Source of the DNA: Armatimonadota bacterium
Lineage (GTDB): Bacteria; Armatimonadota; Armatimonadia; Armatimonadales; Armatimonadaceae
Direction: 5' to 3'
Length of the DNA stretch: 64,000 nucleotides
Assembly (NCBI GenBank): GCA_026392155.1
Contig: JAPLCP010000136.1
Location: 1 to 64,000, forward strand
A program made the translations under genes and the position numbers. Below, in pieces: positions 1 through 64,000 of the stretch. Under the pieces are notes generated by a model. The model searched no databases and was not told the DNA's origin. It was given only the letters and a program-made list of their open reading frames with translations. Numbering within the stretch: position 1 is the first letter of the stretch; each line of letters opens with the position of its first letter.

Positions 1-302
1 GTCCCCACCGCGCTCCCGAGAAGCTGCTCGCCTTTTTTCTTCGCCCAGAGCCAGAGGTAGCCATCCTTGACCTCCACCGCCTCCTCCGAAACATACGCAA
101 GCGCCCGCGGCCCCGCGCCCCGCACCTTCCACTTGGTCGGATCGAGCTTGCGCCCCTCGAACTCATCTTCCCAGACCAGCGCGTACCCTGCCTTCTCTGG
201 CACAAACGGCACGGTCGAGACCGGCCCCTGCGCCGGACGCTGCGCAAAGCAACTCGGGGCAAGCGCCAGTGCCCCTCCAATAGCGTACAATCTAGTCATC
301 AT
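1..302 (-). CDS. Secreted GH16-like glycoside hydrolase, N-terminal part
   Basis: The reading frame starts with tandem ATG codons at 302 and runs off the left edge, so only about 100 residues are seen. A signal peptide (MMTRLYAIGGALALAPSCFAQ region) is followed by the motif LVWEDEFEGRKLDPTKW, typical of the start of GH16 (laminarinase/agarase-like) domains. The catalytic ExDxxE motif would lie beyond the edge, so activity cannot be judged. Upstream of the ATG there is AATAAT at exactly 6 nt and no convincing Shine-Dalgarno. Other concanavalin-type polysaccharide-binding families could start in the same way. The protein is probably exported to act on polysaccharide. Confidence 0.7.
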   Translation of the reverse strand, partial: MMTRLYAIGGALALAPSCFAQRPAQGPVSTVPFVPEKAGYALVWEDEFEGRKLDPTKWKVRGAGPRALAYVSEEAVEVKDGYLWLWAKKKGEQLLGSAVG

Positions 303-664
303 GGCCTCATTATTCCACAGGAATGCGAAGAGCAGTGATATGCATGCCGTCCTGGACGTGTCGAGTTCTCTGAGCTTGTCAAGCTAAGCCCATTTATTCT
401 CCGCGGCCAAGTCGAGCTTGTTACCAGCTCGGGCCTTGCCTTGATCGAGGTAAGAGAAGCCTTTAAAGGACGGCCGGCGCGTTATCTCCTCTTTTATGTT
501 GGGTGCGAGAGTGTCTATTTTTCATGGAGCCCGACGAAGTCGTTGAGATATTCACAGCGACGGTGATCCTGGATAACGCGATACGCCACCATAAGCATCG
601 GTAAACACTCTCCCTGCTTGCGGGCTATATCCCTGCTTGCGAGCTATACAGAGGGAGTGCCATA
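303..664. other. Gene-free region between GH16-like and ROK genes
   Basis: No convincing gene is visible in these 362 bases. They hold the promoter-like box of the leftward gene (AATAAT on the minus strand at 309-314), a short inverted repeat AGCTTG-T-CAAGCT near 373-385 with no T-tract, and the 19-bp tandem repeat at 611-648. A 26-codon ATG frame at 524-604 has no Shine-Dalgarno and no recognisable features. Confidence 0.5.
611..648 (+). repeat. 19-bp tandem direct repeat upstream of ROK gene
   Basis: Two adjacent 19-bp copies of TCCCTGCTTGCGGGCTATA differ by one base. They end 16 bp before the ROK start codon. The second copy supplies a TATACA -10-like box at 645-650, so the duplication may duplicate a promoter or operator element (inference). 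Confidence 0.7.
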
Positions 665-1519
665 ATGCTTCCCATGAGCGTACTTCTGGGCGTAGACATT
701 GGCGGAACAAAGATCGCAGTGGGGCTGGTCCATGCGGCGACGGGCCAGGTGCTCCACAAAGCCCGCATTCCCACGGAGGCAGAAAACGGCGGTGCCTCGG
801 TTCTGCGGCGTGCGATAGAGTTAGCAAAATCTCTGCCCGGTGAGGGCGTTATTGCCATTGGCATTGGGGCCGGTGGCCAGATAGACCCCATCGAGGGTGT
901 TGTGGTCAATGCCACTGAGATACTTCCCGGCTGGAAAGGCCAGCGCCTCAAAGAAGCCTTCGAGGCAGCCTTTGACCTGCCCACCTTTGCCGATAACGAT
1001 GTCAACGCGCTAGCCGTGGGCGAGAGCCGCTATGGTGCGGGACGCAACTACCAGCACTTAATCTATCTGGGGCTGGGAACGGGAGTTGGGGGGGCGCTGG
1101 TCCACGACGGCAAGCTGGTGCACGGGCCAAAGGGCGCAGGCAGTGAGCCGGGCCATCTCGTGCTCTACCCCGATGCCCCGCCCTACGAAAACGGCACGCG
1201 CGGCTGTCTGGAGCAGTTCACCAGCGGCCCGGCGATCTTAGCAAGATTTGGTGACCCCAAGCTTACCGGCCCGCAGCTTGCCGAGCTTGCCCATGCGGGC
1301 TTTCCCAAGGCACTTGCCGTTCTTAATGCTGTAGGCCGCGACCTTGGGATCGGGCTGGCGACTCTTGCCAATATCTACGGCCCCGAGGCGTTTCTGCTGG
1401 GAGGCGGCGTGATAGACGGCTTCGGAGAGCTGCTGCTCACCCCCGCCCGCGCCGAGCTAGCCAGCCGGTACGCGAGACACCGATTTTACGTGCCAGCCTC
1501 GGCCCGGATGCCCCGCTGA
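665..1519 (+). CDS. ROK-family sugar kinase, C-terminus frameshifted
   Basis: The open frame encodes 284 residues with the N-terminal ATP-binding motif of ROK proteins (GVDIGGTKIAVGLV), a conserved FADNDVNALAVGE segment, the GLGTGVGGALV loop and the GGGVIDGF motif. It would phosphorylate glucose, N-acetylglucosamine or a similar sugar. The start at 665 has a good Shine-Dalgarno (GAGGGAG, 7 nt). The expected C-terminal motif DAPLIGAAALAL is present, but in the -1 frame, ending at a TAG at 1543-1545. One base therefore appears to be missing close to 1499-1507, and the read frame ends early with an unrelated tail (RMPR). The usual zinc cysteine cluster is only partly recognisable (GTRGCLEQF), so the substrate is not assigned. 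Confidence 0.88.
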   Translation: MLPMSVLLGVDIGGTKIAVGLVHAATGQVLHKARIPTEAENGGASVLRRAIELAKSLPGEGVIAIGIGAGGQIDPIEGVVVNATEILPGWKGQRLKEAFEAAFDLPTFADNDVNALAVGESRYGAGRNYQHLIYLGLGTGVGGALVHDGKLVHGPKGAGSEPGHLVLYPDAPPYENGTRGCLEQFTSGPAILARFGDPKLTGPQLAELAHAGFPKALAVLNAVGRDLGIGLATLANIYGPEAFLLGGGVIDGFGELLLTPARAELASRYARHRFYVPASARMPR

Positions 1520-1561
1520 TTGGGGCGGCTGCGCTGGCTCTCTAGAGAGCTGCAACACTCG

Positions 1562-3814
1562 CTAGCGCGGGTTGCCAAAGAGGACGATGCTCGACCAGTA
1601 GAACGGGTGAAGCCGTCGCTCAATAGGCGGATAGGGCGGCGCTTGCACGGTCGGGAAGCGCGTGGAAGTCGCCGTACGGAGCTGGGCAGTGGGCTTTATA
1701 TCCCCACGGAGCACGGCAAGCTGCGCGTCGCGGAGCGCCAGAGACTTACTGGTATTGCGCTTCCAGCGACGGTAGAAATCCACCATCAGAGCGCTGGTGA
1801 TCGAGTCGCTCACACTCCAGATATTGGCAACCACCGCGCTTGCCCCCTTGCGCTGTACCAAGTGCGCGATATTCTCGATAGCTCCCCGTGTGTACTCGGT
1901 ATCCTGGGCCGGTGTCTGAAAGGTCGAGAAGGTCACCAGGCTCAGCCCCGTAAAAACCTCGGCGGGCAGGAGTCGGAGCTGCTCCAGAGAGAGTTGCTTC
2001 CCCTCAGCCAGCAAGAGGCCCCACGTGCTCTCTGCGCCAACCAGATTAAAGGGACTTGCGATATGGCAGATATCCCGCTTCTCCTGCTGAAGCACCTCCA
2101 GCCAGCGCTCCTGCGTGAAGTCGCCATTCAGCAGAGCAGGCTGCCCCAGCGCCTGCACTTCCTGAGCCACACCGGGAAACGCAACGGCTCCCTCACTGAC
2201 TCCTAGGGCGATGGTTTTCTCGGTCGCGGTGGGCCGTGTCAGAGTCGCCTGGCTTGCGGGGGTGAGAAAGCTGGTATTCCAGCGCTCCAGAGCGTAGCGG
2301 GTGCCATCGTAGAGGGCGGCAAAGGGAAACACTCCCAGGCTCTGGTCTAGGGTGAGCAAGAGATGCTTTACCTGCCCAAGCTGCGTCTCAAAGGGTGCCA
2401 GAAAGAGCTCATACAGCTGCTTGCCTGCTGGACGGGGATCGAGGTTGGGTGACTGCAAGAGCCAGCGAAACTGCTCCACTTGTTTCTGGAGTGCCGCAAC
2501 CTTGATCGTGGACTTATGCACGGTCACGGTGTCCATGGTCACCAGAAGTGTCCAGAGTGCCTCGTCCCCCACAAAACTGTAGAGCGCCGCATGCCCTGAA
2601 TCCAGTCCCTTCAGTAGACTCTGGATCACTCCCACATCAGGAACAGCTCCCACTTTGTCCTGTGAGGCATCGGGTTGCTGGAGCTCTCGGGTGATGTCGT
2701 CGAGTGCCTTAAGATAGCTCGCTTGTGTGGCCGCGAAGCTCTGGGTGAGCTGCGTGCGCTGAAGCTCTTCGTCGGGGGTGCGCTTGGTCTTTTTCTCCAG
2801 TGGCCCTAGCTCGGTCGCTGCCAGTCTTAGCGTCTCTCCCACAGCGCTCAAGCGAGCGGTTGCTGCCTGCTCACGCGGGGTAAAGACCAGAGACTTGGGC
2901 TCGCTCGCCAGCACCTTGCGCTCGTCGGGGAAGAGGCTTTGATACTGCTCGGCCTTCACCTGCCCCAGCACTTGGAGGGCCTCGGGAGCCCGATCTAGCA
3001 TAAATAGCCCCTCCGCCAGCCGCCGAAATAGGTTCACTGTGGTTAAGGCGGGGTTCTTTGGTGTCCCACGATCCAGTGCACGGATTCCCTCCGGGAGAGT
3101 CAGGTAGAGATTACCTGCCAGCTTTCCGTAGAAAGTGGCAACCGCAAGGTTGCGCTGGCTAAAGCGCGGCGCTTGCCAGAGAGTGAGCAGGTTGCCCAGA
3201 GTCCGCGCTTCCCCCGCCCGATCGCCTGCCGCCGCTCGGAGAGGCAGTGCCTGGTTGTAAGACGCCAGCGCGAGGTCAAGCTCCCCAAGGTCGTCGTGGA
3301 GCTTGCCGATGTTATTGAGAGTGCGTGCCTCTCCTGCCCAGTCTTTGGTGGAGCGCCGGAGAGGGAGGGCCTGGTTGTAGAACTCTAGGGCTTTACTGGG
3401 CTCGTTGAGAAACGAGTACACCACCCCGATATTGTGGAGATCGGCGGCGGCATCCGGGTCCCGGTAGGGCTTGTCCAAGGCAAAAGCGGCCTGGTAGTGG
3501 CTCAGCGCTTCCTGCCACTTTGCCTGCTTCTGGGTCTCGACTCCCCACGCAAAGTGCGCATCGGCCAGCGTGACGGCCAGCGCACGCTTGTCGTCCTCGG
3601 TGAGCTTGCTCCCTAAGTCTTTCTGCACCTTTGTCAATACAGAGACAGCATCGCTAAATTTTCTCGTAGAGAGTGCGGCAAGAGCCTTTGCGATAGCATC
3701 GGTAACGGGCTTAGAAAGCTCCGCGACATCGGTGGGCGTCTGCTGAGCAAAACCGCCTTGTTGTGCCCCAAGAAAGAGGCTCAGAGCTGCGAGAAGCTGA
3801 CGTCGGTTTAGCAT
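1562..3814 (-). CDS. TPR-CHAT protein with degenerate catalytic site
   Basis: The product has 750 residues. A signal peptide (about 1-24) is followed by TPR-like helical repeats (about 40-320, with repeated YNQALPLR units) and a C-terminal CHAT (separase-like caspase fold) domain (about 400-750). The domain ends in the typical HPFYWSSIVLFGNPR and contains GASAVVANIWSVSDS. CHAT proteases have a catalytic His in an A-T-H-G motif and a Cys in an L-S-A-C-E-T motif. Here the matching segments read HIASPFN (584-590) and FSTFQT (629-634), so both catalytic residues look lost. It is probably a secreted scaffold or pseudo-protease. The ATG at 3814 has TATCAT 6 nt upstream and faces the divergent GH42-like gene. 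Confidence 0.85.
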   Translation of the reverse strand: MLNRRQLLAALSLFLGAQQGGFAQQTPTDVAELSKPVTDAIAKALAALSTRKFSDAVSVLTKVQKDLGSKLTEDDKRALAVTLADAHFAWGVETQKQAKWQEALSHYQAAFALDKPYRDPDAAADLHNIGVVYSFLNEPSKALEFYNQALPLRRSTKDWAGEARTLNNIGKLHDDLGELDLALASYNQALPLRAAAGDRAGEARTLGNLLTLWQAPRFSQRNLAVATFYGKLAGNLYLTLPEGIRALDRGTPKNPALTTVNLFRRLAEGLFMLDRAPEALQVLGQVKAEQYQSLFPDERKVLASEPKSLVFTPREQAATARLSAVGETLRLAATELGPLEKKTKRTPDEELQRTQLTQSFAATQASYLKALDDITRELQQPDASQDKVGAVPDVGVIQSLLKGLDSGHAALYSFVGDEALWTLLVTMDTVTVHKSTIKVAALQKQVEQFRWLLQSPNLDPRPAGKQLYELFLAPFETQLGQVKHLLLTLDQSLGVFPFAALYDGTRYALERWNTSFLTPASQATLTRPTATEKTIALGVSEGAVAFPGVAQEVQALGQPALLNGDFTQERWLEVLQQEKRDICHIASPFNLVGAESTWGLLLAEGKQLSLEQLRLLPAEVFTGLSLVTFSTFQTPAQDTEYTRGAIENIAHLVQRKGASAVVANIWSVSDSITSALMVDFYRRWKRNTSKSLALRDAQLAVLRGDIKPTAQLRTATSTRFPTVQAPPYPPIERRLHPFYWSSIVLFGNPR

Positions 3815-3864
3815 ACCTGCATGATACCTTGGGCGCTATCCACACTGTCAGGTAAACTACGTCC
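3815..3864. promoter_or_regulatory. Compact divergent promoter region, two leaderless starts
   Basis: Only 50 bp separate the ATG of the minus-strand CHAT gene from the ATG of the plus-strand GH42-like gene. On the minus strand TATCAT (3821-3826) lies 6 nt before the ATG. On the plus strand TAAACT (3853-3858) lies 6 nt before the ATG, with TTGGGC 18 bp further upstream. Neither start has a Shine-Dalgarno, so both mRNAs should begin at or next to the start codon. The two polymerase footprints would overlap. Confidence 0.6.
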
Positions 3865-5724
3865 ATGCAACAGACACCGCTGTCAGATTCATACACCACG
3901 ATTCTTTGGGTCGGGGGCTCGGAGGCGAAAAATCCGGAGAAGTTTCCGCTCTTTGTGCAGCGCCTGAAAGAAATGGGCATCAACACGGGGATGGTGACGG
4001 GCGATGAAGACCCGATGCGCTGGGTAAAAGCCGGGATGCCCTACTATGTCGAAAATATCGTCAATCGTGGCCTGTGCCTGAAATTCAGCTCCCAAGTAAC
4101 GGACTGGGATAAGTTCGTGACGCAGTGGGTCAAAGATGGGCGGCCCGAGGCGGCGTTTGTGCGCGACTACTGCTTAGACGATCCGGCGTGGCGGCAAGAC
4201 GCGAAAAAAAAGATGCAGGCGGCCGTCGGGGTGCACAAGGCCAACCAGCCCGCGCTCTACGACATCCGCGACGAGCTCTCGGTGACCATCTCCGCCAACC
4301 CGTTTGACTATGATTTTTCGCCGCGCTCCCTGGCGGGCTTTCGCACCTGGCTCCAGACCCAGTACGCCGACCTCGCTGCGCTCAATACGCAGTGGCAGAC
4401 GGAGCTCGCAAGCTGGGGCGCCGTGGTGCCGTTCTCGACCGACAAGATCAAAAACCGGATGGGCGGCGGTGGAGCCAACCCGCGCGGCAAGCCCGACTGG
4501 GGCGAGGTGCAGGCACTCAAGTTCGATCTGGCGACGGCGAGCAAAGACCCAACCCGCTGGAACTTCTCGCCGTGGTGCGACTTCCGAACCTACATGGATG
4601 TCGCCCTCACCCGCACGCTTTCGGAGCTTCGTGATGCGGCGAAGGCGAGCGACCCGAACGCGAAAGTGGGGATCGAGGGAACGCAGATGCCCAGCGCCTT
4701 TGGCGGCTACGATCTAGCGCGGCTCGCCACGGCGCTAGACTGGGTGGAGCCGTATGACATTGGCAACGCGCGGGAGATATTTGGCAGCTTTATGCCCGGC
4801 AAGCCGATGCTCACCACGGTCGGGGAGCAGGACGCAAGATCTGCTCAGCGACGGCTCTGGCACTTGCTCCTGATGGGCGACACGGGCTGCATTATCTGGT
4901 GGAGCGAGGACTGCCTAGACTTCTCCAAAGACGACTGGCCGCTCACCAAGCGAGCCCAAGCGCTGGCTCCGGTCTTGAAAGAGCTACAAGGCCCCACTGC
5001 CACACGGTTTCGGAAGGCCAAGCGTGAGAGCGACCCGATCTATATCCACTACTCCCAGCCGAGTGTCCAAGTGGCGTGGCTGCTAGAGTCCACCGTGGAT
5101 GGCTCGACCTGGCACCGGCGCTTCTCCAGCTACGAGGCGGAGCACAACCAGCACGCGAAAGTCCGCGCCGCCTGGCTCGGGGCGCTGCACGACCTAGGCT
5201 ACACGCCCCAGTTCACCGCGGATCTTGCCTCGCTGCCCGCCAATGCGACGGTCATCTTGCCCCACTCCTACGCCCTCACCCCAATCGAGCGGCGGACACT
5301 GATGCGCTTTAAGATCGTGCTGGCCAGCGGCCCGGTCGGGGTGTTTGATGGTCACGGAAAGCTCACCGACGGCTACACGGGCGCGACCAAGGTCTTTCCA
5401 CAGCCGCCCACCGCCGAAGAGCTAGCCCGCCTGCTCCCACCCCCCTCTGTGCGGGTTCGCCCCAGCGATCATGTGCGTGTGCACCGCTATGTTTCGGGCA
5501 ACGAGCGCCTGCTTGCCTTCGAGCGCGGCGTCCGCTACCAGATGAGCGAGTCGCTTCAGCAAGCAAGCGGCAACGAGGCATTAGAGAAGCCCATTGAGGT
5601 TGTCGCGGTGCTCGACAAACCCGCTCTTGTCGCCGAGCTGGCCACGGGAAAGTCGCTGGGCCGCACCGCGACGCTCCGCTTCACCCTCGATCCCTGGCAC
5701 CCACAGCTTTTTTCCCTGCGCTAA
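3865..5724 (+). CDS. GH42-like beta-galactosidase family enzyme
   Basis: This 619-residue protein has a GH42/GH-A clan TIM barrel in its first 400 residues. Candidate catalytic acids are E137 in the segment YDIRDELSVT (acid/base; GH42 usually has Asn-Glu, here Asp-Glu) and E271 in VGIEGTQMP (nucleophile). A trimerisation-like domain (about 400-510, VILPHSYALTPIE) and a small C-terminal beta domain follow. No signal peptide is seen, so it is probably cytoplasmic. The substrate is likely a beta-galactoside or a related oligosaccharide, but the divergence from classical GH42 makes this uncertain. The first ATG has a -10-like box at 6 nt and no Shine-Dalgarno. Confidence 0.72.
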   Translation: MQQTPLSDSYTTILWVGGSEAKNPEKFPLFVQRLKEMGINTGMVTGDEDPMRWVKAGMPYYVENIVNRGLCLKFSSQVTDWDKFVTQWVKDGRPEAAFVRDYCLDDPAWRQDAKKKMQAAVGVHKANQPALYDIRDELSVTISANPFDYDFSPRSLAGFRTWLQTQYADLAALNTQWQTELASWGAVVPFSTDKIKNRMGGGGANPRGKPDWGEVQALKFDLATASKDPTRWNFSPWCDFRTYMDVALTRTLSELRDAAKASDPNAKVGIEGTQMPSAFGGYDLARLATALDWVEPYDIGNAREIFGSFMPGKPMLTTVGEQDARSAQRRLWHLLLMGDTGCIIWWSEDCLDFSKDDWPLTKRAQALAPVLKELQGPTATRFRKAKRESDPIYIHYSQPSVQVAWLLESTVDGSTWHRRFSSYEAEHNQHAKVRAAWLGALHDLGYTPQFTADLASLPANATVILPHSYALTPIERRTLMRFKIVLASGPVGVFDGHGKLTDGYTGATKVFPQPPTAEELARLLPPPSVRVRPSDHVRVHRYVSGNERLLAFERGVRYQMSESLQQASGNEALEKPIEVVAVLDKPALVAELATGKSLGRTATLRFTLDPWHPQLFSLR

Positions 5725-5779
5725 TTTTAGTTCTTGGCCCGAATCTTGCGAGGAGAAATAACAAACGGAGAGCAAGAAA

Positions 5780-5968
5780 ATGACGGTCGGATATCTTTTA
5801 CACATCATGCCCCTCTGGGCCGTACTCAGCAGCATGGCGTTGCTAGTTTGGGCCACCTACCTGGCATCTCAGCTTTTCACCACCTGGCGCTGGGCCACCG
5901 AGCTTAGGCGTTGGAAAACCACGCGACGCCACACGTTTGCCACCCCACAGCCACACTACTATTTTTAA
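5780..5968 (+). CDS. Small membrane protein, tandem copy 1 (62 aa)
   Basis: The gene encodes 62 residues. One hydrophobic segment (about 8-30) is followed by an amphipathic, basic stretch (TTWRWATELRRWKTTRR) and an aromatic end, PQPHYYF. GGAG lies about 9 nt before the ATG. The downstream gene encodes a protein of identical length with about 44 of 62 identical residues, which argues strongly that both are real and arose by duplication. No known family was recognised. The inner-membrane location is inferred from the single helix and positive tail. Confidence 0.75.
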   Translation: MTVGYLLHIMPLWAVLSSMALLVWATYLASQLFTTWRWATELRRWKTTRRHTFATPQPHYYF

Positions 5969-6046
5969 TCTGAAGAACAATCCCTGGCCCACCGATAATT
6001 GCTCGTAGTTCTACCATATCACTTTACGGGTAGAGGAGAGCAAACC

Positions 6047-6235
6047 ATGACGGCCAGTTATTTTCTTCACGTGATGCCCCTCTGGGGAGTGCTGATGGGC
6101 ACTCTCTTGCTGGCTTGGGCTACCTACCTGGGCACTCAGCTCTTCACCACCTGGCGCTGGGCCACCGAGCTACGGCGCTGGCGCACCACGCGCCGCCGTG
6201 CCTTCAGTGCTCCTCAGCCACGCTACTACTTCTAG
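6047..6235 (+). CDS. Small membrane protein, tandem copy 2 (62 aa)
   Basis: This is a paralogue of the preceding gene, also 62 residues, with the same plan: HVMPLW start, one transmembrane helix, conserved QLFTTWRWATELRRW, and C-terminal PQPRYYF. The ATG at 6047 is chosen because of GAGGAG 6-10 nt upstream and because it gives the same length as copy 1. The last 32 bases overlap the 3' end of the convergent PhyH gene. Function is unknown. The invariant tryptophan/arginine-rich segment suggests a conserved membrane-surface interaction. Confidence 0.75.
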   Translation: MTASYFLHVMPLWGVLMGTLLLAWATYLGTQLFTTWRWATELRRWRTTRRRAFSAPQPRYYF

Positions 6236-7202
6236 AGCACTCCCCCCGTACAACTTTTGCAGCAACCGACCAGTCGTAGGTGAGGTCTTCTTCGGCGGCA
6301 TTTCGGTAGGTGATGATCCAAGCGTAGCGATCCTCTCCACTGACATTGGGGTGCGAGGCGTGGAGCGTTAAATCGTGGAAGAAGACAGCATCGCCGGGCT
6401 CACACGGGGCGCTGACGGCAAGCGTTTCGTCAATGGCGTCTTCCGCAAGCCTGTGCCCGAAGCCTTCACCTTCTTTGGCCACACCATCGTGCGCAGCCAG
6501 AGCTTTATGGCTTCCCGGCAAGAGCTTCAGGCAGCCACTCTCCACACTCGCGGTCTCCAGTGCCACCCAGACGGAGAGCTTGTGCGCCCCCTTCCAGTAC
6601 GGCCAGTCTTGGTGCCACGGCGAGGCATAGCCGGTCTCGGCGGACTTGTAGACAACTTTATCCGAGAGAAACTCGATGTCCGGGCCGATCAGAGACTCTA
6701 ACGCATCCAACAAGCGCACATCGCAGACGGCCTCGGCAAACGTGGAGCTGCTGGCCGCAAGCCCCACAAAGACTCCCGCATGGTGCCCTTTCTCCGCGAG
6801 AATTTTTAGCGCCTCCGCCTTGAGCGCCACCACTTCCTCTTCGGAGAAAAGCTGCCGAACGACGACATAGCCAAACTGGTCGTAGGTGGATTTCAGGCCA
6901 CCATCGGCCTCCGTCCCAATAGGTTCCATAGAAAGCAGCCCTTCGTCTTCCCGCCAAGCGTTCATTGCCTCGGCCATGTAGTGCCAGCGAACACTCCAGT
7001 AGCGAAAATGCCGGTGCGCGTTCATCTGGGCAAAGAGAGCATCGGCCTCGAAAGGGTCGGGGAAGGCACTCTGGAGCAGCGCCTGCCACTGAATCGCAGC
7101 CGCTGCCCCTTGAGCAAACGCCGCCTGCGCGGGCGAGTCTTTTGCCGCACGCTCCTCAAAGTAAGAAGCGCAGTCCGCCGCGACGGCCAAAAAGCGATGC
7201 AT
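6204..7202 (-). CDS. PhyH-family Fe(II)/2-oxoglutarate dioxygenase
   Basis: This is a 332-residue protein. After an N-terminal helical extension of about 110 residues comes a phytanoyl-CoA dioxygenase-like double-stranded beta-helix. The iron ligands are visible as H-x-D in SPWHQDWPYW and the distal His in LTLHASHPN. The segment SVESGCLKLLPGSHK is typical of the family. The substrate cannot be assigned because PhyH enzymes act on lipids and many secondary metabolites. An upstream in-frame ATG at 7220 is possible, but TACAAT at 7210-7215 would then lie inside the gene. The ATG at 7202 leaves this box 7 nt upstream, so it is preferred. Confidence 0.85.
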   Translation of the reverse strand: MHRFLAVAADCASYFEERAAKDSPAQAAFAQGAAAAIQWQALLQSAFPDPFEADALFAQMNAHRHFRYWSVRWHYMAEAMNAWREDEGLLSMEPIGTEADGGLKSTYDQFGYVVVRQLFSEEEVVALKAEALKILAEKGHHAGVFVGLAASSSTFAEAVCDVRLLDALESLIGPDIEFLSDKVVYKSAETGYASPWHQDWPYWKGAHKLSVWVALETASVESGCLKLLPGSHKALAAHDGVAKEGEGFGHRLAEDAIDETLAVSAPCEPGDAVFFHDLTLHASHPNVSGEDRYAWIITYRNAAEEDLTYDWSVAAKVVRGECSRSSSVAEEH

Positions 7203-7209
7203 CGGAGCT

Positions 7210-7215
7210 ATTGTA
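7210..7215 (-). promoter_or_regulatory. -10-like box of PhyH gene
   Basis: TACAAT on the minus strand ends 7 nt before the preferred ATG. With no Shine-Dalgarno present, this fits a leaderless transcript and decides between the two candidate starts. Confidence 0.5.
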
Positions 7216-7785
7216 CACATAAAAGCCCGCCGTGGAGCCGCTTAGGTAAAAACAATGGCGTACGACTCAATCCCGTACCGCTGCCAGAGCATCTTACCGG
7301 TGCCTTGTGATTCAGCCTCCGTGAGGAGCTGCTGCGAAGATGTCAAGTCCATAGCCCCCCGTTGTACAAGGGAAAATAGCAATCGGGTTCAAGCAGGTGG
7401 CATGACCACCAGGTGCGAAACAGCCTCAAGTATGTCTCCTGTAATATCATTGAGAGCTTCCACCGGCAGTTGCGCAAGGTCACTCATGGTAAAGCTCTGT
7501 TTCCCAACGACGAGTCTCTGCTCAAGATGCTGTACTTGGTGACGTGCGATGTTCAGCGTCGCTGGACGTACCGCATCCCGCACTGAAGTCAGATCTTGTC
7601 TCAGCTGAGCATCGCCTACGGGGAGCGTGTGCAGCTCTCGTCTTGAGTTTGGCCTCTACCCTCTAAAGGGAAAGGAGTGAGCCTGGCTGAGTCACATCCA
7701 AGTTGTCGGGAAGATGCTGTCGTTGCATATCTCAACGATGGCACCACCAAGCACAAAATGCACCCAGCGTTGCATCTACGCAACA
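7216..7785. other. 570-bp region without a clear gene
   Basis: No intact gene was recognised between the PhyH promoter and the Fic stop codon. On the minus strand one frame stays open over about 7389-7650 and translates to plausible helical protein, but it has no ATG or Shine-Dalgarno. It is interrupted by TGA at 7389-7391 and then continues open to a TAA at 7242-7244. This looks like a decayed coding remnant. A small inverted repeat GTTGC-GCAAC lies near 7769-7784 without a T-tract. Confidence 0.4.
7389..7650 (-). pseudogene. Possible decayed coding remnant
   Basis: A minus-strand frame, opened after a TAG near 7655, encodes a helix-rich sequence including ARHQVQHLEQRLVV and MSDLAQLPVEALNDI. 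It ends at a TGA at 7389. The only candidate starts are GTG at 7583 or rarer codons, and none has a Shine-Dalgarno. The same frame continues past the TGA for another 48 codons. The sequence faintly resembles the C-terminal helical region of Rpn/PD-(D/E)XK-type or DUF4351 proteins, but this resemblance is too weak to name it. Confidence 0.25.
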
Positions 7786-8916
7786 TTATCCCGCAAGATT
7801 TATCGTGTACCAGGTTGCCCGGGCCTTGCCATGACGATTGAGGAGCCCTCGCTCTACCAGCTCGCTCAGCCGGTTCCGTACCGTCGTGGGCTTTTCACCC
7901 GTCAAGGTCAAGATCTCGCTGCTGGTCACCCGTCCCCGCTCCCTTGCCAGCTCCAGGATGCGTACCGAGAGCTCCGGTAGATCGCCTTCCAGGAGCTGCT
8001 CTCGCTCGATCTTTCGGGAGAGGCGGGTTTTCTGGGTGTGTAGCGCACGCACAAAGAAAAGCAGCCATGGCTCCCAGTCGGGGGAGTCAGAACGGAGTGT
8101 CCCCTGGCTGCGGCGAAGCGCCAGATAGTAGCTCTCCTTGTTCTCCTCCACGATGCTCTCCAGCGAGGCATAGGGCACGTAGCTGTAGCCACAGCGCAGA
8201 AGCAGCAGAGTCGTCAAGGCACGGGAGAGCCTGCCGTTGCCATCCTGAAATGGGTGGATCGCCAGGAAGCGCACCACAAACGACCCGATGACCATCAATG
8301 GGTGGATCAGTCCAGATTCCAATGCCTCGCGGATCTCCACAACCAGCTCCACCATCTGGAAAGGTGTATCGAAGGGGCTAGCTGTCTCAAAGACAATCCC
8401 GAGGCTCTCTCCCTCTGGCCCGAATGCCTCGACATTGTTAGAGAGGGTCTTGTAGTGCCCTCGGTGACGCTCGTCCTTACTGGAGTGCTTCAAGAGAATC
8501 CCATGGAGCTGCTGGATATGGTTCTCGGTAAGGGACAGGTGCTCAAAGCTTGAGAAGATCGTCTCCATAAGCACCGCGTAGCCCGCCACCTCTTCCTCAT
8601 CACGTGAGGAAAAAGACTGCGTTCCAAGGCCCGAGAGCAGGGCCTCAACTTGGGCGTTGGTGAGCTTTACTCCCTCGATGCGTGTGGACGAGCCAACACT
8701 CTCGATGGTGGCAACGCGGCGAAGGGCAGTGAGTCGCTTGGGGGCGATGTTTCGTAGTGCTCGCCAAGCTCCCTTGAACTCGTCGATCTCTGCCACGAGG
8801 CGTAGCACTTCCTGGCTCGGTCGGTAGTTCTCGAAGGTCATCGACGGCTCCATCTGCGCGGGGTCGTTTTGCTGCCCTGTATCTTGCTTTTGCCCCGCAT
8901 CCGTTTTTTGTAACAT
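7786..8916 (-). CDS. Fic-domain AMP-transferase with N-terminal inhibitory motif
   Basis: This 376-residue protein contains the complete Fic active-site motif HPFQDGNGRLSR (221-232), with catalytic His221. The upstream segment SSTRIEG (76-82) matches the inhibitory-helix motif S/T-xxx-E-G of class II Fic proteins, in which Glu81 would block ATP binding. The C-terminal 70 residues form a winged helix-turn-helix (SSEILTLTGEKPTTVRNRLSEL). It would transfer AMP or another nucleotide to a target protein. No antitoxin gene is needed because the inhibitor is in cis. The ATG at 8916 has TAAAAT 6 nt upstream and no Shine-Dalgarno. Starts at Met22 or Met26 are alternatives. Confidence 0.92.
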   Translation of the reverse strand: MLQKTDAGQKQDTGQQNDPAQMEPSMTFENYRPSQEVLRLVAEIDEFKGAWRALRNIAPKRLTALRRVATIESVGSSTRIEGVKLTNAQVEALLSGLGTQSFSSRDEEEVAGYAVLMETIFSSFEHLSLTENHIQQLHGILLKHSSKDERHRGHYKTLSNNVEAFGPEGESLGIVFETASPFDTPFQMVELVVEIREALESGLIHPLMVIGSFVVRFLAIHPFQDGNGRLSRALTTLLLLRCGYSYVPYASLESIVEENKESYYLALRRSQGTLRSDSPDWEPWLLFFVRALHTQKTRLSRKIEREQLLEGDLPELSVRILELARERGRVTSSEILTLTGEKPTTVRNRLSELVERGLLNRHGKARATWYTINLAG

Positions 8917-8922
8917 TGCGCG

Positions 8923-8959
8923 ATTTTACGTGTAATCACAATCTATTTTGGTGGATTAC
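8923..8959 (-). promoter_or_regulatory. Fic promoter with overlapping palindrome
   Basis: The minus-strand -10-like TAAAAT (8923-8928) lies 6 nt before the fic ATG. Just upstream, GTAATC at 8932-8937 and GATTAC at 8954-8959 form a 6-bp inverted repeat with a 16-bp spacer, covering the expected -35 region. A dimeric repressor could bind here. The Fic protein's own winged HTH is a candidate (inference). Confidence 0.4.
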
Positions 8960-9028
8960 GGTTGATTTGTCAAGAGGCCAATGATTTGAGGATCGTGGAC
9001 GTAGGCACGAGTTGTGCGATCCGTGGTG

Positions 9029-9379
9029 TCAACCAGAGATAAAGATATTGCTCATGTAACTCAAGAGATGCATGGTTTTTTGGTACGTTGATTTGGTAGA
9101 CCAGTTTCTCACACGGCAGATACTCACGAGCCCAAGGAGCGGACGGCGCGGCTCGCTCCCCACCGAAATGAACTCCTCCCAGCCTTCGTCGTCGGCAAAT
9201 GCTCCGATAGACTCAGCTAAGAGGTGATATTTAGGAGCCTCAGGACGCATCGGTAAGAGAACTCGCCCACGCATTTGTTGCCCTTGTTCATCCACGATCC
9301 GCACGCGACGTGTCACAAAGCGACGTGCAGTGGTCATTGCCGGTGTTCGTCGTCTTGTATTGGGTTTCTTCGTTCGCAT
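9029..9379 (-). CDS. Hypothetical protein (116 aa)
   Basis: The frame encodes a basic N-terminus (TRRRTPAMTTARRFVTRRVRIVD) followed by a compact region with GRVLLP and YHLLAESIGAFADDEGWEEF. The last 30 residues look less protein-like. The first ATG has AGGA 4 nt upstream, while the ATG at 9337 is an alternative. No family was recognised. It lies between the Fic gene and a strong terminator of the upstream 703-codon gene, so it is transcribed separately. Confidence 0.5.
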   Translation of the reverse strand: MRTKKPNTRRRTPAMTTARRFVTRRVRIVDEQGQQMRGRVLLPMRPEAPKYHLLAESIGAFADDEGWEEFISVGSEPRRPLLGLVSICRVRNWSTKSTYQKTMHLLSYMSNIFISG

Positions 9380-9406
9380 CGCGTCCTGTTATATCGTGAG
9401 GCTAGG

Positions 9407-9434
9407 AAAAAAATGCCCCGGTGTGAGCCGGGGC
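9407..9434 (-). terminator. Rho-independent terminator of the 703-residue gene
   Basis: On the minus strand the perfect stem GCCCCGG/CCGGGGC with a 6-nt loop is followed by A and seven T. It lies about 40 bp after the stop codon at 9476. Confidence 0.9.
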
Positions 9435-9475
9435 GAGGGAGGATAAATATTGATGTCAGTTCGTGCTTTGGTTCT

Positions 9476-11587
9476 TTACGTGTCTGCGAGGAAGACACCG
9501 ATCATCGCCTCTTTACCATCGCCCAGCGGGACGAGAGCGGCACGGGTGTCTAAGTCTCCGGTGAGCAGGTTACGCAGCATGGGCTCACGGTTGTTCTTGA
9601 CGACCTTGAGGTGCGTGGTGCCGACGGGGGCGATCACGGGGATCAAGACCTGGAGGGTGGTCGGGCAGACCAAGGGAAGATAGTCCACGGGAGCGCCGTC
9701 TGCTGTGGTGACCTGGACATACTCCCAGGCAGCGGGCTCGGGCGCGAAGGTCTGCCACTGGCGCACCACGGCGACGTGCTCACGGTCTGCCCTGCAGCTG
9801 GTTCCCAGTGCCCCCACGGCGAGCAAGAGCGCCAGAGGAAGCTGGGTTAGCCCCGTTAGATCTGCAATCGAGACTCCCTCCAGCTCTGGCCCTGCGAGTT
9901 TCTGCGCTGCGCCCAGCGCTCGCAGTGCCATCAGAAGCCAGCGGTGGTCTTTGTCCACACGCGAGAGAGCCAGCGCTCCCCGCGCTCCCGCAAGAGTGGC
10001 ACGGAGCTGGCTCTCGGAGTGCGTGTGGAGTGGGTCGCCCAAGCTGCCATCAGGGAGCAGGCGTGTTCGTAGCAGAGTGGCGACCTCTTTAGCCAGAGCG
10101 ATCATCCGCTCGCTCTCGTACTCCCGCGAGACCAGCAGGATCCCCTCGATCAGCGACGCAAGCTGCTCCGTGGTGCCAAGGTCTGGCGAGAGGGTCGCTT
10201 GCTCCAGAGCTTCCTCGATGGCATTGACACTACGGAGCGCGGCACGCTGGAAGGTCTCGTTGCCCGTGCGACGGAAGGTCTCCACAAGAGGAATCAGCGC
10301 CTCCCCGATGGCCCAAGGGGCCGAGAGAGGAGCATCGCTGTTGCTCTCATGGAAGCGCTCGCCTTGCAGGAGACCGTCTTTATCCATCCGTAGCAAGAGC
10401 CACTGCGCCGCCCCAATCGCCGTGCGGGAAAGAAGCTCCGTCTGGAAGTGCGCATGGAGCAAGTGAAGCCCCACCGAGGCGCGAGCGGTCGCGGTTAAGG
10501 AGAGGGTGGCCCCGCCGTAGATGTCCTCGTAGCCCAGGTCATCACGCTGTACATCCCAGATCGCGCCCCAGTGCGGGCTCTCCACCTGAGTCACTTGAAA
10601 GTCACAGATACCGCGTCCCAAAAGCCGTGCGCGACGACGCAGTGCATCGTCGCCAGTGAGGTAGTAGCGTGCCAGCAGAGCGCAGGCAACCAGAGCAGTA
10701 TCCACGCCCTCTCCTGCATGACTTCGCTTGGCCTTCAGGGAGTACGCGAGACGATCCACGCCACGCTTCGTCACGCCCTCCTCTCGCATGAGAGAGGCCG
10801 TGGCCTTGGTGGAAAGCTCGCCAAGAAAAGAGGGATAGAGCGAGGGGGACTGCTGCTTTGCCGGGGACTGCTGCTTTGCCGTCGTGACATCGGCGAGGTG
10901 TCGGCGTAGTGCTTGGTGTACTTCCACTTCGGTTCGAGCGGGTGTGACGCGTGTCTCCCAGCTCAGAGTCGCCCCAGAGCCTGCGAGATCGGCATCCTTG
11001 AGAACCAGCTCAACAGCATTTTCGCGCATCTCCGGGAAGCTACCAGGGGTCGTGCTCACCAGAGTCACCACACTCTCTTTAGTCCAGACCGCCAGCGCCC
11101 AGCCCCGATCGCCTGTCCCCAATTTCACCACACGCGGCACGCCGGGGGGAAACGGCAGGCGCAGTCGGACAGAGTCGGGAAGCTCACTGGTGCGAGGAGC
11201 CGCGAGAGCAGGAGCAGTTGCCCCCACTCGCCAGTTCCAGAGTAGCGTGTCGTCGCGTCCCTCGACAGAGACCAGAAAACGAAGTGCTGCCCGCGCCGCT
11301 GTTGCCGTCTTCCGTCGGCCTGACAGCAGAATCCGATCGCGCTTTTTCCGGGAGTGCTGATTGAGGTAAACGGGAAATGTCTGGCCGCGCAGTGTCACCT
11401 CAGCAAGAGGCCGAAATGCGGTGGACTCAAAGAGCGAGCGCCCTCCCTTGCCACGTAGCCAGCAAAGCCGAACCCGAAACACATCGTGGTGATCTGGGAG
11501 AAGCTCCAGGGCGACATGGGAGTGCGGGAACCGGTAGAGAATCTCTTCGAGCGGTGCCTCGCCAGCAATTTCGAGCGGTTTTGTCAT
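9476..11587 (-). CDS. Large protein with alpha/alpha-toroid-like region, function unknown
   Basis: The protein has 703 residues and no clear signal peptide or membrane span. The first 250 residues are beta-rich and resemble a carbohydrate- or ligand-binding domain. Residues about 260-600 are helical with repeated hairpins (DTALVACALLARYYLTGDDALRRRAR, GAAQWLLLRMDKDGLLQG), as in six-hairpin glycosidase or terpenoid-cyclase toroids. No catalytic motif was recognised. A hexapeptide AKQQSP is duplicated near residue 240 by an 18-bp tandem repeat. Naming a glycosidase would go beyond the evidence. The gene stands alone, with its own terminator. Confidence 0.75.
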   Translation of the reverse strand: MTKPLEIAGEAPLEEILYRFPHSHVALELLPDHHDVFRVRLCWLRGKGGRSLFESTAFRPLAEVTLRGQTFPVYLNQHSRKKRDRILLSGRRKTATAARAALRFLVSVEGRDDTLLWNWRVGATAPALAAPRTSELPDSVRLRLPFPPGVPRVVKLGTGDRGWALAVWTKESVVTLVSTTPGSFPEMRENAVELVLKDADLAGSGATLSWETRVTPARTEVEVHQALRRHLADVTTAKQQSPAKQQSPSLYPSFLGELSTKATASLMREEGVTKRGVDRLAYSLKAKRSHAGEGVDTALVACALLARYYLTGDDALRRRARLLGRGICDFQVTQVESPHWGAIWDVQRDDLGYEDIYGGATLSLTATARASVGLHLLHAHFQTELLSRTAIGAAQWLLLRMDKDGLLQGERFHESNSDAPLSAPWAIGEALIPLVETFRRTGNETFQRAALRSVNAIEEALEQATLSPDLGTTEQLASLIEGILLVSREYESERMIALAKEVATLLRTRLLPDGSLGDPLHTHSESQLRATLAGARGALALSRVDKDHRWLLMALRALGAAQKLAGPELEGVSIADLTGLTQLPLALLLAVGALGTSCRADREHVAVVRQWQTFAPEPAAWEYVQVTTADGAPVDYLPLVCPTTLQVLIPVIAPVGTTHLKVVKNNREPMLRNLLTGDLDTRAALVPLGDGKEAMIGVFLADT
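10845..10880 (-). repeat. 18-bp tandem duplication inside the 703-residue gene
   Basis: Two perfect copies of GGGGACTGCTGCTTTGCC (plus strand) encode AKQQSPAKQQSP in frame, in a linker between the beta-rich and helical halves. It looks like a slippage duplication. Confidence 0.85.
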
Positions 11588-11662
11588 GGGTACTTCAGTT
11601 ATAGGTATAGCCCAGATTCAGGGTCCCTGTTAAGATCACGAGAACCCTCCCCGTAAAAAGGC

Positions 11663-11702
11663 CAGAACTTCCCCGAACTTCCCCGAACTTCCCAGAACTT
11701 CA
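11663..11702. repeat. Four 10-bp tandem repeats upstream of pilM
   Basis: Four consecutive decamers of the form CMGAACTTCC (CAGAACTTCC, CCGAACTTCC, CCGAACTTCC, CAGAACTTCA) lie about 110 bp before the pilM start. The 10-bp period is close to one DNA turn, so a protein could bind all copies on the same face. This would suit regulation of the pil operon or of the divergent gene at 11587 (inference). Confidence 0.8.
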
Positions 11703-11813
11703 AGGGGAGCACTTCAAGAAGCCCACTCTCCAGTTCTACTCCAGAATTCCCATAATCCCAATATGCCCCCTGGTTTATCAGGTGCATGGGCAGTCTTTTT
11801 GGAGGTTGATCGC

Positions 11814-12941
11814 ATGTCTATTCTGTCCTCACTATTTGGTAAAGAGGTGGTAGTCGGGCTCGATATTGGGAGTTCCATGATTAAGGCGGTTCAGCTTGAG
11901 CCGACTCGAATGGGCTTTCGTGTCGTCCGAGCGGCAGAACAGAAGACCCCCCTGGGAACCGTGCGTGATGGGGTTGTTATCAGCCGTGAAGCCGTTGCAA
12001 CAGCCATTCGGCAGATGCTTCAAGCGGCGGGAATCACGGCAAACTCTGCGGTTCTCTCGGTCTCCGGCCCCAGCTCCATGGTTCGTCAGATCCGCGTCCC
12101 CAAGATGAACGAGGCAACTCTGGCCAAGTCCATTCGCTATGAAGCGGGCAAGTACCTCAGCAGCAACCCTGAGGACTCCTCTCTGGCCTTTGAGATCCTT
12201 GGGCCTTGTGATGATGACCCGACACAGATGGATGTCATGCTAGTGGGAGCCAGCCGCGATACGGTGGAGTCCCGTGTGGTCGTCGCTCAGATGGCGGGCC
12301 TAGAAGCCGTCGCGGTGGATATTGAGTCCTTTGCTCTCATCCGTGCCTTAGTGGAGCTCTCCGAGGACGACTTTGCCGATACCAACCTGCGTGCCATCGT
12401 AGACATGGGAGCCGCCCACACCGAGGTCATCATTCTTTCGGGGCCTGACTTTGCGCTCACGCGCTCCATCCCTATCTCCGGCGATACGTTCTCAGATGCC
12501 CTGAAGAACCAGCTTCGGATAGAGTCGAACGAAGCGGAGCTCCTCAAGCTCGACATTGATATGGGTGCCCTCATCACCGGAGAGGCTACAGCAGAGGCCA
12601 TTGAGCTGGCGCGCATCATCCAGACCACCGTGGATGAGCTACTCCGTGAGATCCGTCGCTCGATCAACTACTTCCAGTCCCAGCTTGCCGAAGAGGGAGT
12701 CAGCGCGAGCCTCTCGGAGATCCTGTTGGTAGGCGGTTCGGCACAGATGCGCAACATGGCCACCTACATGTCCGCCCGACTGGGAATCCCTACTCGCCTC
12801 TGTGATCCCTTCACCAACCCCCGACTGGAGACCAGCCCCGAAGCCGAAGAGTGGCTTCAGGAGCAAGGAGCCAGCCTGACGGGTGCACTAGGACTTGCCT
12901 TGAAAGAGAGCCTTGCTCCTCAAATGGGCAGAAAGCGCTAG
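11814..12941 (+). CDS. pilM: Type IV pilus assembly protein PilM
   Basis: PilM is the actin-like cytoplasmic component of the type IV pilus alignment complex and binds the N-terminus of PilN. The 375-residue product has the actin-fold phosphate motifs GLDIGSSMIKAVQL near the start and IVDMGAAHTEVIIL in the middle, plus GEATAEAIELARIIQ and LLVGGSAQMRNM. The start at 11814 is chosen for its strong Shine-Dalgarno (GGAGG, 9 nt); the longer frame from 11763 lacks one. It is the first gene of pilMNOPQ and lies 12 bp from pilN. Confidence 0.95.
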   Translation: MSILSSLFGKEVVVGLDIGSSMIKAVQLEPTRMGFRVVRAAEQKTPLGTVRDGVVISREAVATAIRQMLQAAGITANSAVLSVSGPSSMVRQIRVPKMNEATLAKSIRYEAGKYLSSNPEDSSLAFEILGPCDDDPTQMDVMLVGASRDTVESRVVVAQMAGLEAVAVDIESFALIRALVELSEDDFADTNLRAIVDMGAAHTEVIILSGPDFALTRSIPISGDTFSDALKNQLRIESNEAELLKLDIDMGALITGEATAEAIELARIIQTTVDELLREIRRSINYFQSQLAEEGVSASLSEILLVGGSAQMRNMATYMSARLGIPTRLCDPFTNPRLETSPEAEEWLQEQGASLTGALGLALKESLAPQMGRKR

Positions 12942-12953
12942 AGAGAACTCAAG

Positions 12954-13586
12954 ATGCCAAATATCAACCTGATCGCAGATCGTCGGCAGGAAAAGCGGCG
13001 CATGGAGCGCCTCAGCAAACAGCTTTTCTTTACTCTGGGAGGCTCACTCGCCATCTTCGTGGCCGTGGGTTCCTACCTACTGACAGCACGTATTAGCCAG
13101 CTTGGAGCAGTTGCGGAAGCTGAGCATCGCATGGGAAAGCTCAAGCCTGTTATCGCGGAGATTGATCTGATCAAAAAAGAGACTGCCGATAAAGAGCCAA
13201 AGCTTGCTACTTTGGAGCAGGCTCGCTACGACACTCTGCGCTGGACACTTCTGTTCCAGTCGGTCTCAGAGTCTCTGCCTGCCCAAGTTTGGCTTAGCAA
13301 CCTAGGAGCACCGGATGGTGAGCCGATTGTCGTGAGTCTCTCAGGCTCAGCTCCCACCCAGACCATTGCCAGCCAGCTCGTGCTGAACCTGAAAAAGCAG
13401 CCCATCTTTGACAAAGTCGAGATTCCGACGACCACTCGTATGGAAAAAGAGAATCGGTTTAGCTTCCAGATCACCGCACAGCTCAAGCCAATCATTGCGC
13501 CCAAGACCGTAGCCCCACCGCCCGCAGGGGATAGTAAGAAGACCGCGCAAGTCGAAGCGGGCCAAGGAGAAAAGGCACATGCTTAA
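12954..13586 (+). CDS. pilN: Type IV pilus assembly protein PilN
   Basis: The 210-residue protein begins MPNINLIADRRQEKR, the PilM-binding motif typical of PilN (INLLP-like). One transmembrane helix (about 24-46), a periplasmic coiled coil and a ferredoxin-like domain (about 100-185) follow. The end is rich in Pro, Lys and Ala. The last 8 bases overlap pilO, so translation is probably coupled. It links cytoplasmic PilM to periplasmic PilO and PilP. Confidence 0.93.
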   Translation: MPNINLIADRRQEKRRMERLSKQLFFTLGGSLAIFVAVGSYLLTARISQLGAVAEAEHRMGKLKPVIAEIDLIKKETADKEPKLATLEQARYDTLRWTLLFQSVSESLPAQVWLSNLGAPDGEPIVVSLSGSAPTQTIASQLVLNLKKQPIFDKVEIPTTTRMEKENRFSFQITAQLKPIIAPKTVAPPPAGDSKKTAQVEAGQGEKAHA

Positions 13587-14331
13587 TCCCACCGCAGGAA
13601 AAATCAGCCGGGGAGTCTCCTTTCGTCCGAGCAAGCGCAGTGCTCTCATCATGGGGGTAATGTCAGGTGGCATTCTCGCCCTCACCGGTGGGCTCTATGT
13701 CTGGCAAACGGGAGAGGTGGCCCGTATCGAGAAAGAAGTGGCCACTAAAATGGATGAGGTTCACAACGGTGAGCGAACCGCAAAGCAGCTTGAGGAAGTT
13801 CGAGCCGCCGCCGCTGTGGTGGATGGCAAGCTTCGCTATCTGGAGCAAAATGTCTCCCAAGGTGCCTACATTCCTACCATGCTCCAGCAGATGGAGAAAA
13901 AAGCAACCTCTTTTGGGCTAACGGTCAATCAGTCGAACCATACCATTGAGATTCCGCCGCCACCGCCGGTTCTAAGCCGTGAGGAACAAAAAGCGGGGAA
14001 AAAGCCACCGCCACCGCCCCCCTACAACAAAGCCCGGATAGACATGGATCTCACCGGTAACTACAAAAATGTCGGACGCTTTATTCATAGCCTCACTCGC
14101 TTTGAAAAAATCATTGCGGTCAACTCCGTGGTGGAGCAGTCAAAATGGGATCAAGTCAATAGCTCACCGGCTCTGGCGGTTCGCATCATGATGACAGGCT
14201 ACGTCTTCCCAGAGACCGAGAACCTCATCATCCATGGGCAGGAGCAGCAGAAGCTCAATCCCAACGGACTTAGCGCACGTCGTGCCGCAGAAAACCAGCT
14301 CTTGAGTCCACCGGCCTCCCAGCCAAAATAG
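13579..14331 (+). CDS. pilO: Type IV pilus assembly protein PilO
   Basis: This is a 250-residue inner-membrane protein with one transmembrane segment (about 23-46), a coiled coil and a periplasmic ferredoxin-like domain, the usual PilO plan. A proline-rich loop (IPPPPPVLSREEQ and KKPPPPPPYNKAR, about 130-152) interrupts the domain before the conserved MDLTGNYKNVGRFIHSLTRFEK. It should heterodimerise with PilN. It begins inside the pilN stop region and is followed after 25 bp by the pilP-like gene. Confidence 0.9.
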   Translation: MLNPTAGKISRGVSFRPSKRSALIMGVMSGGILALTGGLYVWQTGEVARIEKEVATKMDEVHNGERTAKQLEEVRAAAAVVDGKLRYLEQNVSQGAYIPTMLQQMEKKATSFGLTVNQSNHTIEIPPPPPVLSREEQKAGKKPPPPPPYNKARIDMDLTGNYKNVGRFIHSLTRFEKIIAVNSVVEQSKWDQVNSSPALAVRIMMTGYVFPETENLIIHGQEQQKLNPNGLSARRAAENQLLSPPASQPK

Positions 14332-14356
14332 TAGGTGGAAGGCTAAAGAAAACAAC

Positions 14357-15133
14357 ATGAAGCCTGTTAATAAAAAAGACATGCCTAAGCTGATCGCACT
14401 GATCGGCTTGACCATCTGCTCACTGGGCTATGGGATCTTCCAGCTCGTGGGGGGAACCTCGGTTGCCGCACCGCCGCCTGCCAGCGAGAAGAAGGACGAA
14501 AAGAAGGATAACGCAGCAGCGGGCACCCCTCAAGCGAGTGCTTCCGTTGTGGCAGATGATCCCTTGATCGCCCAGCTCCAGCGCCTAGAGGGAGTCCGTG
14601 ATCCCGTGCTCGTTCGTGACCCCTTTATGATCTCGGGTGGTGGCACTGCAACACCCGCGCCAGGAGCACCCGTACCAGGTATAGCGACCCCCAGTCAGAG
14701 TGAGGAAGAGCGGCGCAGAGACCTTGCCCAAACCCATGCTATCGAGAACGCCGACCGTCTCAAAGACCTTCTGGGGATCAATATCCGACCCAAAAGGCCT
14801 AAAGACGGCGGATTTATGGACGATCCTCAAGGCAGACCTGGCGGGCTTCCTGGCGCTTCCGGATCAACCCACTTAGTGCTTCCTCCCCCTCCCCTTCCGC
14901 AGCCACCAGCACTAGTCGTCACCGGAGTTCTGATCCCTGAGAGCGGCAATGGCGAGAGCGTCGCGATGGTTCGAATCAACGAGCACTCGCGCTGGCTCTC
15001 GGTGGGCGACAGTGTGGGAAATGGTTTTGTTGTCCGCAGTATTCGACGAACAGAGCGGGGTAGTGAGCTGGAGATCGTGGACTCCAGCGACCCCAAAAAT
15101 ATAAAGCGTCAGTTTACCTATCCGGTGAACTGA
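14357..15133 (+). CDS. pilP: PilP-like pilus protein
   Basis: The 258-residue product has an N-terminal hydrophobic segment (about 12-32), a long disordered Ala/Pro/Gly/Lys-rich linker, and a C-terminal small beta domain (about 185-258; VVTGVLIPESGNGESVAMVRI). The C-terminal domain resembles the PilP/GspC homology region that docks on the secretin. PilP is usually a lipoprotein, but here the N-terminus looks like an uncleaved anchor as in GspC. Its position between pilO and pilQ supports the call. Confidence 0.75.
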   Translation: MKPVNKKDMPKLIALIGLTICSLGYGIFQLVGGTSVAAPPPASEKKDEKKDNAAAGTPQASASVVADDPLIAQLQRLEGVRDPVLVRDPFMISGGGTATPAPGAPVPGIATPSQSEEERRRDLAQTHAIENADRLKDLLGINIRPKRPKDGGFMDDPQGRPGGLPGASGSTHLVLPPPPLPQPPALVVTGVLIPESGNGESVAMVRINEHSRWLSVGDSVGNGFVVRSIRRTERGSELEIVDSSDPKNIKRQFTYPVN

Positions 15134-15159
15134 TCAACTAAGATGGAGAAGTTACTCTC

Positions 15160-17874
15160 GTGCAAAATCAAAAAAATCTCTTAACCCTCGGGCTGGCGTC
15201 CCTGGGTGCCATTAGTATGGCAAGTCCATCGGAAGCGGCACATCGTGCCACCAACGATATCACCGAATTCAGTGTCACTGCCGAAGAAGCAGCCACGCGC
15301 ATCATTATCACGGGGAGTCAGGCTTTCACCCCGGAGGTCAAGAGCTTTGGCAAGAGTGGAGTCACCACCATTACTCTTCCCGGAGTCTGGCAGGCGGGTA
15401 AGGCAGGCGTCCAGAACCTCCAAAAAAATGGAGTTGCTTTTGTTCGCTATGGCCAGTACGCCATGAAGCCTAGTAAGCAAGTCCGCATTGTGGCTAACTA
15501 CTCGGGGAAGCTTCGTCAGCCCCTTAAGCACGAGCTGGTTCCCTCCGAGGACAAGACCCGCTGGGAAGTGGTTCTCTATGCCCCTGGTGCAGAGCCAAGT
15601 GACTCGTTCACCACAGAGCTTCGTCCTGTCCAGGTTGCTTCCATCGCCGCAGCACCTCCTGGACTTAAAAGTGTACACTACCATGTCGCCTTAGCCACAG
15701 ATAAAGACCCGATCCCCTCGATCTCCGTACGAGACAAGCGTGCGGCGATCTCCGTGGATACGCATGCTCTGATGGTAGCTGCGACCCGTGTTGCCTCCAG
15801 TGTGGCAATCGCGCCGATGAACACGACAGCCGTGATGTCCAACGTCCTCGTGTCGGCTCCGAAGCTGAGCTTGGCGAGTGTGCTCTCTATCGCTCCTCGT
15901 ACCCGTCCTCTTGTGCCAACCATTGCGACAGCGAGTGCGCTAACCCCCTACCCTAGCCGTACAGCCACTCCTAAAGCACCCCCTCAGGTTGCGGCACTAC
16001 CTTCCAAAGCACTACCTCCCAAGGATGCTCTGGTCACGCTTGCTCAAGCCCTGAGTGCGCCGGTTACCCGTGCCACAGAGCCCACTCCAGCTCGCTCGCC
16101 GATTAGCATCACTGCTGCCGCTCCTGTGGAGACACTCACAAAAACGGCCTCCCAGGAAAATACCCTGGATCGCATCGTCAAGCTGGATGTGGTCAATGGA
16201 GAGCTCACCGATGTGCTCAAGCTGATCCAGATGCAGGCGAAAGTCAATGTCGTCTCAGGGCAGAGTGTGGTCAACAAGAAAGTCACGCTCTCTCTGGACA
16301 AAGTGCCTCTTCGTGATGCCCTAGACTGGGTGACGCGACTTTCCGGTGTTGCCTACACTATGGAAGGCAATAACACGATTATCGTGGGTACGGGTCAGGA
16401 AATCTCGCTGCTGAAGCGCACCAACCAGACCCCCGAGGCGATCTCAGCCAGCATTCCATTCTACTACGCCGATGCGGACTCACTCAAAACTGCGCTCACC
16501 AGCTCGTTCCCGAACGTGACAATCCACATCATTCGTGCAAGTGACGAGTCGAAAAAAGAGGAGGAGAACACTCAGCAAGGCAGCTCTGTTCAAGCAGCAA
16601 CTGGAGAGCGCGTCGCCGTCAATACTCCTGGGAATGCCTCAGGCTCCTCCATGACCTCTCTCAAGCCGCGCGGTGGCTCGATCTACGTGGTTGGTACTCG
16701 CTCTATTGTTGAAGAGATTCAAAGCACCATTGCGGACATGGAAAAAGGTCTCATCGAGATCGCACAGCGTGACTCCGACCGAAAGGCGGATCAGCTTCGC
16801 AGCTTTGTCAATGACACCTACGAAGTGAAGTATGTAGACCCAAGCCAAGCAGCAAGGCTCATTCTAGAGAGCGTCCCTAATCTGATTGTACGTCCTGGCC
16901 CTTCACAGCGCTTTATCGCCACTGCCCTCGGTGTTGGCGGCGCACTGGGCCAAGGTGGTGGAACGGGTGCAGGCGGTGGAATGGGTGCAGGTAGTGGTGG
17001 GGCCCAAGGCGGTGGAATGGGTGCAGCAGCTGGTGGAGCCCAAGGCGGCCAAGGACAGGGAGGCCAAGGACAGGGAGGCGGACTTGTCGAGTCTCGACTC
17101 CTCTTGCTCACAGGCAAGGAGAGCGATGTCAAGCGTGCCAAAGAGATGCTCAACCAGCTTGATGTCAAGCCACCACAGTTTATCTACGAGGCGCGTCTTG
17201 TCGAGATGAGCAAAGACAATGCCACCAAGCTGGGCCTGACGTATGACCTAGGCCGTGCCATACAGATTGGTGAGAACGACCTTGGTGGCCAGCCCAACAC
17301 CACAGTCAATGGAATAGCAGGAGGCCGTCAGCCAAACGGAGGAGCGATCTTCCGCACGCCCTATAGCATTGCCACAAAGATTGATGCGCTTGCGACACTG
17401 GGAAAAGCCAATATCCTGGCCCGCCCCACTCTCTCCGCGCTGGATGGAAATCAGGCCGTGACATTTATTGGGGATCAGGTTCCCTACGTGATCTCACAGT
17501 CTATCGGCCCAACCGGTGGTCTGAATGTCCAGACAGGAATTGCGAGTGCAGGAATCCGGCTCCAGGTCTCAGGTCGCTCGAATGGCGATGGCACGATGAC
17601 GATCTATGTCCATCCCGAGATCTCCACGATCACCCAGTTCGTCGGGGGACTGCCGCAGATCTCCACCCGGTTTGTAGATACCATGATCCGTGTGAAAAAC
17701 GGGGAGACCATCGCCATCGGTGGTCTGGTGCAGAAGACTGAGATTGACAACATGCGCAAGATTCCTCTGATCGGGGATCTGCCGATTCTCGGACAGCTCT
17801 TCCGCTCCAGTGATAAGAGCATTAAGGAGAGCGAGGTGCTGATCTTCATCACTTGCTCTCTGTCCAAAGACTAA
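15160..17874 (+). CDS. pilQ: Type IV pilus secretin PilQ
   Basis: PilQ forms the outer-membrane pore for the pilus. The 904-residue precursor has a signal peptide (about 1-26), an AMIN-type domain (about 33-140), a long Pro/Ala/Thr-rich linker, an STN/N0 domain (about 330-410, VNGELTDVLKLIQMQAKVNVV), N1-type domains, and the secretin core (about 670-904) ending LIFITCSLSKD. An unusual Gly/Gln/Ala-rich loop lies at about 587-642 inside an N domain. The start codon is GTG at 15160 with GGAG 12 nt upstream. The operon ends with a terminator 29 bp downstream. Confidence 0.95.
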   Translation: MQNQKNLLTLGLASLGAISMASPSEAAHRATNDITEFSVTAEEAATRIIITGSQAFTPEVKSFGKSGVTTITLPGVWQAGKAGVQNLQKNGVAFVRYGQYAMKPSKQVRIVANYSGKLRQPLKHELVPSEDKTRWEVVLYAPGAEPSDSFTTELRPVQVASIAAAPPGLKSVHYHVALATDKDPIPSISVRDKRAAISVDTHALMVAATRVASSVAIAPMNTTAVMSNVLVSAPKLSLASVLSIAPRTRPLVPTIATASALTPYPSRTATPKAPPQVAALPSKALPPKDALVTLAQALSAPVTRATEPTPARSPISITAAAPVETLTKTASQENTLDRIVKLDVVNGELTDVLKLIQMQAKVNVVSGQSVVNKKVTLSLDKVPLRDALDWVTRLSGVAYTMEGNNTIIVGTGQEISLLKRTNQTPEAISASIPFYYADADSLKTALTSSFPNVTIHIIRASDESKKEEENTQQGSSVQAATGERVAVNTPGNASGSSMTSLKPRGGSIYVVGTRSIVEEIQSTIADMEKGLIEIAQRDSDRKADQLRSFVNDTYEVKYVDPSQAARLILESVPNLIVRPGPSQRFIATALGVGGALGQGGGTGAGGGMGAGSGGAQGGGMGAAAGGAQGGQGQGGQGQGGGLVESRLLLLTGKESDVKRAKEMLNQLDVKPPQFIYEARLVEMSKDNATKLGLTYDLGRAIQIGENDLGGQPNTTVNGIAGGRQPNGGAIFRTPYSIATKIDALATLGKANILARPTLSALDGNQAVTFIGDQVPYVISQSIGPTGGLNVQTGIASAGIRLQVSGRSNGDGTMTIYVHPEISTITQFVGGLPQISTRFVDTMIRVKNGETIAIGGLVQKTEIDNMRKIPLIGDLPILGQLFRSSDKSIKESEVLIFITCSLSKD

Positions 17875-17902
17875 AAGACAAATCGTCTTTAATCCCTAAA
17901 GG

Positions 17903-17936
17903 GGTCAGCCGTGCACGAGCGGCTGGCCTCTTTTTT
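17903..17936 (+). terminator. Rho-independent terminator of the pilMNOPQ operon
   Basis: Stem GGTCAGCCG/CGGCTGGCC (one G-U pair), loop of 8 nt, then TCTTTTTT. It separates pilQ from pilB. Confidence 0.9.
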
Positions 17937-17969
17937 GTTCGTAAAATTGCCAATAATAACAAAACAAGT

Positions 17970-19691
17970 ATGACTGCGACACAAACAAATCGCATCGGTG
18001 ACGTTCTCGTTGAGAAAGGACTCCTCTCTCAGGAGCAGCTCCAGAGCGCCATGGACAAACAGAAGCAGCTCGGGGGCAGGCAGCCCTTGGGAGAAATTCT
18101 GGTCTCCATGGGCCTCATCACCGAGCGCACCCGTGTAATGACACTAGGAGAGCAGTGGGGGGTTGAGTACGTTAATCTCACAGAAGTCATTATCCCCGAA
18201 GATGTTTACTCACTAATCTCACAAGAGCTCGCACGTCGCTACAAGATGGTTCCCCTCGAAGTGGTGGGAAACCAGATCAAGATGGCGATGAAGAATCCAC
18301 TGGATATCTTCGCCACCGACGAAATCCGGCTCATGACGGGCAAGGAAGTTCTCCCGCTGATCGCCACTGAGGACGATATTCTTCTGGCCATCAATGAGAA
18401 CTATAAAGTCGCGGCTCAGAATCTCAACAATGTTCTCCAGACCTTCCAGAACGAGGAGGTGGAGCTGGACAGGAAGCGGCCTGAGGATCTGGCTGCCGAA
18501 GTGGACCAAGCAGAGGCGGAGTCTGCCCCGATCATTCAGCTTGCCAATGCCCTGATCTCCCGCGCCATTTCTGAGAAAGCTTCCGATATTCATATTGAGC
18601 CTGCCCGTGAGTCTATCCGAATCCGCTACCGTGTGGATGGAATTCTGATGGACGGCCTCACGGTGCCCAAAAATGCACAGAACGCGCTGACCAGCCGCAT
18701 TAAGATCATGGCGGACATGGATATCGCCGAGAAGCGTGCCCCCCAAGATGGCCGTATCTCAATGATCATCCAGGGCAAGCAGTACGACTTCCGTGTCTCA
18801 AGCCTCCCCGCTGTCTACGGTGAAAAGATCGTCATGCGCGTACTGGACAAGAGCAATATCAATATTGGTCTGCACCGCCTCGGTCTGCTGCCCCACACCT
18901 TCGAGATGTTTGAGACCATGCTGATGCGCTCGTATGGCCTGATTCTTGTCACTGGGCCGACGGGCTCTGGGAAATCGACGACGCTCTACTCCAGCCTCTC
19001 GAAAGTGAGCTCGGCGGAGAAGAATATTATCACCATTGAGGATCCCGTCGAGTATGAGATCACGGGCATCACTCAAGTCGGTGTGAACAACAAAGCCCAC
19101 ATGACCTTTGCGGCGGGCCTGAAGGCGATGCTGCGCCAAGACCCGGACATCATCATGGTGGGAGAGATGCGCGATCAAGAGACGGCCAATATCGCCATTG
19201 AGGCCGCTCTTACCGGACACCTGGTCTTCTCGACCCTCCACACCAACGATGCCCCTGGTGCCGTCGCTCGTCTTATGGACATGGGAGTCGAGCCCTTTCT
19301 GATCGCCTCCGCCACGGTCGGAGTCATGGCTCAGCGCCTCATGCGCCGTGTCTGTGACAAGTGTAAGACAACCTACGAGCCCCCCAAAGAGGCCATCCGT
19401 CGCCTGGGAATGAGCCTGGACGACATGGAGGACGGTAAGATCACCTTCTACCGAGGCCGGGGCTGTGAGACCTGCAAGGGTACCGGCTACAAAGGGCGCG
19501 TCGGTTGCTACGAGCTCATGCCCGTCACCGATAAAGTGCGTGAGCTGATTTTAGCGCATGCCTCGGCCTATGCCATCCGTGAAGCCGCAATCGAGGGCGG
19601 AATGCGCTCGCTCAAAGAAGATGCCATGGAAAAAATCCTCCTGGGCATGACCACTCTGGAAGAAAGCCTGCGTGTTATCTACTCTGGCTAA
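17970..19691 (+). CDS. pilB: PilB/GspE-family pilus extension ATPase
   Basis: The 573-residue protein has an N-terminal MshE/GspE-N domain (GDVLVEKGLLSQEQL) and a RecA-like ATPase core. Visible motifs are Walker A GPTGSGKSTT (about 329-338), the Asp box (IEDPVEYEITGITQV), Walker B (DPDIIMVGEMRD) and the His box (GHLVFSTLHTNDA). A tetracysteine zinc site follows (CDKC and CETC). It powers pilin polymerisation. The ATG at 17970 is preferred because the longer frame starts inside pilQ and spans the terminator. No Shine-Dalgarno is evident. Confidence 0.95.
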   Translation: MTATQTNRIGDVLVEKGLLSQEQLQSAMDKQKQLGGRQPLGEILVSMGLITERTRVMTLGEQWGVEYVNLTEVIIPEDVYSLISQELARRYKMVPLEVVGNQIKMAMKNPLDIFATDEIRLMTGKEVLPLIATEDDILLAINENYKVAAQNLNNVLQTFQNEEVELDRKRPEDLAAEVDQAEAESAPIIQLANALISRAISEKASDIHIEPARESIRIRYRVDGILMDGLTVPKNAQNALTSRIKIMADMDIAEKRAPQDGRISMIIQGKQYDFRVSSLPAVYGEKIVMRVLDKSNINIGLHRLGLLPHTFEMFETMLMRSYGLILVTGPTGSGKSTTLYSSLSKVSSAEKNIITIEDPVEYEITGITQVGVNNKAHMTFAAGLKAMLRQDPDIIMVGEMRDQETANIAIEAALTGHLVFSTLHTNDAPGAVARLMDMGVEPFLIASATVGVMAQRLMRRVCDKCKTTYEPPKEAIRRLGMSLDDMEDGKITFYRGRGCETCKGTGYKGRVGCYELMPVTDKVRELILAHASAYAIREAAIEGGMRSLKEDAMEKILLGMTTLEESLRVIYSG

Positions 19692-19724
19692 AGATTCATT
19701 TGCGAAGAGACACAATATAGTAAG

Positions 19725-21464
19725 ATGAACGCGATTCCTAATTCAGCCCCAAGCGGCCCGATCATTGGCATTGATCTCGGCACGTCTACCTCGGCAGTCG
19801 CTTTCCTCGGCCGTGAGGGCGAGCCAGAGCTCATCCCAGATCTTCATGGCGATACCATTGTTCCCAGCATGGTGCAGCTCCTGCCCGATGGCCAGCTTGT
19901 CGTCGGCTCTGTCGCTAAGAGCGGCGCGGTTACCTACCACGACCGCACGGCCATGGAAGTCAAGCGCCTTATGGGCACCGGCGAGACCGTGAAGCTCGGC
20001 AAGAAAGTCTTCTTTCCGGAGGAGATCGGCACCGAGATCCTCAAGCACTTAAAACAAGCCGCCGAGACCAAGCTCGGTCGCGAGATCCAAGATGTCGTCA
20101 TCTCGGTTCCTGCCCGCTTTGAAAACGCCGCTCGCGAGGCCACCCGCAAGGCCGCCGAGGCGGCTGGTCTAAAAGTGATACGCCTTATCAACGAGCCGAC
20201 TGCCGCTGCCCTTGCCTATGGCCTGGGCCATATCGCCGACAAGAGTAAAGTTCTTGTCTTTGACTTCGGAGGTGGCACGCTTGATGTCACGGTGCTAGAG
20301 ATGTTCGAGGGAATCTTAGACATTCGCACCTCGGTGGGTGATGATAAGCTCGGTGGTAAAGATATTGACGAGGCCACGATCGCCTTGCTCCGCGATAAGT
20401 ACAAAGAGATCACAGGCAAAAAGATGCCGCCGCCCTCGCGCGATAAAAAAGCGGCACAGCGCATCAAAGAAGAAGCGGAGATTGTCAAAAAGACGCTCTC
20501 GTTCTCAGGGACAGTCCAGATCAACCTGCCTAACCTTGTCGGAGATCAGGACCTCGTCTGCACTCTCACTCGCGATGAGCTGGACGCACAGCTCGAGAGC
20601 ATGCTCATGCGTGCCATGAATGTGGTCAATGAAGCGCTGGCCCGTGCCCGCCTGAAGTGGGACGATATTGATGTCATCCTGCCCATCGGGGGCTCCAGCC
20701 GCATTCCCTTGTTCCGCCGCGCCTTGGAGTTTGCCTCAGGAAAAGATCTCTACTCAGGATCGCTCAGCCCCGATGAAGCCGTCGCACTGGGGGCCGCCAT
20801 CGCAGCGGGTATTGAGCAGAATCTCTATCAAGAGCAACAAAAAGCCATCATGATCTTAGATGTCTCGCCCCATAGGCTGGGCGTAGCCACGATCAAGCAA
20901 GTGGGCAATGAGCAGTTTGTCGAGGACTACTTCAGTGAGCTTATCCCCAAAGACGCCAAGCTCCCGGCGATTACCAAACGAGACTACATGACCATCTCCG
21001 ATGGCACCCGACCCATTGCCATTCGTATCTACGAGGCCGTGACCGAGGGCAATCTCTGCCGCGAGCACCGGACGATCAGTGAGCTGGCCCTCAGAGCGCT
21101 CAATACGGAGTCCAAGGACGAGCCCATCCAAGTCGAGTTCCGCTACACTCTCGATGGCACTCTAGAAGTCGCAGCTCGCTACATCAGTGCCCCCATGGTG
21201 CAGGTAGATGGCAAGTTTATCTTAGATGCTCCCGGCGCAGGTGGCGCGGAGATTCCCCAGGAAGTCTGGCGCAATGCACCGCTTGCCGAGCTTGCCTTCC
21301 CTCTTTTAGAGCAAGCTGAGCGCATGATCAAAGAGCGTCCCGAGCTTTCCGGCCCGATAGGTGATTTCGCCGGTTTTGTCAAGCTAGCCGTGATCCAGAA
21401 CGACGAAGCCGAGATGCGCAAGCGCCTTGATAAGCTCACGGATCTACTTTTTGAGATCGCCTAA
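19725..21464 (+). CDS. Hsp70-family chaperone, short C-terminus
   Basis: The 579-residue protein keeps the Hsp70 nucleotide-binding motifs: phosphate 1 GIDLGTSTSAVAF (15-27), VISVPARF, NEPTAAALAYG, phosphate 2 FDFGGGTLDVT, and the adenosine loop GGSSRIP. A DnaK-like beta substrate-binding domain follows, but the C-terminal helical part is not a typical DnaK lid and lacks the acidic EEVD-like tail. It is therefore an accessory Hsp70, not the main dnaK. It sits between pilB and a J-like gene. CAATAT lies 6 nt before the ATG. Confidence 0.85.
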   Translation: MNAIPNSAPSGPIIGIDLGTSTSAVAFLGREGEPELIPDLHGDTIVPSMVQLLPDGQLVVGSVAKSGAVTYHDRTAMEVKRLMGTGETVKLGKKVFFPEEIGTEILKHLKQAAETKLGREIQDVVISVPARFENAAREATRKAAEAAGLKVIRLINEPTAAALAYGLGHIADKSKVLVFDFGGGTLDVTVLEMFEGILDIRTSVGDDKLGGKDIDEATIALLRDKYKEITGKKMPPPSRDKKAAQRIKEEAEIVKKTLSFSGTVQINLPNLVGDQDLVCTLTRDELDAQLESMLMRAMNVVNEALARARLKWDDIDVILPIGGSSRIPLFRRALEFASGKDLYSGSLSPDEAVALGAAIAAGIEQNLYQEQQKAIMILDVSPHRLGVATIKQVGNEQFVEDYFSELIPKDAKLPAITKRDYMTISDGTRPIAIRIYEAVTEGNLCREHRTISELALRALNTESKDEPIQVEFRYTLDGTLEVAARYISAPMVQVDGKFILDAPGAGGAEIPQEVWRNAPLAELAFPLLEQAERMIKERPELSGPIGDFAGFVKLAVIQNDEAEMRKRLDKLTDLLFEIA

Positions 21465-21511
21465 GCTCCCCTGATGTCTAACTTTCTTTTAGCCAATAAT
21501 CTCATCACAGC

Positions 21512-22816
21512 ATGAGCGAGACAATCGACGAAGAAACCCTCTATACGATCCTAGAAGTCTCAGAGTCCGCCACGGAGGACGAGATTCAGCAGGCCTATTT
21601 CCGCTTGGTTCGCCTCTGCCCTCCGCAAAAATATCCGGAACGCTACCAGCTCCTCAACAGCGCCCGTGAGACGCTACTCCACCCACAGCGCCGGGGTGAG
21701 TACGACCAGAGCCGACAAAATGGCATACGGGTTCGTGTGCTTGTAGATCAAGCTGCTCTCTCGATGGAGAAAGACCCCCAGAAAGCCCTCTCACTTCTCA
21801 AGAGCGCTGTGACCTTGGCTCCCGATATGCCGCGTCCTCGCATGCTCCTGGCACAACTTCTCATTCGCACGAAGAACTACGATCTCGCCGAGCGTCAGTA
21901 CGCGTGGCAGATCCGTCGCACTCCTCACGATGAGACTCTGCGCTGCAAGATGGCACGTTGCCTGATGCTCCAGGCTAAAAACGAAGAGGCGGAGTGCGAG
22001 CTCAAGGTAGTTTTGAAACTCAATGAGGTGCACTACGATGCCCAGCTTCTGCTCGCACGCATCTACCGTAGCCAGAACCGAATTCCCGAGCTTATCGCCG
22101 CCTTGGAACAAGCTATTGCCGCGGATGAGCAAGAGAATTTCTCCGACTTCAGTGCTCTCTTGCAGCTTCTGATGGTCTACATTCAGAATGACCATCACGA
22201 TGGTGCTGAGAGCACGAGCCACCGACTTCTTGCCGTGATCCCCGAAGAGCGCTACGAGCAGGCAGGCGATGCCTTTATCCAGACAGCAGAGCTTTTCTTT
22301 CGCGAGGATCACTTTGTCTGGACACGCCAGCTTTTGTTTCATGTGCAGAGCCTTCCCCTCGCAGACGATCACCCTTGCCGCTTGAAGATGATCGAGCTGG
22401 CCCAAAAATCAGCACTCCAGCATGAGGCACAGCGCCTGGCCAAAGACGACTTGCTCTTTGGGGGGCTTCAGGACTGTTTCCAGACGCTCTATCGGGATCA
22501 CTCCTTGGACAATATCCGTGAGTCGCGGATGAATGCCGCTTTTATCAAGCTCCAGCATGAGTTTGAGGCCACGCCGCGCCAGCTTCTCAAACAGCTTGCC
22601 TATATCCGTCGCGAGTACCCGCTTATTAGTGCTGACCAAGACCCCTTTCTGGGGCTTCTCCGCCAGCGGGCACTCAACCGCCTGACAGCTCTAGACGCAC
22701 AGGCTGCCCAGCGTGCGGCTCTGGCATCGTCGATTTCCCCCCTTACGGTGCCCGTTACTTCCGAAGAAGAGACAAAGCATAGTGGTCTTTTTGGTCGCTT
22801 AATGGGGAGTCGCTAG
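21512..22816 (+). CDS. J-like domain and TPR protein lacking HPD
   Basis: The 434-residue protein begins with a J-domain-like segment (about 7-68: LYTILEVSESATEDEIQQAY, LLNSARETLLHPQRRGEYDQ). Where J-domains carry the His-Pro-Asp triad needed to stimulate Hsp70 ATPase, this one reads C-P-P (36-38) with a shortened loop. TPR-like helical repeats occupy about 80-300. It lies 47 bp downstream of the atypical Hsp70 gene and is probably cotranscribed, which suggests a dedicated adaptor pair with a non-classical interface (inference). Confidence 0.8.
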   Translation: MSETIDEETLYTILEVSESATEDEIQQAYFRLVRLCPPQKYPERYQLLNSARETLLHPQRRGEYDQSRQNGIRVRVLVDQAALSMEKDPQKALSLLKSAVTLAPDMPRPRMLLAQLLIRTKNYDLAERQYAWQIRRTPHDETLRCKMARCLMLQAKNEEAECELKVVLKLNEVHYDAQLLLARIYRSQNRIPELIAALEQAIAADEQENFSDFSALLQLLMVYIQNDHHDGAESTSHRLLAVIPEERYEQAGDAFIQTAELFFREDHFVWTRQLLFHVQSLPLADDHPCRLKMIELAQKSALQHEAQRLAKDDLLFGGLQDCFQTLYRDHSLDNIRESRMNAAFIKLQHEFEATPRQLLKQLAYIRREYPLISADQDPFLGLLRQRALNRLTALDAQAAQRAALASSISPLTVPVTSEEETKHSGLFGRLMGSR

Positions 22817-22825
22817 TACGCATGC

Positions 22826-24153
<1,328 letters not shown>

Positions 24154-24154
24154 A

Positions 24155-24206
24155 CCCTCCTCCCCTGCCCTCCTCCCCTGCCCTCCTCCCAATCCTGGGA
24201 GGAGGG
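24155..24206. repeat. 13-bp tandem repeats and hairpin after eno
   Basis: Two perfect copies of CCCTCCTCCCCTG (24155-24180) run into a perfect 11-bp inverted repeat, CCCTCCTCCCA/TGGGAGGAGGG, with a 4-nt loop (24181-24206). There is no T-tract, so it is not a classical terminator. It could stabilise the eno mRNA end. A related hairpin lies at 47506-47550. Confidence 0.75.
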
Positions 24207-24259
24207 TGCAACTAAATCAGTGGGTCGCGTGTCGTAGTAAGTGGAGGCACGATTCTTCA

Positions 24260-24643
24260 ATGCGAAATGGAACACGACGCGACCTGCTGATGATGCTGGT
24301 TCTGACTTTTATTACCGGCGGACTCTACTACTTCTACTGGGCCTACAAGACCAGCAAAGAAATGGACGAGTTCACGGGTGAGCGCGGGATTCCCCCGATT
24401 GTCCACTTGGTTCTTCTGATCTGCACCATCAGCCTCTGGGGCTATGTCTGGGATATTCTCACCGCGCAAAAAATCGAGCGGATGCAGCGCATGGTGGGCC
24501 TTCCTGCCCGCAACCAGAGCTGGCTCTACGTGGCGCTGGACTTTCTCGGCGCAGGCCCCATCTATGGCATTGGGATAGTGGTCCCGTTTTTACAGCAGAA
24601 CGATCTCAATGAAATCTACGCCGCAGCCGGCAACCGTCGGTAA
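24260..24643 (+). CDS. DUF4234-like membrane protein
   Basis: A 127-residue protein with an N-terminal DUF4234-type motif (LTFITGGLYYFYWAYKTSKEMDEF) and about three hydrophobic segments. The ATG at 24260 is chosen because the family motif starts directly after it; GGAGG lies 12 nt upstream and CACGAT at 6 nt. The function of the family is unknown. The 3' end overlaps the next gene by 35 bp, so the two are probably translated together. Confidence 0.75.
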   Translation: MRNGTRRDLLMMLVLTFITGGLYYFYWAYKTSKEMDEFTGERGIPPIVHLVLLICTISLWGYVWDILTAQKIERMQRMVGLPARNQSWLYVALDFLGAGPIYGIGIVVPFLQQNDLNEIYAAAGNRR

Positions 24644-25016
24644 ATTTCTTCTCTGGCCGCCGCTCTGGATTTTAGCGGCGGCCTTTCTGGTTCCCCCACC
24701 CGGCCCAGACAACAAATCGCTCCTCGGGCTCCCCGATCTCTGCCCTATCAAGGCACTCACGCATATTCCCTGCCCCGGCTGCGGCATCTCCCGCTCGCTT
24801 GTCTGCACCGCCCATGGCGAGCTTTCCCGTGCGTTCGTCCTGCATCCCCTCGGCCCCGTTTTCTTTGTGATTCTTGCAGGATTTGTCGCCCTACGCTTCT
24901 TCCCAAAGCTCCAGCCCTCCACAAAACGCATCAATACTGTTGCGGGCGTGCTGGTCGTGCTGCTACTCAGCTTTTGGATAGTTCGTCTGATCGGCTGGCT
25001 CCCAAAGCCACCATAG
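24609..25016 (+). CDS. DUF2752 membrane protein
   Basis: This 135-residue protein has the DUF2752 signature CPGCGISRS (after LTHIP) and about three transmembrane segments. The role of the family is unknown. The Cys-x-x-Cys may bind metal or form a disulfide. The start lies inside the upstream DUF4234-like gene, and the 3' end overlaps the convergent zinc-ribbon gene by 50 bp. Confidence 0.85.
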   Translation: MKSTPQPATVGKFLLWPPLWILAAAFLVPPPGPDNKSLLGLPDLCPIKALTHIPCPGCGISRSLVCTAHGELSRAFVLHPLGPVFFVILAGFVALRFFPKLQPSTKRINTVAGVLVVLLLSFWIVRLIGWLPKPP

Positions 25017-25479
25017 GGTCACAGTTCCAGAGTTTAGGCAGCGCCACACCACAAACACCGCACTCAAAAACACGATCCTTAATCACGTTACGCTGACCAC
25101 AATGCTCACAGCGTCGGAAGAGATAGCTTATGGTGAAGCTGCCTGAGTGGGTGATTCCCAAACGATCCAGCACCGCTTGGAGTGCTTCCCAGCATTCAGG
25201 TTCAGGGCAGTAGCCAGTGGAGAGATTCGTCGCGGCAATCAGCTCGCTCTCCGAAAAAGCCAGCTCACCCGCTGCTAGGACATCCGCACCACGGGCACAC
25301 GAGACATGCTCCGAGCGCTGGTCTGCCAGCCAGAGTGTGCCGTCGGCAGTGACGACAAACGTTGCTGTGTCCCCATAAACGCACTTGCGCCACGCCTCTA
25401 AATCAGTGAGAGCATTTATCTGCCAGCGTGCCGTCTCAACCAGTAGCTCCGCAGTTCCCAGATAGCGGTACAGACGCAT
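24967..25479 (-). CDS. Hypothetical protein with C-terminal zinc ribbon
   Basis: The 170-residue protein begins MRLYRYLGTAELLVETARW. A C-terminal zinc-ribbon-like pair of knuckles, CEHCG and CGVCG, lies about 16 residues apart. The middle part includes a Cys-rich YCPEPECWEAL. The start at 25479 has a strong Shine-Dalgarno (AGGAG, 9 nt) and lies 4 bp after the BaiN-like stop, so the two form an operon. The frame continues upstream as antisense-like sequence, which was discarded. Function unknown. Confidence 0.7.
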   Translation of the reverse strand: MRLYRYLGTAELLVETARWQINALTDLEAWRKCVYGDTATFVVTADGTLWLADQRSEHVSCARGADVLAAGELAFSESELIAATNLSTGYCPEPECWEALQAVLDRLGITHSGSFTISYLFRRCEHCGQRNVIKDRVFECGVCGVALPKLWNCDPMVALGASRSDELSKS

Positions 25480-25483
25480 AGAT

Positions 25484-26740
25484 TCACTCCTGAGCAACAC
25501 TGTCTCCGGCGACGATGCCGGTGGACCAGGCGGCTTGGAGGTTGTAGCCTCCGACGGGGCCTGCGATATCGAGCACTTCGCCACAGAGATAGAGGCCCTT
25601 GATCTTTCGACTTTCCATGGTTTTGGAATCCACTTCATCCAAGGCAACGCCACCGGCGACGACCTCGCCACGCTCTAGTGGGACGGCGCGGACGCGGCCT
25701 ACTTGCCAGCCTTTGAGCGTATTGGCCAGCCGGTTGCGGTCTTTGGCGGTGAGCGGGGCGCACTTTGCGGCAGGGTCGAGCTTGGCGGATTCGAGCAAGG
25801 GCTTGCGCAAGCGCTCGGGGAGCGGTGCGTCTTCGATCAGGCCGAGGAGGGTCTTTTTAGGGTTCTGCTGGGCCTGGGTCATTAGCCGCGCACTCACTTG
25901 CTCAAAGGTCTCGTCGGGGTAGAGATCCACCTCGACCGTGGAGTTCTCAGGGATAGCCTCAGCGATCTCGCGGGAGACGCCCAGGGCGGTGGGGCCGGAG
26001 ACGCCTTTGTGGGTAAAGAGCAGGTCGCCACGCCAGTGCATGCGCTCTTTTCCGGTGCTGTTGTCGGGGTTTTGCTTGCGGGCACGGAGCACACAGTCAC
26101 GCAGCGCGACCCCGCTCCACTCCTCGGGCGGCGTGGGATCCAGATAGAGTGGGGCAAGGGCGGCGGTGAGCTTGACAATCGTGTGCCCCAGCTCCGCGAG
26201 CCACTTCCAGCCATCGCCCGTACAGCCTGTGCCCGGAAACGACGAGCCGCCGACGGCAACAATCAAGCGCGAGCAAGGAAGGACTTTGCCCTCAATCTGC
26301 ACGCCAGAAACCGCGCCGTCCTCCACCAGAATCTTCTCCACGGGGCAGTCGAGGCGCACTTTCACCCCGGCATCGCGGACATGGCGCTCCAGAACCTCGA
26401 CCACATCTTTGGCATCCGTGGGCGGCACCGGAAAAATCCGGCCATCGGGGCGGGTGTAGACTTTCAGCCCTTGGCCCGTGAGCAGCTCTAAAAAGTCCTC
26501 GTTGGTGAAGCGATAGAACGAGGCCTTCAGAAAGCCCGCCTCATTGGTGCGAAACTGGCGACGGATCTGCTCCATCGCACCGGCGTGGGTGAGGTTGCAC
26601 TTACCCCCGCCCGAGATGAGAATCTTAGTTCCTAGCCGGTTTTTCTTCTCTAATAGCGTCACCCGCGCCCCAAGCTTTGCCGCCCGCCACGCCGCGAGCA
26701 TTCCCGCCGCGCCGCCCCCTACCACGATAATATTTTGCAT
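25484..26740 (-). CDS. BaiN/HI0933-family NAD(P)/FAD-dependent oxidoreductase
   Basis: The 418-residue flavoprotein starts with the FAD-binding motif IIVVGGGAAGMLAAWRAA and has the family segments KILISGGGKCNLTHAG, GGSSFPGTGCTGDGW, FTHKGVSGP and the C-terminal GGVALDEVDSKTMESRKIKGLYLCGEVLDIAGPVGGYN (split over several conserved blocks). The physiological substrate of most members is not known. The ATG at 26740 is used because the Rossmann motif follows directly. TAGAAT lies 11 nt upstream. It is divergent from the ABC transporter genes. Confidence 0.93.
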   Translation of the reverse strand: MQNIIVVGGGAAGMLAAWRAAKLGARVTLLEKKNRLGTKILISGGGKCNLTHAGAMEQIRRQFRTNEAGFLKASFYRFTNEDFLELLTGQGLKVYTRPDGRIFPVPPTDAKDVVEVLERHVRDAGVKVRLDCPVEKILVEDGAVSGVQIEGKVLPCSRLIVAVGGSSFPGTGCTGDGWKWLAELGHTIVKLTAALAPLYLDPTPPEEWSGVALRDCVLRARKQNPDNSTGKERMHWRGDLLFTHKGVSGPTALGVSREIAEAIPENSTVEVDLYPDETFEQVSARLMTQAQQNPKKTLLGLIEDAPLPERLRKPLLESAKLDPAAKCAPLTAKDRNRLANTLKGWQVGRVRAVPLERGEVVAGGVALDEVDSKTMESRKIKGLYLCGEVLDIAGPVGGYNLQAAWSTGIVAGDSVAQE

Positions 26741-26843
26741 AGTCTGAGAGAATTCTACCGCGTCGCGCTGTAACCTTGCGCCCAGAAGGATTGTCTCAAA
26801 GACAAAACTATTTCCAAAAATGGAAATGAACGAGGTTTCTGAC

Positions 26844-27713
26844 ATGGCGCTAGAGATTGAGAACCTGACCAAGACCTACCCAAATGGGGTACGGGCACTT
26901 GACGGTGTGACCCTGAGCATCCCCCACGGGCTCTTTGGCCTGCTTGGCCCCAACGGCGCGGGGAAGTCGTCGCTGATGCGCACGATTGCGACGCTTCAAG
27001 AGCCTGACACAGGCAGTATTGCGCTCGATGGCGTGAACACCCTCCAGAACAAAGAGGCGATGCGCGCGACCTTGGGCTATCTTCCCCAGGAGTTTGGGTT
27101 CTACCCAACGCTCTCCGGCGAGGCGACGCTGGACCACTTTGCGACCCTCAAGGGGCTCAACAATGGCAAGGAGCGCAAGGCTGTCGTAGAAGGCTTGCTG
27201 GCGCAGGTGAATCTTTGGGAGGCGCGCAAGAAAAATGTCGGGGGGTACTCGGGCGGAATGAAGCAGCGCCTCGGGATCGCGGTGGCGCTTCTGGCCAACC
27301 CCACCGTGATTATCGTGGACGAGCCGACAGCGGGTCTCGATCCCACCGAGCGCAACCGCTTTCTGAACTTGCTCGCCGAGGTTGGGGAGGGCGCGACCGT
27401 GATTCTCTCCACACATATCGTCGAAGACGTGAGAGAGCTGTGTGAGCGCATGGCCATCCTTGCCCGAGGCCGCGTGGTGGCACAGGGCAACCCGGAGGAC
27501 GTGATCGGGCGCGTGGCAGGCAGTGTCTGGCGAAAAGTCATCGGCAAGGATGAGCTCGCTGAGTATGAGAGCCGCTACCGGGTCATCTCCCGCCGCCTGA
27601 TCGCCGGAAAGCCAGTCGTCACGATCTACCAGGACACCGACCCCGGCGAGGGCTTTGAAGCCATCGCTGCGGATCTAGAGGATGCCTACTTCCATGCCGT
27701 GGGAGCGGCCTAA
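26844..27713 (+). CDS. ABC transporter ATP-binding protein
   Basis: The 289-residue ATPase has Walker A GPNGAGKSS, a Q-loop (YLPQEFGFYP), signature YSGGMKQRLGI, Walker B VIIVDEPTAGLDP and the H-loop STHIVED. It should energise the downstream permease-peptidase, from which it is separated by 3 bp. GAGG 8 nt before the ATG at 26844 favours this start over the ATG codons at 26820 and 26826. Confidence 0.95.
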   Translation: MALEIENLTKTYPNGVRALDGVTLSIPHGLFGLLGPNGAGKSSLMRTIATLQEPDTGSIALDGVNTLQNKEAMRATLGYLPQEFGFYPTLSGEATLDHFATLKGLNNGKERKAVVEGLLAQVNLWEARKKNVGGYSGGMKQRLGIAVALLANPTVIIVDEPTAGLDPTERNRFLNLLAEVGEGATVILSTHIVEDVRELCERMAILARGRVVAQGNPEDVIGRVAGSVWRKVIGKDELAEYESRYRVISRRLIAGKPVVTIYQDTDPGEGFEAIAADLEDAYFHAVGAA

Positions 27714-27716
27714 GCC

Positions 27717-30700
27717 ATGCGAAATGTCTTTCTCTTCGAGCTGCGCTTTCGAATGCGCCAAGTCTCGACCTATCTGTTCTTTCTGGTGCTCTTTCTGCTG
27801 ACGTTTCTCTTTGTCACCACCGATGCCGTGAAAATAGGCGGTGGGGACGGGCAGATCAAAGTGAATGCGCCGATCGTGCTGGGCCAGATCGTCGGGATCA
27901 TGGGCGCGTTTGGAGCCGTGATTGCCAGCGCCCTAGTCGGTACCGCAATCTACCGTGACTTCGAGGCGCAGGCCCACGAGCTCTTCTTCACCACACGCCT
28001 GAGCCGCGCGGCGTACTTCTTTGGGCGTTTTTTGGGTGCCCTCGTCGTGACGCTCTTTGTCTACTCCGGTTTGCTCTTTGGCGTGCTCCTCGGGAGCCTG
28101 ATGCCCTGGGTAGATAAAAATAGCCTTGGGGCGTTTCGCATCGAGAGCTATGTCAATGTCTTCCTGGTGATCCTGCTCCCCAACGTCCTCTTTCTCTCCA
28201 CGCTGTTCTTTGTCTTTGGGACACTCACGAGAAGCCTGCTGGCGATCTATCTGCAAGGTGTCTTGGTCTTCGTCGGCTGGGCCATCTCCCTGGCGCTACT
28301 TGGCTCTGTGGAGAACAGGCTCGTCGCCTCGCTCTTCGATCCGTTTGGCCTCGCCTCAACCAGTGTGGTGACGCGCTACTGGACCCTCGCTGAGAAAAAC
28401 TCCCAGCTCCTGCCACTCACCGGAGCGCTGCTCTATAACCGTCTGCTCTGGGTTGGGCTTGGGCTTGGCACGCTCGCTCTCGGCTTCCGCCTCTTCCAGT
28501 TCTCGGCCAAGGCACTGGTTCTTGGGAAAAAGCCCCCCCAGCCCCCGTCCAACGGGGGGGATAAAGGGAATCTGATTCCTTATCTTCCCCCCGCCCGGCG
28601 GGGGTCAGGGGGGAATGTCTTCCCCGCCCTCCTGCGCTTCTACTTCCGCGATATCGTCCGCAGTGTCCCGTTTCTCGTGATCGCCGCTGCCGGAACACTG
28701 CTCCTCGTCACCAACGCCTGGATGGCGGACAAACTCTTAGACAACAACAACAGTATTTACCCTGTCACACGAGTTATGGTCGAGCAAGTGAGCGGCTCGT
28801 TCATGCTGTTTTTCTTGATCCTGATCACATTCTATGCAGGTGAGCTTGCCTGGCGCGAGCGCACCGTCAAGCTGGATCAGATCGCCGATGCCCTGCCCGT
28901 CCCAACCTACCGAGTCGCGCTGGCAAAGTTTGTGGCGCTGCTTTTAGTGCTGGCACTGCTGACTCTAGGACTGATCGTAGCCGGGGTCGGGGTGCAGGCA
29001 GCAAAGGGCTACTTTCACTTTGAGCTGGGACTGTACTTTAGCTATCTTTTTGGGACGGTCTACCCGATCCTGATCTGCCTCACCGCGCTGGCGTTTATGA
29101 TTCACACCGTGGTCAACCAGAAGTTTTTGGGGCACACGCTGGTGCTGGTGAGCTTTATCGCCACGCAGGCACTTCCTAGCATGGGCCTCGACCACAAGCT
29201 CTATCTCTTCGGGGATATTCCCACCGCCAAACTCTCGGACATGAACGGCTTTGGGCCGTTTACACTCCCCATTTTCTGGTTTTCGACCTACTGGCTATTG
29301 GCCTCGGTGCTCTTGGTTCTCGCGGCAATCAAGCTCTGGGTGCGGGGCAAGGACGACAAGCTAAGTGTCCGCTGGAAGATCGGGCAGCTTCCGGCGATGG
29401 CAAAGGCCCTTGCCGTGGCGTGCGCGGCGGGCTTTGTGGCGGTCGGTGGCTGGATCTTTGTCAACACCAATCTCAAGCACACCTACCGTCCTGAGAAAGC
29501 GCAGATCAAGCTTCAGGTGGAGTTTGAGCAGAAGTACAAGGCCCGCTACGGGAAGATTCCCCAGCCGCGCATCACGGACGTCGACATGGATGTCACGCTC
29601 TGGCCGGAGCGCGGACAGTGGGAGTCCAAGGGCATCTTCACCCTCAAGAACAAGACCGATAAGCCCGTCACCGAGCTGGTGATCCAGACCGACCCGGAAT
29701 TGACGATCAAGGCGCTGACTCTTGGAGCTGCCGCAAGCCCCGAGATCACAGACAAAGACCGAGGCTTTCGGACGCTGAGGCTCGCGCAGCCACTGGCTCC
29801 CGGCGCGACCACGACGCTGGCTTTTACGCTGGCCTACGACAAGACGGGCTTTGCCAATGGGAGCCCCAACACCGATATTGCCGCCAACGGGACGTTTCTC
29901 ACCATGCCCTGCCCCCAGATTGGCTACCAGGAAGGTGGCGAGATTGGCGATGAGTCTGAGCGGCGTAAGCAGGGTCTTCCTCCCAAGCCGCGCATGGCTC
30001 CCGCCACAGACGTAGCCGCGCGTCGGAACACCTACCTCGGGGTAGACGCGGACTGGGTAAACTTTGCCGCGACCGTGCGTACTGCTCCCGATCAGATTGC
30101 TATCGCGCCGGGCTACTTAGAGCGCGAGTGGCAGGAGAACGGTCGGCGCTGTTTTCGCTACAAAATGGACGCTCCCATCCGCCAGTTCTTCACGTTTGTC
30201 TCCGCCCGCTACACCGTCAAGAAAGACCAGTGGGTCAGCAAAGATGGTAGCAAGAAAGTGGCGCTGGAGATCTACTACCATCCTGGCCATGAGTATAACT
30301 TAGAGCGCATGATGGCGGGTGCAAAAGCGGCACTGTCTTACTGCTCCGAGAGCTTCAGCCCCTACCAGTTCCGCCAGATGCGCATTCTGGAGTTTCCCGC
30401 CTACCAGGGGTTCGCGCAGTCGTTTCCCAACACCGTGCCCTACTCCGAAGGACTGGGTTTTATCCTGAAAGTGGGAAGCGAGAAAGACGCGCTAGATATC
30501 CCGTTCTATGTCACGGCGCATGAAGTCGCGCACCAGTGGTGGGGACACCAGGTGCTTGGGGGAAATGTCGCGGGTAGCGAGATGCTCTCCGAGTCCCTCG
30601 CCGAGTACAGCGCTCTCCAGACCCTCAAGAAGGCTTATGGAGAGGCGGCACTGGCACGTTTTCTCAAGGTAGACATGGACCGCTACCTGCAAGGTCGTGG

Positions 30701-31268
30701 CAGCGAGCGTGAGGATGAAAATCCCTTGGTCGCCGTCCAGAACCAGCAGTACATCCACTACTCCAAAGGCGCGATTGCCTTCTGCGCTCTTGCAGATCGC
30801 ATTGGGGAAGAGAAGCTCAACGCGGCGCTAGCGGGCTTTGTCAAGAAAACGGCCTTTCAAGAGCCGCCCTACACAACATCTCTGGAGCTCATGGAAATGC
30901 TCCGAGCCGCCACGCCCACCGCCGATCAGACTTTTCTGAGCGATCACTTCGAGAAAATCACACTCTATGATCTGCGGATCATCGAGGCAAAGAAAGAGCA
31001 GAGCGGCGGCAAGTGGCGCGTCACGGTTGCCTATAAAGCGCTGAAAAAATACGCCGACGGAAAAGGTAACGAAACCGACGCGGGGCCTGTCAAAGGATTT
31101 GATTTTGGACTCTGGAAAGAGAAAGAGCGCTTGAAAAGCCGCACTGTCACATCCGAGCCAGGTCGCATCGTTTTAGAGTCCGAGAGTGCCGAGCCCGATA
31201 AAGTGGAGATAGACACAAAGCATCTCTACATTGATCGAACACTCGATGACAATACAAAAAAGCTTTAA
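27717..31268 (+). CDS. ABC permease fused to M1-family metallopeptidase
   Basis: The 1183-residue protein has an N-terminal ABC-2-type permease half with two blocks of about six helices (about 10-265 and 310-600). A C-terminal M1 aminopeptidase domain carries the zinc motif HEVAHQWWGH (about 930-940) and the third ligand Glu in SESLAEYSAL. The peptidase should face outside and the ATPase is encoded just upstream, so peptide cleavage and transport may be coupled (inference). Residues about 272-299 are encoded by a GC-rich palindromic element inserted in frame between the two membrane blocks. Such permease-M1 fusions are known from other phyla. Confidence 0.93.
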   Translation: MRNVFLFELRFRMRQVSTYLFFLVLFLLTFLFVTTDAVKIGGGDGQIKVNAPIVLGQIVGIMGAFGAVIASALVGTAIYRDFEAQAHELFFTTRLSRAAYFFGRFLGALVVTLFVYSGLLFGVLLGSLMPWVDKNSLGAFRIESYVNVFLVILLPNVLFLSTLFFVFGTLTRSLLAIYLQGVLVFVGWAISLALLGSVENRLVASLFDPFGLASTSVVTRYWTLAEKNSQLLPLTGALLYNRLLWVGLGLGTLALGFRLFQFSAKALVLGKKPPQPPSNGGDKGNLIPYLPPARRGSGGNVFPALLRFYFRDIVRSVPFLVIAAAGTLLLVTNAWMADKLLDNNNSIYPVTRVMVEQVSGSFMLFFLILITFYAGELAWRERTVKLDQIADALPVPTYRVALAKFVALLLVLALLTLGLIVAGVGVQAAKGYFHFELGLYFSYLFGTVYPILICLTALAFMIHTVVNQKFLGHTLVLVSFIATQALPSMGLDHKLYLFGDIPTAKLSDMNGFGPFTLPIFWFSTYWLLASVLLVLAAIKLWVRGKDDKLSVRWKIGQLPAMAKALAVACAAGFVAVGGWIFVNTNLKHTYRPEKAQIKLQVEFEQKYKARYGKIPQPRITDVDMDVTLWPERGQWESKGIFTLKNKTDKPVTELVIQTDPELTIKALTLGAAASPEITDKDRGFRTLRLAQPLAPGATTTLAFTLAYDKTGFANGSPNTDIAANGTFLTMPCPQIGYQEGGEIGDESERRKQGLPPKPRMAPATDVAARRNTYLGVDADWVNFAATVRTAPDQIAIAPGYLEREWQENGRRCFRYKMDAPIRQFFTFVSARYTVKKDQWVSKDGSKKVALEIYYHPGHEYNLERMMAGAKAALSYCSESFSPYQFRQMRILEFPAYQGFAQSFPNTVPYSEGLGFILKVGSEKDALDIPFYVTAHEVAHQWWGHQVLGGNVAGSEMLSESLAEYSALQTLKKAYGEAALARFLKVDMDRYLQGRGSEREDENPLVAVQNQQYIHYSKGAIAFCALADRIGEEKLNAALAGFVKKTAFQEPPYTTSLELMEMLRAATPTADQTFLSDHFEKITLYDLRIIEAKKEQSGGKWRVTVAYKALKKYADGKGNETDAGPVKGFDFGLWKEKERLKSRTVTSEPGRIVLESESAEPDKVEIDTKHLYIDRTLDDNTKKL
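28534..28613. repeat. GC-rich palindromic element inside the permease-M1 gene
   Basis: Two arms, CCCCCCAGCCCCCG with ACGGGGGG (28534-28560) and CCCCCCGCCCGGCGGGGG followed by TCAGGGGGG (28586-28613), are internally palindromic and inverted relative to each other around a 26-bp centre. The element stays in frame and encodes a Pro/Gly-rich loop. A similar arm lies at 43681-43704. Confidence 0.75.
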
Positions 31269-31288
31269 GGAGCTTAAGGAAAAAAAAT

Positions 31289-31846
31289 ATGCAAAAGATA
31301 GTTTTGTTCGCAACCGTCTTTGCTCTGCTGGCAGCAGGCGCACAAGCACAAGAGCCCAGAGAGAAGCGCTGGCGTGCCCAGATTGGGGTTGGGCTTCCCA
31401 GCACCCAGAGTGGCAAGAACTTCGTTGGGCAGAGCACCAGCAGCGGAGCCATCAGCTACGACTTGGGACGCGTCGGTGGCGGAACTTGGGGACTCTACAG
31501 CGATAGCCTCATGCGGAGCCGGGAAAATGGTAACACCACGACGAGCCAGGGAGCCAGTGGCTTTGGGGTTCAGTATCGGATGCACTCGCTATCTAACAAA
31601 GCGCTCTATTACGGCGCGGGGATCGGCGGCTATGGCCTCACAACCTCCTCAGCGGTAAAGACGGGCGATACAACTGTCACTACCACCACGGAGAAGATGA
31701 CCTTTGGTGGGCGTGTCTTTCTTGGTCAGGACTTTGGCAAGCGCTACTTCGGTGAGCTAAGCTACACGCTCATGGGAAGTGCAAAGCTGGGAACCAGCTC
31801 CATCAATGCCAGCCATGCGAGCCTTGGAGTCGGAGTGCGCTTCTAG
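31289..31846 (+). CDS. Probable outer-membrane beta-barrel protein
   Basis: The 185-residue product has a clear signal peptide (about 1-21, ending AQAQE), then alternating Gly- and aromatic-rich strands, and ends in Phe (LGVGVRF), as outer-membrane barrels do. The pattern resembles small OmpA/OmpW-like eight-stranded barrels. A Shine-Dalgarno AAGGA lies upstream. It starts 20 bp after the permease-M1 gene and may belong to the same operon. It overlaps the convergent next gene by 4 bp. Confidence 0.75.
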   Translation: MQKIVLFATVFALLAAGAQAQEPREKRWRAQIGVGLPSTQSGKNFVGQSTSSGAISYDLGRVGGGTWGLYSDSLMRSRENGNTTTSQGASGFGVQYRMHSLSNKALYYGAGIGGYGLTTSSAVKTGDTTVTTTTEKMTFGGRVFLGQDFGKRYFGELSYTLMGSAKLGTSSINASHASLGVGVRF

Positions 31847-32433
31847 CGGCTACCGACCGTCAGCATGGCATCACAGGCTACCTGTAATGCCCAGAGGGTG
31901 GAGCGGGAGTAGCGTCGTGCAAGAGGGCTGAGAGTGCGGGTCGCCGCAATCTCGGCCCGCGCTGCCTGAAGCCCCCCCTCGACCATCACCTGCTCCCAGG
32001 GAAGCTGTGCCAAAGTCAGCGATTCTGTCTTTTCAGGATTGAGGAGATACTCTAAAATCCGGGTACCTAACAGAAAGACGGAGTCGGCGACAGGACCAAG
32101 AAACTGTGCCACAATGGCACACTCCTCCGGGGCTAAGAGATCGCTACTACGCTCTAGGTGCTGCGCCACACGCCCCAAAACAGCAAGCTGCATGACTCGC
32201 TGAGTGTTTCGCTGCATCACCAGCATCGCTCCCTCAGGAAGTGCGCTGTTTAAGATCAGAGCGCGATTCTGCCCCTCCACAAGATAGACAGCCTCAAAAA
32301 AGGCTTCGAGGGTTACCTCGGGGAGGGATTGCTTCATAAAGAGTGGAGTCCCCGCCAGTAAGGTCAGAGCTGCTCCAAGCAATCGTGTGATATTGACCTC
32401 AATCTCGTGGAGAACAGGGATCGTTTTGGTCAT
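31843..32433 (-). CDS. Helical protein of unknown function (196 aa)
   Basis: The sequence is almost entirely helical, with segments such as VAQHLERSSDLLAPEECAIVAQFL and AQLPWEQVMVEGGLQAARAEIA. A PhoU-like helical bundle is possible, but the metal-binding motifs of PhoU are not evident, so no name is given. There is no signal peptide. The ATG has CATAAT 6 nt upstream, preceded by TGC (extended -10), and no Shine-Dalgarno. Confidence 0.7.
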   Translation of the reverse strand: MTKTIPVLHEIEVNITRLLGAALTLLAGTPLFMKQSLPEVTLEAFFEAVYLVEGQNRALILNSALPEGAMLVMQRNTQRVMQLAVLGRVAQHLERSSDLLAPEECAIVAQFLGPVADSVFLLGTRILEYLLNPEKTESLTLAQLPWEQVMVEGGLQAARAEIAATRTLSPLARRYSRSTLWALQVACDAMLTVGSR

Positions 32434-32439
32434 GGTTTG

Positions 32440-32445
32440 ATTATG
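32440..32445 (-). promoter_or_regulatory. -10-like box, leaderless start at 32433
   Basis: TGC-CATAAT on the minus strand ends 6 nt before the ATG. TTAAAG lies 17 bp further upstream. Confidence 0.5.
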
Positions 32446-32471
32446 GCAAGTTGCTTTATACTCTTTAATAA

Positions 32472-32510
32472 AAGAAATGGCGGAGCATCAAAAATGCTCC
32501 GCCATTTTTT
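32472..32510 (-). terminator. Strong terminator hairpin after the PSD1 gene
   Basis: A perfect 12-bp stem ATGGCGGAGCAT/ATGCTCCGCCAT with a 5-nt loop is flanked by AAAAGAA on one side and TTTTTT on the other. It lies 15 bp after the PSD1 stop and can work in both directions. The real plus-strand use is doubtful because no plus-strand gene ends here. Confidence 0.85.
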
Positions 32511-32524
32511 AAGTGTACTGCAGG

Positions 32525-35500
32525 TTAGCTCACGTAGACGAACTCATTGGAGCAGAGCAGTGCCTGCGTGTAGAGCTCCCAGCTATCCAGTGGCTTGCGC
32601 TCGACCATCTCCGTGTTATTTCGGATCGGGGCGAACTTGCCCACTCCCATCCCTTTCTTCTGTGGGGTCTTGGCGACAGGCTTGCGAGCAGCGCGGCCTT
32701 TACCCGTACCCGTCGCGGCGACAGTGGCTTCTGTCTCCACTCCGGCTGCCACACTTCCGATCTTTGTCAGGAAACCGAGACCCACCTGGATCTCCTCAGG
32801 CTTGGGAGAGCGCTGGTAGAGAACGAGATAGATCGCCTTGATGCGCTCCTCATCGGTCTGTGCTTTCTCCACTTCGTCGCGTCTCACCACCTGCCGGGCC
32901 ACGTCCACAGCCATCGCACTATTCATAAAGAATAAAGCCTGTTGCGGCACAATGGTCGAGATACGTCCTGTGTTGGCCATGGTCGGGTCGCTCACATCGA
33001 ACTGGGTCAGCAAGTCTGAGAGAAAGAGCCGATCAATGTAGCCATAGACCGAGCGGCGGTAGATGTAGGGCTCGTCGGTGATATTGACGGGCTTTCCCCC
33101 CAGCACTGGATCGAGCTTGCCGGTCAGCGCTACCATGGTGTCTCGGATAGACTCAAAGTCTAGACGGCGAAGATTGGCTCGCCAGAGCAACCGGTTGGCC
33201 GGGTCTTTCTTCTCGTAGGCAGCGTTGGTATCGGTGCTCTGCTGGTAGGTATTGCTGGTAAGCACCCACTTGTGCAGCTTCTTGAGGCTCCAGCCTGTCT
33301 CCATAAAGCGCCCCGCCAGCCAGTCGAGCAGCTCCGGGTGAGAAGGCTTCTCGCTCATATTGCCTAGGTCATCGGGGGTGCGGATAAAGCCGTCCCCAAA
33401 GTGATGCATCCAGGCACGGTTCACTAGGGTGCGAGCTGTCAGCGGATTTGAGGGCGCTGCAATGGCCCGCGCCAGCTCCAGTCGCCCCGAGCCCTCTTTG
33501 ACGGGCTGCGGCGTACTTCCGGGCATGCAGAGTGCAAAGACCTGGCGGGGAACTACGTCCCCTGGCCTCTGCTTCTCACCACGGATTAGAATACGAGCGT
33601 CTTTGGGCTCCTCGATGTCCTCGACCACCATCGCATGGCCCGGTGCGCCAGGGTGCGTGAGCTGCAGGCGGTTCAGCTCATCAAACGGAAAGCGAGCCGC
33701 TGCCCGATTGTCTGCGTTGAAGCGGCTGGCCAGCTGGCGAAGGTGGGTCGCGGAGTTAAACTCCGACGCGGGTGGGAGCCCCAGAGGAAACTCAATGAGC
33801 TGCGCGGTCGCACTATCTACGCTGAGCACCTGGTTTTTCTGACGCGCCTCAATGTAGGCATCACGCTGATCGGCCACTTTGGCAAAAACCCGCCCGTAGG
33901 CTTCCGCGACATCCGCCATCGAGCGCGGCTTGAGGCTGGAAAGCTCGCGTGCAATCAGCGGGTTGATCTTCATGACGGGGATATTGGCCCCTGGTGTGCG
34001 CTGTTGCTGCTGCGCTCTCTGCTTGCCAAAGCGTCCCGCCGGAGCTGCCGGTGCGGAAGCAGTGCCCAGCATTCGTCCCATCGCGACAGCGTACTGCGAG
34101 GCAAAGCTTCCCTCGGGCATCCTCTGGAGAACATTGAAGGGACCCATCACCTCGGCAGCAGTTTTATTGGTTCGAACCGCTTGCTGGAGGATGCGAATCG
34201 TATCGCGCTCACGGATATTAGACGGGTTGATGCCGTATTTCTGCGCCAGCTCCGCGCCTTCTTTGGAGCGCGGGTTCGCCGTAGAGAGCATCAGATAGCC
34301 CGCTGCTTTTTTCTGGAACGCCTCTAGCTTCTCACCGACGTACTCGTAGTAGGCAACGCGGCCTTTGTCCAGCAGCACTTTCTCCTGCTTCTCGTAGTCG
34401 CCACGCTGTGTGGGATCGCCACTGCCAGGGATCTCGGGACCGACCTCAGGCTCGTCAATGGAGCTGAAGATGCCATAGAGCGAGTAGTAGTCTGCTGTGG
34501 GGATCGGGTCGAACTTGTGGTCATGACAGCGGGCACAGGCGACCGTAATTCCCATCGTGGCTTTCGTCACGGTGTCAATACGCTCGTCAATTAAGTCGTT
34601 CTTATCTTGAAAGCGCTTGCCCACCGTCATAAACCCCAAGGCAGCGAGCTGCGCGGGATCGTCTTTCATGGTCGGGATCTGGTCGGCGGCGATCTGTGCC
34701 ATCAGAAACTCATTGTAGGGTAGGTCTTTATTGATCGCCCCAATCACCCAGTCGCGGTAGGTCCAAGCATTGGCATAGCGAAAGTCCGCAAGGCGGTTCT
34801 GTCCATTCTGCGGGTTGCCCGTCGTGTCGGAGTAGCGGGCAGTGTCGAGCCAGTGACGGCCCCAGCGCTCGCCGTAGTGTGGGTTTGCCAGGAGACTATC
34901 TACCACTTTTTCCCAGGCATTGGGGCTTTTATCGGCTAAAAATGCCCGGACTTCCTCAACCGTGGGCGGCATCCCGATCAGATCGTAGTAGGCGCGGCGG
35001 ATCAGTGCCGCACGGCTTGCGGGGGCATTGGGAACCATGTTATTGGCTTCAAGCTTGGCAAGAGTAAAACTATCAATGGGGTTTTTCACCCAAGCCGCGT
35101 TCTTCACTTTTGGAATTGCAGGCTTCTCCACCGGCTGGAAGGCCCAGTGCGACTTTGCCTTGTCCGTGATCCCGGTGAGCTTGGAGGTCGTCTTGACATC
35201 AGCCGCCCCACGCGGATCGGGAGCGCCCATCTTCACCCAGGCTTCCAGTGCCGCGATATCCGTCGCCGAGAGCTTCCCCCCGGGCGGCATCGGCGCACCG
35301 GCGCTCTTGACACGCTCGATCAGCAGGCTCTTCTCTGGGCTCCCCGGCACCACAACAGGCCCACTGGAGCCACCGTGTTGCCACGACTCGCGAAAGTCCA
35401 GCGAGAGCCCGCCTCGTGAGACACCATCTACGTGACATGGCGCACACTTGCCCGTCAAAATAGGCCGGATCTTGCTCTCGAAGAACTGTATCTGCTCGGG

Positions 35501-35599
35501 AGTAAGGGCCTGTGGCTTGGGCGCGGGCTTCTGTGCCCCCGCCGTCAGCGCAATCCCCAGTACCGCCGCAGGGGCGGAGAGCTTAAGCCAGGATTTCAT
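32525..35599 (-). CDS. PSD1/DUF1549-DUF1553 protein with cytochrome c-like domain
   Basis: After a signal peptide (about 1-22), a planctomycete cytochrome-c-type domain contains the haem motif CAPCH (52-56) and a distal MPPGG. DUF1549 follows, with a second CxxCH in ACARCHDHKFDP, and then DUF1553 near the C-terminus (RTLVNRAWMHHFGDGF, HPELLDWLAGRF). These large exported proteins always pair with DUF1501 proteins. A role in oxidative attack on, or binding of, sulfated or other polysaccharides has been proposed but is not proven. The start at 35599 gives a proper signal peptide; 35614 is an alternative. It overlaps the stop of the upstream DUF1501 gene. Confidence 0.9.
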   Translation of the reverse strand: MKSWLKLSAPAAVLGIALTAGAQKPAPKPQALTPEQIQFFESKIRPILTGKCAPCHVDGVSRGGLSLDFRESWQHGGSSGPVVVPGSPEKSLLIERVKSAGAPMPPGGKLSATDIAALEAWVKMGAPDPRGAADVKTTSKLTGITDKAKSHWAFQPVEKPAIPKVKNAAWVKNPIDSFTLAKLEANNMVPNAPASRAALIRRAYYDLIGMPPTVEEVRAFLADKSPNAWEKVVDSLLANPHYGERWGRHWLDTARYSDTTGNPQNGQNRLADFRYANAWTYRDWVIGAINKDLPYNEFLMAQIAADQIPTMKDDPAQLAALGFMTVGKRFQDKNDLIDERIDTVTKATMGITVACARCHDHKFDPIPTADYYSLYGIFSSIDEPEVGPEIPGSGDPTQRGDYEKQEKVLLDKGRVAYYEYVGEKLEAFQKKAAGYLMLSTANPRSKEGAELAQKYGINPSNIRERDTIRILQQAVRTNKTAAEVMGPFNVLQRMPEGSFASQYAVAMGRMLGTASAPAAPAGRFGKQRAQQQQRTPGANIPVMKINPLIARELSSLKPRSMADVAEAYGRVFAKVADQRDAYIEARQKNQVLSVDSATAQLIEFPLGLPPASEFNSATHLRQLASRFNADNRAAARFPFDELNRLQLTHPGAPGHAMVVEDIEEPKDARILIRGEKQRPGDVVPRQVFALCMPGSTPQPVKEGSGRLELARAIAAPSNPLTARTLVNRAWMHHFGDGFIRTPDDLGNMSEKPSHPELLDWLAGRFMETGWSLKKLHKWVLTSNTYQQSTDTNAAYEKKDPANRLLWRANLRRLDFESIRDTMVALTGKLDPVLGGKPVNITDEPYIYRRSVYGYIDRLFLSDLLTQFDVSDPTMANTGRISTIVPQQALFFMNSAMAVDVARQVVRRDEVEKAQTDEERIKAIYLVLYQRSPKPEEIQVGLGFLTKIGSVAAGVETEATVAATGTGKGRAARKPVAKTPQKKGMGVGKFAPIRNNTEMVERKPLDSWELYTQALLCSNEFVYVS

Positions 35600-36974
35600 T
35601 GACGATATTCCCATAGTTGTCGGTCAAGCGAAAATCTCGCCCATTGTAGCGGTAGGTCAGCTTGGTATGATCAAAGCCCAGCACGCGAAGAATCGTCGCA
35701 TGAAAGTCATGGACATGCACGGGGTTGCTGGCGATGTTCATTCCCAGTTCATCGGTCTCGCCGTAGTGCATCCCACCTTTTACGCCGCCCCCTGCCATGA
35801 ACGAGCAGAAGCAGCGGGAGTGGTGATCCCGGCCCGACTGGTCGTTGATGCTGCCTGCTGTGGTCGGCGTGCGTCCAAACTCACCTCCCCAGATCACGAG
35901 TGTAGACTCTAGCAAGCCCCGCTCTTTCAAGTCCGCAATCAGCGCCGCAACGGGCTGATCCATCTCATTGGCCTTCTTGCCAATATTTTGCGCCAGTGCC
36001 TGGTGATGATCCCAGCCGCCGATGTCCACCTGCACGAAGCGCACGCCGCGCTCGACTAAGCGCCGGGCGCAGAGAAGCTTGCCACCAAAGTCCGACGAGC
36101 CGTACTTCGCACGGACAGCGGCAGGCTCTTTAGAGATATCAAAGGCATCGGTCGCGGCGGTCTGCATCTTAAAGGCCAGCTCGAAGGAGTCAATACGCGC
36201 TTCGAGCTGCTCATCGTGCTGAAACTTAGCGCTGTGGTTGCCATTGAGCTGCCGGGCCAGATCCAGCTGCGCCCGCTGCGCCGACGACGAGCTGAACTCG
36301 TTCTTGAGATTGAGTAGGACTTTATCTACAGGTTTACCAGGCGCAAAGTCCGCGCGGGTTCCCTGAAACGGGCTGGGGAGAAACGCCGACTGCCGCCACT
36401 CGGGGCTACCACCCAGGGTCACAAAACCGGGTAGGTCTTGGTTGTCAGTGCCTAGGCCGTAGAGCACCCAGCTCCCGAGGCTTGGCTTCACCAGCTGCGC
36501 AGAGCCTGTGTTCATCATCTTGGCTGCCACGGGATGCGCTGGTATATCGGTCTTCATGGAGCGAATCACGCACAAGTCATCGGCGAGCTTCTGCAAGTTG
36601 GGGAAGACATCACTGATCTCTAGCCCGCTCTGGCCACACTTAGTGAACTTGAAGGGCGAGGGGAAGATCACGCCGCTGGCCCCTGAGACACTCTGGCCAC
36701 GGAACTTTTCCATACCGGGCTTGGGATCAAACGTGTCTAGGTGTGAGGGTGCCCCGGAGGCGAAGATATGAATAACATGCTTGGCCTTCGCAGGCAGCGG
36801 GGCTTTCTTGGCTGCCGTGATCGCGTTTCCGTTGCCTTCCGCTTTGGCTTCCGCCGCAAACATCGCAGAGAGCGCGAGCCCTCCAATTCCCAGTCCCGTT
36901 CGGCTTAAAAACTCACGGCGCGAGGTAACAACCTCACGACCGGAACACAGCGCTACATCTCTTGAGTGGCTCAT
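35583..36974 (-). CDS. DUF1501 family exported protein
   Basis: The 463-residue protein has a Tat signal (SRREFLSRTGLGIGGLALS) and the DUF1501 fold, which is related to alkaline phosphatase/sulfatase. Characteristic segments are HIFASGAPSHLDTFDPKP, GVRFVQVDIGGWDHH, LVIWGGEFGRTP and GRDHHSRCFCSFMAGGGVKGG. It is the first gene of a two-gene operon with the PSD1 protein. An AAGGA Shine-Dalgarno lies 8 nt before the ATG. The enzymatic activity of DUF1501 proteins has not been established. Confidence 0.93.
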   Translation of the reverse strand: MSHSRDVALCSGREVVTSRREFLSRTGLGIGGLALSAMFAAEAKAEGNGNAITAAKKAPLPAKAKHVIHIFASGAPSHLDTFDPKPGMEKFRGQSVSGASGVIFPSPFKFTKCGQSGLEISDVFPNLQKLADDLCVIRSMKTDIPAHPVAAKMMNTGSAQLVKPSLGSWVLYGLGTDNQDLPGFVTLGGSPEWRQSAFLPSPFQGTRADFAPGKPVDKVLLNLKNEFSSSSAQRAQLDLARQLNGNHSAKFQHDEQLEARIDSFELAFKMQTAATDAFDISKEPAAVRAKYGSSDFGGKLLCARRLVERGVRFVQVDIGGWDHHQALAQNIGKKANEMDQPVAALIADLKERGLLESTLVIWGGEFGRTPTTAGSINDQSGRDHHSRCFCSFMAGGGVKGGMHYGETDELGMNIASNPVHVHDFHATILRVLGFDHTKLTYRYNGRDFRLTDNYGNIVNEILA

Positions 36975-37057
36975 AACGTCTTTCCTTACCCTCCATCTTC
37001 GGTAGTCTGGGGGTTAAGACGTATAAACAGATTCTCAGGTTCAGGTGCAATTTTCCA

Positions 37058-38155
37058 CTACTGCGACGCGGGTTGAATGGGCTGCCCCGCGGGCTGGATG
37101 GTGGAGGTGCCGTAGGCATTGATCTGGTTTCCCTGACCTAGCACACGATCCTGAGCCAGCTCAGATTCTTTGGACTTGGGAAAGCTTACCCACTTCGGGT
37201 CACCGTCTGAGATATAGCGTTCCCCCCCTGGTGCCATTAGTTTATCCACCCAGAACCGAACTCCATTAAGCCCATCAATCGAGTTGATTCTCTCTAGTCG
37301 AAGGTTATTAAATTTTTTGGAGGCCGGTGAGGGAATGGGGCGCCATGCGGCATCAAAAGCGGCCTGATACTCATAACGATGCCCTTTATCCTCCCCTTTG
37401 ATCAAAAGCGGCCAGAGAGTCTTGTCCTTAGGAAACTTTCCCATGGGAAGTGCTATCGTCTCTATCTTGACTTTAGGGTTGAGGCTTGTAATAAGCTTAT
37501 CGGCTCCTCCTACCTCCTGCTGCACTTGCGCCGCTGTGTAGTTGGCAAAGCTCTTGTGCACGATCGAGTGGTTCGCAATCTCACACCCACTTTTCAAGAG
37601 ATAGTCAATCTTGTCCTTACCCAAACCTGTTTGCCCAAAAGATTCATTGGTTGCTTTTGACTTGGGGAGAATAAAGAACGTCGCACGCACTTTCCAATCC
37701 GGGTGTGCTTTCACAAAGCGCTCGATGATGCCCAGTCCACAGTTCGGGTCTACCTGAGGGCCTTGATCTGTGGTGAGCAAGTTAAACTGCGTCCGGCGGG
37801 CATCATCGAAGGTAATGGCAACAGGCGTTCGACCGAGCGGCACATCTAAGCGATTGGCCACAATATCGGCGGCATTGACCAGATAGAACCCCTTGTCGTA
37901 GAGAAGCTGAAGGTCTTTCTCAAACGAGGCAACCGACCGATCCAGCGGCGTATTTTTCCCGCTCTTGCCAATGTCATGGTACATGATCACCGGGATCCGC
38001 CCCAGCTCATCGGGTCGTATTTTATCAGGATCAAACTTAGGAGGTTGTGGAGCGGGGGTGGGTGCAGGAGTTGTCGAAGAAACGGTCGTTCCTGGCTTAA
38101 TACAACCGGGCAAAAAAATTAGGATACAAGACAAGGCACAAGGGGTAATTCTCAC
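37058..38155 (-). CDS. Polysaccharide deacetylase lipoprotein
   Basis: From the GTG at 38155 the product has 365 residues, with a lipoprotein signal whose lipobox LPGC puts the lipidated Cys at position 18. A Pro/Thr-rich linker leads to a NodB-type deacetylase domain with VIMYHDIG, the metal-binding Asp pair in AITFDDARR, and NHSIVH. It would remove N- or O-acetyl groups from cell-wall or matrix glycans. The longer ATG frame (from 38260) is rejected because TATAAT sits exactly 6 nt before the GTG and the lipobox then lies at the normal distance from the start. Confidence 0.88.
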   Translation of the reverse strand: MRITPCALSCILIFLPGCIKPGTTVSSTTPAPTPAPQPPKFDPDKIRPDELGRIPVIMYHDIGKSGKNTPLDRSVASFEKDLQLLYDKGFYLVNAADIVANRLDVPLGRTPVAITFDDARRTQFNLLTTDQGPQVDPNCGLGIIERFVKAHPDWKVRATFFILPKSKATNESFGQTGLGKDKIDYLLKSGCEIANHSIVHKSFANYTAAQVQQEVGGADKLITSLNPKVKIETIALPMGKFPKDKTLWPLLIKGEDKGHRYEYQAAFDAAWRPIPSPASKKFNNLRLERINSIDGLNGVRFWVDKLMAPGGERYISDGDPKWVSFPKSKESELAQDRVLGQGNQINAYGTSTIQPAGQPIQPASQ

Positions 38156-38161
38156 AAAGCC

Positions 38162-38167
38162 ATTATA
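38162..38167 (-). promoter_or_regulatory. Consensus TATAAT 6 nt before a GTG start
   Basis: A perfect -10 hexamer on the minus strand lies 6 nt upstream of the GTG of the deacetylase gene, with no Shine-Dalgarno between. It predicts a leaderless mRNA with a GTG start. Confidence 0.6.
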
Positions 38168-38258
38168 TCGCCTGATTTCATCGTAAGATCTCCCTCCTGA
38201 ACGTTGATTCTTAAGTAGCTGTCCATGAGGCCGCAGACATGGATAAGGAGAAACTTTC

Positions 38259-38591
38259 ATGCAAACCCCAAAGGGAACCGTTTTTTTTCAGGTCAGTGGC
38301 ATGGTACTGATCTTGATCGCGACAACCCTCTATCAAAAGGGCCTGCCGCAAGAACCCAAGCTGAGTGCACTGGCCACCCAACGGAGCGATTATGAGCGCT
38401 ATGAAGAGGGTGGCTATCCGGGAGAAGATGCTGTCGAGCGGAACCAGCGCCTTCAAATCGCGGAGCTTCTTCAGCGCTTTACACTACGTAGATCCCGTAT
38501 CTTTCCTAGCGGAGCTCATAGAACCGAGTGGCATTCTCGTAAAAGAGCTTGCGCTGGTCGGTTTCAGAACGGGTGGCGACAAGGGCTTTGA
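38259..38591 (+). CDS. Small single-pass membrane protein (hypothetical)
   Basis: The start has a strong Shine-Dalgarno (AAGGAG, 8 nt). The first 70 residues look like a genuine protein: a transmembrane segment (about 9-26, FFQVSGMVLILIATTLY), then a charged region (SDYERYEEGGYPGEDAVERNQRL). The last 30 residues are Arg-rich and lie antisense to the end of the amidohydrolase gene (86-bp overlap), so a true stop may have been lost. No family recognised. Confidence 0.5.
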   Translation: MQTPKGTVFFQVSGMVLILIATTLYQKGLPQEPKLSALATQRSDYERYEEGGYPGEDAVERNQRLQIAELLQRFTLRRSRIFPSGAHRTEWHSRKRACAGRFQNGWRQGL

Positions 38592-39357
38592 GGGTGGTGA
38601 TCCACTCTTTCAGGCTGGCTCGCAGTGTGCAGACAGGCCAGTCACTGGCAAAGATCACGCGCTCGGGGCCAAAGGTATCGAGGGTCTGGTTGATACAGGG
38701 CGCAAGCTGCTCGATGGCAGGTACTCCGGGCTTGGTTCCCGCGATAATACCGGAGATCTTGACGATGGTATTGGGACAGGCAGCGACCTGCTCTAGCCCG
38801 CGCTTCCATGCCCCCAGCTGCGCAGGTGTCCCGGTGACGGGCGCATTGCCGCAGTGATCCAGCACAAAGCGCGTCTCCGGACATTTTTTTGCCAGTGAGG
38901 CTCCATCGGCAAGCTCCCCAGAGCGCAGACAAAGATCAAAGCATAGCCCGCGCTTGCCAAGCTCCTGAGCCCCTGCCACGAACTCGGGCTTCAGGCAGTA
39001 GCCCTGTGGGAGCCCCCCATGGAGCACTTGCCGGACGCCTTTGAGATGCGGGCTGGAGATCTTGTCCAGATACGCCTTAAACTCTCGCGCCGCCGGATCG
39101 CCGCCCACAACCGCACCCACCATCGGGTTCTGGGGATCGTCACAGAGGCTGTACACATACTGCGCCTCTGCCTCGCGTTGATCCAAGCGCACATCCACCT
39201 CCATGTAGATCGTCGCCGAGATTCCCAGTCCCACCGTGTCCTGAGCATAGGTCTCGGGAGTATGGCTCTTACTCAGCGGCTCCGTGGCCTCTTTGAGCCA
39301 GGGAAGATCAAACCGATTTCGATCCCAAAGATGCTGATGTGTATCTATAATTCGCAT
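38506..39357 (-). CDS. COG3618-type amidohydrolase (lactonase-like)
   Basis: The 283-residue TIM-barrel enzyme begins with the metal-binding MRIIDTHQHLWD and has FVLDHCGN and ASDWPVC, typical of the amidohydrolase-2/COG3618 group, which includes L-fuconolactonase and L-rhamnonolactonase. It probably opens a sugar lactone, but the exact substrate is not decided. The ATG overlaps the stop of the preceding DUF1501 gene (TAATG), so it is the last gene of that operon. Confidence 0.88.
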   Translation of the reverse strand: MRIIDTHQHLWDRNRFDLPWLKEATEPLSKSHTPETYAQDTVGLGISATIYMEVDVRLDQREAEAQYVYSLCDDPQNPMVGAVVGGDPAAREFKAYLDKISSPHLKGVRQVLHGGLPQGYCLKPEFVAGAQELGKRGLCFDLCLRSGELADGASLAKKCPETRFVLDHCGNAPVTGTPAQLGAWKRGLEQVAACPNTIVKISGIIAGTKPGVPAIEQLAPCINQTLDTFGPERVIFASDWPVCTLRASLKEWITTLKALVATRSETDQRKLFYENATRFYELR

Positions 39358-40802
39358 TAGCGCTTGAGTTCCTTGATCACACGGCCCTCATCGGTGGGGC
39401 CAATCAGGCGATTTCCAAGGCCCTGGTAGTCGTAGTGGAGCTTGTAGGGATCAAGGCCAACTCGGTCAAGAATCGTGGCTTGGAGATCGCGAATGGTCAT
39501 TTTATTCTCGACGATCTTGTAGCCAAGCTCATCGGTCTTGCCGTAGGCTCCGGGCTTGGTGCCACCGCCTGCCATCCAGATCGTGAAGGCGTGGGGATGG
39601 TGGTCGCGGCCTAGAAATTTACTACCGCCACGCGCCTCGTTCATGGGGGTTCGGCCAAACTCGCCGCCCCAGACCACTAAGACATCATCGAGCATCCCAC
39701 GCTGCTTGAGGTCTTTGATGAGTGCCGCGCAGGCTTTGTCAGTCTCTCGGCACTTGGCGGGAAGTGCAGTCACTAAGTCGTCGCCCGAGCCGGTGCCGTG
39801 AATGTCCCAGCCCCAGTCATAGAGCTGGACGAAGCGGACGCCTTTTTCCACAAGTCTTCGCGCTAAAAGACAGTTATTGGCAAAACTTGCCTCGCCGGGC
39901 TTAGCCCCGTAGAGGTCCAGGGTCGCCTGGGACTCTTTCTTGATATCCGTTAGCTCCGGCACCGAGAGCTGCATCCGGTAGGCAAGCTCGTACTGCGCGA
40001 TGCGTGTCACGGTCTCCGGATCGCCCAGTGCCGCTGCCTCCTGCCGGTTGAGTTTTTCCAGTGCATCCAGGCTCCGCCGCCGCGTCTGGCGGTCTATTCC
40101 CGGCGGATCAGACAGATAAAGAATCGGGTCACCTGCTGAGCGACACTGAACGCCTTGATGAATGCTGGGCAGAAACCCACTCGACCAGAGACTCTTGCCC
40201 CCCGTCGGGTCGGTGCCACCAGAGAGCAACACCACAAAGCCGGGCAGGTCTTTATTTGCCGTCCCAATCCCATAGGTCATCCACGAGCCCATCGCCGCAC
40301 CGCCAGGGAAGGCGTTGCCGGTATAGAGAAATAGCTCAGCGGGGGCGTGGTTGAACTGCTCCGTAGACATGGAATGAATGATCGCCAGCTCATCGGCGAT
40401 ACTGGATGTGTGTGGCAGGAGATCACACATCCATGCACCACTCTGGCCGTACTGCTTGAACTTGTGTGGCGAGCCGAGTAGCTTTGGCTTGCCCTGGATA
40501 AAGGCGAAGCGCTCGCCTTTCAAATACGAATCCGGGCAGTCCTGCATGTGCAGCTCGTTGAGCTTGGGTTTGTAGTCGAGCAAGTCCAGCGACGGTGGCG
40601 CGCCAGACATGTGCAGGTAGATCACCGCCTTGGCTTTCGCCCCCCCCCGGCTGCTCGCACCACTCGCATCCCCCCTCCCTTTTGCAAAGGAGGGTTCTGG
40701 GTGGGTTGCGGCCAGCGCCAGTGCGCCCAGACCAAGGCCCGTCTTGCCAAAAAACGTTCGCCGCGACATCGCACGGGCTTGCATTAGTTCAAGTTCAGTC
40801 AT
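39357..40802 (-). CDS. DUF1501 family exported protein
   Basis: The 481-residue product carries a Tat signal (SRRTFFGKTGLGLGALALAA) and the DUF1501 core (VIYLHMSGAPPSLDLLDYKP, GVRFVQLYDWGWDIHG, VVWGGEFGRTPMNEARGG). It is the counterpart of the PSD1 protein at 41424-44075. Residues about 33-44, just after the signal peptide, are encoded by a palindromic repeat insertion. The start overlaps the end of the retropepsin-like gene (ATGA). Confidence 0.92.
   Translation of the reverse strand: MTELELMQARAMSRRTFFGKTGLGLGALALAATHPEPSFAKGRGDASGASSRGGAKAKAVIYLHMSGAPPSLDLLDYKPKLNELHMQDCPDSYLKGERFAFIQGKPKLLGSPHKFKQYGQSGAWMCDLLPHTSSIADELAIIHSMSTEQFNHAPAELFLYTGNAFPGGAAMGSWMTYGIGTANKDLPGFVVLLSGGTDPTGGKSLWSSGFLPSIHQGVQCRSAGDPILYLSDPPGIDRQTRRRSLDALEKLNRQEAAALGDPETVTRIAQYELAYRMQLSVPELTDIKKESQATLDLYGAKPGEASFANNCLLARRLVEKGVRFVQLYDWGWDIHGTGSGDDLVTALPAKCRETDKACAALIKDLKQRGMLDDVLVVWGGEFGRTPMNEARGGSKFLGRDHHPHAFTIWMAGGGTKPGAYGKTDELGYKIVENKMTIRDLQATILDRVGLDPYKLHYDYQGLGNRLIGPTDEGRVIKELKR
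40671..40705. repeat. Palindromic element inside the DUF1501 gene
   Basis: A near-perfect palindrome, CCCTCCCTTTTGC/GCAAAGGAGGG, followed by TTCTGGGTGGG lies in frame just after the Tat signal coding region. The order, palindrome then a spaced G-run, resembles the arms at 28586-28613 and 43681-43704. Confidence 0.65.
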
Positions 40803-41161
40803 GGCTCTATCCTTAGCTCCGAGCCTTCCTCAAAGCGAATCCCAAGATACTGTCCTGCGAGTAGTGCTCGCCCAATCAGAGGACGTTTTCCCATCGCGAT
40901 CACCTCCACACGTCGTAGCTCTCCTTGCCAGCGAACAGTTACTTGGTAGACACTGACCATAATGTCGGAGTCGTTTGCCAGATTCGCAGGCATTCGGTAG
41001 AAAAATGGTAGGTTCATTGCCTCAACAGCAGAGACAGGCAACGTGAGATAACCCGCAAAACCAGTGTCAATCACAAACTCCAGCTCGAAAGCGGGCATTT
41101 CGGGAAGCTGAAAAGGCACAGCAATAACGGGATACCCCTGAGAGATTTGTCCTATCATCAT
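40799..41161 (-). CDS. Clan AA (retropepsin-like) aspartic protease family protein
   Basis: A 120-residue single-domain protein with the catalytic motif D-T-G (32-34) in LEFVIDTGFAGYLTLP and the matching IGRALLAGQ near the C-terminus. It would act as a homodimer like retropepsins. Its start ATG-ATG overlaps the stop of the upstream small gene, so the two are translationally coupled. This gene pair is also seen widely in other bacteria, especially cyanobacteria. Its targets are unknown. It lies between a PSD1 and a DUF1501 gene that are normally adjacent. Confidence 0.85.
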   Translation of the reverse strand: MMIGQISQGYPVIAVPFQLPEMPAFELEFVIDTGFAGYLTLPVSAVEAMNLPFFYRMPANLANDSDIMVSVYQVTVRWQGELRRVEVIAMGKRPLIGRALLAGQYLGIRFEEGSELRIEP

Positions 41162-41418
41162 GCCTTTGTCTGAGTTAAAACTCCCCCAAAAGAATAAACT
41201 GCATTGTAGCCGATCCGCAAACAAAGCATAGAAGCATCAGGGTGCCGCTCACGGAGTCGCTCACCCGCAACAAGCCCCTCGTCCGCGACTTCAAAATCAC
41301 CGGACTCTACATCAATGGCAATCACTTTACCCTGGTTTTCTTCAACATCAACTTTAGAGGCGATCTGTTCCTGGTAGAGCTGCATGCCTCTGCGGTCAAT
41401 TTCTTCAACTGCTAACAT
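41158..41418 (-). CDS. Small partner protein of the clan AA protease (86 aa)
   Basis: The protein has an N-terminal helix (LAVEEIDRRGMQLYQEQI) and a conserved block GKVIAIDVESGDFEVADE followed by RIGYNAVYSFGG. This block recurs in small proteins encoded just upstream of clan AA aspartic proteases in other bacteria. Function is unknown; a substrate adaptor or inhibitor is conceivable. The start at 41418 follows AAAGGA by about 8 nt and lies 5 bp after the PSD1 stop. Confidence 0.8.
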   Translation of the reverse strand: MLAVEEIDRRGMQLYQEQIASKVDVEENQGKVIAIDVESGDFEVADEGLVAGERLRERHPDASMLCLRIGYNAVYSFGGVLTQTKA

Positions 41419-41423
41419 GATTA

Positions 41424-44075
41424 TTATCCTTTCGTCAGCACGCCGTCTAGGTTGAGCAGGACATTGGCGACCACTGTCCACGCGGCCAGCTCTGCATCCT
41501 CAGTCCCCGTGAGCTTTTTCGCCTCCATCAAATTTGCGGTGTAGTGCACTTTCTCGCTCTCAAACAGTGCGACGAGCGGTGGGATTTGGCTGTCCAGTGC
41601 AGGGCGACAGAGAGCGAGGCGCAGGCCGTGGCGGGCTTTCTCAGCGGGCGTTTTCCCTTCCAGACGTTTGGCCAAGCCGACCGCCATCTCCAAGTAGGCA
41701 GGATCGTTGAGCGTGACGAGCGCTTGGAGGGGCGTGTTGGTGGGGATACGACGAACCGTGCAGAACTCGCGGCTGGGGGCATCGAAGGTCTGCATACTCG
41801 GATACGGAACCGTGCGCCGCCAGAAGGTGTAGAGGCCACGCCGGTAGCGATCTTCACCCGTGCTAGTGGGGTACGAGCGCTCGCCGTTAAACGCCGCTTT
41901 CCAGAGCCCATCGGGCTGGGGCGGATAGACGCTGGGGCCGCCGAGCTTGGGCGAGAGCAGGCCACTGACCAAGAGCGCCTGGTCGCGGATTCCTTCGGCA
42001 TCCAAACGGCGGCGGGGGTAGCGCGAGAGCAGGCGCACCTTTGGGTCACGAGCGAGCTTTTCAGGGGTCACTTTGCTACTCTGCCGGTAGGTACGGCTCA
42101 TCGCAATGCTCTTGAGAAAGCGCTTGACATTCCAGTCGCGCTGAAAGTCTAGTGCCAGATAGTCGAGAAGCTCGGGATGCGTGGGAGACGCGCCCTGCGT
42201 CCCGAAGTCCTCCTCTGTCTCCACAAGCCCTGTTCCAAAGAGCTGCGCCCAGAAACGGTTCACCTGGACACGCGCGGTTAGTGGGTTCTCCCGTGCAACG
42301 AGCCACTTGGCCAGCTCTAAGCGGTTGGTGAGCGGCTTTTTCGTAAAGGCGGCGGGGCCTGCGGGCGTGACGACTTCTTCGGGAGTTAGGAAGTTCGCCA
42401 GAGTGAGTGAGCGTGTCACACGGCGCTTGACCTCGGGGAGCTCACGCATCACGGGCAGTGGGATCGGCTTGAGAGCGGCTAGCTCAGACTGCTTCTGGGC
42501 AATTCTTTGGGCCGTGGGCGAGTCAGTGAGCAAGGCCGTTTTTACCGCGGTAATCGCGCCGGGAATCCCCTGCTCCGCTACTACTTTCCGGCTTTCGTCG
42601 TAGAGCGTGATGCGAACATGGGCGAGCATGCCGGAGTGGGCATCGGTGCGCGGCCAGATGGCGATACTCTGGAGTGGATAGGTTGCGCCTAGGTCTACTT
42701 CCCACCAGGGGTCTTTCTCCTGCTTCGTGTGCGTGACGGTGTTATCGGGGAACTTACCGCTCGTGTTACCATCAATGGCCCGCGCCGCCTCGCCGCTAAA
42801 GTCCGTGCTGGACTGGCTCGCCTTCCCCTTGCGTGCCACATTCTCGCTACCGCTCAGCGCCTGCACCTCGGCAAGCATGAGAAATGCCGTGCCTGGAAGT
42901 GTCACACGCACAAAACGCGCACTCGGCGCCTTACCTGCGGGCTCGGCAGCACGCTGCGTCTCCAGCTCCGCTAGCTCTTTTTCGAGGGCTTGCTTTTTCG
43001 TGCGTTGCGCCGCGGTCAGCACCGGCATGGTGGGGAACTCATCGCCTCGATCACTGTCCTCAGTCTGATTGAAGATCGCCATGGTTCGATAGAAATCAGT
43101 CTTAGAGATCGGATCGAACTTATGCGTATGGCACTGGGCGCACTGGTAGGTCAGCCCCATCCACGCCTGCATGGTGACAACGGTTCGGTCTTTGACAGCG
43201 GCAGTGCGAAACTCTTCATCACTCGTGCCTCCCTCGGTGTTGGTCATGGTATTGCGGTGAAAGGCTGTCGCAATCTTCTGATCCTCAGTGGCGTTGGGCA
43301 ATAAGTCCCCCGCAAGCAGCTCCTGCGTGAACTCATCAAAAGGCTTGTTGGCATTAAACGCAGCGATCAGCCAGTCGCGCCAGGGCCAGAGATTGGGCCT
43401 GAGCGGGTCGGAGCCATAACCCGCTGAGTCGGCGTAGCGCCCCAAGTCCAGCCAGAGACGCGCCCACTTCTCTCCAAAGTGCGGCGAGGCGAGCTGGGAG
43501 TCCACAAATTTCTCGTAGGCATTGGGCGCTTTGTCGCTCACAAATGCCTCGGCATCTTTGAGGCTTGGCGGCAGTCCTGTCAGGTCCAGCGCCACCCGCC
43601 GCGCCAGAGTCCACCGATCCGCCTCTGGGGAAAGAGCAAGCTTCTCTTTCGCCAGCCGAGCCATCACAAGCGTATCTATTCCCCCGCGAGCGGGGGCTAG
43701 GGGGCGATTAAATGCCCAGTGCCCTTCGTACTTTGCGCCCTGCCCAATCCAGCGCCGTAGCGTGTTAATCTGCGGCTCCGTCAAGCGATGTCCCGTCTCT
43801 TGGGGTGGCATCTTAAGCGCATCGCCCACGGGCAGGGTGACGCGAGCAATGAGCTTGCTGGCTAGAATATCGCCGGGGATCACGGCACGGTTGGGCTCAT
43901 CCAGGCGCAGGTTTGCGGAGCGGCTCTGCTCATCGGCTCCATGGCAGCGCAGACAGTTGGCAGCCAAGAGAGGACGAACATCCCGGCGGTAGTCCACCGG
44001 CTCGGGGGCGGCAAAGGCCACGGCCCATAAGCCCACGCTGGTCAGTAACGAAAACGAGAGCAATTGGTGCTTCAT
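41424..44075 (-). CDS. PSD1/DUF1549-DUF1553 protein with F5/8 type C-like domain
   Basis: The 883-residue exported protein has a signal peptide (about 1-22), a cytochrome-c-like domain with CLRCH (41-45), DUF1549 (about 130-330; second CxxCH in YQCAQCHTHKFDP), a central discoidin/F5-8C-like carbohydrate-binding domain (ASQSSTDFSGEAARAIDGN, WWEVDLGATYPLQSIAIW), and DUF1553. The inserted lectin-like domain supports a carbohydrate target. The ATG at 44075 gives the signal peptide. TAAAAT lies 11 nt upstream, within the palindrome TTTTACGTAAAA (44088-44099). Residues about 124-132 come from a palindromic repeat. Confidence 0.92.
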   Translation of the reverse strand: MKHQLLSFSLLTSVGLWAVAFAAPEPVDYRRDVRPLLAANCLRCHGADEQSRSANLRLDEPNRAVIPGDILASKLIARVTLPVGDALKMPPQETGHRLTEPQINTLRRWIGQGAKYEGHWAFNRPLAPARGGIDTLVMARLAKEKLALSPEADRWTLARRVALDLTGLPPSLKDAEAFVSDKAPNAYEKFVDSQLASPHFGEKWARLWLDLGRYADSAGYGSDPLRPNLWPWRDWLIAAFNANKPFDEFTQELLAGDLLPNATEDQKIATAFHRNTMTNTEGGTSDEEFRTAAVKDRTVVTMQAWMGLTYQCAQCHTHKFDPISKTDFYRTMAIFNQTEDSDRGDEFPTMPVLTAAQRTKKQALEKELAELETQRAAEPAGKAPSARFVRVTLPGTAFLMLAEVQALSGSENVARKGKASQSSTDFSGEAARAIDGNTSGKFPDNTVTHTKQEKDPWWEVDLGATYPLQSIAIWPRTDAHSGMLAHVRITLYDESRKVVAEQGIPGAITAVKTALLTDSPTAQRIAQKQSELAALKPIPLPVMRELPEVKRRVTRSLTLANFLTPEEVVTPAGPAAFTKKPLTNRLELAKWLVARENPLTARVQVNRFWAQLFGTGLVETEEDFGTQGASPTHPELLDYLALDFQRDWNVKRFLKSIAMSRTYRQSSKVTPEKLARDPKVRLLSRYPRRRLDAEGIRDQALLVSGLLSPKLGGPSVYPPQPDGLWKAAFNGERSYPTSTGEDRYRRGLYTFWRRTVPYPSMQTFDAPSREFCTVRRIPTNTPLQALVTLNDPAYLEMAVGLAKRLEGKTPAEKARHGLRLALCRPALDSQIPPLVALFESEKVHYTANLMEAKKLTGTEDAELAAWTVVANVLLNLDGVLTKG
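43681..43704. repeat. Palindromic element inside the second PSD1 gene
   Basis: CCCCCGCGAGCGGGGG followed by CTAGGGGGC is closely similar to the right arm of the element at 28586-28613. It stays in frame in the linker between the cytochrome-like domain and DUF1549. Confidence 0.7.
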
Positions 44076-44148
44076 CTTAACTTTCGATTTTACGTAAAAA
44101 AACAAGCCATGTCCAGCGGCACACCCCACGTGAACTTAAAAGATCCTG

Positions 44149-46734
44149 CTAGATCGCTGCGGAGATAGCCTCTTGTACCACGCTGGCGGAGCGCTCCAGC
44201 AAAATAGAGCCCGCGCCATGAGGGACAAGCAGACGTGTGCGGGAGCCGAAGTCACCCAAGTAGAGCCAGGCAACGTGCTGGTTACTGTGGCGCTCCAGAG
44301 CCCCCCGCGAAAATGCGCCCACAGGACGCATGTCCTGGGTCGTGGTGTCACAGACAACTGCGAGAGGACAGAGTGGCCCCACTTTGCCCACTAGCTCCTC
44401 GCTTTTTGGGCACCAGAGCAGAGGAGAAGTACTCTGACGGGGCCAGAGCTCACGGGCTGCCTGAAAGAGGACTTCGTCCCCCACGATCACCACAGGCCGA
44501 TTGCGAGCATGCTCGTCTGTCTTAAGTTTTGTGAGCGCACTGGCCAGCTTTTCTTGCGAAGATAGAAACAAGCTATCGCGTAGCTCGTAGGTGTTTCCCA
44601 CGGCTCGCAACGCATAGATCAACACCGTGACACGCTCTGTCTTGGGGTCAGAGCGGAGGCTGCGCAAAAGCTGAAACGCATCGAAAGTCGCCGTTAGTGG
44701 CGGTAGTAAGAGAGCATCGGGGTGCAGACCACGCGCCCTTCGTAGCGCTTCATCAGGGACAGCTGCGGCGCTGACAATCATGCCCTGGTTGGAGAACGTA
44801 TGATTGAGACGGTGAAGAACCGGGGTCTGGTCGTGCACGAGGAGCAAGAGGCGGCGGGGAGCAGGAGGAGGCATCAGCACATCAGGAGCCTCTTGCTCGG
44901 GTTCTGCACTTGCCAGAGGAAGAGTGAAGGCAAACGTGCTCCCGATCCCCGGCGTGCTCTCCACCCAGATCATCCCCCCCAGAGCCTCCACAATGGTCTT
45001 GGAAATCGCAAGCCCCAGACCGGTTCCTCCGACACTGCGGGTTGTCGAGTTGTCCGCGCGGAAGAACTTATCAAAGAGCCGAGTGCGATCGTCTGCCGTG
45101 ATTCCAATTCCCGTATCCGCAACCCGCACCGTGAGCTGGGTATCATCTGCGGCGAGGCGTACGATCACTTTCCCCCCTGGCGGGGTGTACTTTAGCGCAT
45201 TAGAGATCAGGTTCATCAGCACTTGCGCGATCCGGTCGCTGTCTCCCCGAATCAAGGGGATACTCTCGGGCATATTCAGGGTCAAGCTCAGCCCACGCGT
45301 GCGCGCTTGCTCCTCCATAGTACGCACCACTTGACGCGCCAAAGCGCTACAGTCAAGCGGCTTGTGCTCCATCTGAAGCCCGGCAGACTCCAGCTTGGAG
45401 AGATCCAGCATCTCCGTGATCAGCCCCGTGAGGCGCAGCACGCTGGTCTGGGTTAGAGCCAAAAACTCGCGCTGGTTCTCGGTGAGAGGGCCGGGTTTCT
45501 CGGAGAGCAAGAGTGCAACATTACCATTGATGGCCGTCAGCGGGGTGCGTAGCTCGTGCGAGACCGTCGAGGCAAACTCACTCTTGAGCCGATCTGCCTC
45601 GGTCTCGCGCGTGACATCACGCAAGATCACGATCCGCCCAATCAGTGTCCCCTCGGTGCGAACCGGCGACGAATAAAAGCGCAGAACCCGAGGGAGAGGA
45701 CGTGCCAGAGCGAATGTCTCATCCGTCACGCGCTCCGTGTCACGCAAGACTTCCCGCAGGCGCAGCCGGGCAGGTTCCTGATCGGATCCCTTAAAGAGCG
45801 AGAGGAGCCGTGGGCCGATCCGCGCAAAGCTATGGTCTTGCAAGTCCGCCGACTCCAACCCAAAGAACGCAGCAAAGCGTGGGTTTGCCAGTAAAAAGCG
45901 CCCCTCTTGGCTGAGTAGCGCCACGCCGTCGTTGGTGGCATCTAGCACGGACTCTAGCCGTCGCCCGGTGACGGCAAGTGCCTCACTCCGGGCCTCCAGT
46001 GCACTCTCTCGCTCCGCGACGGTCTCGGCCATGCGCCGCAGTGCCTGCCACAGCTCCCCCACCTCATCGTCGCGCCCGCTCTCATCAGGTAGCTCCGCAG
46101 GCGTGATCTCTTTGCGTTCCAGCCGCTCTACCGCCGAGACCAGTGCCTCCAACGGCTCGGTGATCGAGCGGGCAATGGAGCGCCCAATCATCAGCGCACT
46201 GACTAAGGCTCCCAGCGGGAAGATAATGATGGCAGCGATACGCAAAGAGTCCGCTGTCAGGTAGAGAGGCTCGTAGCGATCACGGGCCTGGGCGGTCTGG
46301 TTGATCAGCCGCACCAGCGCGGCTTCAATGGGCTCAAACGCCGCCGTAGCACGGCTCCCCTTACGATCCCATACCTGAAACTGGGCGTGTACCACGCGAA
46401 ACTCTTTCTCCAGCGCGGGAGCAGGATGGTCTTCAAACCAAGACATGATCTCCTGATAGCGATCCCGGTAGATACTCCGTGCCTGGTTCTGTGCACTCCG
46501 AAAGGCGGGGTCTCTGAAGCGCTTGAGGTTCGCCTCCGCCTCAGCGACATCCATCGCCGCATGGGCCAGCACTTCCATACGACTGGCCAGCTCCTTGCGC
46601 GCCGCAAACTCGCCCCGATAGCGCCCTGCAAAGCCCCAGAGCAGCACCGGAATGAGCAGTCCTGCCACCAATAAAACAATCAGCGGCAGGACATAGCTTA
46701 AGAAGATCTGGCGCGCAATACCCCGAGGCATCAT
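44149..46734 (-). CDS. Sensor histidine kinase with degenerate receiver domains
   Basis: Domains in order: transmembrane helix (about 10-33), periplasmic helical sensor (about 35-160), transmembrane helix (about 165-187), HAMP (about 188-245), PAS (about 255-375), HisKA with phospho-acceptor His393 in FASTVSHELRTP, and HATPase with NLISNALKYTPPGG and GTGLGLAISK. Two C-terminal receiver-like segments follow. The first, LLLVHDQTPVLHRL, has PDALLLPPL where the phospho-accepting Asp is expected, and the second is more degenerate. Phosphotransfer probably goes to a separate regulator, and none is adjacent. The gene lies 2 bp after dapB. Confidence 0.92.
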   Translation of the reverse strand: MMPRGIARQIFLSYVLPLIVLLVAGLLIPVLLWGFAGRYRGEFAARKELASRMEVLAHAAMDVAEAEANLKRFRDPAFRSAQNQARSIYRDRYQEIMSWFEDHPAPALEKEFRVVHAQFQVWDRKGSRATAAFEPIEAALVRLINQTAQARDRYEPLYLTADSLRIAAIIIFPLGALVSALMIGRSIARSITEPLEALVSAVERLERKEITPAELPDESGRDDEVGELWQALRRMAETVAERESALEARSEALAVTGRRLESVLDATNDGVALLSQEGRFLLANPRFAAFFGLESADLQDHSFARIGPRLLSLFKGSDQEPARLRLREVLRDTERVTDETFALARPLPRVLRFYSSPVRTEGTLIGRIVILRDVTRETEADRLKSEFASTVSHELRTPLTAINGNVALLLSEKPGPLTENQREFLALTQTSVLRLTGLITEMLDLSKLESAGLQMEHKPLDCSALARQVVRTMEEQARTRGLSLTLNMPESIPLIRGDSDRIAQVLMNLISNALKYTPPGGKVIVRLAADDTQLTVRVADTGIGITADDRTRLFDKFFRADNSTTRSVGGTGLGLAISKTIVEALGGMIWVESTPGIGSTFAFTLPLASAEPEQEAPDVLMPPPAPRRLLLLVHDQTPVLHRLNHTFSNQGMIVSAAAVPDEALRRARGLHPDALLLPPLTATFDAFQLLRSLRSDPKTERVTVLIYALRAVGNTYELRDSLFLSSQEKLASALTKLKTDEHARNRPVVIVGDEVLFQAARELWPRQSTSPLLWCPKSEELVGKVGPLCPLAVVCDTTTQDMRPVGAFSRGALERHSNQHVAWLYLGDFGSRTRLLVPHGAGSILLERSASVVQEAISAAI

Positions 46735-46736
46735 GG

Positions 46737-47471
46737 CTAGAGGAGATTCTCCAGCCCGTAAACCAGTCCTGTCATGCTCGCCGACTTTCGGATGGCCAGC
46801 ACAACGCCGGGCATGAAGCTGGTGCGATCCAGTGAGTCGTGGCGGATTGAGAGGCGCTGGCCCTGCGCCCCAAAGATCACCTCCTGGCTGGCCACAAAGC
46901 CGGGCAGGCGCACCGAGTGCACGGGAATCTCGTCTACATCGGCTCCGGTGGCCCCCGCGTGGCTCTCGAAAGCATTCTCTGGCTTGGCGGTCGGGACTCC
47001 TGTGCGGGCCTCAGCGATCATCTGGGCAGTCTTGACGGCAGTTCCTGAGGGAGCATCCACTTTCTGCTCGTGGTGCATCTCGATAATCTCCACATCGGGC
47101 AGATATTTTGCCGCTTGCGCCGAGAACTGCATCATGAGAATCGCGCCGATGGCAAAGTTGGGCGCGATCAAGCACGCCGTGTTGTGTGTCTCGCAGAGCT
47201 GGCGCAGCTCGTCTAAGTCCGCAGGCGAGAGGCCCGTGGTTCCCACGATCGGGATGACGTTACTCTCCAGTGCCGTGCGGATATTGCTCATCGCCGACGA
47301 CGGCACGGTGAAGTCCACCATCACCTGCGGCTGGCTGGCTTTTAGAACCGCGCCCATGTCATCGCCGAACTCAATCTGCGCAACCACTTCCATCCCGTCG
47401 GCGGCAGTCACCGCACGCACCACTTCACTTCCCATCCGGCCTAGTGCCCCGGAAACAGCAACTCTAATCAT
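46737..47471 (-). CDS. dapB: 4-hydroxy-tetrahydrodipicolinate reductase
   Basis: DapB reduces hydroxy-tetrahydrodipicolinate in lysine/diaminopimelate synthesis. The 244-residue enzyme has the nucleotide-binding VAVSGALGRMG, the catalytic motif EMHHEQKVDAPSGTA, and VGTTG near the nicotinamide site. The ATG has TACACT preceded by TGG (extended -10) 6 nt upstream and no Shine-Dalgarno. The histidine kinase gene follows 2 bp downstream. Confidence 0.96.
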   Translation of the reverse strand: MIRVAVSGALGRMGSEVVRAVTAADGMEVVAQIEFGDDMGAVLKASQPQVMVDFTVPSSAMSNIRTALESNVIPIVGTTGLSPADLDELRQLCETHNTACLIAPNFAIGAILMMQFSAQAAKYLPDVEIIEMHHEQKVDAPSGTAVKTAQMIAEARTGVPTAKPENAFESHAGATGADVDEIPVHSVRLPGFVASQEVIFGAQGQRLSIRHDSLDRTSFMPGVVLAIRKSASMTGLVYGLENLL

Positions 47472-47477
47472 GCGGGT

Positions 47478-47483
47478 AGTGTA
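47478..47483 (-). promoter_or_regulatory. Extended -10 box of dapB
   Basis: TGG-TACACT on the minus strand lies exactly 6 nt before the ATG. The same hexamer at the same spacing precedes the next gene upstream (M16 peptidase). Confidence 0.6.
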
Positions 47484-47505
47484 CCAGAAGCGCTAGGCTT
47501 CCCCT

Positions 47506-47603
47506 CCCCCTTCCTCCCACCCGCAGAGCTTGTTATTGGGAGGAAGGGGGCCGGGGGGGTAGGAGGGAAAACCGGGGTAGGAGGGAAAACCGGGGTAGGA
47601 GGG
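47506..47603. repeat. Hairpin plus 18-bp tandem G-rich repeats
   Basis: A perfect 14-bp inverted repeat, CCCCCTTCCTCCCA/TGGGAGGAAGGGGG, with a 17-nt loop (47506-47550) is followed by two perfect copies of TAGGAGGGAAAACCGGGG (47560-47595) and a partial third that ends at the M16 stop codon. The repeats have no spacers, so they are not CRISPR. The G-runs could form quadruplexes. The hairpin is related to the one after eno. Confidence 0.8.
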
Positions 47604-48881
47604 CTACTCTTCTATCTCCGCGAGCGCTTCTTTGTCGGCTTCTTCAAACGGCCCGATGGCGGCGATAGTGAGCTTTGCAGCATCGTCGGGCAAGATGGCC
47701 TCAGCGATCGCGTGGACATCGGCGATCGTCACGGCGTCAATCTTGGCCAACGCCTCGGCCAGGAGTGGGACGCGGTTGTAGTAAAGCTCGGACTTGCCCA
47801 GGCGGGTCATGCGGCTGCTCATGGACTCTTGGGCCATGATGAGTGCACCACGGAACTGGTTCTTCGAGCGCTGAAGCTCGGCCTCACTGACACCCTCTTT
47901 GCGGACTTTGGCAAACTCCGCACGTACCAAGTCCAGACACTCCTCAAAGTTCTCCGGCGACGTCCCCCCGTAGGCCGCAAAGTAGCCGCCCTCACGGTGG
48001 GTGGCGGCGTACGAGCCGACGGAGTAGGCCAGACCACGCTTCTCGCGAATCTCCTGAAAGAGCCGTGCGCCCATCGAGCCACCTAGGATGCTGTCCAAGA
48101 TCGCCAGCGGGTACTTTTCTTCATCGTTCTGGCCGTAGCCTCCCACACCGACGCAGAAGTTCACCTGCTCGGTCGGGCGGCTGTAGAGAAGATGGCCTGG
48201 AGCGGCGATCGGGCGTGTTAGGGGGGCATTGGGCTCGCCTGCGGGAAGGCTGCCCAGCATCTGCTCCGCGAGCGCGACCACAGCAGCGTGCTCCAAGTTC
48301 CCTGCCGCCGCCACGACGAGGCTCTGCGGGCCGTAGCGCCGTGCGACATAGCCACGCAGGTCGTCGGGGGTGAAGGCGGAGACCGTCTCCACACTCCCGA
48401 TCACCGGCAGGCCCAGCACATGGTCCGGGTAGATCGTCTCCCCAAAAAGATCATGCACCATGTCCTCGGGGTCATCATCGCGCCGCTTGATCTCCTCCAG
48501 CACCACCTTGCGCTCTTTTGCCGTTTCTTCCGGGTCAAAGAGTGAGCCGGTGAGCATGTCCGTCAAAATGTCGAGACCAACGGGCAGGTGCTCCGAGAGG
48601 ACGCGGGCGTAGTAGCACGTGAACTCTTTATCCGTAAACGCATTGAGATAGCCGCCCAGCGCGTCCATCTCATCGGCGATTTGTTTCGCACTCGGGCGGC
48701 GCTCGGTGCCCTTAAAGAACATGTGCTCTAAAAAGTGCGAGATGCCCCGCAGGCGCGGCTCCTCATCACGCGAGCCCGCACTCGCCCAGAGGCCGACGGA
48801 GACCGACTGAACCGTCGGAATGCTTTCCGTAACAACGCGAACCCCATTGGACAGAACTGTCCGAGAGACATTTTCAACCAT
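47604..48881 (-). CDS. M16-family zinc metallopeptidase
   Basis: The 425-residue protein has the inverted zinc motif H-F-L-E-H (49-53), the downstream Glu in VVLEEIKRRDDDPED, and the C-terminal half with LDSILGGSMGARLFQEIREKRGLAYSV, as in YmxG/processing-peptidase-like M16B proteins. It is probably cytoplasmic because no signal peptide is seen. TACACT lies 6 nt before the ATG and no Shine-Dalgarno is present. Confidence 0.95.
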   Translation of the reverse strand: MVENVSRTVLSNGVRVVTESIPTVQSVSVGLWASAGSRDEEPRLRGISHFLEHMFFKGTERRPSAKQIADEMDALGGYLNAFTDKEFTCYYARVLSEHLPVGLDILTDMLTGSLFDPEETAKERKVVLEEIKRRDDDPEDMVHDLFGETIYPDHVLGLPVIGSVETVSAFTPDDLRGYVARRYGPQSLVVAAAGNLEHAAVVALAEQMLGSLPAGEPNAPLTRPIAAPGHLLYSRPTEQVNFCVGVGGYGQNDEEKYPLAILDSILGGSMGARLFQEIREKRGLAYSVGSYAATHREGGYFAAYGGTSPENFEECLDLVRAEFAKVRKEGVSEAELQRSKNQFRGALIMAQESMSSRMTRLGKSELYYNRVPLLAEALAKIDAVTIADVHAIAEAILPDDAAKLTIAAIGPFEEADKEALAEIEE

Positions 48882-48887
48882 GTGCCC

Positions 48888-48893
48888 AGTGTA
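48888..48893 (-). promoter_or_regulatory. -10 box of the M16 peptidase gene
   Basis: TACACT lies exactly 6 nt before the ATG on the minus strand, matching the box at dapB. Confidence 0.55.
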
Positions 48894-48978
48894 CCGTTTT
48901 TTCTCACTGAGAAGCTTACGGGTTTATTCTAAAACACTTGCCAGTTTGCTTTAGGAAAGATACATTCTCACAAGAACT

Positions 48979-50214
48979 ATGAACCATAATTCCGCAGGAT
49001 GTTTAGGAGCACTGGGCCTGCTGGCACTGGCTGTCTTTTGCCCAACCTGCCGTCGCGTGCCCATTGAGACGTACTTAAAAGGCAAAGCGGAGGCGGCCTT
49101 GACGCGCGATGGGCTCATTGGACAGCCTGGCAAGACAGACTGGAGTGTCGGGGTGGACGGGCTTGATGTCAACCTCTTTGGCCCCACCGACACCGCAACC
49201 CGCGCTAAGTCCATCGTCCAGAACGAGCTGTCGGCGCGTGTGCCCTGGTTCTTCGATGTCAATCTTTTGGGTCAGAGCGGCGCAACACCCGTGACCTCGC
49301 CAGAGCCTAGCGCTTCGCCCCGTCCATCCCCCGCCGTTGCAGCCTCTGCCTCGCCCGAGCCCAGCGCTTCGCCCGAGCCCAGCGCTTCGCCCGAGCCCAG
49401 CGCTTCGCCGAAGCCTGCGGCAGTCGTGGCCACGGGGAATACAACCGGACTGGTTCAGGTACTCAGCTACGAGGGCATTCACTACGTCCGTGGGGTCTAC
49501 CCCGACGATGCCAGCCGTCAGGCGGCAGTGCGAGCTGTTCAGGCAGCCTTTGGGGGGACGGTCAAAGACGAGACCACTCTGAGCGGCAGCGGCGGCGAGT
49601 TCGGCTGGCCTGAGCAACCTCTTAAGACTCTCGCAGCTTTGAAGCGTGTTCGTAACCTAGAGCTTTCCGCGGGCGGTGATGTGGTCACTCTGGCAGGTCT
49701 GGTCAGCTCGGATGCGGAGCGCCAGAAGCTGGGAGCGACGATTAAAGCCACGCTTCCATCGGGGGTGACTCTGGAAAATCAGCTCACTCTTGCCGGGGAG
49801 CCACGCCTTGTGCCAGAGCCTTCCAGCGCGTCTGCCCTCTCCGAGACAGAGCGCCAGAAAGCGCAAGCGCAGCTCAATGCCGTGGTGGCTTCTGGGGAGG
49901 TTCTCTTTGCCACCGCAAGCTCCCGTATCAAGCCCGAGGCCTATCCCTATCTCAATCAGATCACTGAGGCACTCAAAGCGCAGGCGGGGGCGACGGTCGT
50001 TGTCGGAGGCCACACCGATGGCGAGGGGGACTCTGCGCCTAACCGCCTCCTAAGCCAGAAGCGCGCTGACTCCGTCCGTGCCTATCTTGTCTCCCGTGGA
50101 ATCCCCTGCATTCATCTCTTTGCAAGAGGCTACGGCTCCTCACAACCTATCGCTTCTAACGCCACCGAAGAAGGCCGACGACGTAACCGGCGCACGGGCT
50201 TTACGGTACGCTAA
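48979..50214 (+). CDS. OmpA-like peptidoglycan-binding protein with SPEPSA repeats
   Basis: The 411-residue protein has an N-terminal signal-like segment (GALGLLALAVFCPTC; a lipobox is not clear), a small domain, a Ser/Pro/Glu linker built from perfect 18-bp repeats (about 110-150), a BON-like region (about 220-275), and a C-terminal OmpA domain (about 290-411; VVGGHTDGEGDSAPNRLLSQKRADSVRAYL split over two blocks). It probably anchors the envelope to peptidoglycan. TACATT lies 12 nt before the ATG. The next gene starts 14 bp downstream. Confidence 0.88.
   Translation: MNHNSAGCLGALGLLALAVFCPTCRRVPIETYLKGKAEAALTRDGLIGQPGKTDWSVGVDGLDVNLFGPTDTATRAKSIVQNELSARVPWFFDVNLLGQSGATPVTSPEPSASPRPSPAVAASASPEPSASPEPSASPEPSASPKPAAVVATGNTTGLVQVLSYEGIHYVRGVYPDDASRQAAVRAVQAAFGGTVKDETTLSGSGGEFGWPEQPLKTLAALKRVRNLELSAGGDVVTLAGLVSSDAERQKLGATIKATLPSGVTLENQLTLAGEPRLVPEPSSASALSETERQKAQAQLNAVVASGEVLFATASSRIKPEAYPYLNQITEALKAQAGATVVVGGHTDGEGDSAPNRLLSQKRADSVRAYLVSRGIPCIHLFARGYGSSQPIASNATEEGRRRNRRTGFTVR
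49353..49406 (+). repeat. Three 18-bp in-frame repeats in the OmpA-like gene
   Basis: Three perfect copies of GCCCGAGCCCAGCGCTTC encode SPEPSA units in the linker. This is a variable-number-type coding repeat. Confidence 0.9.
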
Positions 50215-50227
50215 CGAAGGAATCGCT

Positions 50228-51151
50228 ATGCTCCATTTCCTCTCTTTTATCTGGATATATCTCCTCCTCGCCGCCGTCACGGGGTACTTGCTGGCCCTTG
50301 GGTGGCTAGGGCGCAACCGCTCCTCAGTGATAAAACCCGAGCAGGATACCAAGCTACAAAAAGACTTGGACAACACCAAGCGCAGCTTGCTAGAGCGTGA
50401 CAAGCAGCTCGAAACACTCAAGCAAGAGCGCGACCAGCAGCTCGAAGCCCTGAAAGCCGAGCTCTCGACAGCCAAGACCGACCGGGATCGGGTTCGCGCC
50501 GAAGCTATTCCGCTCAACGCCCGCCTTGACGAGCTAACCCTCAACCTGGAAAGATCCGAGAAACTCCGTGTCGCTGCGGAAGGCAAGGTTCAGACTGTCG
50601 AGACAAAGACCAAGCTCACCGAGACAGGCCCCAAAACACTTGGGGCGCTTGAGGCAATCGCCGGAGAGCGCGACCAGCTAAAAGAGGCCCTCGCCAAAGC
50701 GCAAGACCAGCTTGCCGCTCACACCCAGGCGCTGACCCAAGCTAACACCAATATCCAGACCGCTAACGCGACCATTCAGACCGCGCAGGCCCAGCTCAAT
50801 GCCCAAGAAACCCGCCTTCAGCAGCAAGCTGCAGAGCTGACACGCCTTCAGACTGCCCACACGGCGACTACAGCGACCATAACTACAACTATAGCATCAG
50901 GACTCGCGATTGCCGCCGTGGAACAAAATCGCGAAGATGATCTCAAGGAGATCATCGGAGTCGGGCCGTTTATTGAGTCCAAGCTCAATACCCTGGGAAT
51001 CCACACCTTCAAGCAGATCGCCCTTCTTTCGCCGGAGATGCTGGAGCAAGTCGCGGAGCATATCGAGCACTTCCAGGGCCGCATTGGCCGGGAGAACTGG
51101 ACGGAGCAGTGCAAGGCACTTCACTTCGATAAATACGGCGAGAAAATCTAG
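50228..51151 (+). CDS. Membrane-anchored coiled-coil protein with helix-hairpin-helix end
   Basis: The 307-residue protein starts at the ATG with Shine-Dalgarno GAAGGA 6 nt upstream. It has one N-terminal transmembrane helix (about 5-26), a long coiled coil (about 38-215; KQERDQQLEALKAELSTAKT and Gln/Thr/Ala-rich repeats), and a C-terminal HhH/H3TH-like domain with IIGVGPFIESKLNTLGI and RIGRENWTEQCKAL. The last domain resembles the small DUF4332/flap-endonuclease-like helical domain found at the ends of many membrane or ribosomal proteins. It is cotranscribed with the OmpA-like gene and precedes a strong terminator. Function unknown. Confidence 0.82.
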   Translation: MLHFLSFIWIYLLLAAVTGYLLALGWLGRNRSSVIKPEQDTKLQKDLDNTKRSLLERDKQLETLKQERDQQLEALKAELSTAKTDRDRVRAEAIPLNARLDELTLNLERSEKLRVAAEGKVQTVETKTKLTETGPKTLGALEAIAGERDQLKEALAKAQDQLAAHTQALTQANTNIQTANATIQTAQAQLNAQETRLQQQAAELTRLQTAHTATTATITTTIASGLAIAAVEQNREDDLKEIIGVGPFIESKLNTLGIHTFKQIALLSPEMLEQVAEHIEHFQGRIGRENWTEQCKALHFDKYGEKI

Positions 51152-51164
51152 AAAACCCACTCTG

Positions 51165-51198
51165 AAAGCCGGGAAGTTATCCCGGCTTTTTCTTTTTC
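51165..51198 (+). terminator. Rho-independent terminator
   Basis: Stem AAAGCCGGGA/TCCCGGCTTT with a 5-nt loop, followed by TTCTTTTT. It ends the OmpA-like/coiled-coil operon. Confidence 0.93.
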
Positions 51199-51233
51199 CA
51201 AATTTAACAAACATTGGCTTGCTTTTCAAAAAA

Positions 51234-51440
51234 ATGCTGAGTGTTTCAGAGATAGGGCAGGGCCTGGTTGACCTCTGCCGCGAAGGCAAGTTTGACGAAG
51301 CAATGGCGGCGTACTACGCCGAGGGAATCGTCAGTGTGGAAGGCGACGGCTCCGAAGAGTGCTCTTGTGAGGACAATCACAGAGCACTTCTACCAGTGCA
51401 ACGCTGTCTCCATTCTCTAAAAAAATCGCTTCATCGGTGA
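51234..51440 (+). pseudogene. Truncated SnoaL-like (NTF2-fold) gene
   Basis: The frame from the ATG at 51234 encodes LVDLCREGKFDEAMAAYYAEGIVSVEGDG, which matches the first helices of SnoaL-like polyketide-cyclase/NTF2-fold proteins. After about 42 residues the similarity ends in unrelated Cys/His-rich sequence and a stop, so only about one third of the usual 120-130 residues is present. The missing part was not found in the other frames. It is probably a remnant. Confidence 0.5.
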
Positions 51441-51516
51441 TTGAGCGCTTCTCTCAACCAGAATTGCTTTGTTGGGCGAGGCAGGTAGAGGCACTTTCCG
51501 TGCCGAATCTCTCACT

Positions 51517-54500
51517 ATGAACCGACGCGTGTTTCTCGCTTCCAGCTTTGCCCTCGTGGCCACTCCCACTCTTGCTCAAGAGAAAGAGAAAAAAGAGCAA
51601 CTAGAGAAGAAAGCGCCTAAGGCCATGCCAATGCCGCCGGAGGTGCTGGTTGCCACCGACTTCCAGACGCCGCCGCTAGCGGCGCGGCCTCATACCTGGT
51701 GGCACTGGATGAACGGCAATATCTCGGAGGAGGGAATCACGGCGGACTTGGAGGCGATGGCGCAGGCGGGAATTGGCGGAGCGCAGATCTTTAATGTCGA
51801 TCAGGGAATTCCGCTGGGGAAAGTGCTCTACATGACCCCCGAGTGGCGACAGGCGATGGTGCACGCCGCCAAAGAGGCCAAGCGCCTTGGGCTGGAGCTG
51901 TGCTTTCACAACTGTGCGGGCTGGTCGAGCTCGGGCGGCCCCTGGATCACGCCCGAGTTTGCGATGCAGGTACTTACTTGGTCAGAGACTGCGGTTACGG
52001 GTGGGAGCAAGCTGACGCTGACCCTAAAAGAGCCGACGAAGCGGGAAAAGTACTACAACGATATCGCGGTGCTGGCGGTGAAACTTCCGGCAGGGGGCGA
52101 CATGGCACGCCTAGAGAATATCCGCGCCAAGGCCCTCTTTGACCGAGGCGGCGATGGGCTTGGGCTGAATGTGAAGGGTGTGGCGAGCGAGGGAGCCGCC
52201 ACCGAGGGTGCGATTCCCGGGGACAATGTCACCGTCTTGCAGTGCACCGCCGACGGCAAGCTGACCTGGGATGCCCCCGCAGGCGAGTGGCTGCTGCTGC
52301 GCATGGGCCACACTCCCACCGGCGCAATAAACTCCCCCGCGCCTGAGGCAGGTCGTGGCCTGGAGTGCGACAAGCTCAGCCGCGAGGCCATCGAGCTGCA
52401 CTGGGAGAAAGGGGTCGCGCCGGTACTTGCCGACATGGGGCCGGAGCTGGTGGGCAAGTCGTTTAACAATGCGCTGATTGACTCCTACGAGATGGGAAGC
52501 CAGAACTGGACCCCGAAGCTACGTCGCGCCTTTATCGCTCAGCACCGCTACGATCCCCTGCCGTGGATGCCCGTGGTAACTGGGCGCGTGATCGGGAGCC
52601 CGGAGCAGTCCGAGCGCTTCTTGTGGGACTGGCGCCGCACGATCGCGGATCTCTTTAGCGAAAACTACGCGGGGCGCTTTAAAGAGCTCTGTCACGAGAG
52701 CAAGATGCAGTTTTCTATTGAGCCCTACGGCAACGGCCCGTTTGACAATCTGCAAGTTGGCATGCAGGGCGATATTCTCATGGGCGAGTTCTGGGTGCCG
52801 GGGGGAAGCGCAGGCGAGACGGTAAAAGTGGCGGCGAGCTGTGCGCACGTGATGGGTCGCAAGATTGTCGGGGCGGAGTCGTTTACGGCGGGCGAGTTTG
52901 AGGGGCGCTGGCAGTTCGAGCCCTATGGGATCAAGGCACTGGGCGACCGAATGTTTAGCCAAGGCGTCAATCGCTATATCTTCCACCGCTACGCCCACCA
53001 GCCCTGGCTAGACCTCAAGCCAGGCATGACCATGGGGCCGTGGGGCTCACATTTAGAGCGTACCCAGACCTGGTGGAAGCAAGCCACGACCTGGCTGACC
53101 TATGTCGCGCGCTGCCAGCACTTGCTTCAGTCAGGGCGCTTTGTGGCCGACGTTCTGACGTTCTGCGGCGATGATGCCCCCAATGATCTTTACCGCCCGA
53201 GCCTGCCGCCCGGCTACGACTACGACGGCTGCGACCGCACGGCGCTGATGACTGCTAAAGTGGACAAGGGCGAGATTGTCTTTCCATCGGGTGCACGCTA
53301 CAAAGTCCTCATGATCCCTGACTCGATCTGGCTGACTCCGCAGACCGCCGCCAAGCTGGTCGAGCTAAGCAAGGCGGGCGCGAAGATTGTCGGGCGTAAG
53401 CCCGAGAAGTCCCCAAGCCTGGTGAACTATCCCGCGTGCGATGCCCAAGTGAAAGCCTTGGGCGCGCAGCTCACGCTCACCACGCTGGAGGCCGCGCTCC
53501 CCGCACCCGATGTTGCGCTGCCTAAGGGGACTCCGTTTGTTTGGCTGCACCGCAGCACGCCCGAGGCCGAGATCTATTTTGTCAGCAACCAGCGCTACAC
53601 GCAGCAAAAAGCCACAGTGGGCTTCCGCATCGCAGGCCACGCCCCTGAGCTCTGGCACCCGGAGACCGGCACGACCGAGTCGGCACCGCTCTGGACGACC
53701 GACAAAACCCACACCAATGTCACGCTGGCCCTTGGCCCCGCCGAGTCGGTCTTTGTAATCTTCCGCAAGGGCAGCAAGCCCGGCAAGAGCTTTGCAAAAG
53801 TCGAGCGCACCGGCGGCCCAGCACAAGTTGCCAAACCGCCCGTGCTTGAAATCCTCTCCGCACGCTACGAAGCCGTTGACGGTGCTGGCGGGGCGGACGT
53901 GACCGCGAAAGTGAAGGAGCTGGTGACCAAGGGTGAGATCGAGATTCCCGCCTCCAACGCCCTCTTCGGCGACCCGATCAACCTCCATGTCAAGCACCTC
54001 CGCATCTCCTACACGCTCGATGGCAAGCCGCTAGAGAAGACGGTCGGGGAGAACCAGACACTGGTGCTGCTGGGTAGCGGCCCGGACAACGCCCTCCCCG
54101 AGTTCACGCTCACAGGCGGCAAGCTCCTGGCCTACACGCCCGGCACCTACACCTTCACTGACCCGCGTGGCGCGCTCAAGCAGCTCTCAGCTCCCGCGCT
54201 CCGTGAGACCCCCCTCACCGCTTGGGAGCTGACCTTCCCCGGCCAAGAGCCACGCACGCTCGAAAAACTCAGCTCCTGGACCGAGTTCACAGAGCCCGAT
54301 GCCAAGTACTTCTCCGGCACTGCCACCTACAAAACAAGCTTTACTGTCACGCCCAATCCCACCCGTGCCGTCATCCTCGACCTGGGAATCGTCAAGAACT
54401 TCGCCGATGTGCTCCTCAACGGCCAGCCCATCGCCACTCTTTGGAAAGCCCCGTGGCGCTTAGAGATCACCGAGCTGGTGCGCCCCGGCAGCAACACGCT

Positions 54501-54759
54501 GGAGATAAAAGTCACCAACCTCTGGGTGAACCGCTTGATCGGCGACGAGCAGCTACCGCCCGAAGAAGACGTCGAGTGGACCGGCAAGACCGGCCCCATC
54601 AAAGCCTGGCCCAAATGGCTTATCGAGGGCACACCCCGCCCCAAAACCGACCGCGTCACGTTTACCACCTGGCGCTACTGGACCAAAGACGACAAGCCCC
54701 TCGAATCCGGCCTCCTCGGCCCCGCCCGAATCTTGCAGGTTCCTGCTCTACTGTTCTAA
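51517..54759 (+). CDS. GH106-like alpha-L-rhamnosidase family protein
   Basis: The 1080-residue exported protein has a Tat-like signal (MNRRVFLASSFALVATPTLAQ) and then the conserved GH106-type opening HTWWHWMNGNISEEGI with GGAQIFNVDQG. The large barrel region includes SYEMGSQNWTP and VGAESFTAGEFEGRW, and C-terminal beta-sandwich domains carry YKTSFTV and LEIKVTNLWVNRLIGDEQ. Such proteins cleave terminal L-rhamnose from pectic and other glycans; the catalytic residues were not assigned. The ATG at 51517 has GAATCT 6 nt upstream and no Shine-Dalgarno. Confidence 0.85.
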   Translation: MNRRVFLASSFALVATPTLAQEKEKKEQLEKKAPKAMPMPPEVLVATDFQTPPLAARPHTWWHWMNGNISEEGITADLEAMAQAGIGGAQIFNVDQGIPLGKVLYMTPEWRQAMVHAAKEAKRLGLELCFHNCAGWSSSGGPWITPEFAMQVLTWSETAVTGGSKLTLTLKEPTKREKYYNDIAVLAVKLPAGGDMARLENIRAKALFDRGGDGLGLNVKGVASEGAATEGAIPGDNVTVLQCTADGKLTWDAPAGEWLLLRMGHTPTGAINSPAPEAGRGLECDKLSREAIELHWEKGVAPVLADMGPELVGKSFNNALIDSYEMGSQNWTPKLRRAFIAQHRYDPLPWMPVVTGRVIGSPEQSERFLWDWRRTIADLFSENYAGRFKELCHESKMQFSIEPYGNGPFDNLQVGMQGDILMGEFWVPGGSAGETVKVAASCAHVMGRKIVGAESFTAGEFEGRWQFEPYGIKALGDRMFSQGVNRYIFHRYAHQPWLDLKPGMTMGPWGSHLERTQTWWKQATTWLTYVARCQHLLQSGRFVADVLTFCGDDAPNDLYRPSLPPGYDYDGCDRTALMTAKVDKGEIVFPSGARYKVLMIPDSIWLTPQTAAKLVELSKAGAKIVGRKPEKSPSLVNYPACDAQVKALGAQLTLTTLEAALPAPDVALPKGTPFVWLHRSTPEAEIYFVSNQRYTQQKATVGFRIAGHAPELWHPETGTTESAPLWTTDKTHTNVTLALGPAESVFVIFRKGSKPGKSFAKVERTGGPAQVAKPPVLEILSARYEAVDGAGGADVTAKVKELVTKGEIEIPASNALFGDPINLHVKHLRISYTLDGKPLEKTVGENQTLVLLGSGPDNALPEFTLTGGKLLAYTPGTYTFTDPRGALKQLSAPALRETPLTAWELTFPGQEPRTLEKLSSWTEFTEPDAKYFSGTATYKTSFTVTPNPTRAVILDLGIVKNFADVLLNGQPIATLWKAPWRLEITELVRPGSNTLEIKVTNLWVNRLIGDEQLPPEEDVEWTGKTGPIKAWPKWLIEGTPRPKTDRVTFTTWRYWTKDDKPLESGLLGPARILQVPALLF

Positions 54760-54763
54760 AAGC

Positions 54764-55216
54764 TTAGGCTTGCATGCGGCGGAGCCAGAGGGCGGCGAGT
54801 CCTTGGAGCAGGCCAAAGAGTGCCGACACAGCAATAAAGAGATAGGTGGAAAGGTCACGACTACCACGGTCGAGTGTGATCAGAACAGCGATGGCGATCA
54901 CGAACGCAATAATGGCAAACAGCATCAGAAGAAGGCTTGCCAAGGCACGGGCACGCACAAGGATTGCGACACCTGCAAACACCGCTGCGAGGCAAACCCC
55001 CATCAACAAGTACTGTTGGAAATTAAATAGTGAAGGCTGGGGGCCATACTCTGGGGGATTCCTGGTGTAGCTCAGCCAGACATAGGCAAACAGAGCAAGT
55101 GGGGCTCCTCCGAGAAGCAGGTTAAAAGCCGCAACGACGATCTCGCCGACGGTCAGGCGTTGGGGGCTGTCTGTGGTGCGCTGTGAGTTGTCTCTCTGCT
55201 TCTGCTGCTGGATCAT
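54764..55216 (-). CDS. Four-helix membrane protein of unknown function
   Basis: The 150-residue protein has a hydrophilic Gln/Arg-rich N-terminus (MIQQQKQRDNSQRTTDS) and four hydrophobic segments (about 25-50, 68-88, 90-112 and 122-143). No family was recognised. It is convergent with the GH106-like gene (4 bp between stops). GATAAT lies 6 nt before the ATG. Confidence 0.75.
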   Translation of the reverse strand: MIQQQKQRDNSQRTTDSPQRLTVGEIVVAAFNLLLGGAPLALFAYVWLSYTRNPPEYGPQPSLFNFQQYLLMGVCLAAVFAGVAILVRARALASLLLMLFAIIAFVIAIAVLITLDRGSRDLSTYLFIAVSALFGLLQGLAALWLRRMQA

Positions 55217-55222
55217 ATCCCT

Positions 55223-55228
55223 ATTATC
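55223..55228 (-). promoter_or_regulatory. -10-like box for the four-helix protein
   Basis: GATAAT on the minus strand lies exactly 6 nt before the ATG at 55216. Confidence 0.45.
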
Positions 55229-55260
55229 GGCAGGTCGGGTGATAAATCACCCGCCTGCGC

Positions 55261-55280
55261 AAAAAAGCCGCGCGGGGGCT
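55261..55280 (-). terminator. Possible weak terminator after galE
   Basis: On the minus strand AGCC-CCCGCGC-GGCT is followed by TTTTTT and overlaps the galE stop codon. The stem is only 4 bp, so this is tentative. Confidence 0.4.
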
Positions 55281-56260
55281 AATCCCTGGACTCGGTGTAG
55301 TAGCCCTTGGGATGGGACTTGCGCCACTCATAGGCATGCTTGAGGATGGACTCGATATCCGGGTACTTAGGTGCCCAACCGAGCTCGGCCTTGATCTTCT
55401 CACACGAGGCACACAGACGGCCTGGATCACCGGGGCGGCGTGGGGCGGACTCCCAGTTGATCTTGACACCCGTCACTTTTTCCGCGGCGGCGAGCGCCTC
55501 CAGAACCGTGGTGCCGTAGGTGTTTCCAAGATTGTACGCCGTTGTCTTGCCGCCGTTGCGGAGATAGCCTAGCGCGCGGATATGGGCATCGGCGAGGTCT
55601 TCGACATGGATAAAGTCACGCAGGCAGCTTCCATCGCGCGTGTCCCAGTCGGTGCCGTAGACGAAGAACTTTTCTCTCCGGCCCAGTGCGGTGTCTAAAA
55701 GAAGTGGCAGGGCGTGCTGCTCGGGGCTGTGGTCTTCGCCAAGGCGGCCCTGGGAGTCGGCGCCCCACACTGGTGAGGCCAAAAGCGTGCTCGTAGTCCT
55801 TCAAGATCCGCTCGAACATGAGCTTAGTCTCGCCGTAGGGGTTGGTAGTCTTCTGCGGATGATCCTCAGGGATGGGGAGAGTCTGCGGCTCACCAAACGT
55901 CGCGGCGCTCGACGAAAAGATCAGGTTCTTGACCCCGTTGTCCAGCATCGCCCCCAGAAGCGCAAGGCCCTTGGTGATATTGCCTTCGTAGTACTTGCGC
56001 GGGTCAGCCACGGAGTCTGGCACCGAGGCATAGGCCCCAAAGTGCATCACCGCATCCACGTTGTACTGACGGATCGCCTTTCCCACGGCAGCACTGTCAC
56101 CATAGTCGGCATAGACAAAGGGTACGTCCAGAATCTTAACGGCCTTGCGGTGCCCTAGCTCGAAGTTATCGAGAATGACCACCTCATGGCCACTTTCCTT
56201 TAGATACAAGGAAGCATGAGAGCCAATGTAGCCCGCGCCACCCACCACGAGAATCGACAA
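55279..56260 (-). pseudogene. galE: UDP-glucose 4-epimerase gene, disrupted by internal deletion
   Basis: GalE interconverts UDP-glucose and UDP-galactose. The first part (from TTG at 56260 with Shine-Dalgarno GGAGG, 8 nt) shows the NAD-binding VVGGAGYIGSH, SSSAATFGEP and the catalytic N-P-Y-G-E-T-K segment, up to FGLTSV. The second part resumes in another frame with GADSQGRLGEDHSPEQH, SCLRDFIHVEDLADAH and a normal C-terminus. Between them the conserved ALRYFNAA block is missing. Restoring about 26 bases would give a frame of 1008 bp (335 residues), the normal GalE length. The break lies near 55770-55780. It is either a true deletion or a sequence error. Confidence 0.88.
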
Positions 56261-56304
56261 GAAAGTTTCCTCCAGATTTTGTTTAGAATCTTTATTCTAT
56301 CAGG

Positions 56305-57648
56305 CTAGTCTGCCAAAGCGAGCGATCCCATGGGATCCCAGGGATCTAGCGGGACAAGGGACTGATTGAGCAGCGCAAGGAGCTCTTGGGAAAGATATTT
56401 TTTCTCCACCGCCACCTCGTACATGTACTCATCGAACCAGGAGTCGGTCATGGCCATGAAGCCCTTATCGCCACCCTGCTCGCCCCAGGAGTTCTCAATC
56501 CGCCACTTACGCGGCTGATTGTCCTCATCGAGATCTACGCCGGTGAGCACCATGGCGTGGGTCATCAGGCTCTGGCCGTAGTCGAGGCGTGCGGCTTTGT
56601 CCATACCAAGGCTGGTTCCGTAGAGCAGCTCGTATTCAAAGAGTTCTAGGTCCATCAAACCAAGATCACGATCCATTTGCTTGCCGACATCGCAGCCAAA
56701 CCAGACCGGCTTGCCATCTTGGATCATTGCCTGGGTCGCCGCCTTGAGAGTTGCCATCTCGACATTGAGGTACTGAATCGGCTGCCCTCCGACGACGTTT
56801 CCGAGATAGGCAATCGTGTAGGGCGTGTTGTAGCTCTTGGTGGTTTGGGGACAGTGGATCAGGCAAACTAGCTCGTCAAGCTCCGTCGTAACGTATTTTT
56901 CCCGGAACTGCTGTGGGGTAAGCACGCCGTCGCGGTGGAAGTTCTTGTCTTTATCACGCCACTGCCACAAAAACTCGGTGGGCGGCTCGCCCAGATGCGT
57001 CACCAGCATCCGGTAGAGTGCTGGCACGAGCGCATCTTTCTGCATGCGTAGCTCGGCCTCACTAGCTCCCGCCTTATGGGTCGCACGTAGCTCACCGGCG
57101 GCCTGACGTAGCTTGAGGGTCATGAGCGCGTTCATGTCAGCGGAGCGCGACGAGCTCTCGGTCTCGGGCATGGCCTCTTTGGGAACGACGCCATATTTTT
57201 TTACCAGCGCGGCAAACATGTCCCACTGCCCACCATCTTGAAGCGGGCTAGCACAGAGCCAGTCCAGAAGTCGGCTGCCCACGGGCTCATCGAGAGTGGC
57301 GAGGATATTTTCGAGAAAGTAGTTTGCCTTCTCCAGCTTGTCCCAGAACATCAGGTAGTTCTGCGAGAGCTCGAAGTCCTCCACGCCCAGTGTCTCCGCG
57401 ATTTGCGTGCGGAAAAGATTGAGACCCGCAAAGAGCCAGCAGCGGCCTGAAGCATTTTGTGCGGTGGTCTTGCCCGTCAAAACGGAGTGGGAGTACGTGT
57501 GCGTCAGCCGCGTGACCGCATCCCGGTTCAGCGCGACGGCTTTGATCGCGGTCTTAGCGACTGCATTACGAGCGATCCGCGCCACGGGGTCGGAAGCGAG
57601 CGTGGCGCGGCAGTGCGTGAGGACCTCGTCGGTGAGGGAAGTGGGCAT
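56305..57648 (-). CDS. pepC: Aminopeptidase C / bleomycin hydrolase (C1B cysteine peptidase)
   Basis: The 447-residue enzyme has the papain-like active-site motif AQNASGRCWLFAGL (oxyanion Gln64, nucleophile Cys70), the catalytic His in THAMVLTGVD and the Asn in WRIENSWGEQGG. C1B peptidases form hexameric cages that trim peptides from the N-terminus in the cytoplasm. It starts 6 bp after the jag stop, so it is probably the last gene of the rpmH-rnpA-yidD-yidC-jag operon, an unusual addition. Confidence 0.95.
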   Translation of the reverse strand: MPTSLTDEVLTHCRATLASDPVARIARNAVAKTAIKAVALNRDAVTRLTHTYSHSVLTGKTTAQNASGRCWLFAGLNLFRTQIAETLGVEDFELSQNYLMFWDKLEKANYFLENILATLDEPVGSRLLDWLCASPLQDGGQWDMFAALVKKYGVVPKEAMPETESSSRSADMNALMTLKLRQAAGELRATHKAGASEAELRMQKDALVPALYRMLVTHLGEPPTEFLWQWRDKDKNFHRDGVLTPQQFREKYVTTELDELVCLIHCPQTTKSYNTPYTIAYLGNVVGGQPIQYLNVEMATLKAATQAMIQDGKPVWFGCDVGKQMDRDLGLMDLELFEYELLYGTSLGMDKAARLDYGQSLMTHAMVLTGVDLDEDNQPRKWRIENSWGEQGGDKGFMAMTDSWFDEYMYEVAVEKKYLSQELLALLNQSLVPLDPWDPMGSLALAD

Positions 57649-57654
57649 CGAGGT

Positions 57655-58113
57655 CTACTGCCTTGGCGCAATCACAATATAGCGATTAGGCTCTTCACCC
57701 TCCGAGTAGGTCTGAATGTCGGTGCGCTCGGTGAGGACCTGGTGGACGATACGGCGCTCAAGAGGCGGCAGCGGGTCTAGCACGGCCTCTTGACCTGTCG
57801 AGGCCACTTGATCGGCAAGCTCGTTGGCCATGTCCGTGAGCATCTTCTCGCGGCGCAAACGGTAGCCATCGGCGTCAAAAGTGACGCGAAGTCGTCCACG
57901 GCCCTGCCCCATGATGCTATTGATCGCGATAACCTGAAGCGCATCGAGAACCTGACCGCCCCGCCCGATGAGCTGCTTGGCGTCCGTTCCCTGGAAACCA
58001 ATCAGCACGCCCTCGGGCTCGTCCCGCGTAATCTCCGCCGTCACGTCTAGCCCCGTGGTTTCGGCAAAGCCCTGAGCAAACTCCAGCACCTGCGCCTTGA
58101 GATCCTCCATCAT
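57655..58113 (-). CDS. jag: Jag/KhpB RNA-binding protein
   Basis: The 152-residue protein has a KH domain with IGRGGQVLDALQVIAN-like sequence (about 45-75; the motif here ends AINSIMGQG) and an R3H domain with DPLPPLERRIVHQVL. It lacks the long N-terminal Jag-N domain, which is usual outside Firmicutes. It binds RNA and often partners with KhpA. AGGAG lies 3 nt before the first ATG and 6 nt before the second (58110), so the second may be used. It is translated just after yidC (6 bp). Confidence 0.93.
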   Translation of the reverse strand: MMEDLKAQVLEFAQGFAETTGLDVTAEITRDEPEGVLIGFQGTDAKQLIGRGGQVLDALQVIAINSIMGQGRGRLRVTFDADGYRLRREKMLTDMANELADQVASTGQEAVLDPLPPLERRIVHQVLTERTDIQTYSEGEEPNRYIVIAPRQ

Positions 58114-58119
58114 CTACTC

Positions 58120-59358
58120 CTATTTCTTCTTCTGATTTTTGGGCGAGATTAGCTTCGGATTTGCTGCCAGACTCGCACCCGATTTGGCATTATCCCCTGA
58201 AGTGCCTTCCGCTGCCAGTACGACGGGGCCAGTCCCTTCGTCTTTGGTCATGCGGTTCATCAAGAACTGTCGCAGCATTCCTAGGAGCGTCGAGACAAAG
58301 TAGTACAGGACAAAGGCCGACGACACCTGGCTATTGAACATGAACATGAAGTACATGACCGGCATGAAAGTCGTCATGGCCTTCTGCACTTCTGCTTGTG
58401 TGGGGTCGGTCGGAGGGGGCAGGAGCTTGGACTGAAGAAACTGCGCAACGGCATAGAGCAGTAGGAGCAGAATGTCCAGCTCCCCTAAGTGATGGGCAAC
58501 CGCGCCCGTGAGAGGCGACGGCCACTGGAGACTCGCGAGGCCATTTGCCTGGTTGATCCAAAGAAAGTGCGTGTTGTTGAAATGGAACTGGTAGCTCTGG
58601 ATGAGCTGGAACATCGCAAAGAAAATTCCCATTTGGGGAATGATCATCCAGCAGCCCTGCATCGGATTAACGCCGTGCTGTCGGTTGAACTCACCCATCT
58701 TCTGCTGCATGAGCATCGGATCTTCTTTGTAGCGCTCCTGGATCTTCTTGATCTCAGGCTGGTACTTCGCAAGCTCTTTGAAAGACTTGTATTGTTTGAG
58801 CTGAAGCGGCCACATGATAATCGCCACAAAGATGGCAATCACAAAGATCGCAATAACCGGTGAGCCTTCGGGGTTACCTCCACAGAGATTGACCAGCCCA
58901 TCCATGATCTTGTAGGCAACTCCCTTCGAGTTGTCCTTGTCCATCTTGAGGCCAAGTGCATCTAGCTTTTCCACGAGGGCAGTTTTTTCAGGGCTCTCGA
59001 CCTTCGCCACTTGGCGCACTTGTTGTTTGAGCTGAACCCAAGCCTGGTAGTCGTTCTTGAGATGGGCAATGCTCAGGTCTGCAGCGACCACGGCGGCCTT
59101 CATCCCCTCAGGCTGGGTGATGAATTTATTGGCAACGGCTCCATAGAACCCCGCGGCTTCCTGCCAGAGAGCAGCCTCTTGAGTGGACTTACTCTTCTGA
59201 GCCTCTTCAGCAGTTTTTACCTTCGCTTCGGCGGCGACGATGGCCTGTGCAGGAGTGTCTGGAACGACATAGTTGGGGCCACACCCCGCCCCGAAGAGCA
59301 GGGTGAGCGTCAAGAGCGCTAGGGCTAGAAAAGTGGAGACGTGTCGGGAAAGGGTCAC
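58120..59358 (-). CDS. yidC: Membrane protein insertase YidC
   Basis: YidC inserts and folds inner-membrane proteins. The C-terminal 60K domain (about 200-390) has the expected helices, including FKELAKYQPEIKKIQERY and MQGCWMIIPQMGIFFAMF. The N-terminus has a lipoprotein-like signal ending LFGAGC and a periplasmic helical region of about 130 residues (Ala/Lys/Glu-rich, TPR-like) in place of the proteobacterial P1 beta domain. A GTG at 59358 is preferred because the signal peptide then has normal length and does not overlap yidD. The ATG at 59412 would overlap it. Confidence 0.92.
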   Translation of the reverse strand: MTLSRHVSTFLALALLTLTLLFGAGCGPNYVVPDTPAQAIVAAEAKVKTAEEAQKSKSTQEAALWQEAAGFYGAVANKFITQPEGMKAAVVAADLSIAHLKNDYQAWVQLKQQVRQVAKVESPEKTALVEKLDALGLKMDKDNSKGVAYKIMDGLVNLCGGNPEGSPVIAIFVIAIFVAIIMWPLQLKQYKSFKELAKYQPEIKKIQERYKEDPMLMQQKMGEFNRQHGVNPMQGCWMIIPQMGIFFAMFQLIQSYQFHFNNTHFLWINQANGLASLQWPSPLTGAVAHHLGELDILLLLLYAVAQFLQSKLLPPPTDPTQAEVQKAMTTFMPVMYFMFMFNSQVSSAFVLYYFVSTLLGMLRQFLMNRMTKDEGTGPVVLAAEGTSGDNAKSGASLAANPKLISPKNQKKK

Positions 59359-59365
59359 TTCAGTC

Positions 59366-59665
59366 TTATCCTTCGTTTGAGGGAGCGAGTCCGGGGACAG
59401 GATCGTGGCCACCGGGATGAAACGGATGGCAACGACAGATACGCTTCATGCCCAGCCAGCTCCCTCGGAGGGGGCCGTAGGCCTGAATGGCCTGTGCGGC
59501 ATACTCGGAGCAAGAGGGGGTGAACCGGCAGGTAGAAGGAGTGTAGCGAGAAACACGCTGGTAGCCACGAATCAGCCCCAGAAAGAGGATCTGCGTCCCC
59601 TCGGAGAGGAGAGAAGAAACTTCTTGGAGCTTGGTTCGTGTTTTCTGCCTGCGCCCTGTTTTCAT
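59366..59665 (-). CDS. yidD: Membrane protein insertion efficiency factor YidD
   Basis: The 99-residue protein contains the YidD core [30 protein letters not shown] and [15 protein letters not shown] with its conserved Cys residues. An N-terminal amphipathic extension is present. It assists YidC-dependent insertion at the membrane. The ATG overlaps the rnpA stop by 4 bp (ATGA). Confidence 0.96.
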
Positions 59666-60033
59666 CGCTCGTCGTGTCCTTCTTGCGAGTCACTGTCCCT
59701 CAAGACCCCTGCCTGCTGGAAAAGTTGCACAGCAGCCACTTGGAGCTCGGTAAACGCCAGCGCAAGCGCCGGGGTACGAACCACAAGTATCAGATCACAG
59801 CTTCCCAACCGTGGCAAGAGAGGCAAACAGATTGCCCGAAGGCGACGCTTAACCCGGTTCCGGTCGTGCGCCTTGCCTGCTACCTTCTTTGATACGACAA
59901 AACCAAGCCGAGGCGTTCCCTCATGCAGACGCCCTACATAGAGTGTTAGCGCCGGATGATCCATCCGACGCCTCCTCTGGTAGGTTACCTGAAAATCCCG
60001 TGTACGGACAAGCCGTTGGGCACGCGGCAACAT
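59662..60033 (-). CDS. rnpA: Ribonuclease P protein component
   Basis: The 123-residue basic protein has the RNR motif [10 protein letters not shown], preceded by [16 protein letters not shown], and binds the RNase P RNA for tRNA 5' maturation. The start context is shared with rpmH, which ends 33 bp upstream. It overlaps yidD by 4 bp. Confidence 0.96.
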
Positions 60034-60066
60034 TTTTAGGAAGACAACAAGAGCGTCTTATCTAAG

Positions 60067-60216
60067 CTAGTGCTTGTGGGCAAAAACCGTCAGAGCATGT
60101 CGCCCCTGCTGACGACGCCTGCTGAGCACACGACGACCCGTGGGGGTCTGCATACGGGCACGGAAGCCATGCACGCGCAGACGGCGGCGGTTCTTAGGCT
60201 GGAAAGTTCGCTTCAT
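60067..60216 (-). CDS. rpmH: 50S ribosomal protein L34
   Basis: The 49-residue product begins [20 protein letters not shown] and has [19 protein letters not shown], diagnostic of L34. The C-terminus (ALTVFAHKH) is slightly longer than in the 44-residue E. coli protein. It is the first gene of the rpmH-rnpA-yidD-yidC-jag-pepC operon, starting about 35 bp after a terminator. TAAAAT about 20 nt upstream of the ATG is a likely -10 box, giving a leadered mRNA. Confidence 0.97.
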
Positions 60217-60251
60217 TTTTCTCTACTCACTCCGAAAATTTTAGACGGCGT

Positions 60252-60278
60252 AAAAACGGCGCGGATCACTCCGCGCCG
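60252..60278 (-). terminator. Rho-independent terminator of the DgoD-like gene
   Basis: On the minus strand, the perfect stem CGGCGCGGA/TCCGCGCCG with loop GTGA is followed by TTTTT. It separates the dehydratase gene from rpmH. Confidence 0.92.
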
Positions 60279-60324
60279 CACACACAGACGGTCATCTTAT
60301 CACGGCTCATAGCCTCGCGCAATA

Positions 60325-61446
60325 TTACCAATCGCAGACAGAGCCATCTTCGTCGTAGAGGTGCGGAGGTTTCCAGTCGTGGCCGAGTTTTTCGGCGATG
60401 GCATCTTCGTCTAGCTCGATTCCCAGACCGGGCTTTTTGGGAAGTGGGACGTAGCCATTCTCGGGGACGAAGGGCTCTTTTAAATAGCCTTCGCCCATGT
60501 TGACCTGCTCCTGAATCAGAAAGTTCGGGATACTAGCGTCCAATTGTAAGCTGGCCGCAAAGGCAATGGGGCCGAGCGGGCAGTGCGGCGCGATCCCCGC
60601 GTAGTAGGCCTCCGCCATGCCCGCAATCAGGCGCAGCTCGAAGATGCCACCTGCATGGGAGATATCGGGCTGCAAGATCACAGCGGCGCGTTTTTCCAAT
60701 ACCTCACGAAATGCCCACTTGGTGAAGAGGCGCTCGCCCGTTGCGATCGGAATGTGGGTCTTTTTTGCCATGTCCGCCAGAATATCCACGTACTGGCAGT
60801 TCACGGGCTCCTCAATAAACATCGGCTGATACGGCTCCAGCGCCTTGATCAGCAGCATCGCCGTGGCGGGTGGCACGGCCCCGTGAAAATCAATCGCGAT
60901 ATCAATGTCGGGGCCCGCTGCCTCGCGCATGGCGGCGAACTTGTCGCGGACGGTCTCAACAAAGCCTGGTGTCTCGATCATGCGCGGAGGACGGCCTCCG
61001 GAAACGCCAGTTTTGATCGCGGTGTAGCCTTGCGCGAGCTTCGCCCGAACATTGGCCGCACTCTGCTCCGGGTCATCGCCCAGGCCACAGTGGGAATAGA
61101 CACGAATCTTATCGCGCGTCGGGCCGCCGAGTAGCTCATAAACAGGCACACCCAGCGCCTTGCCCTTGATGTCCCAGAGGGCCTGCTCCACTCCGGAGAG
61201 CGCGCTGGTCAAGATCTCGCCACCACGATAGAACGCATGCCGGTAGATCGCCTGCCAGTGATGAATAATCTTGGTGGGATCTTGCCCAATCAGCTCGCTC
61301 TCTAGCTCTTTGACAGCCATCGCGCACGTCTCCGCACGGCCTTCAAGGAGCGGCTCCCCTAGCCCCACAATCCCTGCATCGGTGTGGATCTTTAGAAACA
61401 GCCAGCGTGGCTGAACCAGAAATGTCTCAAGCTTTGTAATTTTCAT
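60325..61446 (-). CDS. D-galactonate dehydratase family enolase-superfamily enzyme
   Basis: The 373-residue protein is a mandelate racemase-type member of the enolase superfamily. The DgoD-like motifs are visible: metal ligands Asp with catalytic His in AIDFHGAV, Glu in MFIEEPV, Glu in ATGERLFTKW, and a distal His in IAPHCPLGP. The likely reaction is dehydration of D-galactonate or a related aldonate in the De Ley-Doudoroff route. The ATG at 61446 is preferred because TATCCT lies 6 nt upstream and the family N-terminus MKITKLETFLV starts there. Confidence 0.9.
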   Translation of the reverse strand: MKITKLETFLVQPRWLFLKIHTDAGIVGLGEPLLEGRAETCAMAVKELESELIGQDPTKIIHHWQAIYRHAFYRGGEILTSALSGVEQALWDIKGKALGVPVYELLGGPTRDKIRVYSHCGLGDDPEQSAANVRAKLAQGYTAIKTGVSGGRPPRMIETPGFVETVRDKFAAMREAAGPDIDIAIDFHGAVPPATAMLLIKALEPYQPMFIEEPVNCQYVDILADMAKKTHIPIATGERLFTKWAFREVLEKRAAVILQPDISHAGGIFELRLIAGMAEAYYAGIAPHCPLGPIAFAASLQLDASIPNFLIQEQVNMGEGYLKEPFVPENGYVPLPKKPGLGIELDEDAIAEKLGHDWKPPHLYDEDGSVCDW

Positions 61447-61495
61447 GCACGTAGGATACCTGAGTTTTCTTGTGGATAACGGGTACAATACCCGC
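61447..61495. promoter_or_regulatory. Compact divergent promoter region, two leaderless starts
   Basis: Only 49 bp separate two divergent ATG codons. On the minus strand TATCCT (61453-61458) lies 6 nt before the ATG of the dehydratase. On the plus strand TACAAT (61484-61489) lies 6 nt before the ATG at 61496, with TGAGTT 17 bp upstream of it. No Shine-Dalgarno is seen on either side. The arrangement repeats that at 3815-3864. Confidence 0.62.
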
Positions 61496-62071
61496 ATGCA
61501 AAGTGCCGCATCGAAGCCAAAAATCGCCGCTCAAAAAGCTCCCTCGCGTTCCAAAAGTCCCAAAGGCTCATCACCGATCCAGGTTGCGGGGATGATTAGC
61601 GGAGTGGTGGATAAGCTCTGGGAAACCAATGATACGTATTTCCACGACGGGGACTATGTTCGCTGTATCTCCCTTTGCCGTATCTGCGTGGAAGTAGATC
61701 CCAACTTCGACGAGGCCTACAGTTCGGGCGGCTACCTGCTCTGGAGTCTGGGAGAGAATGCCTCGGCGGAGGCGTTTTTAGAGTACGGCACGCGGCGCTC
61801 CAAGAAGCCAGGCCCTCTCAATAGCGAGATGGGCCAGCAGCTCTTCCGTACCAAGAACTACGCGGCGGCGCTGCCCTACTTCCAGAAAGCGATCAAGCTA
61901 GGTGGGGTAGAGGTCACCACCTACACCACTCTGGGGCACTGCTACACGCGCCTGAATCGTTTTGAAGATGCCGTTGAGGCATGGAAGCAAGTGGTAGCAA
62001 AGTTCCCTAGCTTCCTCGCAGGCCCCAAGAACCTCAAGGACGCCGAGGCGCGCCTTAAAGCGGGCAAGTAA
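61496..62071 (+). CDS. TPR-repeat protein
   Basis: The 191-residue protein has a basic, Ser/Lys/Pro-rich disordered N-terminus and about three TPR units (DYVRCISLCRICVEVDPNFDEAY, NYAALPYFQ-like, TTLGHCYTRLNRFEDAVEAW). There is no signal peptide, so it is probably a cytoplasmic adaptor. It lies 12 bp upstream of the CPBP protease gene, suggesting an operon. The ATG at 61496 has TACAAT 6 nt upstream; the longer frame from 61445 would run through both promoters and is rejected. Confidence 0.82.
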   Translation: MQSAASKPKIAAQKAPSRSKSPKGSSPIQVAGMISGVVDKLWETNDTYFHDGDYVRCISLCRICVEVDPNFDEAYSSGGYLLWSLGENASAEAFLEYGTRRSKKPGPLNSEMGQQLFRTKNYAAALPYFQKAIKLGGVEVTTYTTLGHCYTRLNRFEDAVEAWKQVVAKFPSFLAGPKNLKDAEARLKAGK

Positions 62072-62083
62072 GAGATAGCGGGT

Positions 62084-63454
62084 GTGCAGACGCTTCCTAA
62101 GATAATCTATCTCTGGCTAGTGCTTCTTATCGCGAGCCTCTTGCTGGGCAATCGTCTAGAGCCGCGCATCACTCGCCCCTCGCCGACGGTAAAGCCCACA
62201 AAGATCGGTCTCTCGGGGCCAAACTTTGAGCGCTACTTGACCGCCGAGCGGCTCACACGCACCCACTACGCTCTTGCAAAATTCGGTGGGAGCGACACTC
62301 TCCCTGAGGCCCTCGCAATCTACCGCGAGCTGGCACTTGCCACGAATCAGCTCAATCCTGCTCGCAAGGTCTTGATCCTAGGCAACCAGCTTCACAAGCC
62401 ACTGGATGAGACGATCCTCAAGCTGCTCCCCGAGGGCGAGCAGTCTCTCTGGCGGTCTCTGTATGGCCCCTACCCGCCACCACCAATCCCCCTAGATGCT
62501 GAGGCGCAGCTCATGGCCATGCAGCTGCGCTTCCTGGACAACCAGGCGCTGGCGGATCTGTATAAACGGCAAGACAACTCCCAAGCGGCAGAGGCTGCGG
62601 AGGCGCGGCGAGACGCAGAAGCGCAAGGAGCGATTCTTAAGCGTCTTGTTCCTCTCTTCGTGCTGGCGGTCTTAGGAGGCGTGATCGGGCTGGGCTTACT
62701 ACTCTTTGTGGGATTTGTGGCCCTAAGACGCGAGTGGCACCTGCTGGGGCGTGTGTCAGAAGCCGTAGAGCAGAAACTTACCTGGGGGGACTTACTAGAC
62801 GGCTTTGTTTTCTATCTGGCAAGCTACCGCGCCCTGGGGCTCTTAGTCGGCATCGTAGTTACGTCACGCGCTGCCGTTGTTCCGCTCCAGGTGCTTCTTC
62901 AGTTCGCAACGGGCGGACTTGCCCTTGCGTACTTAGCGGCAAAAGCAAAAAAGCGAGGCACCTCGCTAGCGGAGCTTGGCGTGAGCCGGGAGAGTCTTGG
63001 GGCCAATGTTCTCTACGGGCTTGGTGGATATCTGGCAACTCTCCCCCTTCTAGGCGTCTTAGGGCTGCTCTCTAGCTGGCTCTTCCGAAACAGCACCACG
63101 ACCGCGCCGAACCCCGCGATGACTCTGCTCAGTGGGACATCGAGCACGGGCTGGGAGCGTGGCTTGCTCTTTGTGACGATCTCGGTGGGCGCACCGCTTT
63201 TTGAGGAGTTTTTCTTCCGAGGAGCGCTCTTTACGGGCCTAAGACGGCGCTTTTCGGGGCTGCCAAGTATCCTGCTCTCTGCGGTTGTCTTCGCGTCGGT
63301 GCACCCGATCCAGGACGCACTTCCGATTGTCGGACTGGGGGTCTCGTTTGCGACCATGCGCCACTTACGCCAGAGCCTGGTACCCGGAATGGTCGCGCAT
63401 TTTCTGCAAAACACCCTCACGTTTCTCATGCTCACCGCCTCACTGGGAGACTGA
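62084..63454 (+). CDS. CPBP-family intramembrane metalloprotease
   Basis: The 456-residue protein has an N-terminal membrane anchor (about 7-22), a periplasmic helical region (about 25-185), and a multi-helix C-terminal CPBP/Abi domain. Catalytic motifs are E-E-x-x-x-R in [12 protein letters not shown], His in [10 protein letters not shown], and His-Asn in AHFLQNTL. Members cleave CAAX-like or other membrane peptides, and some are linked to bacteriocin self-immunity. The start codon is GTG at 62084. It follows the TPR gene by 12 bp. Confidence 0.9.
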
Positions 63455-63489
63455 CGGAACTCTCGGGAGGAGTCAGTTGTAACATAACT

Positions 63490-64000
63490 ATGAGTGAACT
63501 ACGCGACATCGTCATTATCGGCAGCGGCCCCGCAGGGCTGACGGCTGCCATCTACGCCGCCCGTGCGGAGCTAAAACCACTGGTCTTTGAAGGCCCACAG
63601 CCCGGCGGTCAGCTCACGATCACCACTGAGGTGGAGAACTTCCCCGGCTTTGCCCACCCTATTGAGGGGCCAGAGCTGATGGACGCCATGCGCGAGCAAG
63701 CGATTCGTGTCGGCACGGAGGTGCGGATTGACTGGATCACCAAGGTGGATCTCTCCCAGCGCCCCTTTGTGATCGAGACGAGTGCGAATCAGACGGTTCA
63801 TGCCAAGACGCTGGTGATTGCCACGGGCGCATCGGCCAAGTGGATCGGGATCGAGAGCGAGCAGCGCCTGCAAAATAAAGGCGTCTCGGCCTGTGCCACT
63901 TGCGATGGTTTCTTCTTCCGAGGCAAAGATGTCACGGTGGTCGGAGGCGGCGACACGGCGATGGAGGAAGCGATGTATTTAACGCGCATGTGCAGCTCCG
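63490..64000 (+). CDS. trxB: Thioredoxin reductase (N-terminal part)
   Basis: The gene runs off the right edge after 170 codons. The FAD motif [41 protein letters not shown], the redox-active CATC in [11 protein letters not shown], and the NADPH motif [12 protein letters not shown] identify thioredoxin reductase. It reduces thioredoxin with NADPH in the cytoplasm. The ATG at 63490 lacks a close Shine-Dalgarno; TAACAT lies just upstream. Confidence 0.95.

Follow-up and report, generated by a model that had tools for sequence, protein, structure and literature searches.

In-frame copies of a REP-type palindrome family in Armatimonadota genes, with a DUF559 nuclease as candidate partner

The window, a stretch of 64,000 nucleotides from an Armatimonadota bacterium, carries a gene for an ABC-2-type permease fused to an M1 peptidase-like domain (permease-M1), whose reading frame passes through a double palindrome. 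The palindrome consists of two inverted copies of a unit, CCCCC-N3-CCCCCG-N5-CGGGGG, that defines a repeat family we name C5. The features considered here are the following:

27717–31268, plus strand: host gene, permease fused to M1 peptidase-like domain; ORF of 1183 aa with Pfam matches to ABC2_membrane_4 and Peptidase_M1
28533–28613, plus strand: whole C5 dimer, 27 codons (PPQPPSNGGDKGNLIPYLPPARRGSGG), in frame, reading open on both sides
28534–28558, plus strand: left C5 unit, CCCCCCAGCCCCCGTCCAACGGGGG, exact pattern match
28559–28587, no strand assigned: spacer, containing the inner tails of the C5 family, ggataaagggaatc and gattccttatcttc
28588–28612, minus strand: right C5 unit, inverted, CCCCCTGACCCCCGCCGGGCGGGGG, exact pattern match
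40670–40694, no strand assigned: non-C5 palindrome, CCCCCCTCCCTTTTGCAAAGGAGGG, between a signal-like N-terminus and the remaining part of a reverse-strand ORF
43681–43704, minus strand: lone C5 unit whose loop is shorter, lying in frame in a gene of PSCyt1/DUF1549 type

Consistent with the first-pass annotation, which proposed an in-frame palindromic insertion at 28534–28613, both units and the 29-bp spacer between them lie in frame with the host ORF, and together form 40-nt arms centred on 28573. The 27 encoded residues (273–299) are rich in proline and glycine and occupy a linker directly ahead of the second membrane block, as expected from the loop between membrane blocks described earlier. 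Folded as single-stranded DNA, the dimer has a z score of −3.5, with none of 200 shuffled sequences equally stable. Of two further copies suggested at 40671 and 43681, the second is a true C5 unit, and the first was rejected as a palindrome of a different kind. This other palindrome, in the region 40640–40700, adjoins a run of nine C.

Exact C5 units number 132 in the 4.77-Mb genome containing the window (G000) and 144 in a sister species (G001), compared to none in either genome for the reversed pattern. The window palindrome is therefore not a chance arrangement, and the earlier expectation that a search with its arm pattern would find further copies in the genome was confirmed. The ten other genomes of this taxonomic family lack exact units save for one match, which is a plain C-run, although with two mismatches allowed two of the ten (G004 and G006) show some excess over the control. 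Context was examined for units among the first 100 listed per genome. In these 200 listed units from two genomes, all 57 adjacent pairs are oriented head to head (+/−), most at spacings of 50–54 bp. The base pair closing the hairpin loop in 93 units is C-G (66), T-A (25) or T-G (2) and is broken in none (Fisher p about 1e-20). Dimer arms do not covary across the spacer, as evidenced by a complementarity of 0.51 within dimers versus 0.60 between dimers, and units inside one dimer vary independently. Since the closing pair covaries and the dimer halves do not, the single hairpin seems to be the maintained structure; selection on a long hairpin spanning the whole dimer is unsupported. Position frequencies of the same 93 units give CCCCC(T/C)A(A/G) followed by a weakly conserved tail, with no GTAG/CGTC tag. 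Some C5 units carry a GGTACCCTCTGGGTG insert, and another recurring repeat, GTTCGGGTACCCCGCGTAGCGAGGGTGGTGGGGCTGGGGG, adjoins C5 units at three loci of the window genome (L003, L005 and L153).

C5 is a new repeat family, though of an established type. Its 25-nt hairpin core falls within the 20–40 bp of repetitive extragenic palindromic (REP) units and is present in high copy, most elements lie outside genes, and the regularly spaced inverted doublets are those of BIMEs and REPINs, without the compensatory changes across the spacer. We consider that these sequence features are best read as a REP-type, dimeric (BIME/REPIN-like) family of short, putatively mobile elements. GTAG/CGTC REPs similarly comprise short palindromic units in more than 100 copies, arranged as head-to-head dimers and mostly non-genic, with some in frame in genes including DNA polymerase I (PMC3733652). 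C5 differs from them in being untagged, in its C5/G5 hairpin with a CCCCCTAA 5′ flank, and in that the candidate partner gene bracketed by its units encodes a DUF559 protein rather than a RAYT transposase. REPINs are likewise non-autonomous inverted doublets with restricted spacer length and hairpin potential (PMC3116915), but are tied to RAYTs and show the compensatory changes across the spacer that C5 arms lack.

Sixteen of 68 distinct elements examined with their flanks are in frame within genes. Seventeen elements have coding signal and an open frame to either side; one of these (L118_2420) was rejected as an in-frame insertion because its ORF spans the DUF559 gene, the repeat and argG. 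The genes affected encode, among others, DNA polymerase I, PutA, a lipoyl/acyltransferase E2, GcvT, a MetE-like protein, GH127, an adenylation enzyme and two PSCyt1-DUF1549 proteins. In the majority the insert falls between domains, in some within a domain; the inserted peptides include PPQPPSNGGDKGNLIPYLPPAR. Three PSCyt1-DUF1549-type paralogues (window 43681, L009 and L151) carry C5 units in what appears to be the same interdomain linker. Insertion in frame into unrelated ORFs is a feature of Rickettsia palindromic elements (RPE), with which the first-pass annotation compared the window palindrome, and this part of the likeness holds: C5 is a dispersed palindrome found in frame in many unrelated protein genes, with the added peptide tolerated as in RPE (PMC3733652) and with orthologues that lack it. 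The comparison is one of description, not sequence; the host group differs, about three quarters of the examined C5 elements are non-genic, and the anatomy of head-to-head hairpin units is that of REPs, BIMEs and REPINs. RPE-4 and RPE-6 have themselves been described as members of the REP/BIME/REPIN group, in-gene REPs are known, O. terrae and Rickettsia conorii having the highest numbers, and Xanthomonas recB genes hold REPs at about the same site (PMC3733652).

Comparison with the sister species, whose orthologue of the window gene is 84% identical, revealed that the loop is not shared by all orthologues. Among the 16 in-frame sites, the sister retains a C5-like unit at two (L002 and L151), has no recognisable repeat at six (L009, L011, L120, L131, L145 and L148, with clean gaps at L120 and L148), carries a different palindrome in the same place at seven (the window gene, L019, L117, L118_4248, L130, L132 and L149), and has no orthologue found for one. 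All seven alternative palindromes have further matches elsewhere in the sampled sister DNA, indicating that they too belong to repeat families. One of these is common to the window gene and L132; that at L149 is the REP flanking a RAYT gene (L193), and that at L117 has its match in a repeat next to the DUF559 gene L231. At the insertion junctions the sister alignments are too diverged to define a target-site duplication. Outside the phylum, a single named orthologue of the window gene, that of Hymenobacter sp. CCM 8763, contains a clear palindromic insert, in frame and in the same permease-M1 linker (L042, 5829–5967). This insert belongs to the family bracketing that organism's own DUF559 gene (L279, upstream flank), and the other Hymenobacter orthologues checked have the linker without a palindromic insert. 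Domain linkers may conceivably be landing sites that are reused by different repeat families across lineages, even phyla.

Both species have an orthologous DUF559 gene beside argG that is bracketed by C5. Among the 200 listed units, just two +/− C5 pairs have a separation of 120–1000 bp, and each encloses this gene, one per species. The Pfam match to DUF559 (PF04480), a Vsr-like PD-(D/E)XK nuclease domain (PMC12907096), has an E value of 5e-30 in the sister (L232) and 6e-21 in the window genome (L240). The conserved D...E-x-D motif is present, with D59, E70, D72 and H76 invariant, and in the PDB its best relative is 3hrl, described as an 'endonuclease-like protein'. Relative to the intact sister copy (G001:C2), the window genome's copy (G000:C69) has an 81-nt in-frame deletion removing 27 residues, in a conserved stretch near the N-terminus, and may for this reason now be inactive. 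The arrangement resembles RAYT-REP pairs, in which a small nuclease gene lies within inverted copies of a dispersed palindrome (PMC2817692), except that DUF559 is unrelated to Y1 transposases. It shares its Pfam domain and nuclease superfamily with Caulobacter VsrA, which by comparison has been proposed as a mismatch-repair enzyme (PMC12907096).

The remaining DUF559 genes of the genus mostly lie within or next to other palindromes. Bracketing was scored as inverted similarity between the 400-bp flanks of a gene (cut-off 50). The test involves GC-rich repeats, although the controls, flanks paired from different loci, cover composition. Across the phylum, two samples gave brackets at 24 of 40 and 19 of 39 DUF559 loci (43/79, leaving about half without a bracket at the cut-off), compared to 0/236 and 0/284 control pairs (0/520); RAYT loci, a known yardstick, scored 9/10 in the same test. 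In named genomes of other phyla, brackets were found at 13 of 30 DUF559 loci, in Rhodanobacter, Stenotrophomonas, Xanthomonas, Luteimonas, Hymenobacter and Sabulibacter, and at none of 960 random positions, which were used as the control here because some species share repeat families and this spoils cross-species pairs. Nuclease similarity and bracket similarity are only weakly correlated (rho 0.095, with 65 of 1000 permutations as high), at most a weak sign of coevolution. In many bracket repeats, for example CGGGGGTTAGGGGGG, two G-runs are separated by a short TT/TTA spacer, and G-quadruplex formation could be relevant to their recognition.

It might be argued that C5 serves genome architecture or acts as an RNA element (for instance as a terminator or as a nucleoid or repair signal), and that recombination and gene conversion have spread it without a dedicated enzyme, its association with DUF559 reflecting tolerance or repair. 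Such a role would suit the mostly non-genic location of C5, the occupation of one site by different families in different species, and the independent variation of units within a dimer. We regard it as very improbable, however, because in-frame copies in unrelated genes together with clean empty sites in the sister require insertion, and because bracketing of DUF559 is far above controls.

A repeat of Xanthomonadaceae bears on the direction of the association. It occurs in five of the searched genomes (173, 16, 9, 3 and 2 copies), all of which have copies next to a DUF559 gene; 18 others lack it, and one more yields just one match, at two mismatches. This repeat is nearly identical read backwards, which makes the reversed-pattern control invalid. 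The only two copies in Rhodanobacter panaciterrae are both beside DUF559, as are two of the three in Xanthomonas chitinilytica, leaving no pre-existing crowd of repeats to invade. This argues against a reading of DUF559 as a homing-type endonuclease with palindromic repeats as its target, which has inserted itself in a dimer and parasitises the repeats without moving them. The position of the gene exactly inside an opened dimer would fit that scenario, as would a weak PDB sequence relative, 3r3p, annotated as a mobile intron protein, yet overall we think it rather improbable. No link between DUF559 and palindromic repeats is apparent from the titles and abstracts of the searched papers that name the domain.

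A bipartite motif, TTNTCAGA-N15-CCGTTNTA, lies just upstream of the starts of RAYT and DUF559 genes in the genus. It occurs at 11 + 17 = 28 sites in the two genomes, always at the same spacing and with no match to reversed controls:

Motif loci, both species: L315–L329, L031–L033, L192–L197 and L239–L243

Half of the sites (14/28) are ahead of a DUF559 gene, a RAYT gene or the remnant of one. Others precede recA, radC, a ComM-type ATPase, ComEA-like HHH proteins and rpsF-ssb, and three precede genes without identification. Judged by its gene content, the motif-bearing set looks like a competence/recombination regulon, of which the motif is probably the genus's promoter. Within the literature searched, both the proposed partnership of DUF559 with palindromic repeats and its link to competence genes appear to be new.

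The shared motif is also one of the points in favour of another reading, in which C5 is a conventional REP family mobilised in trans by a resident RAYT and the DUF559 gene is just a passenger. Genes for Y1 transposases (RAYTs) are indeed present, three in the window genome and seven in the sister, each flanked by its own REP-like inverted repeats, one of which is the repeat occupying the L149 site in the sister. Nevertheless, no C5 repeat was found near any of the ten Y1_Tnp genes in the two genomes, on which basis RAYT was rejected as the cognate enzyme of C5. The C5 units also lack the GTAG tag of RAYT-type REPs, and, across phyla, the palindromes around DUF559 genes belong to many unrelated families. 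Movement by a RAYT hence appears unlikely.

On balance we lean towards the palindrome in the permease-M1 linker being a REP-type mobile element whose likely partner is the DUF559 nuclease, mobilised when single-stranded DNA is abundant. Two head-to-head hairpin units would have landed in frame in the linker between membrane blocks and been retained because this linker tolerates a Pro/Gly-rich loop, while disruptive, out-of-frame insertions would have been lost. The family would be recognised as single-strand hairpins, with the nuclease encoded beside argG potentially serving C5 as RAYTs serve GTAG REPs. Mobilisation would probably coincide with abundant single-stranded DNA, as in competence or recombination, since DUF559 shares its upstream motif with RAYT, recA, ssb, radC, comM and comEA. 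Points against this reading are that no movement or excision product was seen, the deletion in the window genome's nuclease copy, the DUF559 loci lacking a bracket, the weak correlation of nuclease and bracket similarity, and the mismatch-repair role proposed for VsrA. More tentatively, DUF559 could represent a second, RAYT-independent class of REP-associated enzymes in several phyla, spreading palindromic repeats for which no transposase is known, with both classes belonging, in this genus, to a competence/recombination regulon and different repeat families reusing the same linkers.

Some palindromic families, such as the CGTC REPs, have no known mobilising enzyme and are said to be without a dedicated transposase (PMC3733652). 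If DUF559 is that enzyme for a share of them, a common domain of unknown function would gain a role, and the old question of what mobilises these repeats would become testable in vitro. Proteins including DNA polymerase I and PutA have gained linker residues from putatively mobile DNA, and in related species other repeats occupy those linkers, making repeat insertion a recurrent source of new protein loops. Should the proposed timing be correct, repeats would spread, and new in-frame loops would arise, when single-stranded DNA is present in the cell.
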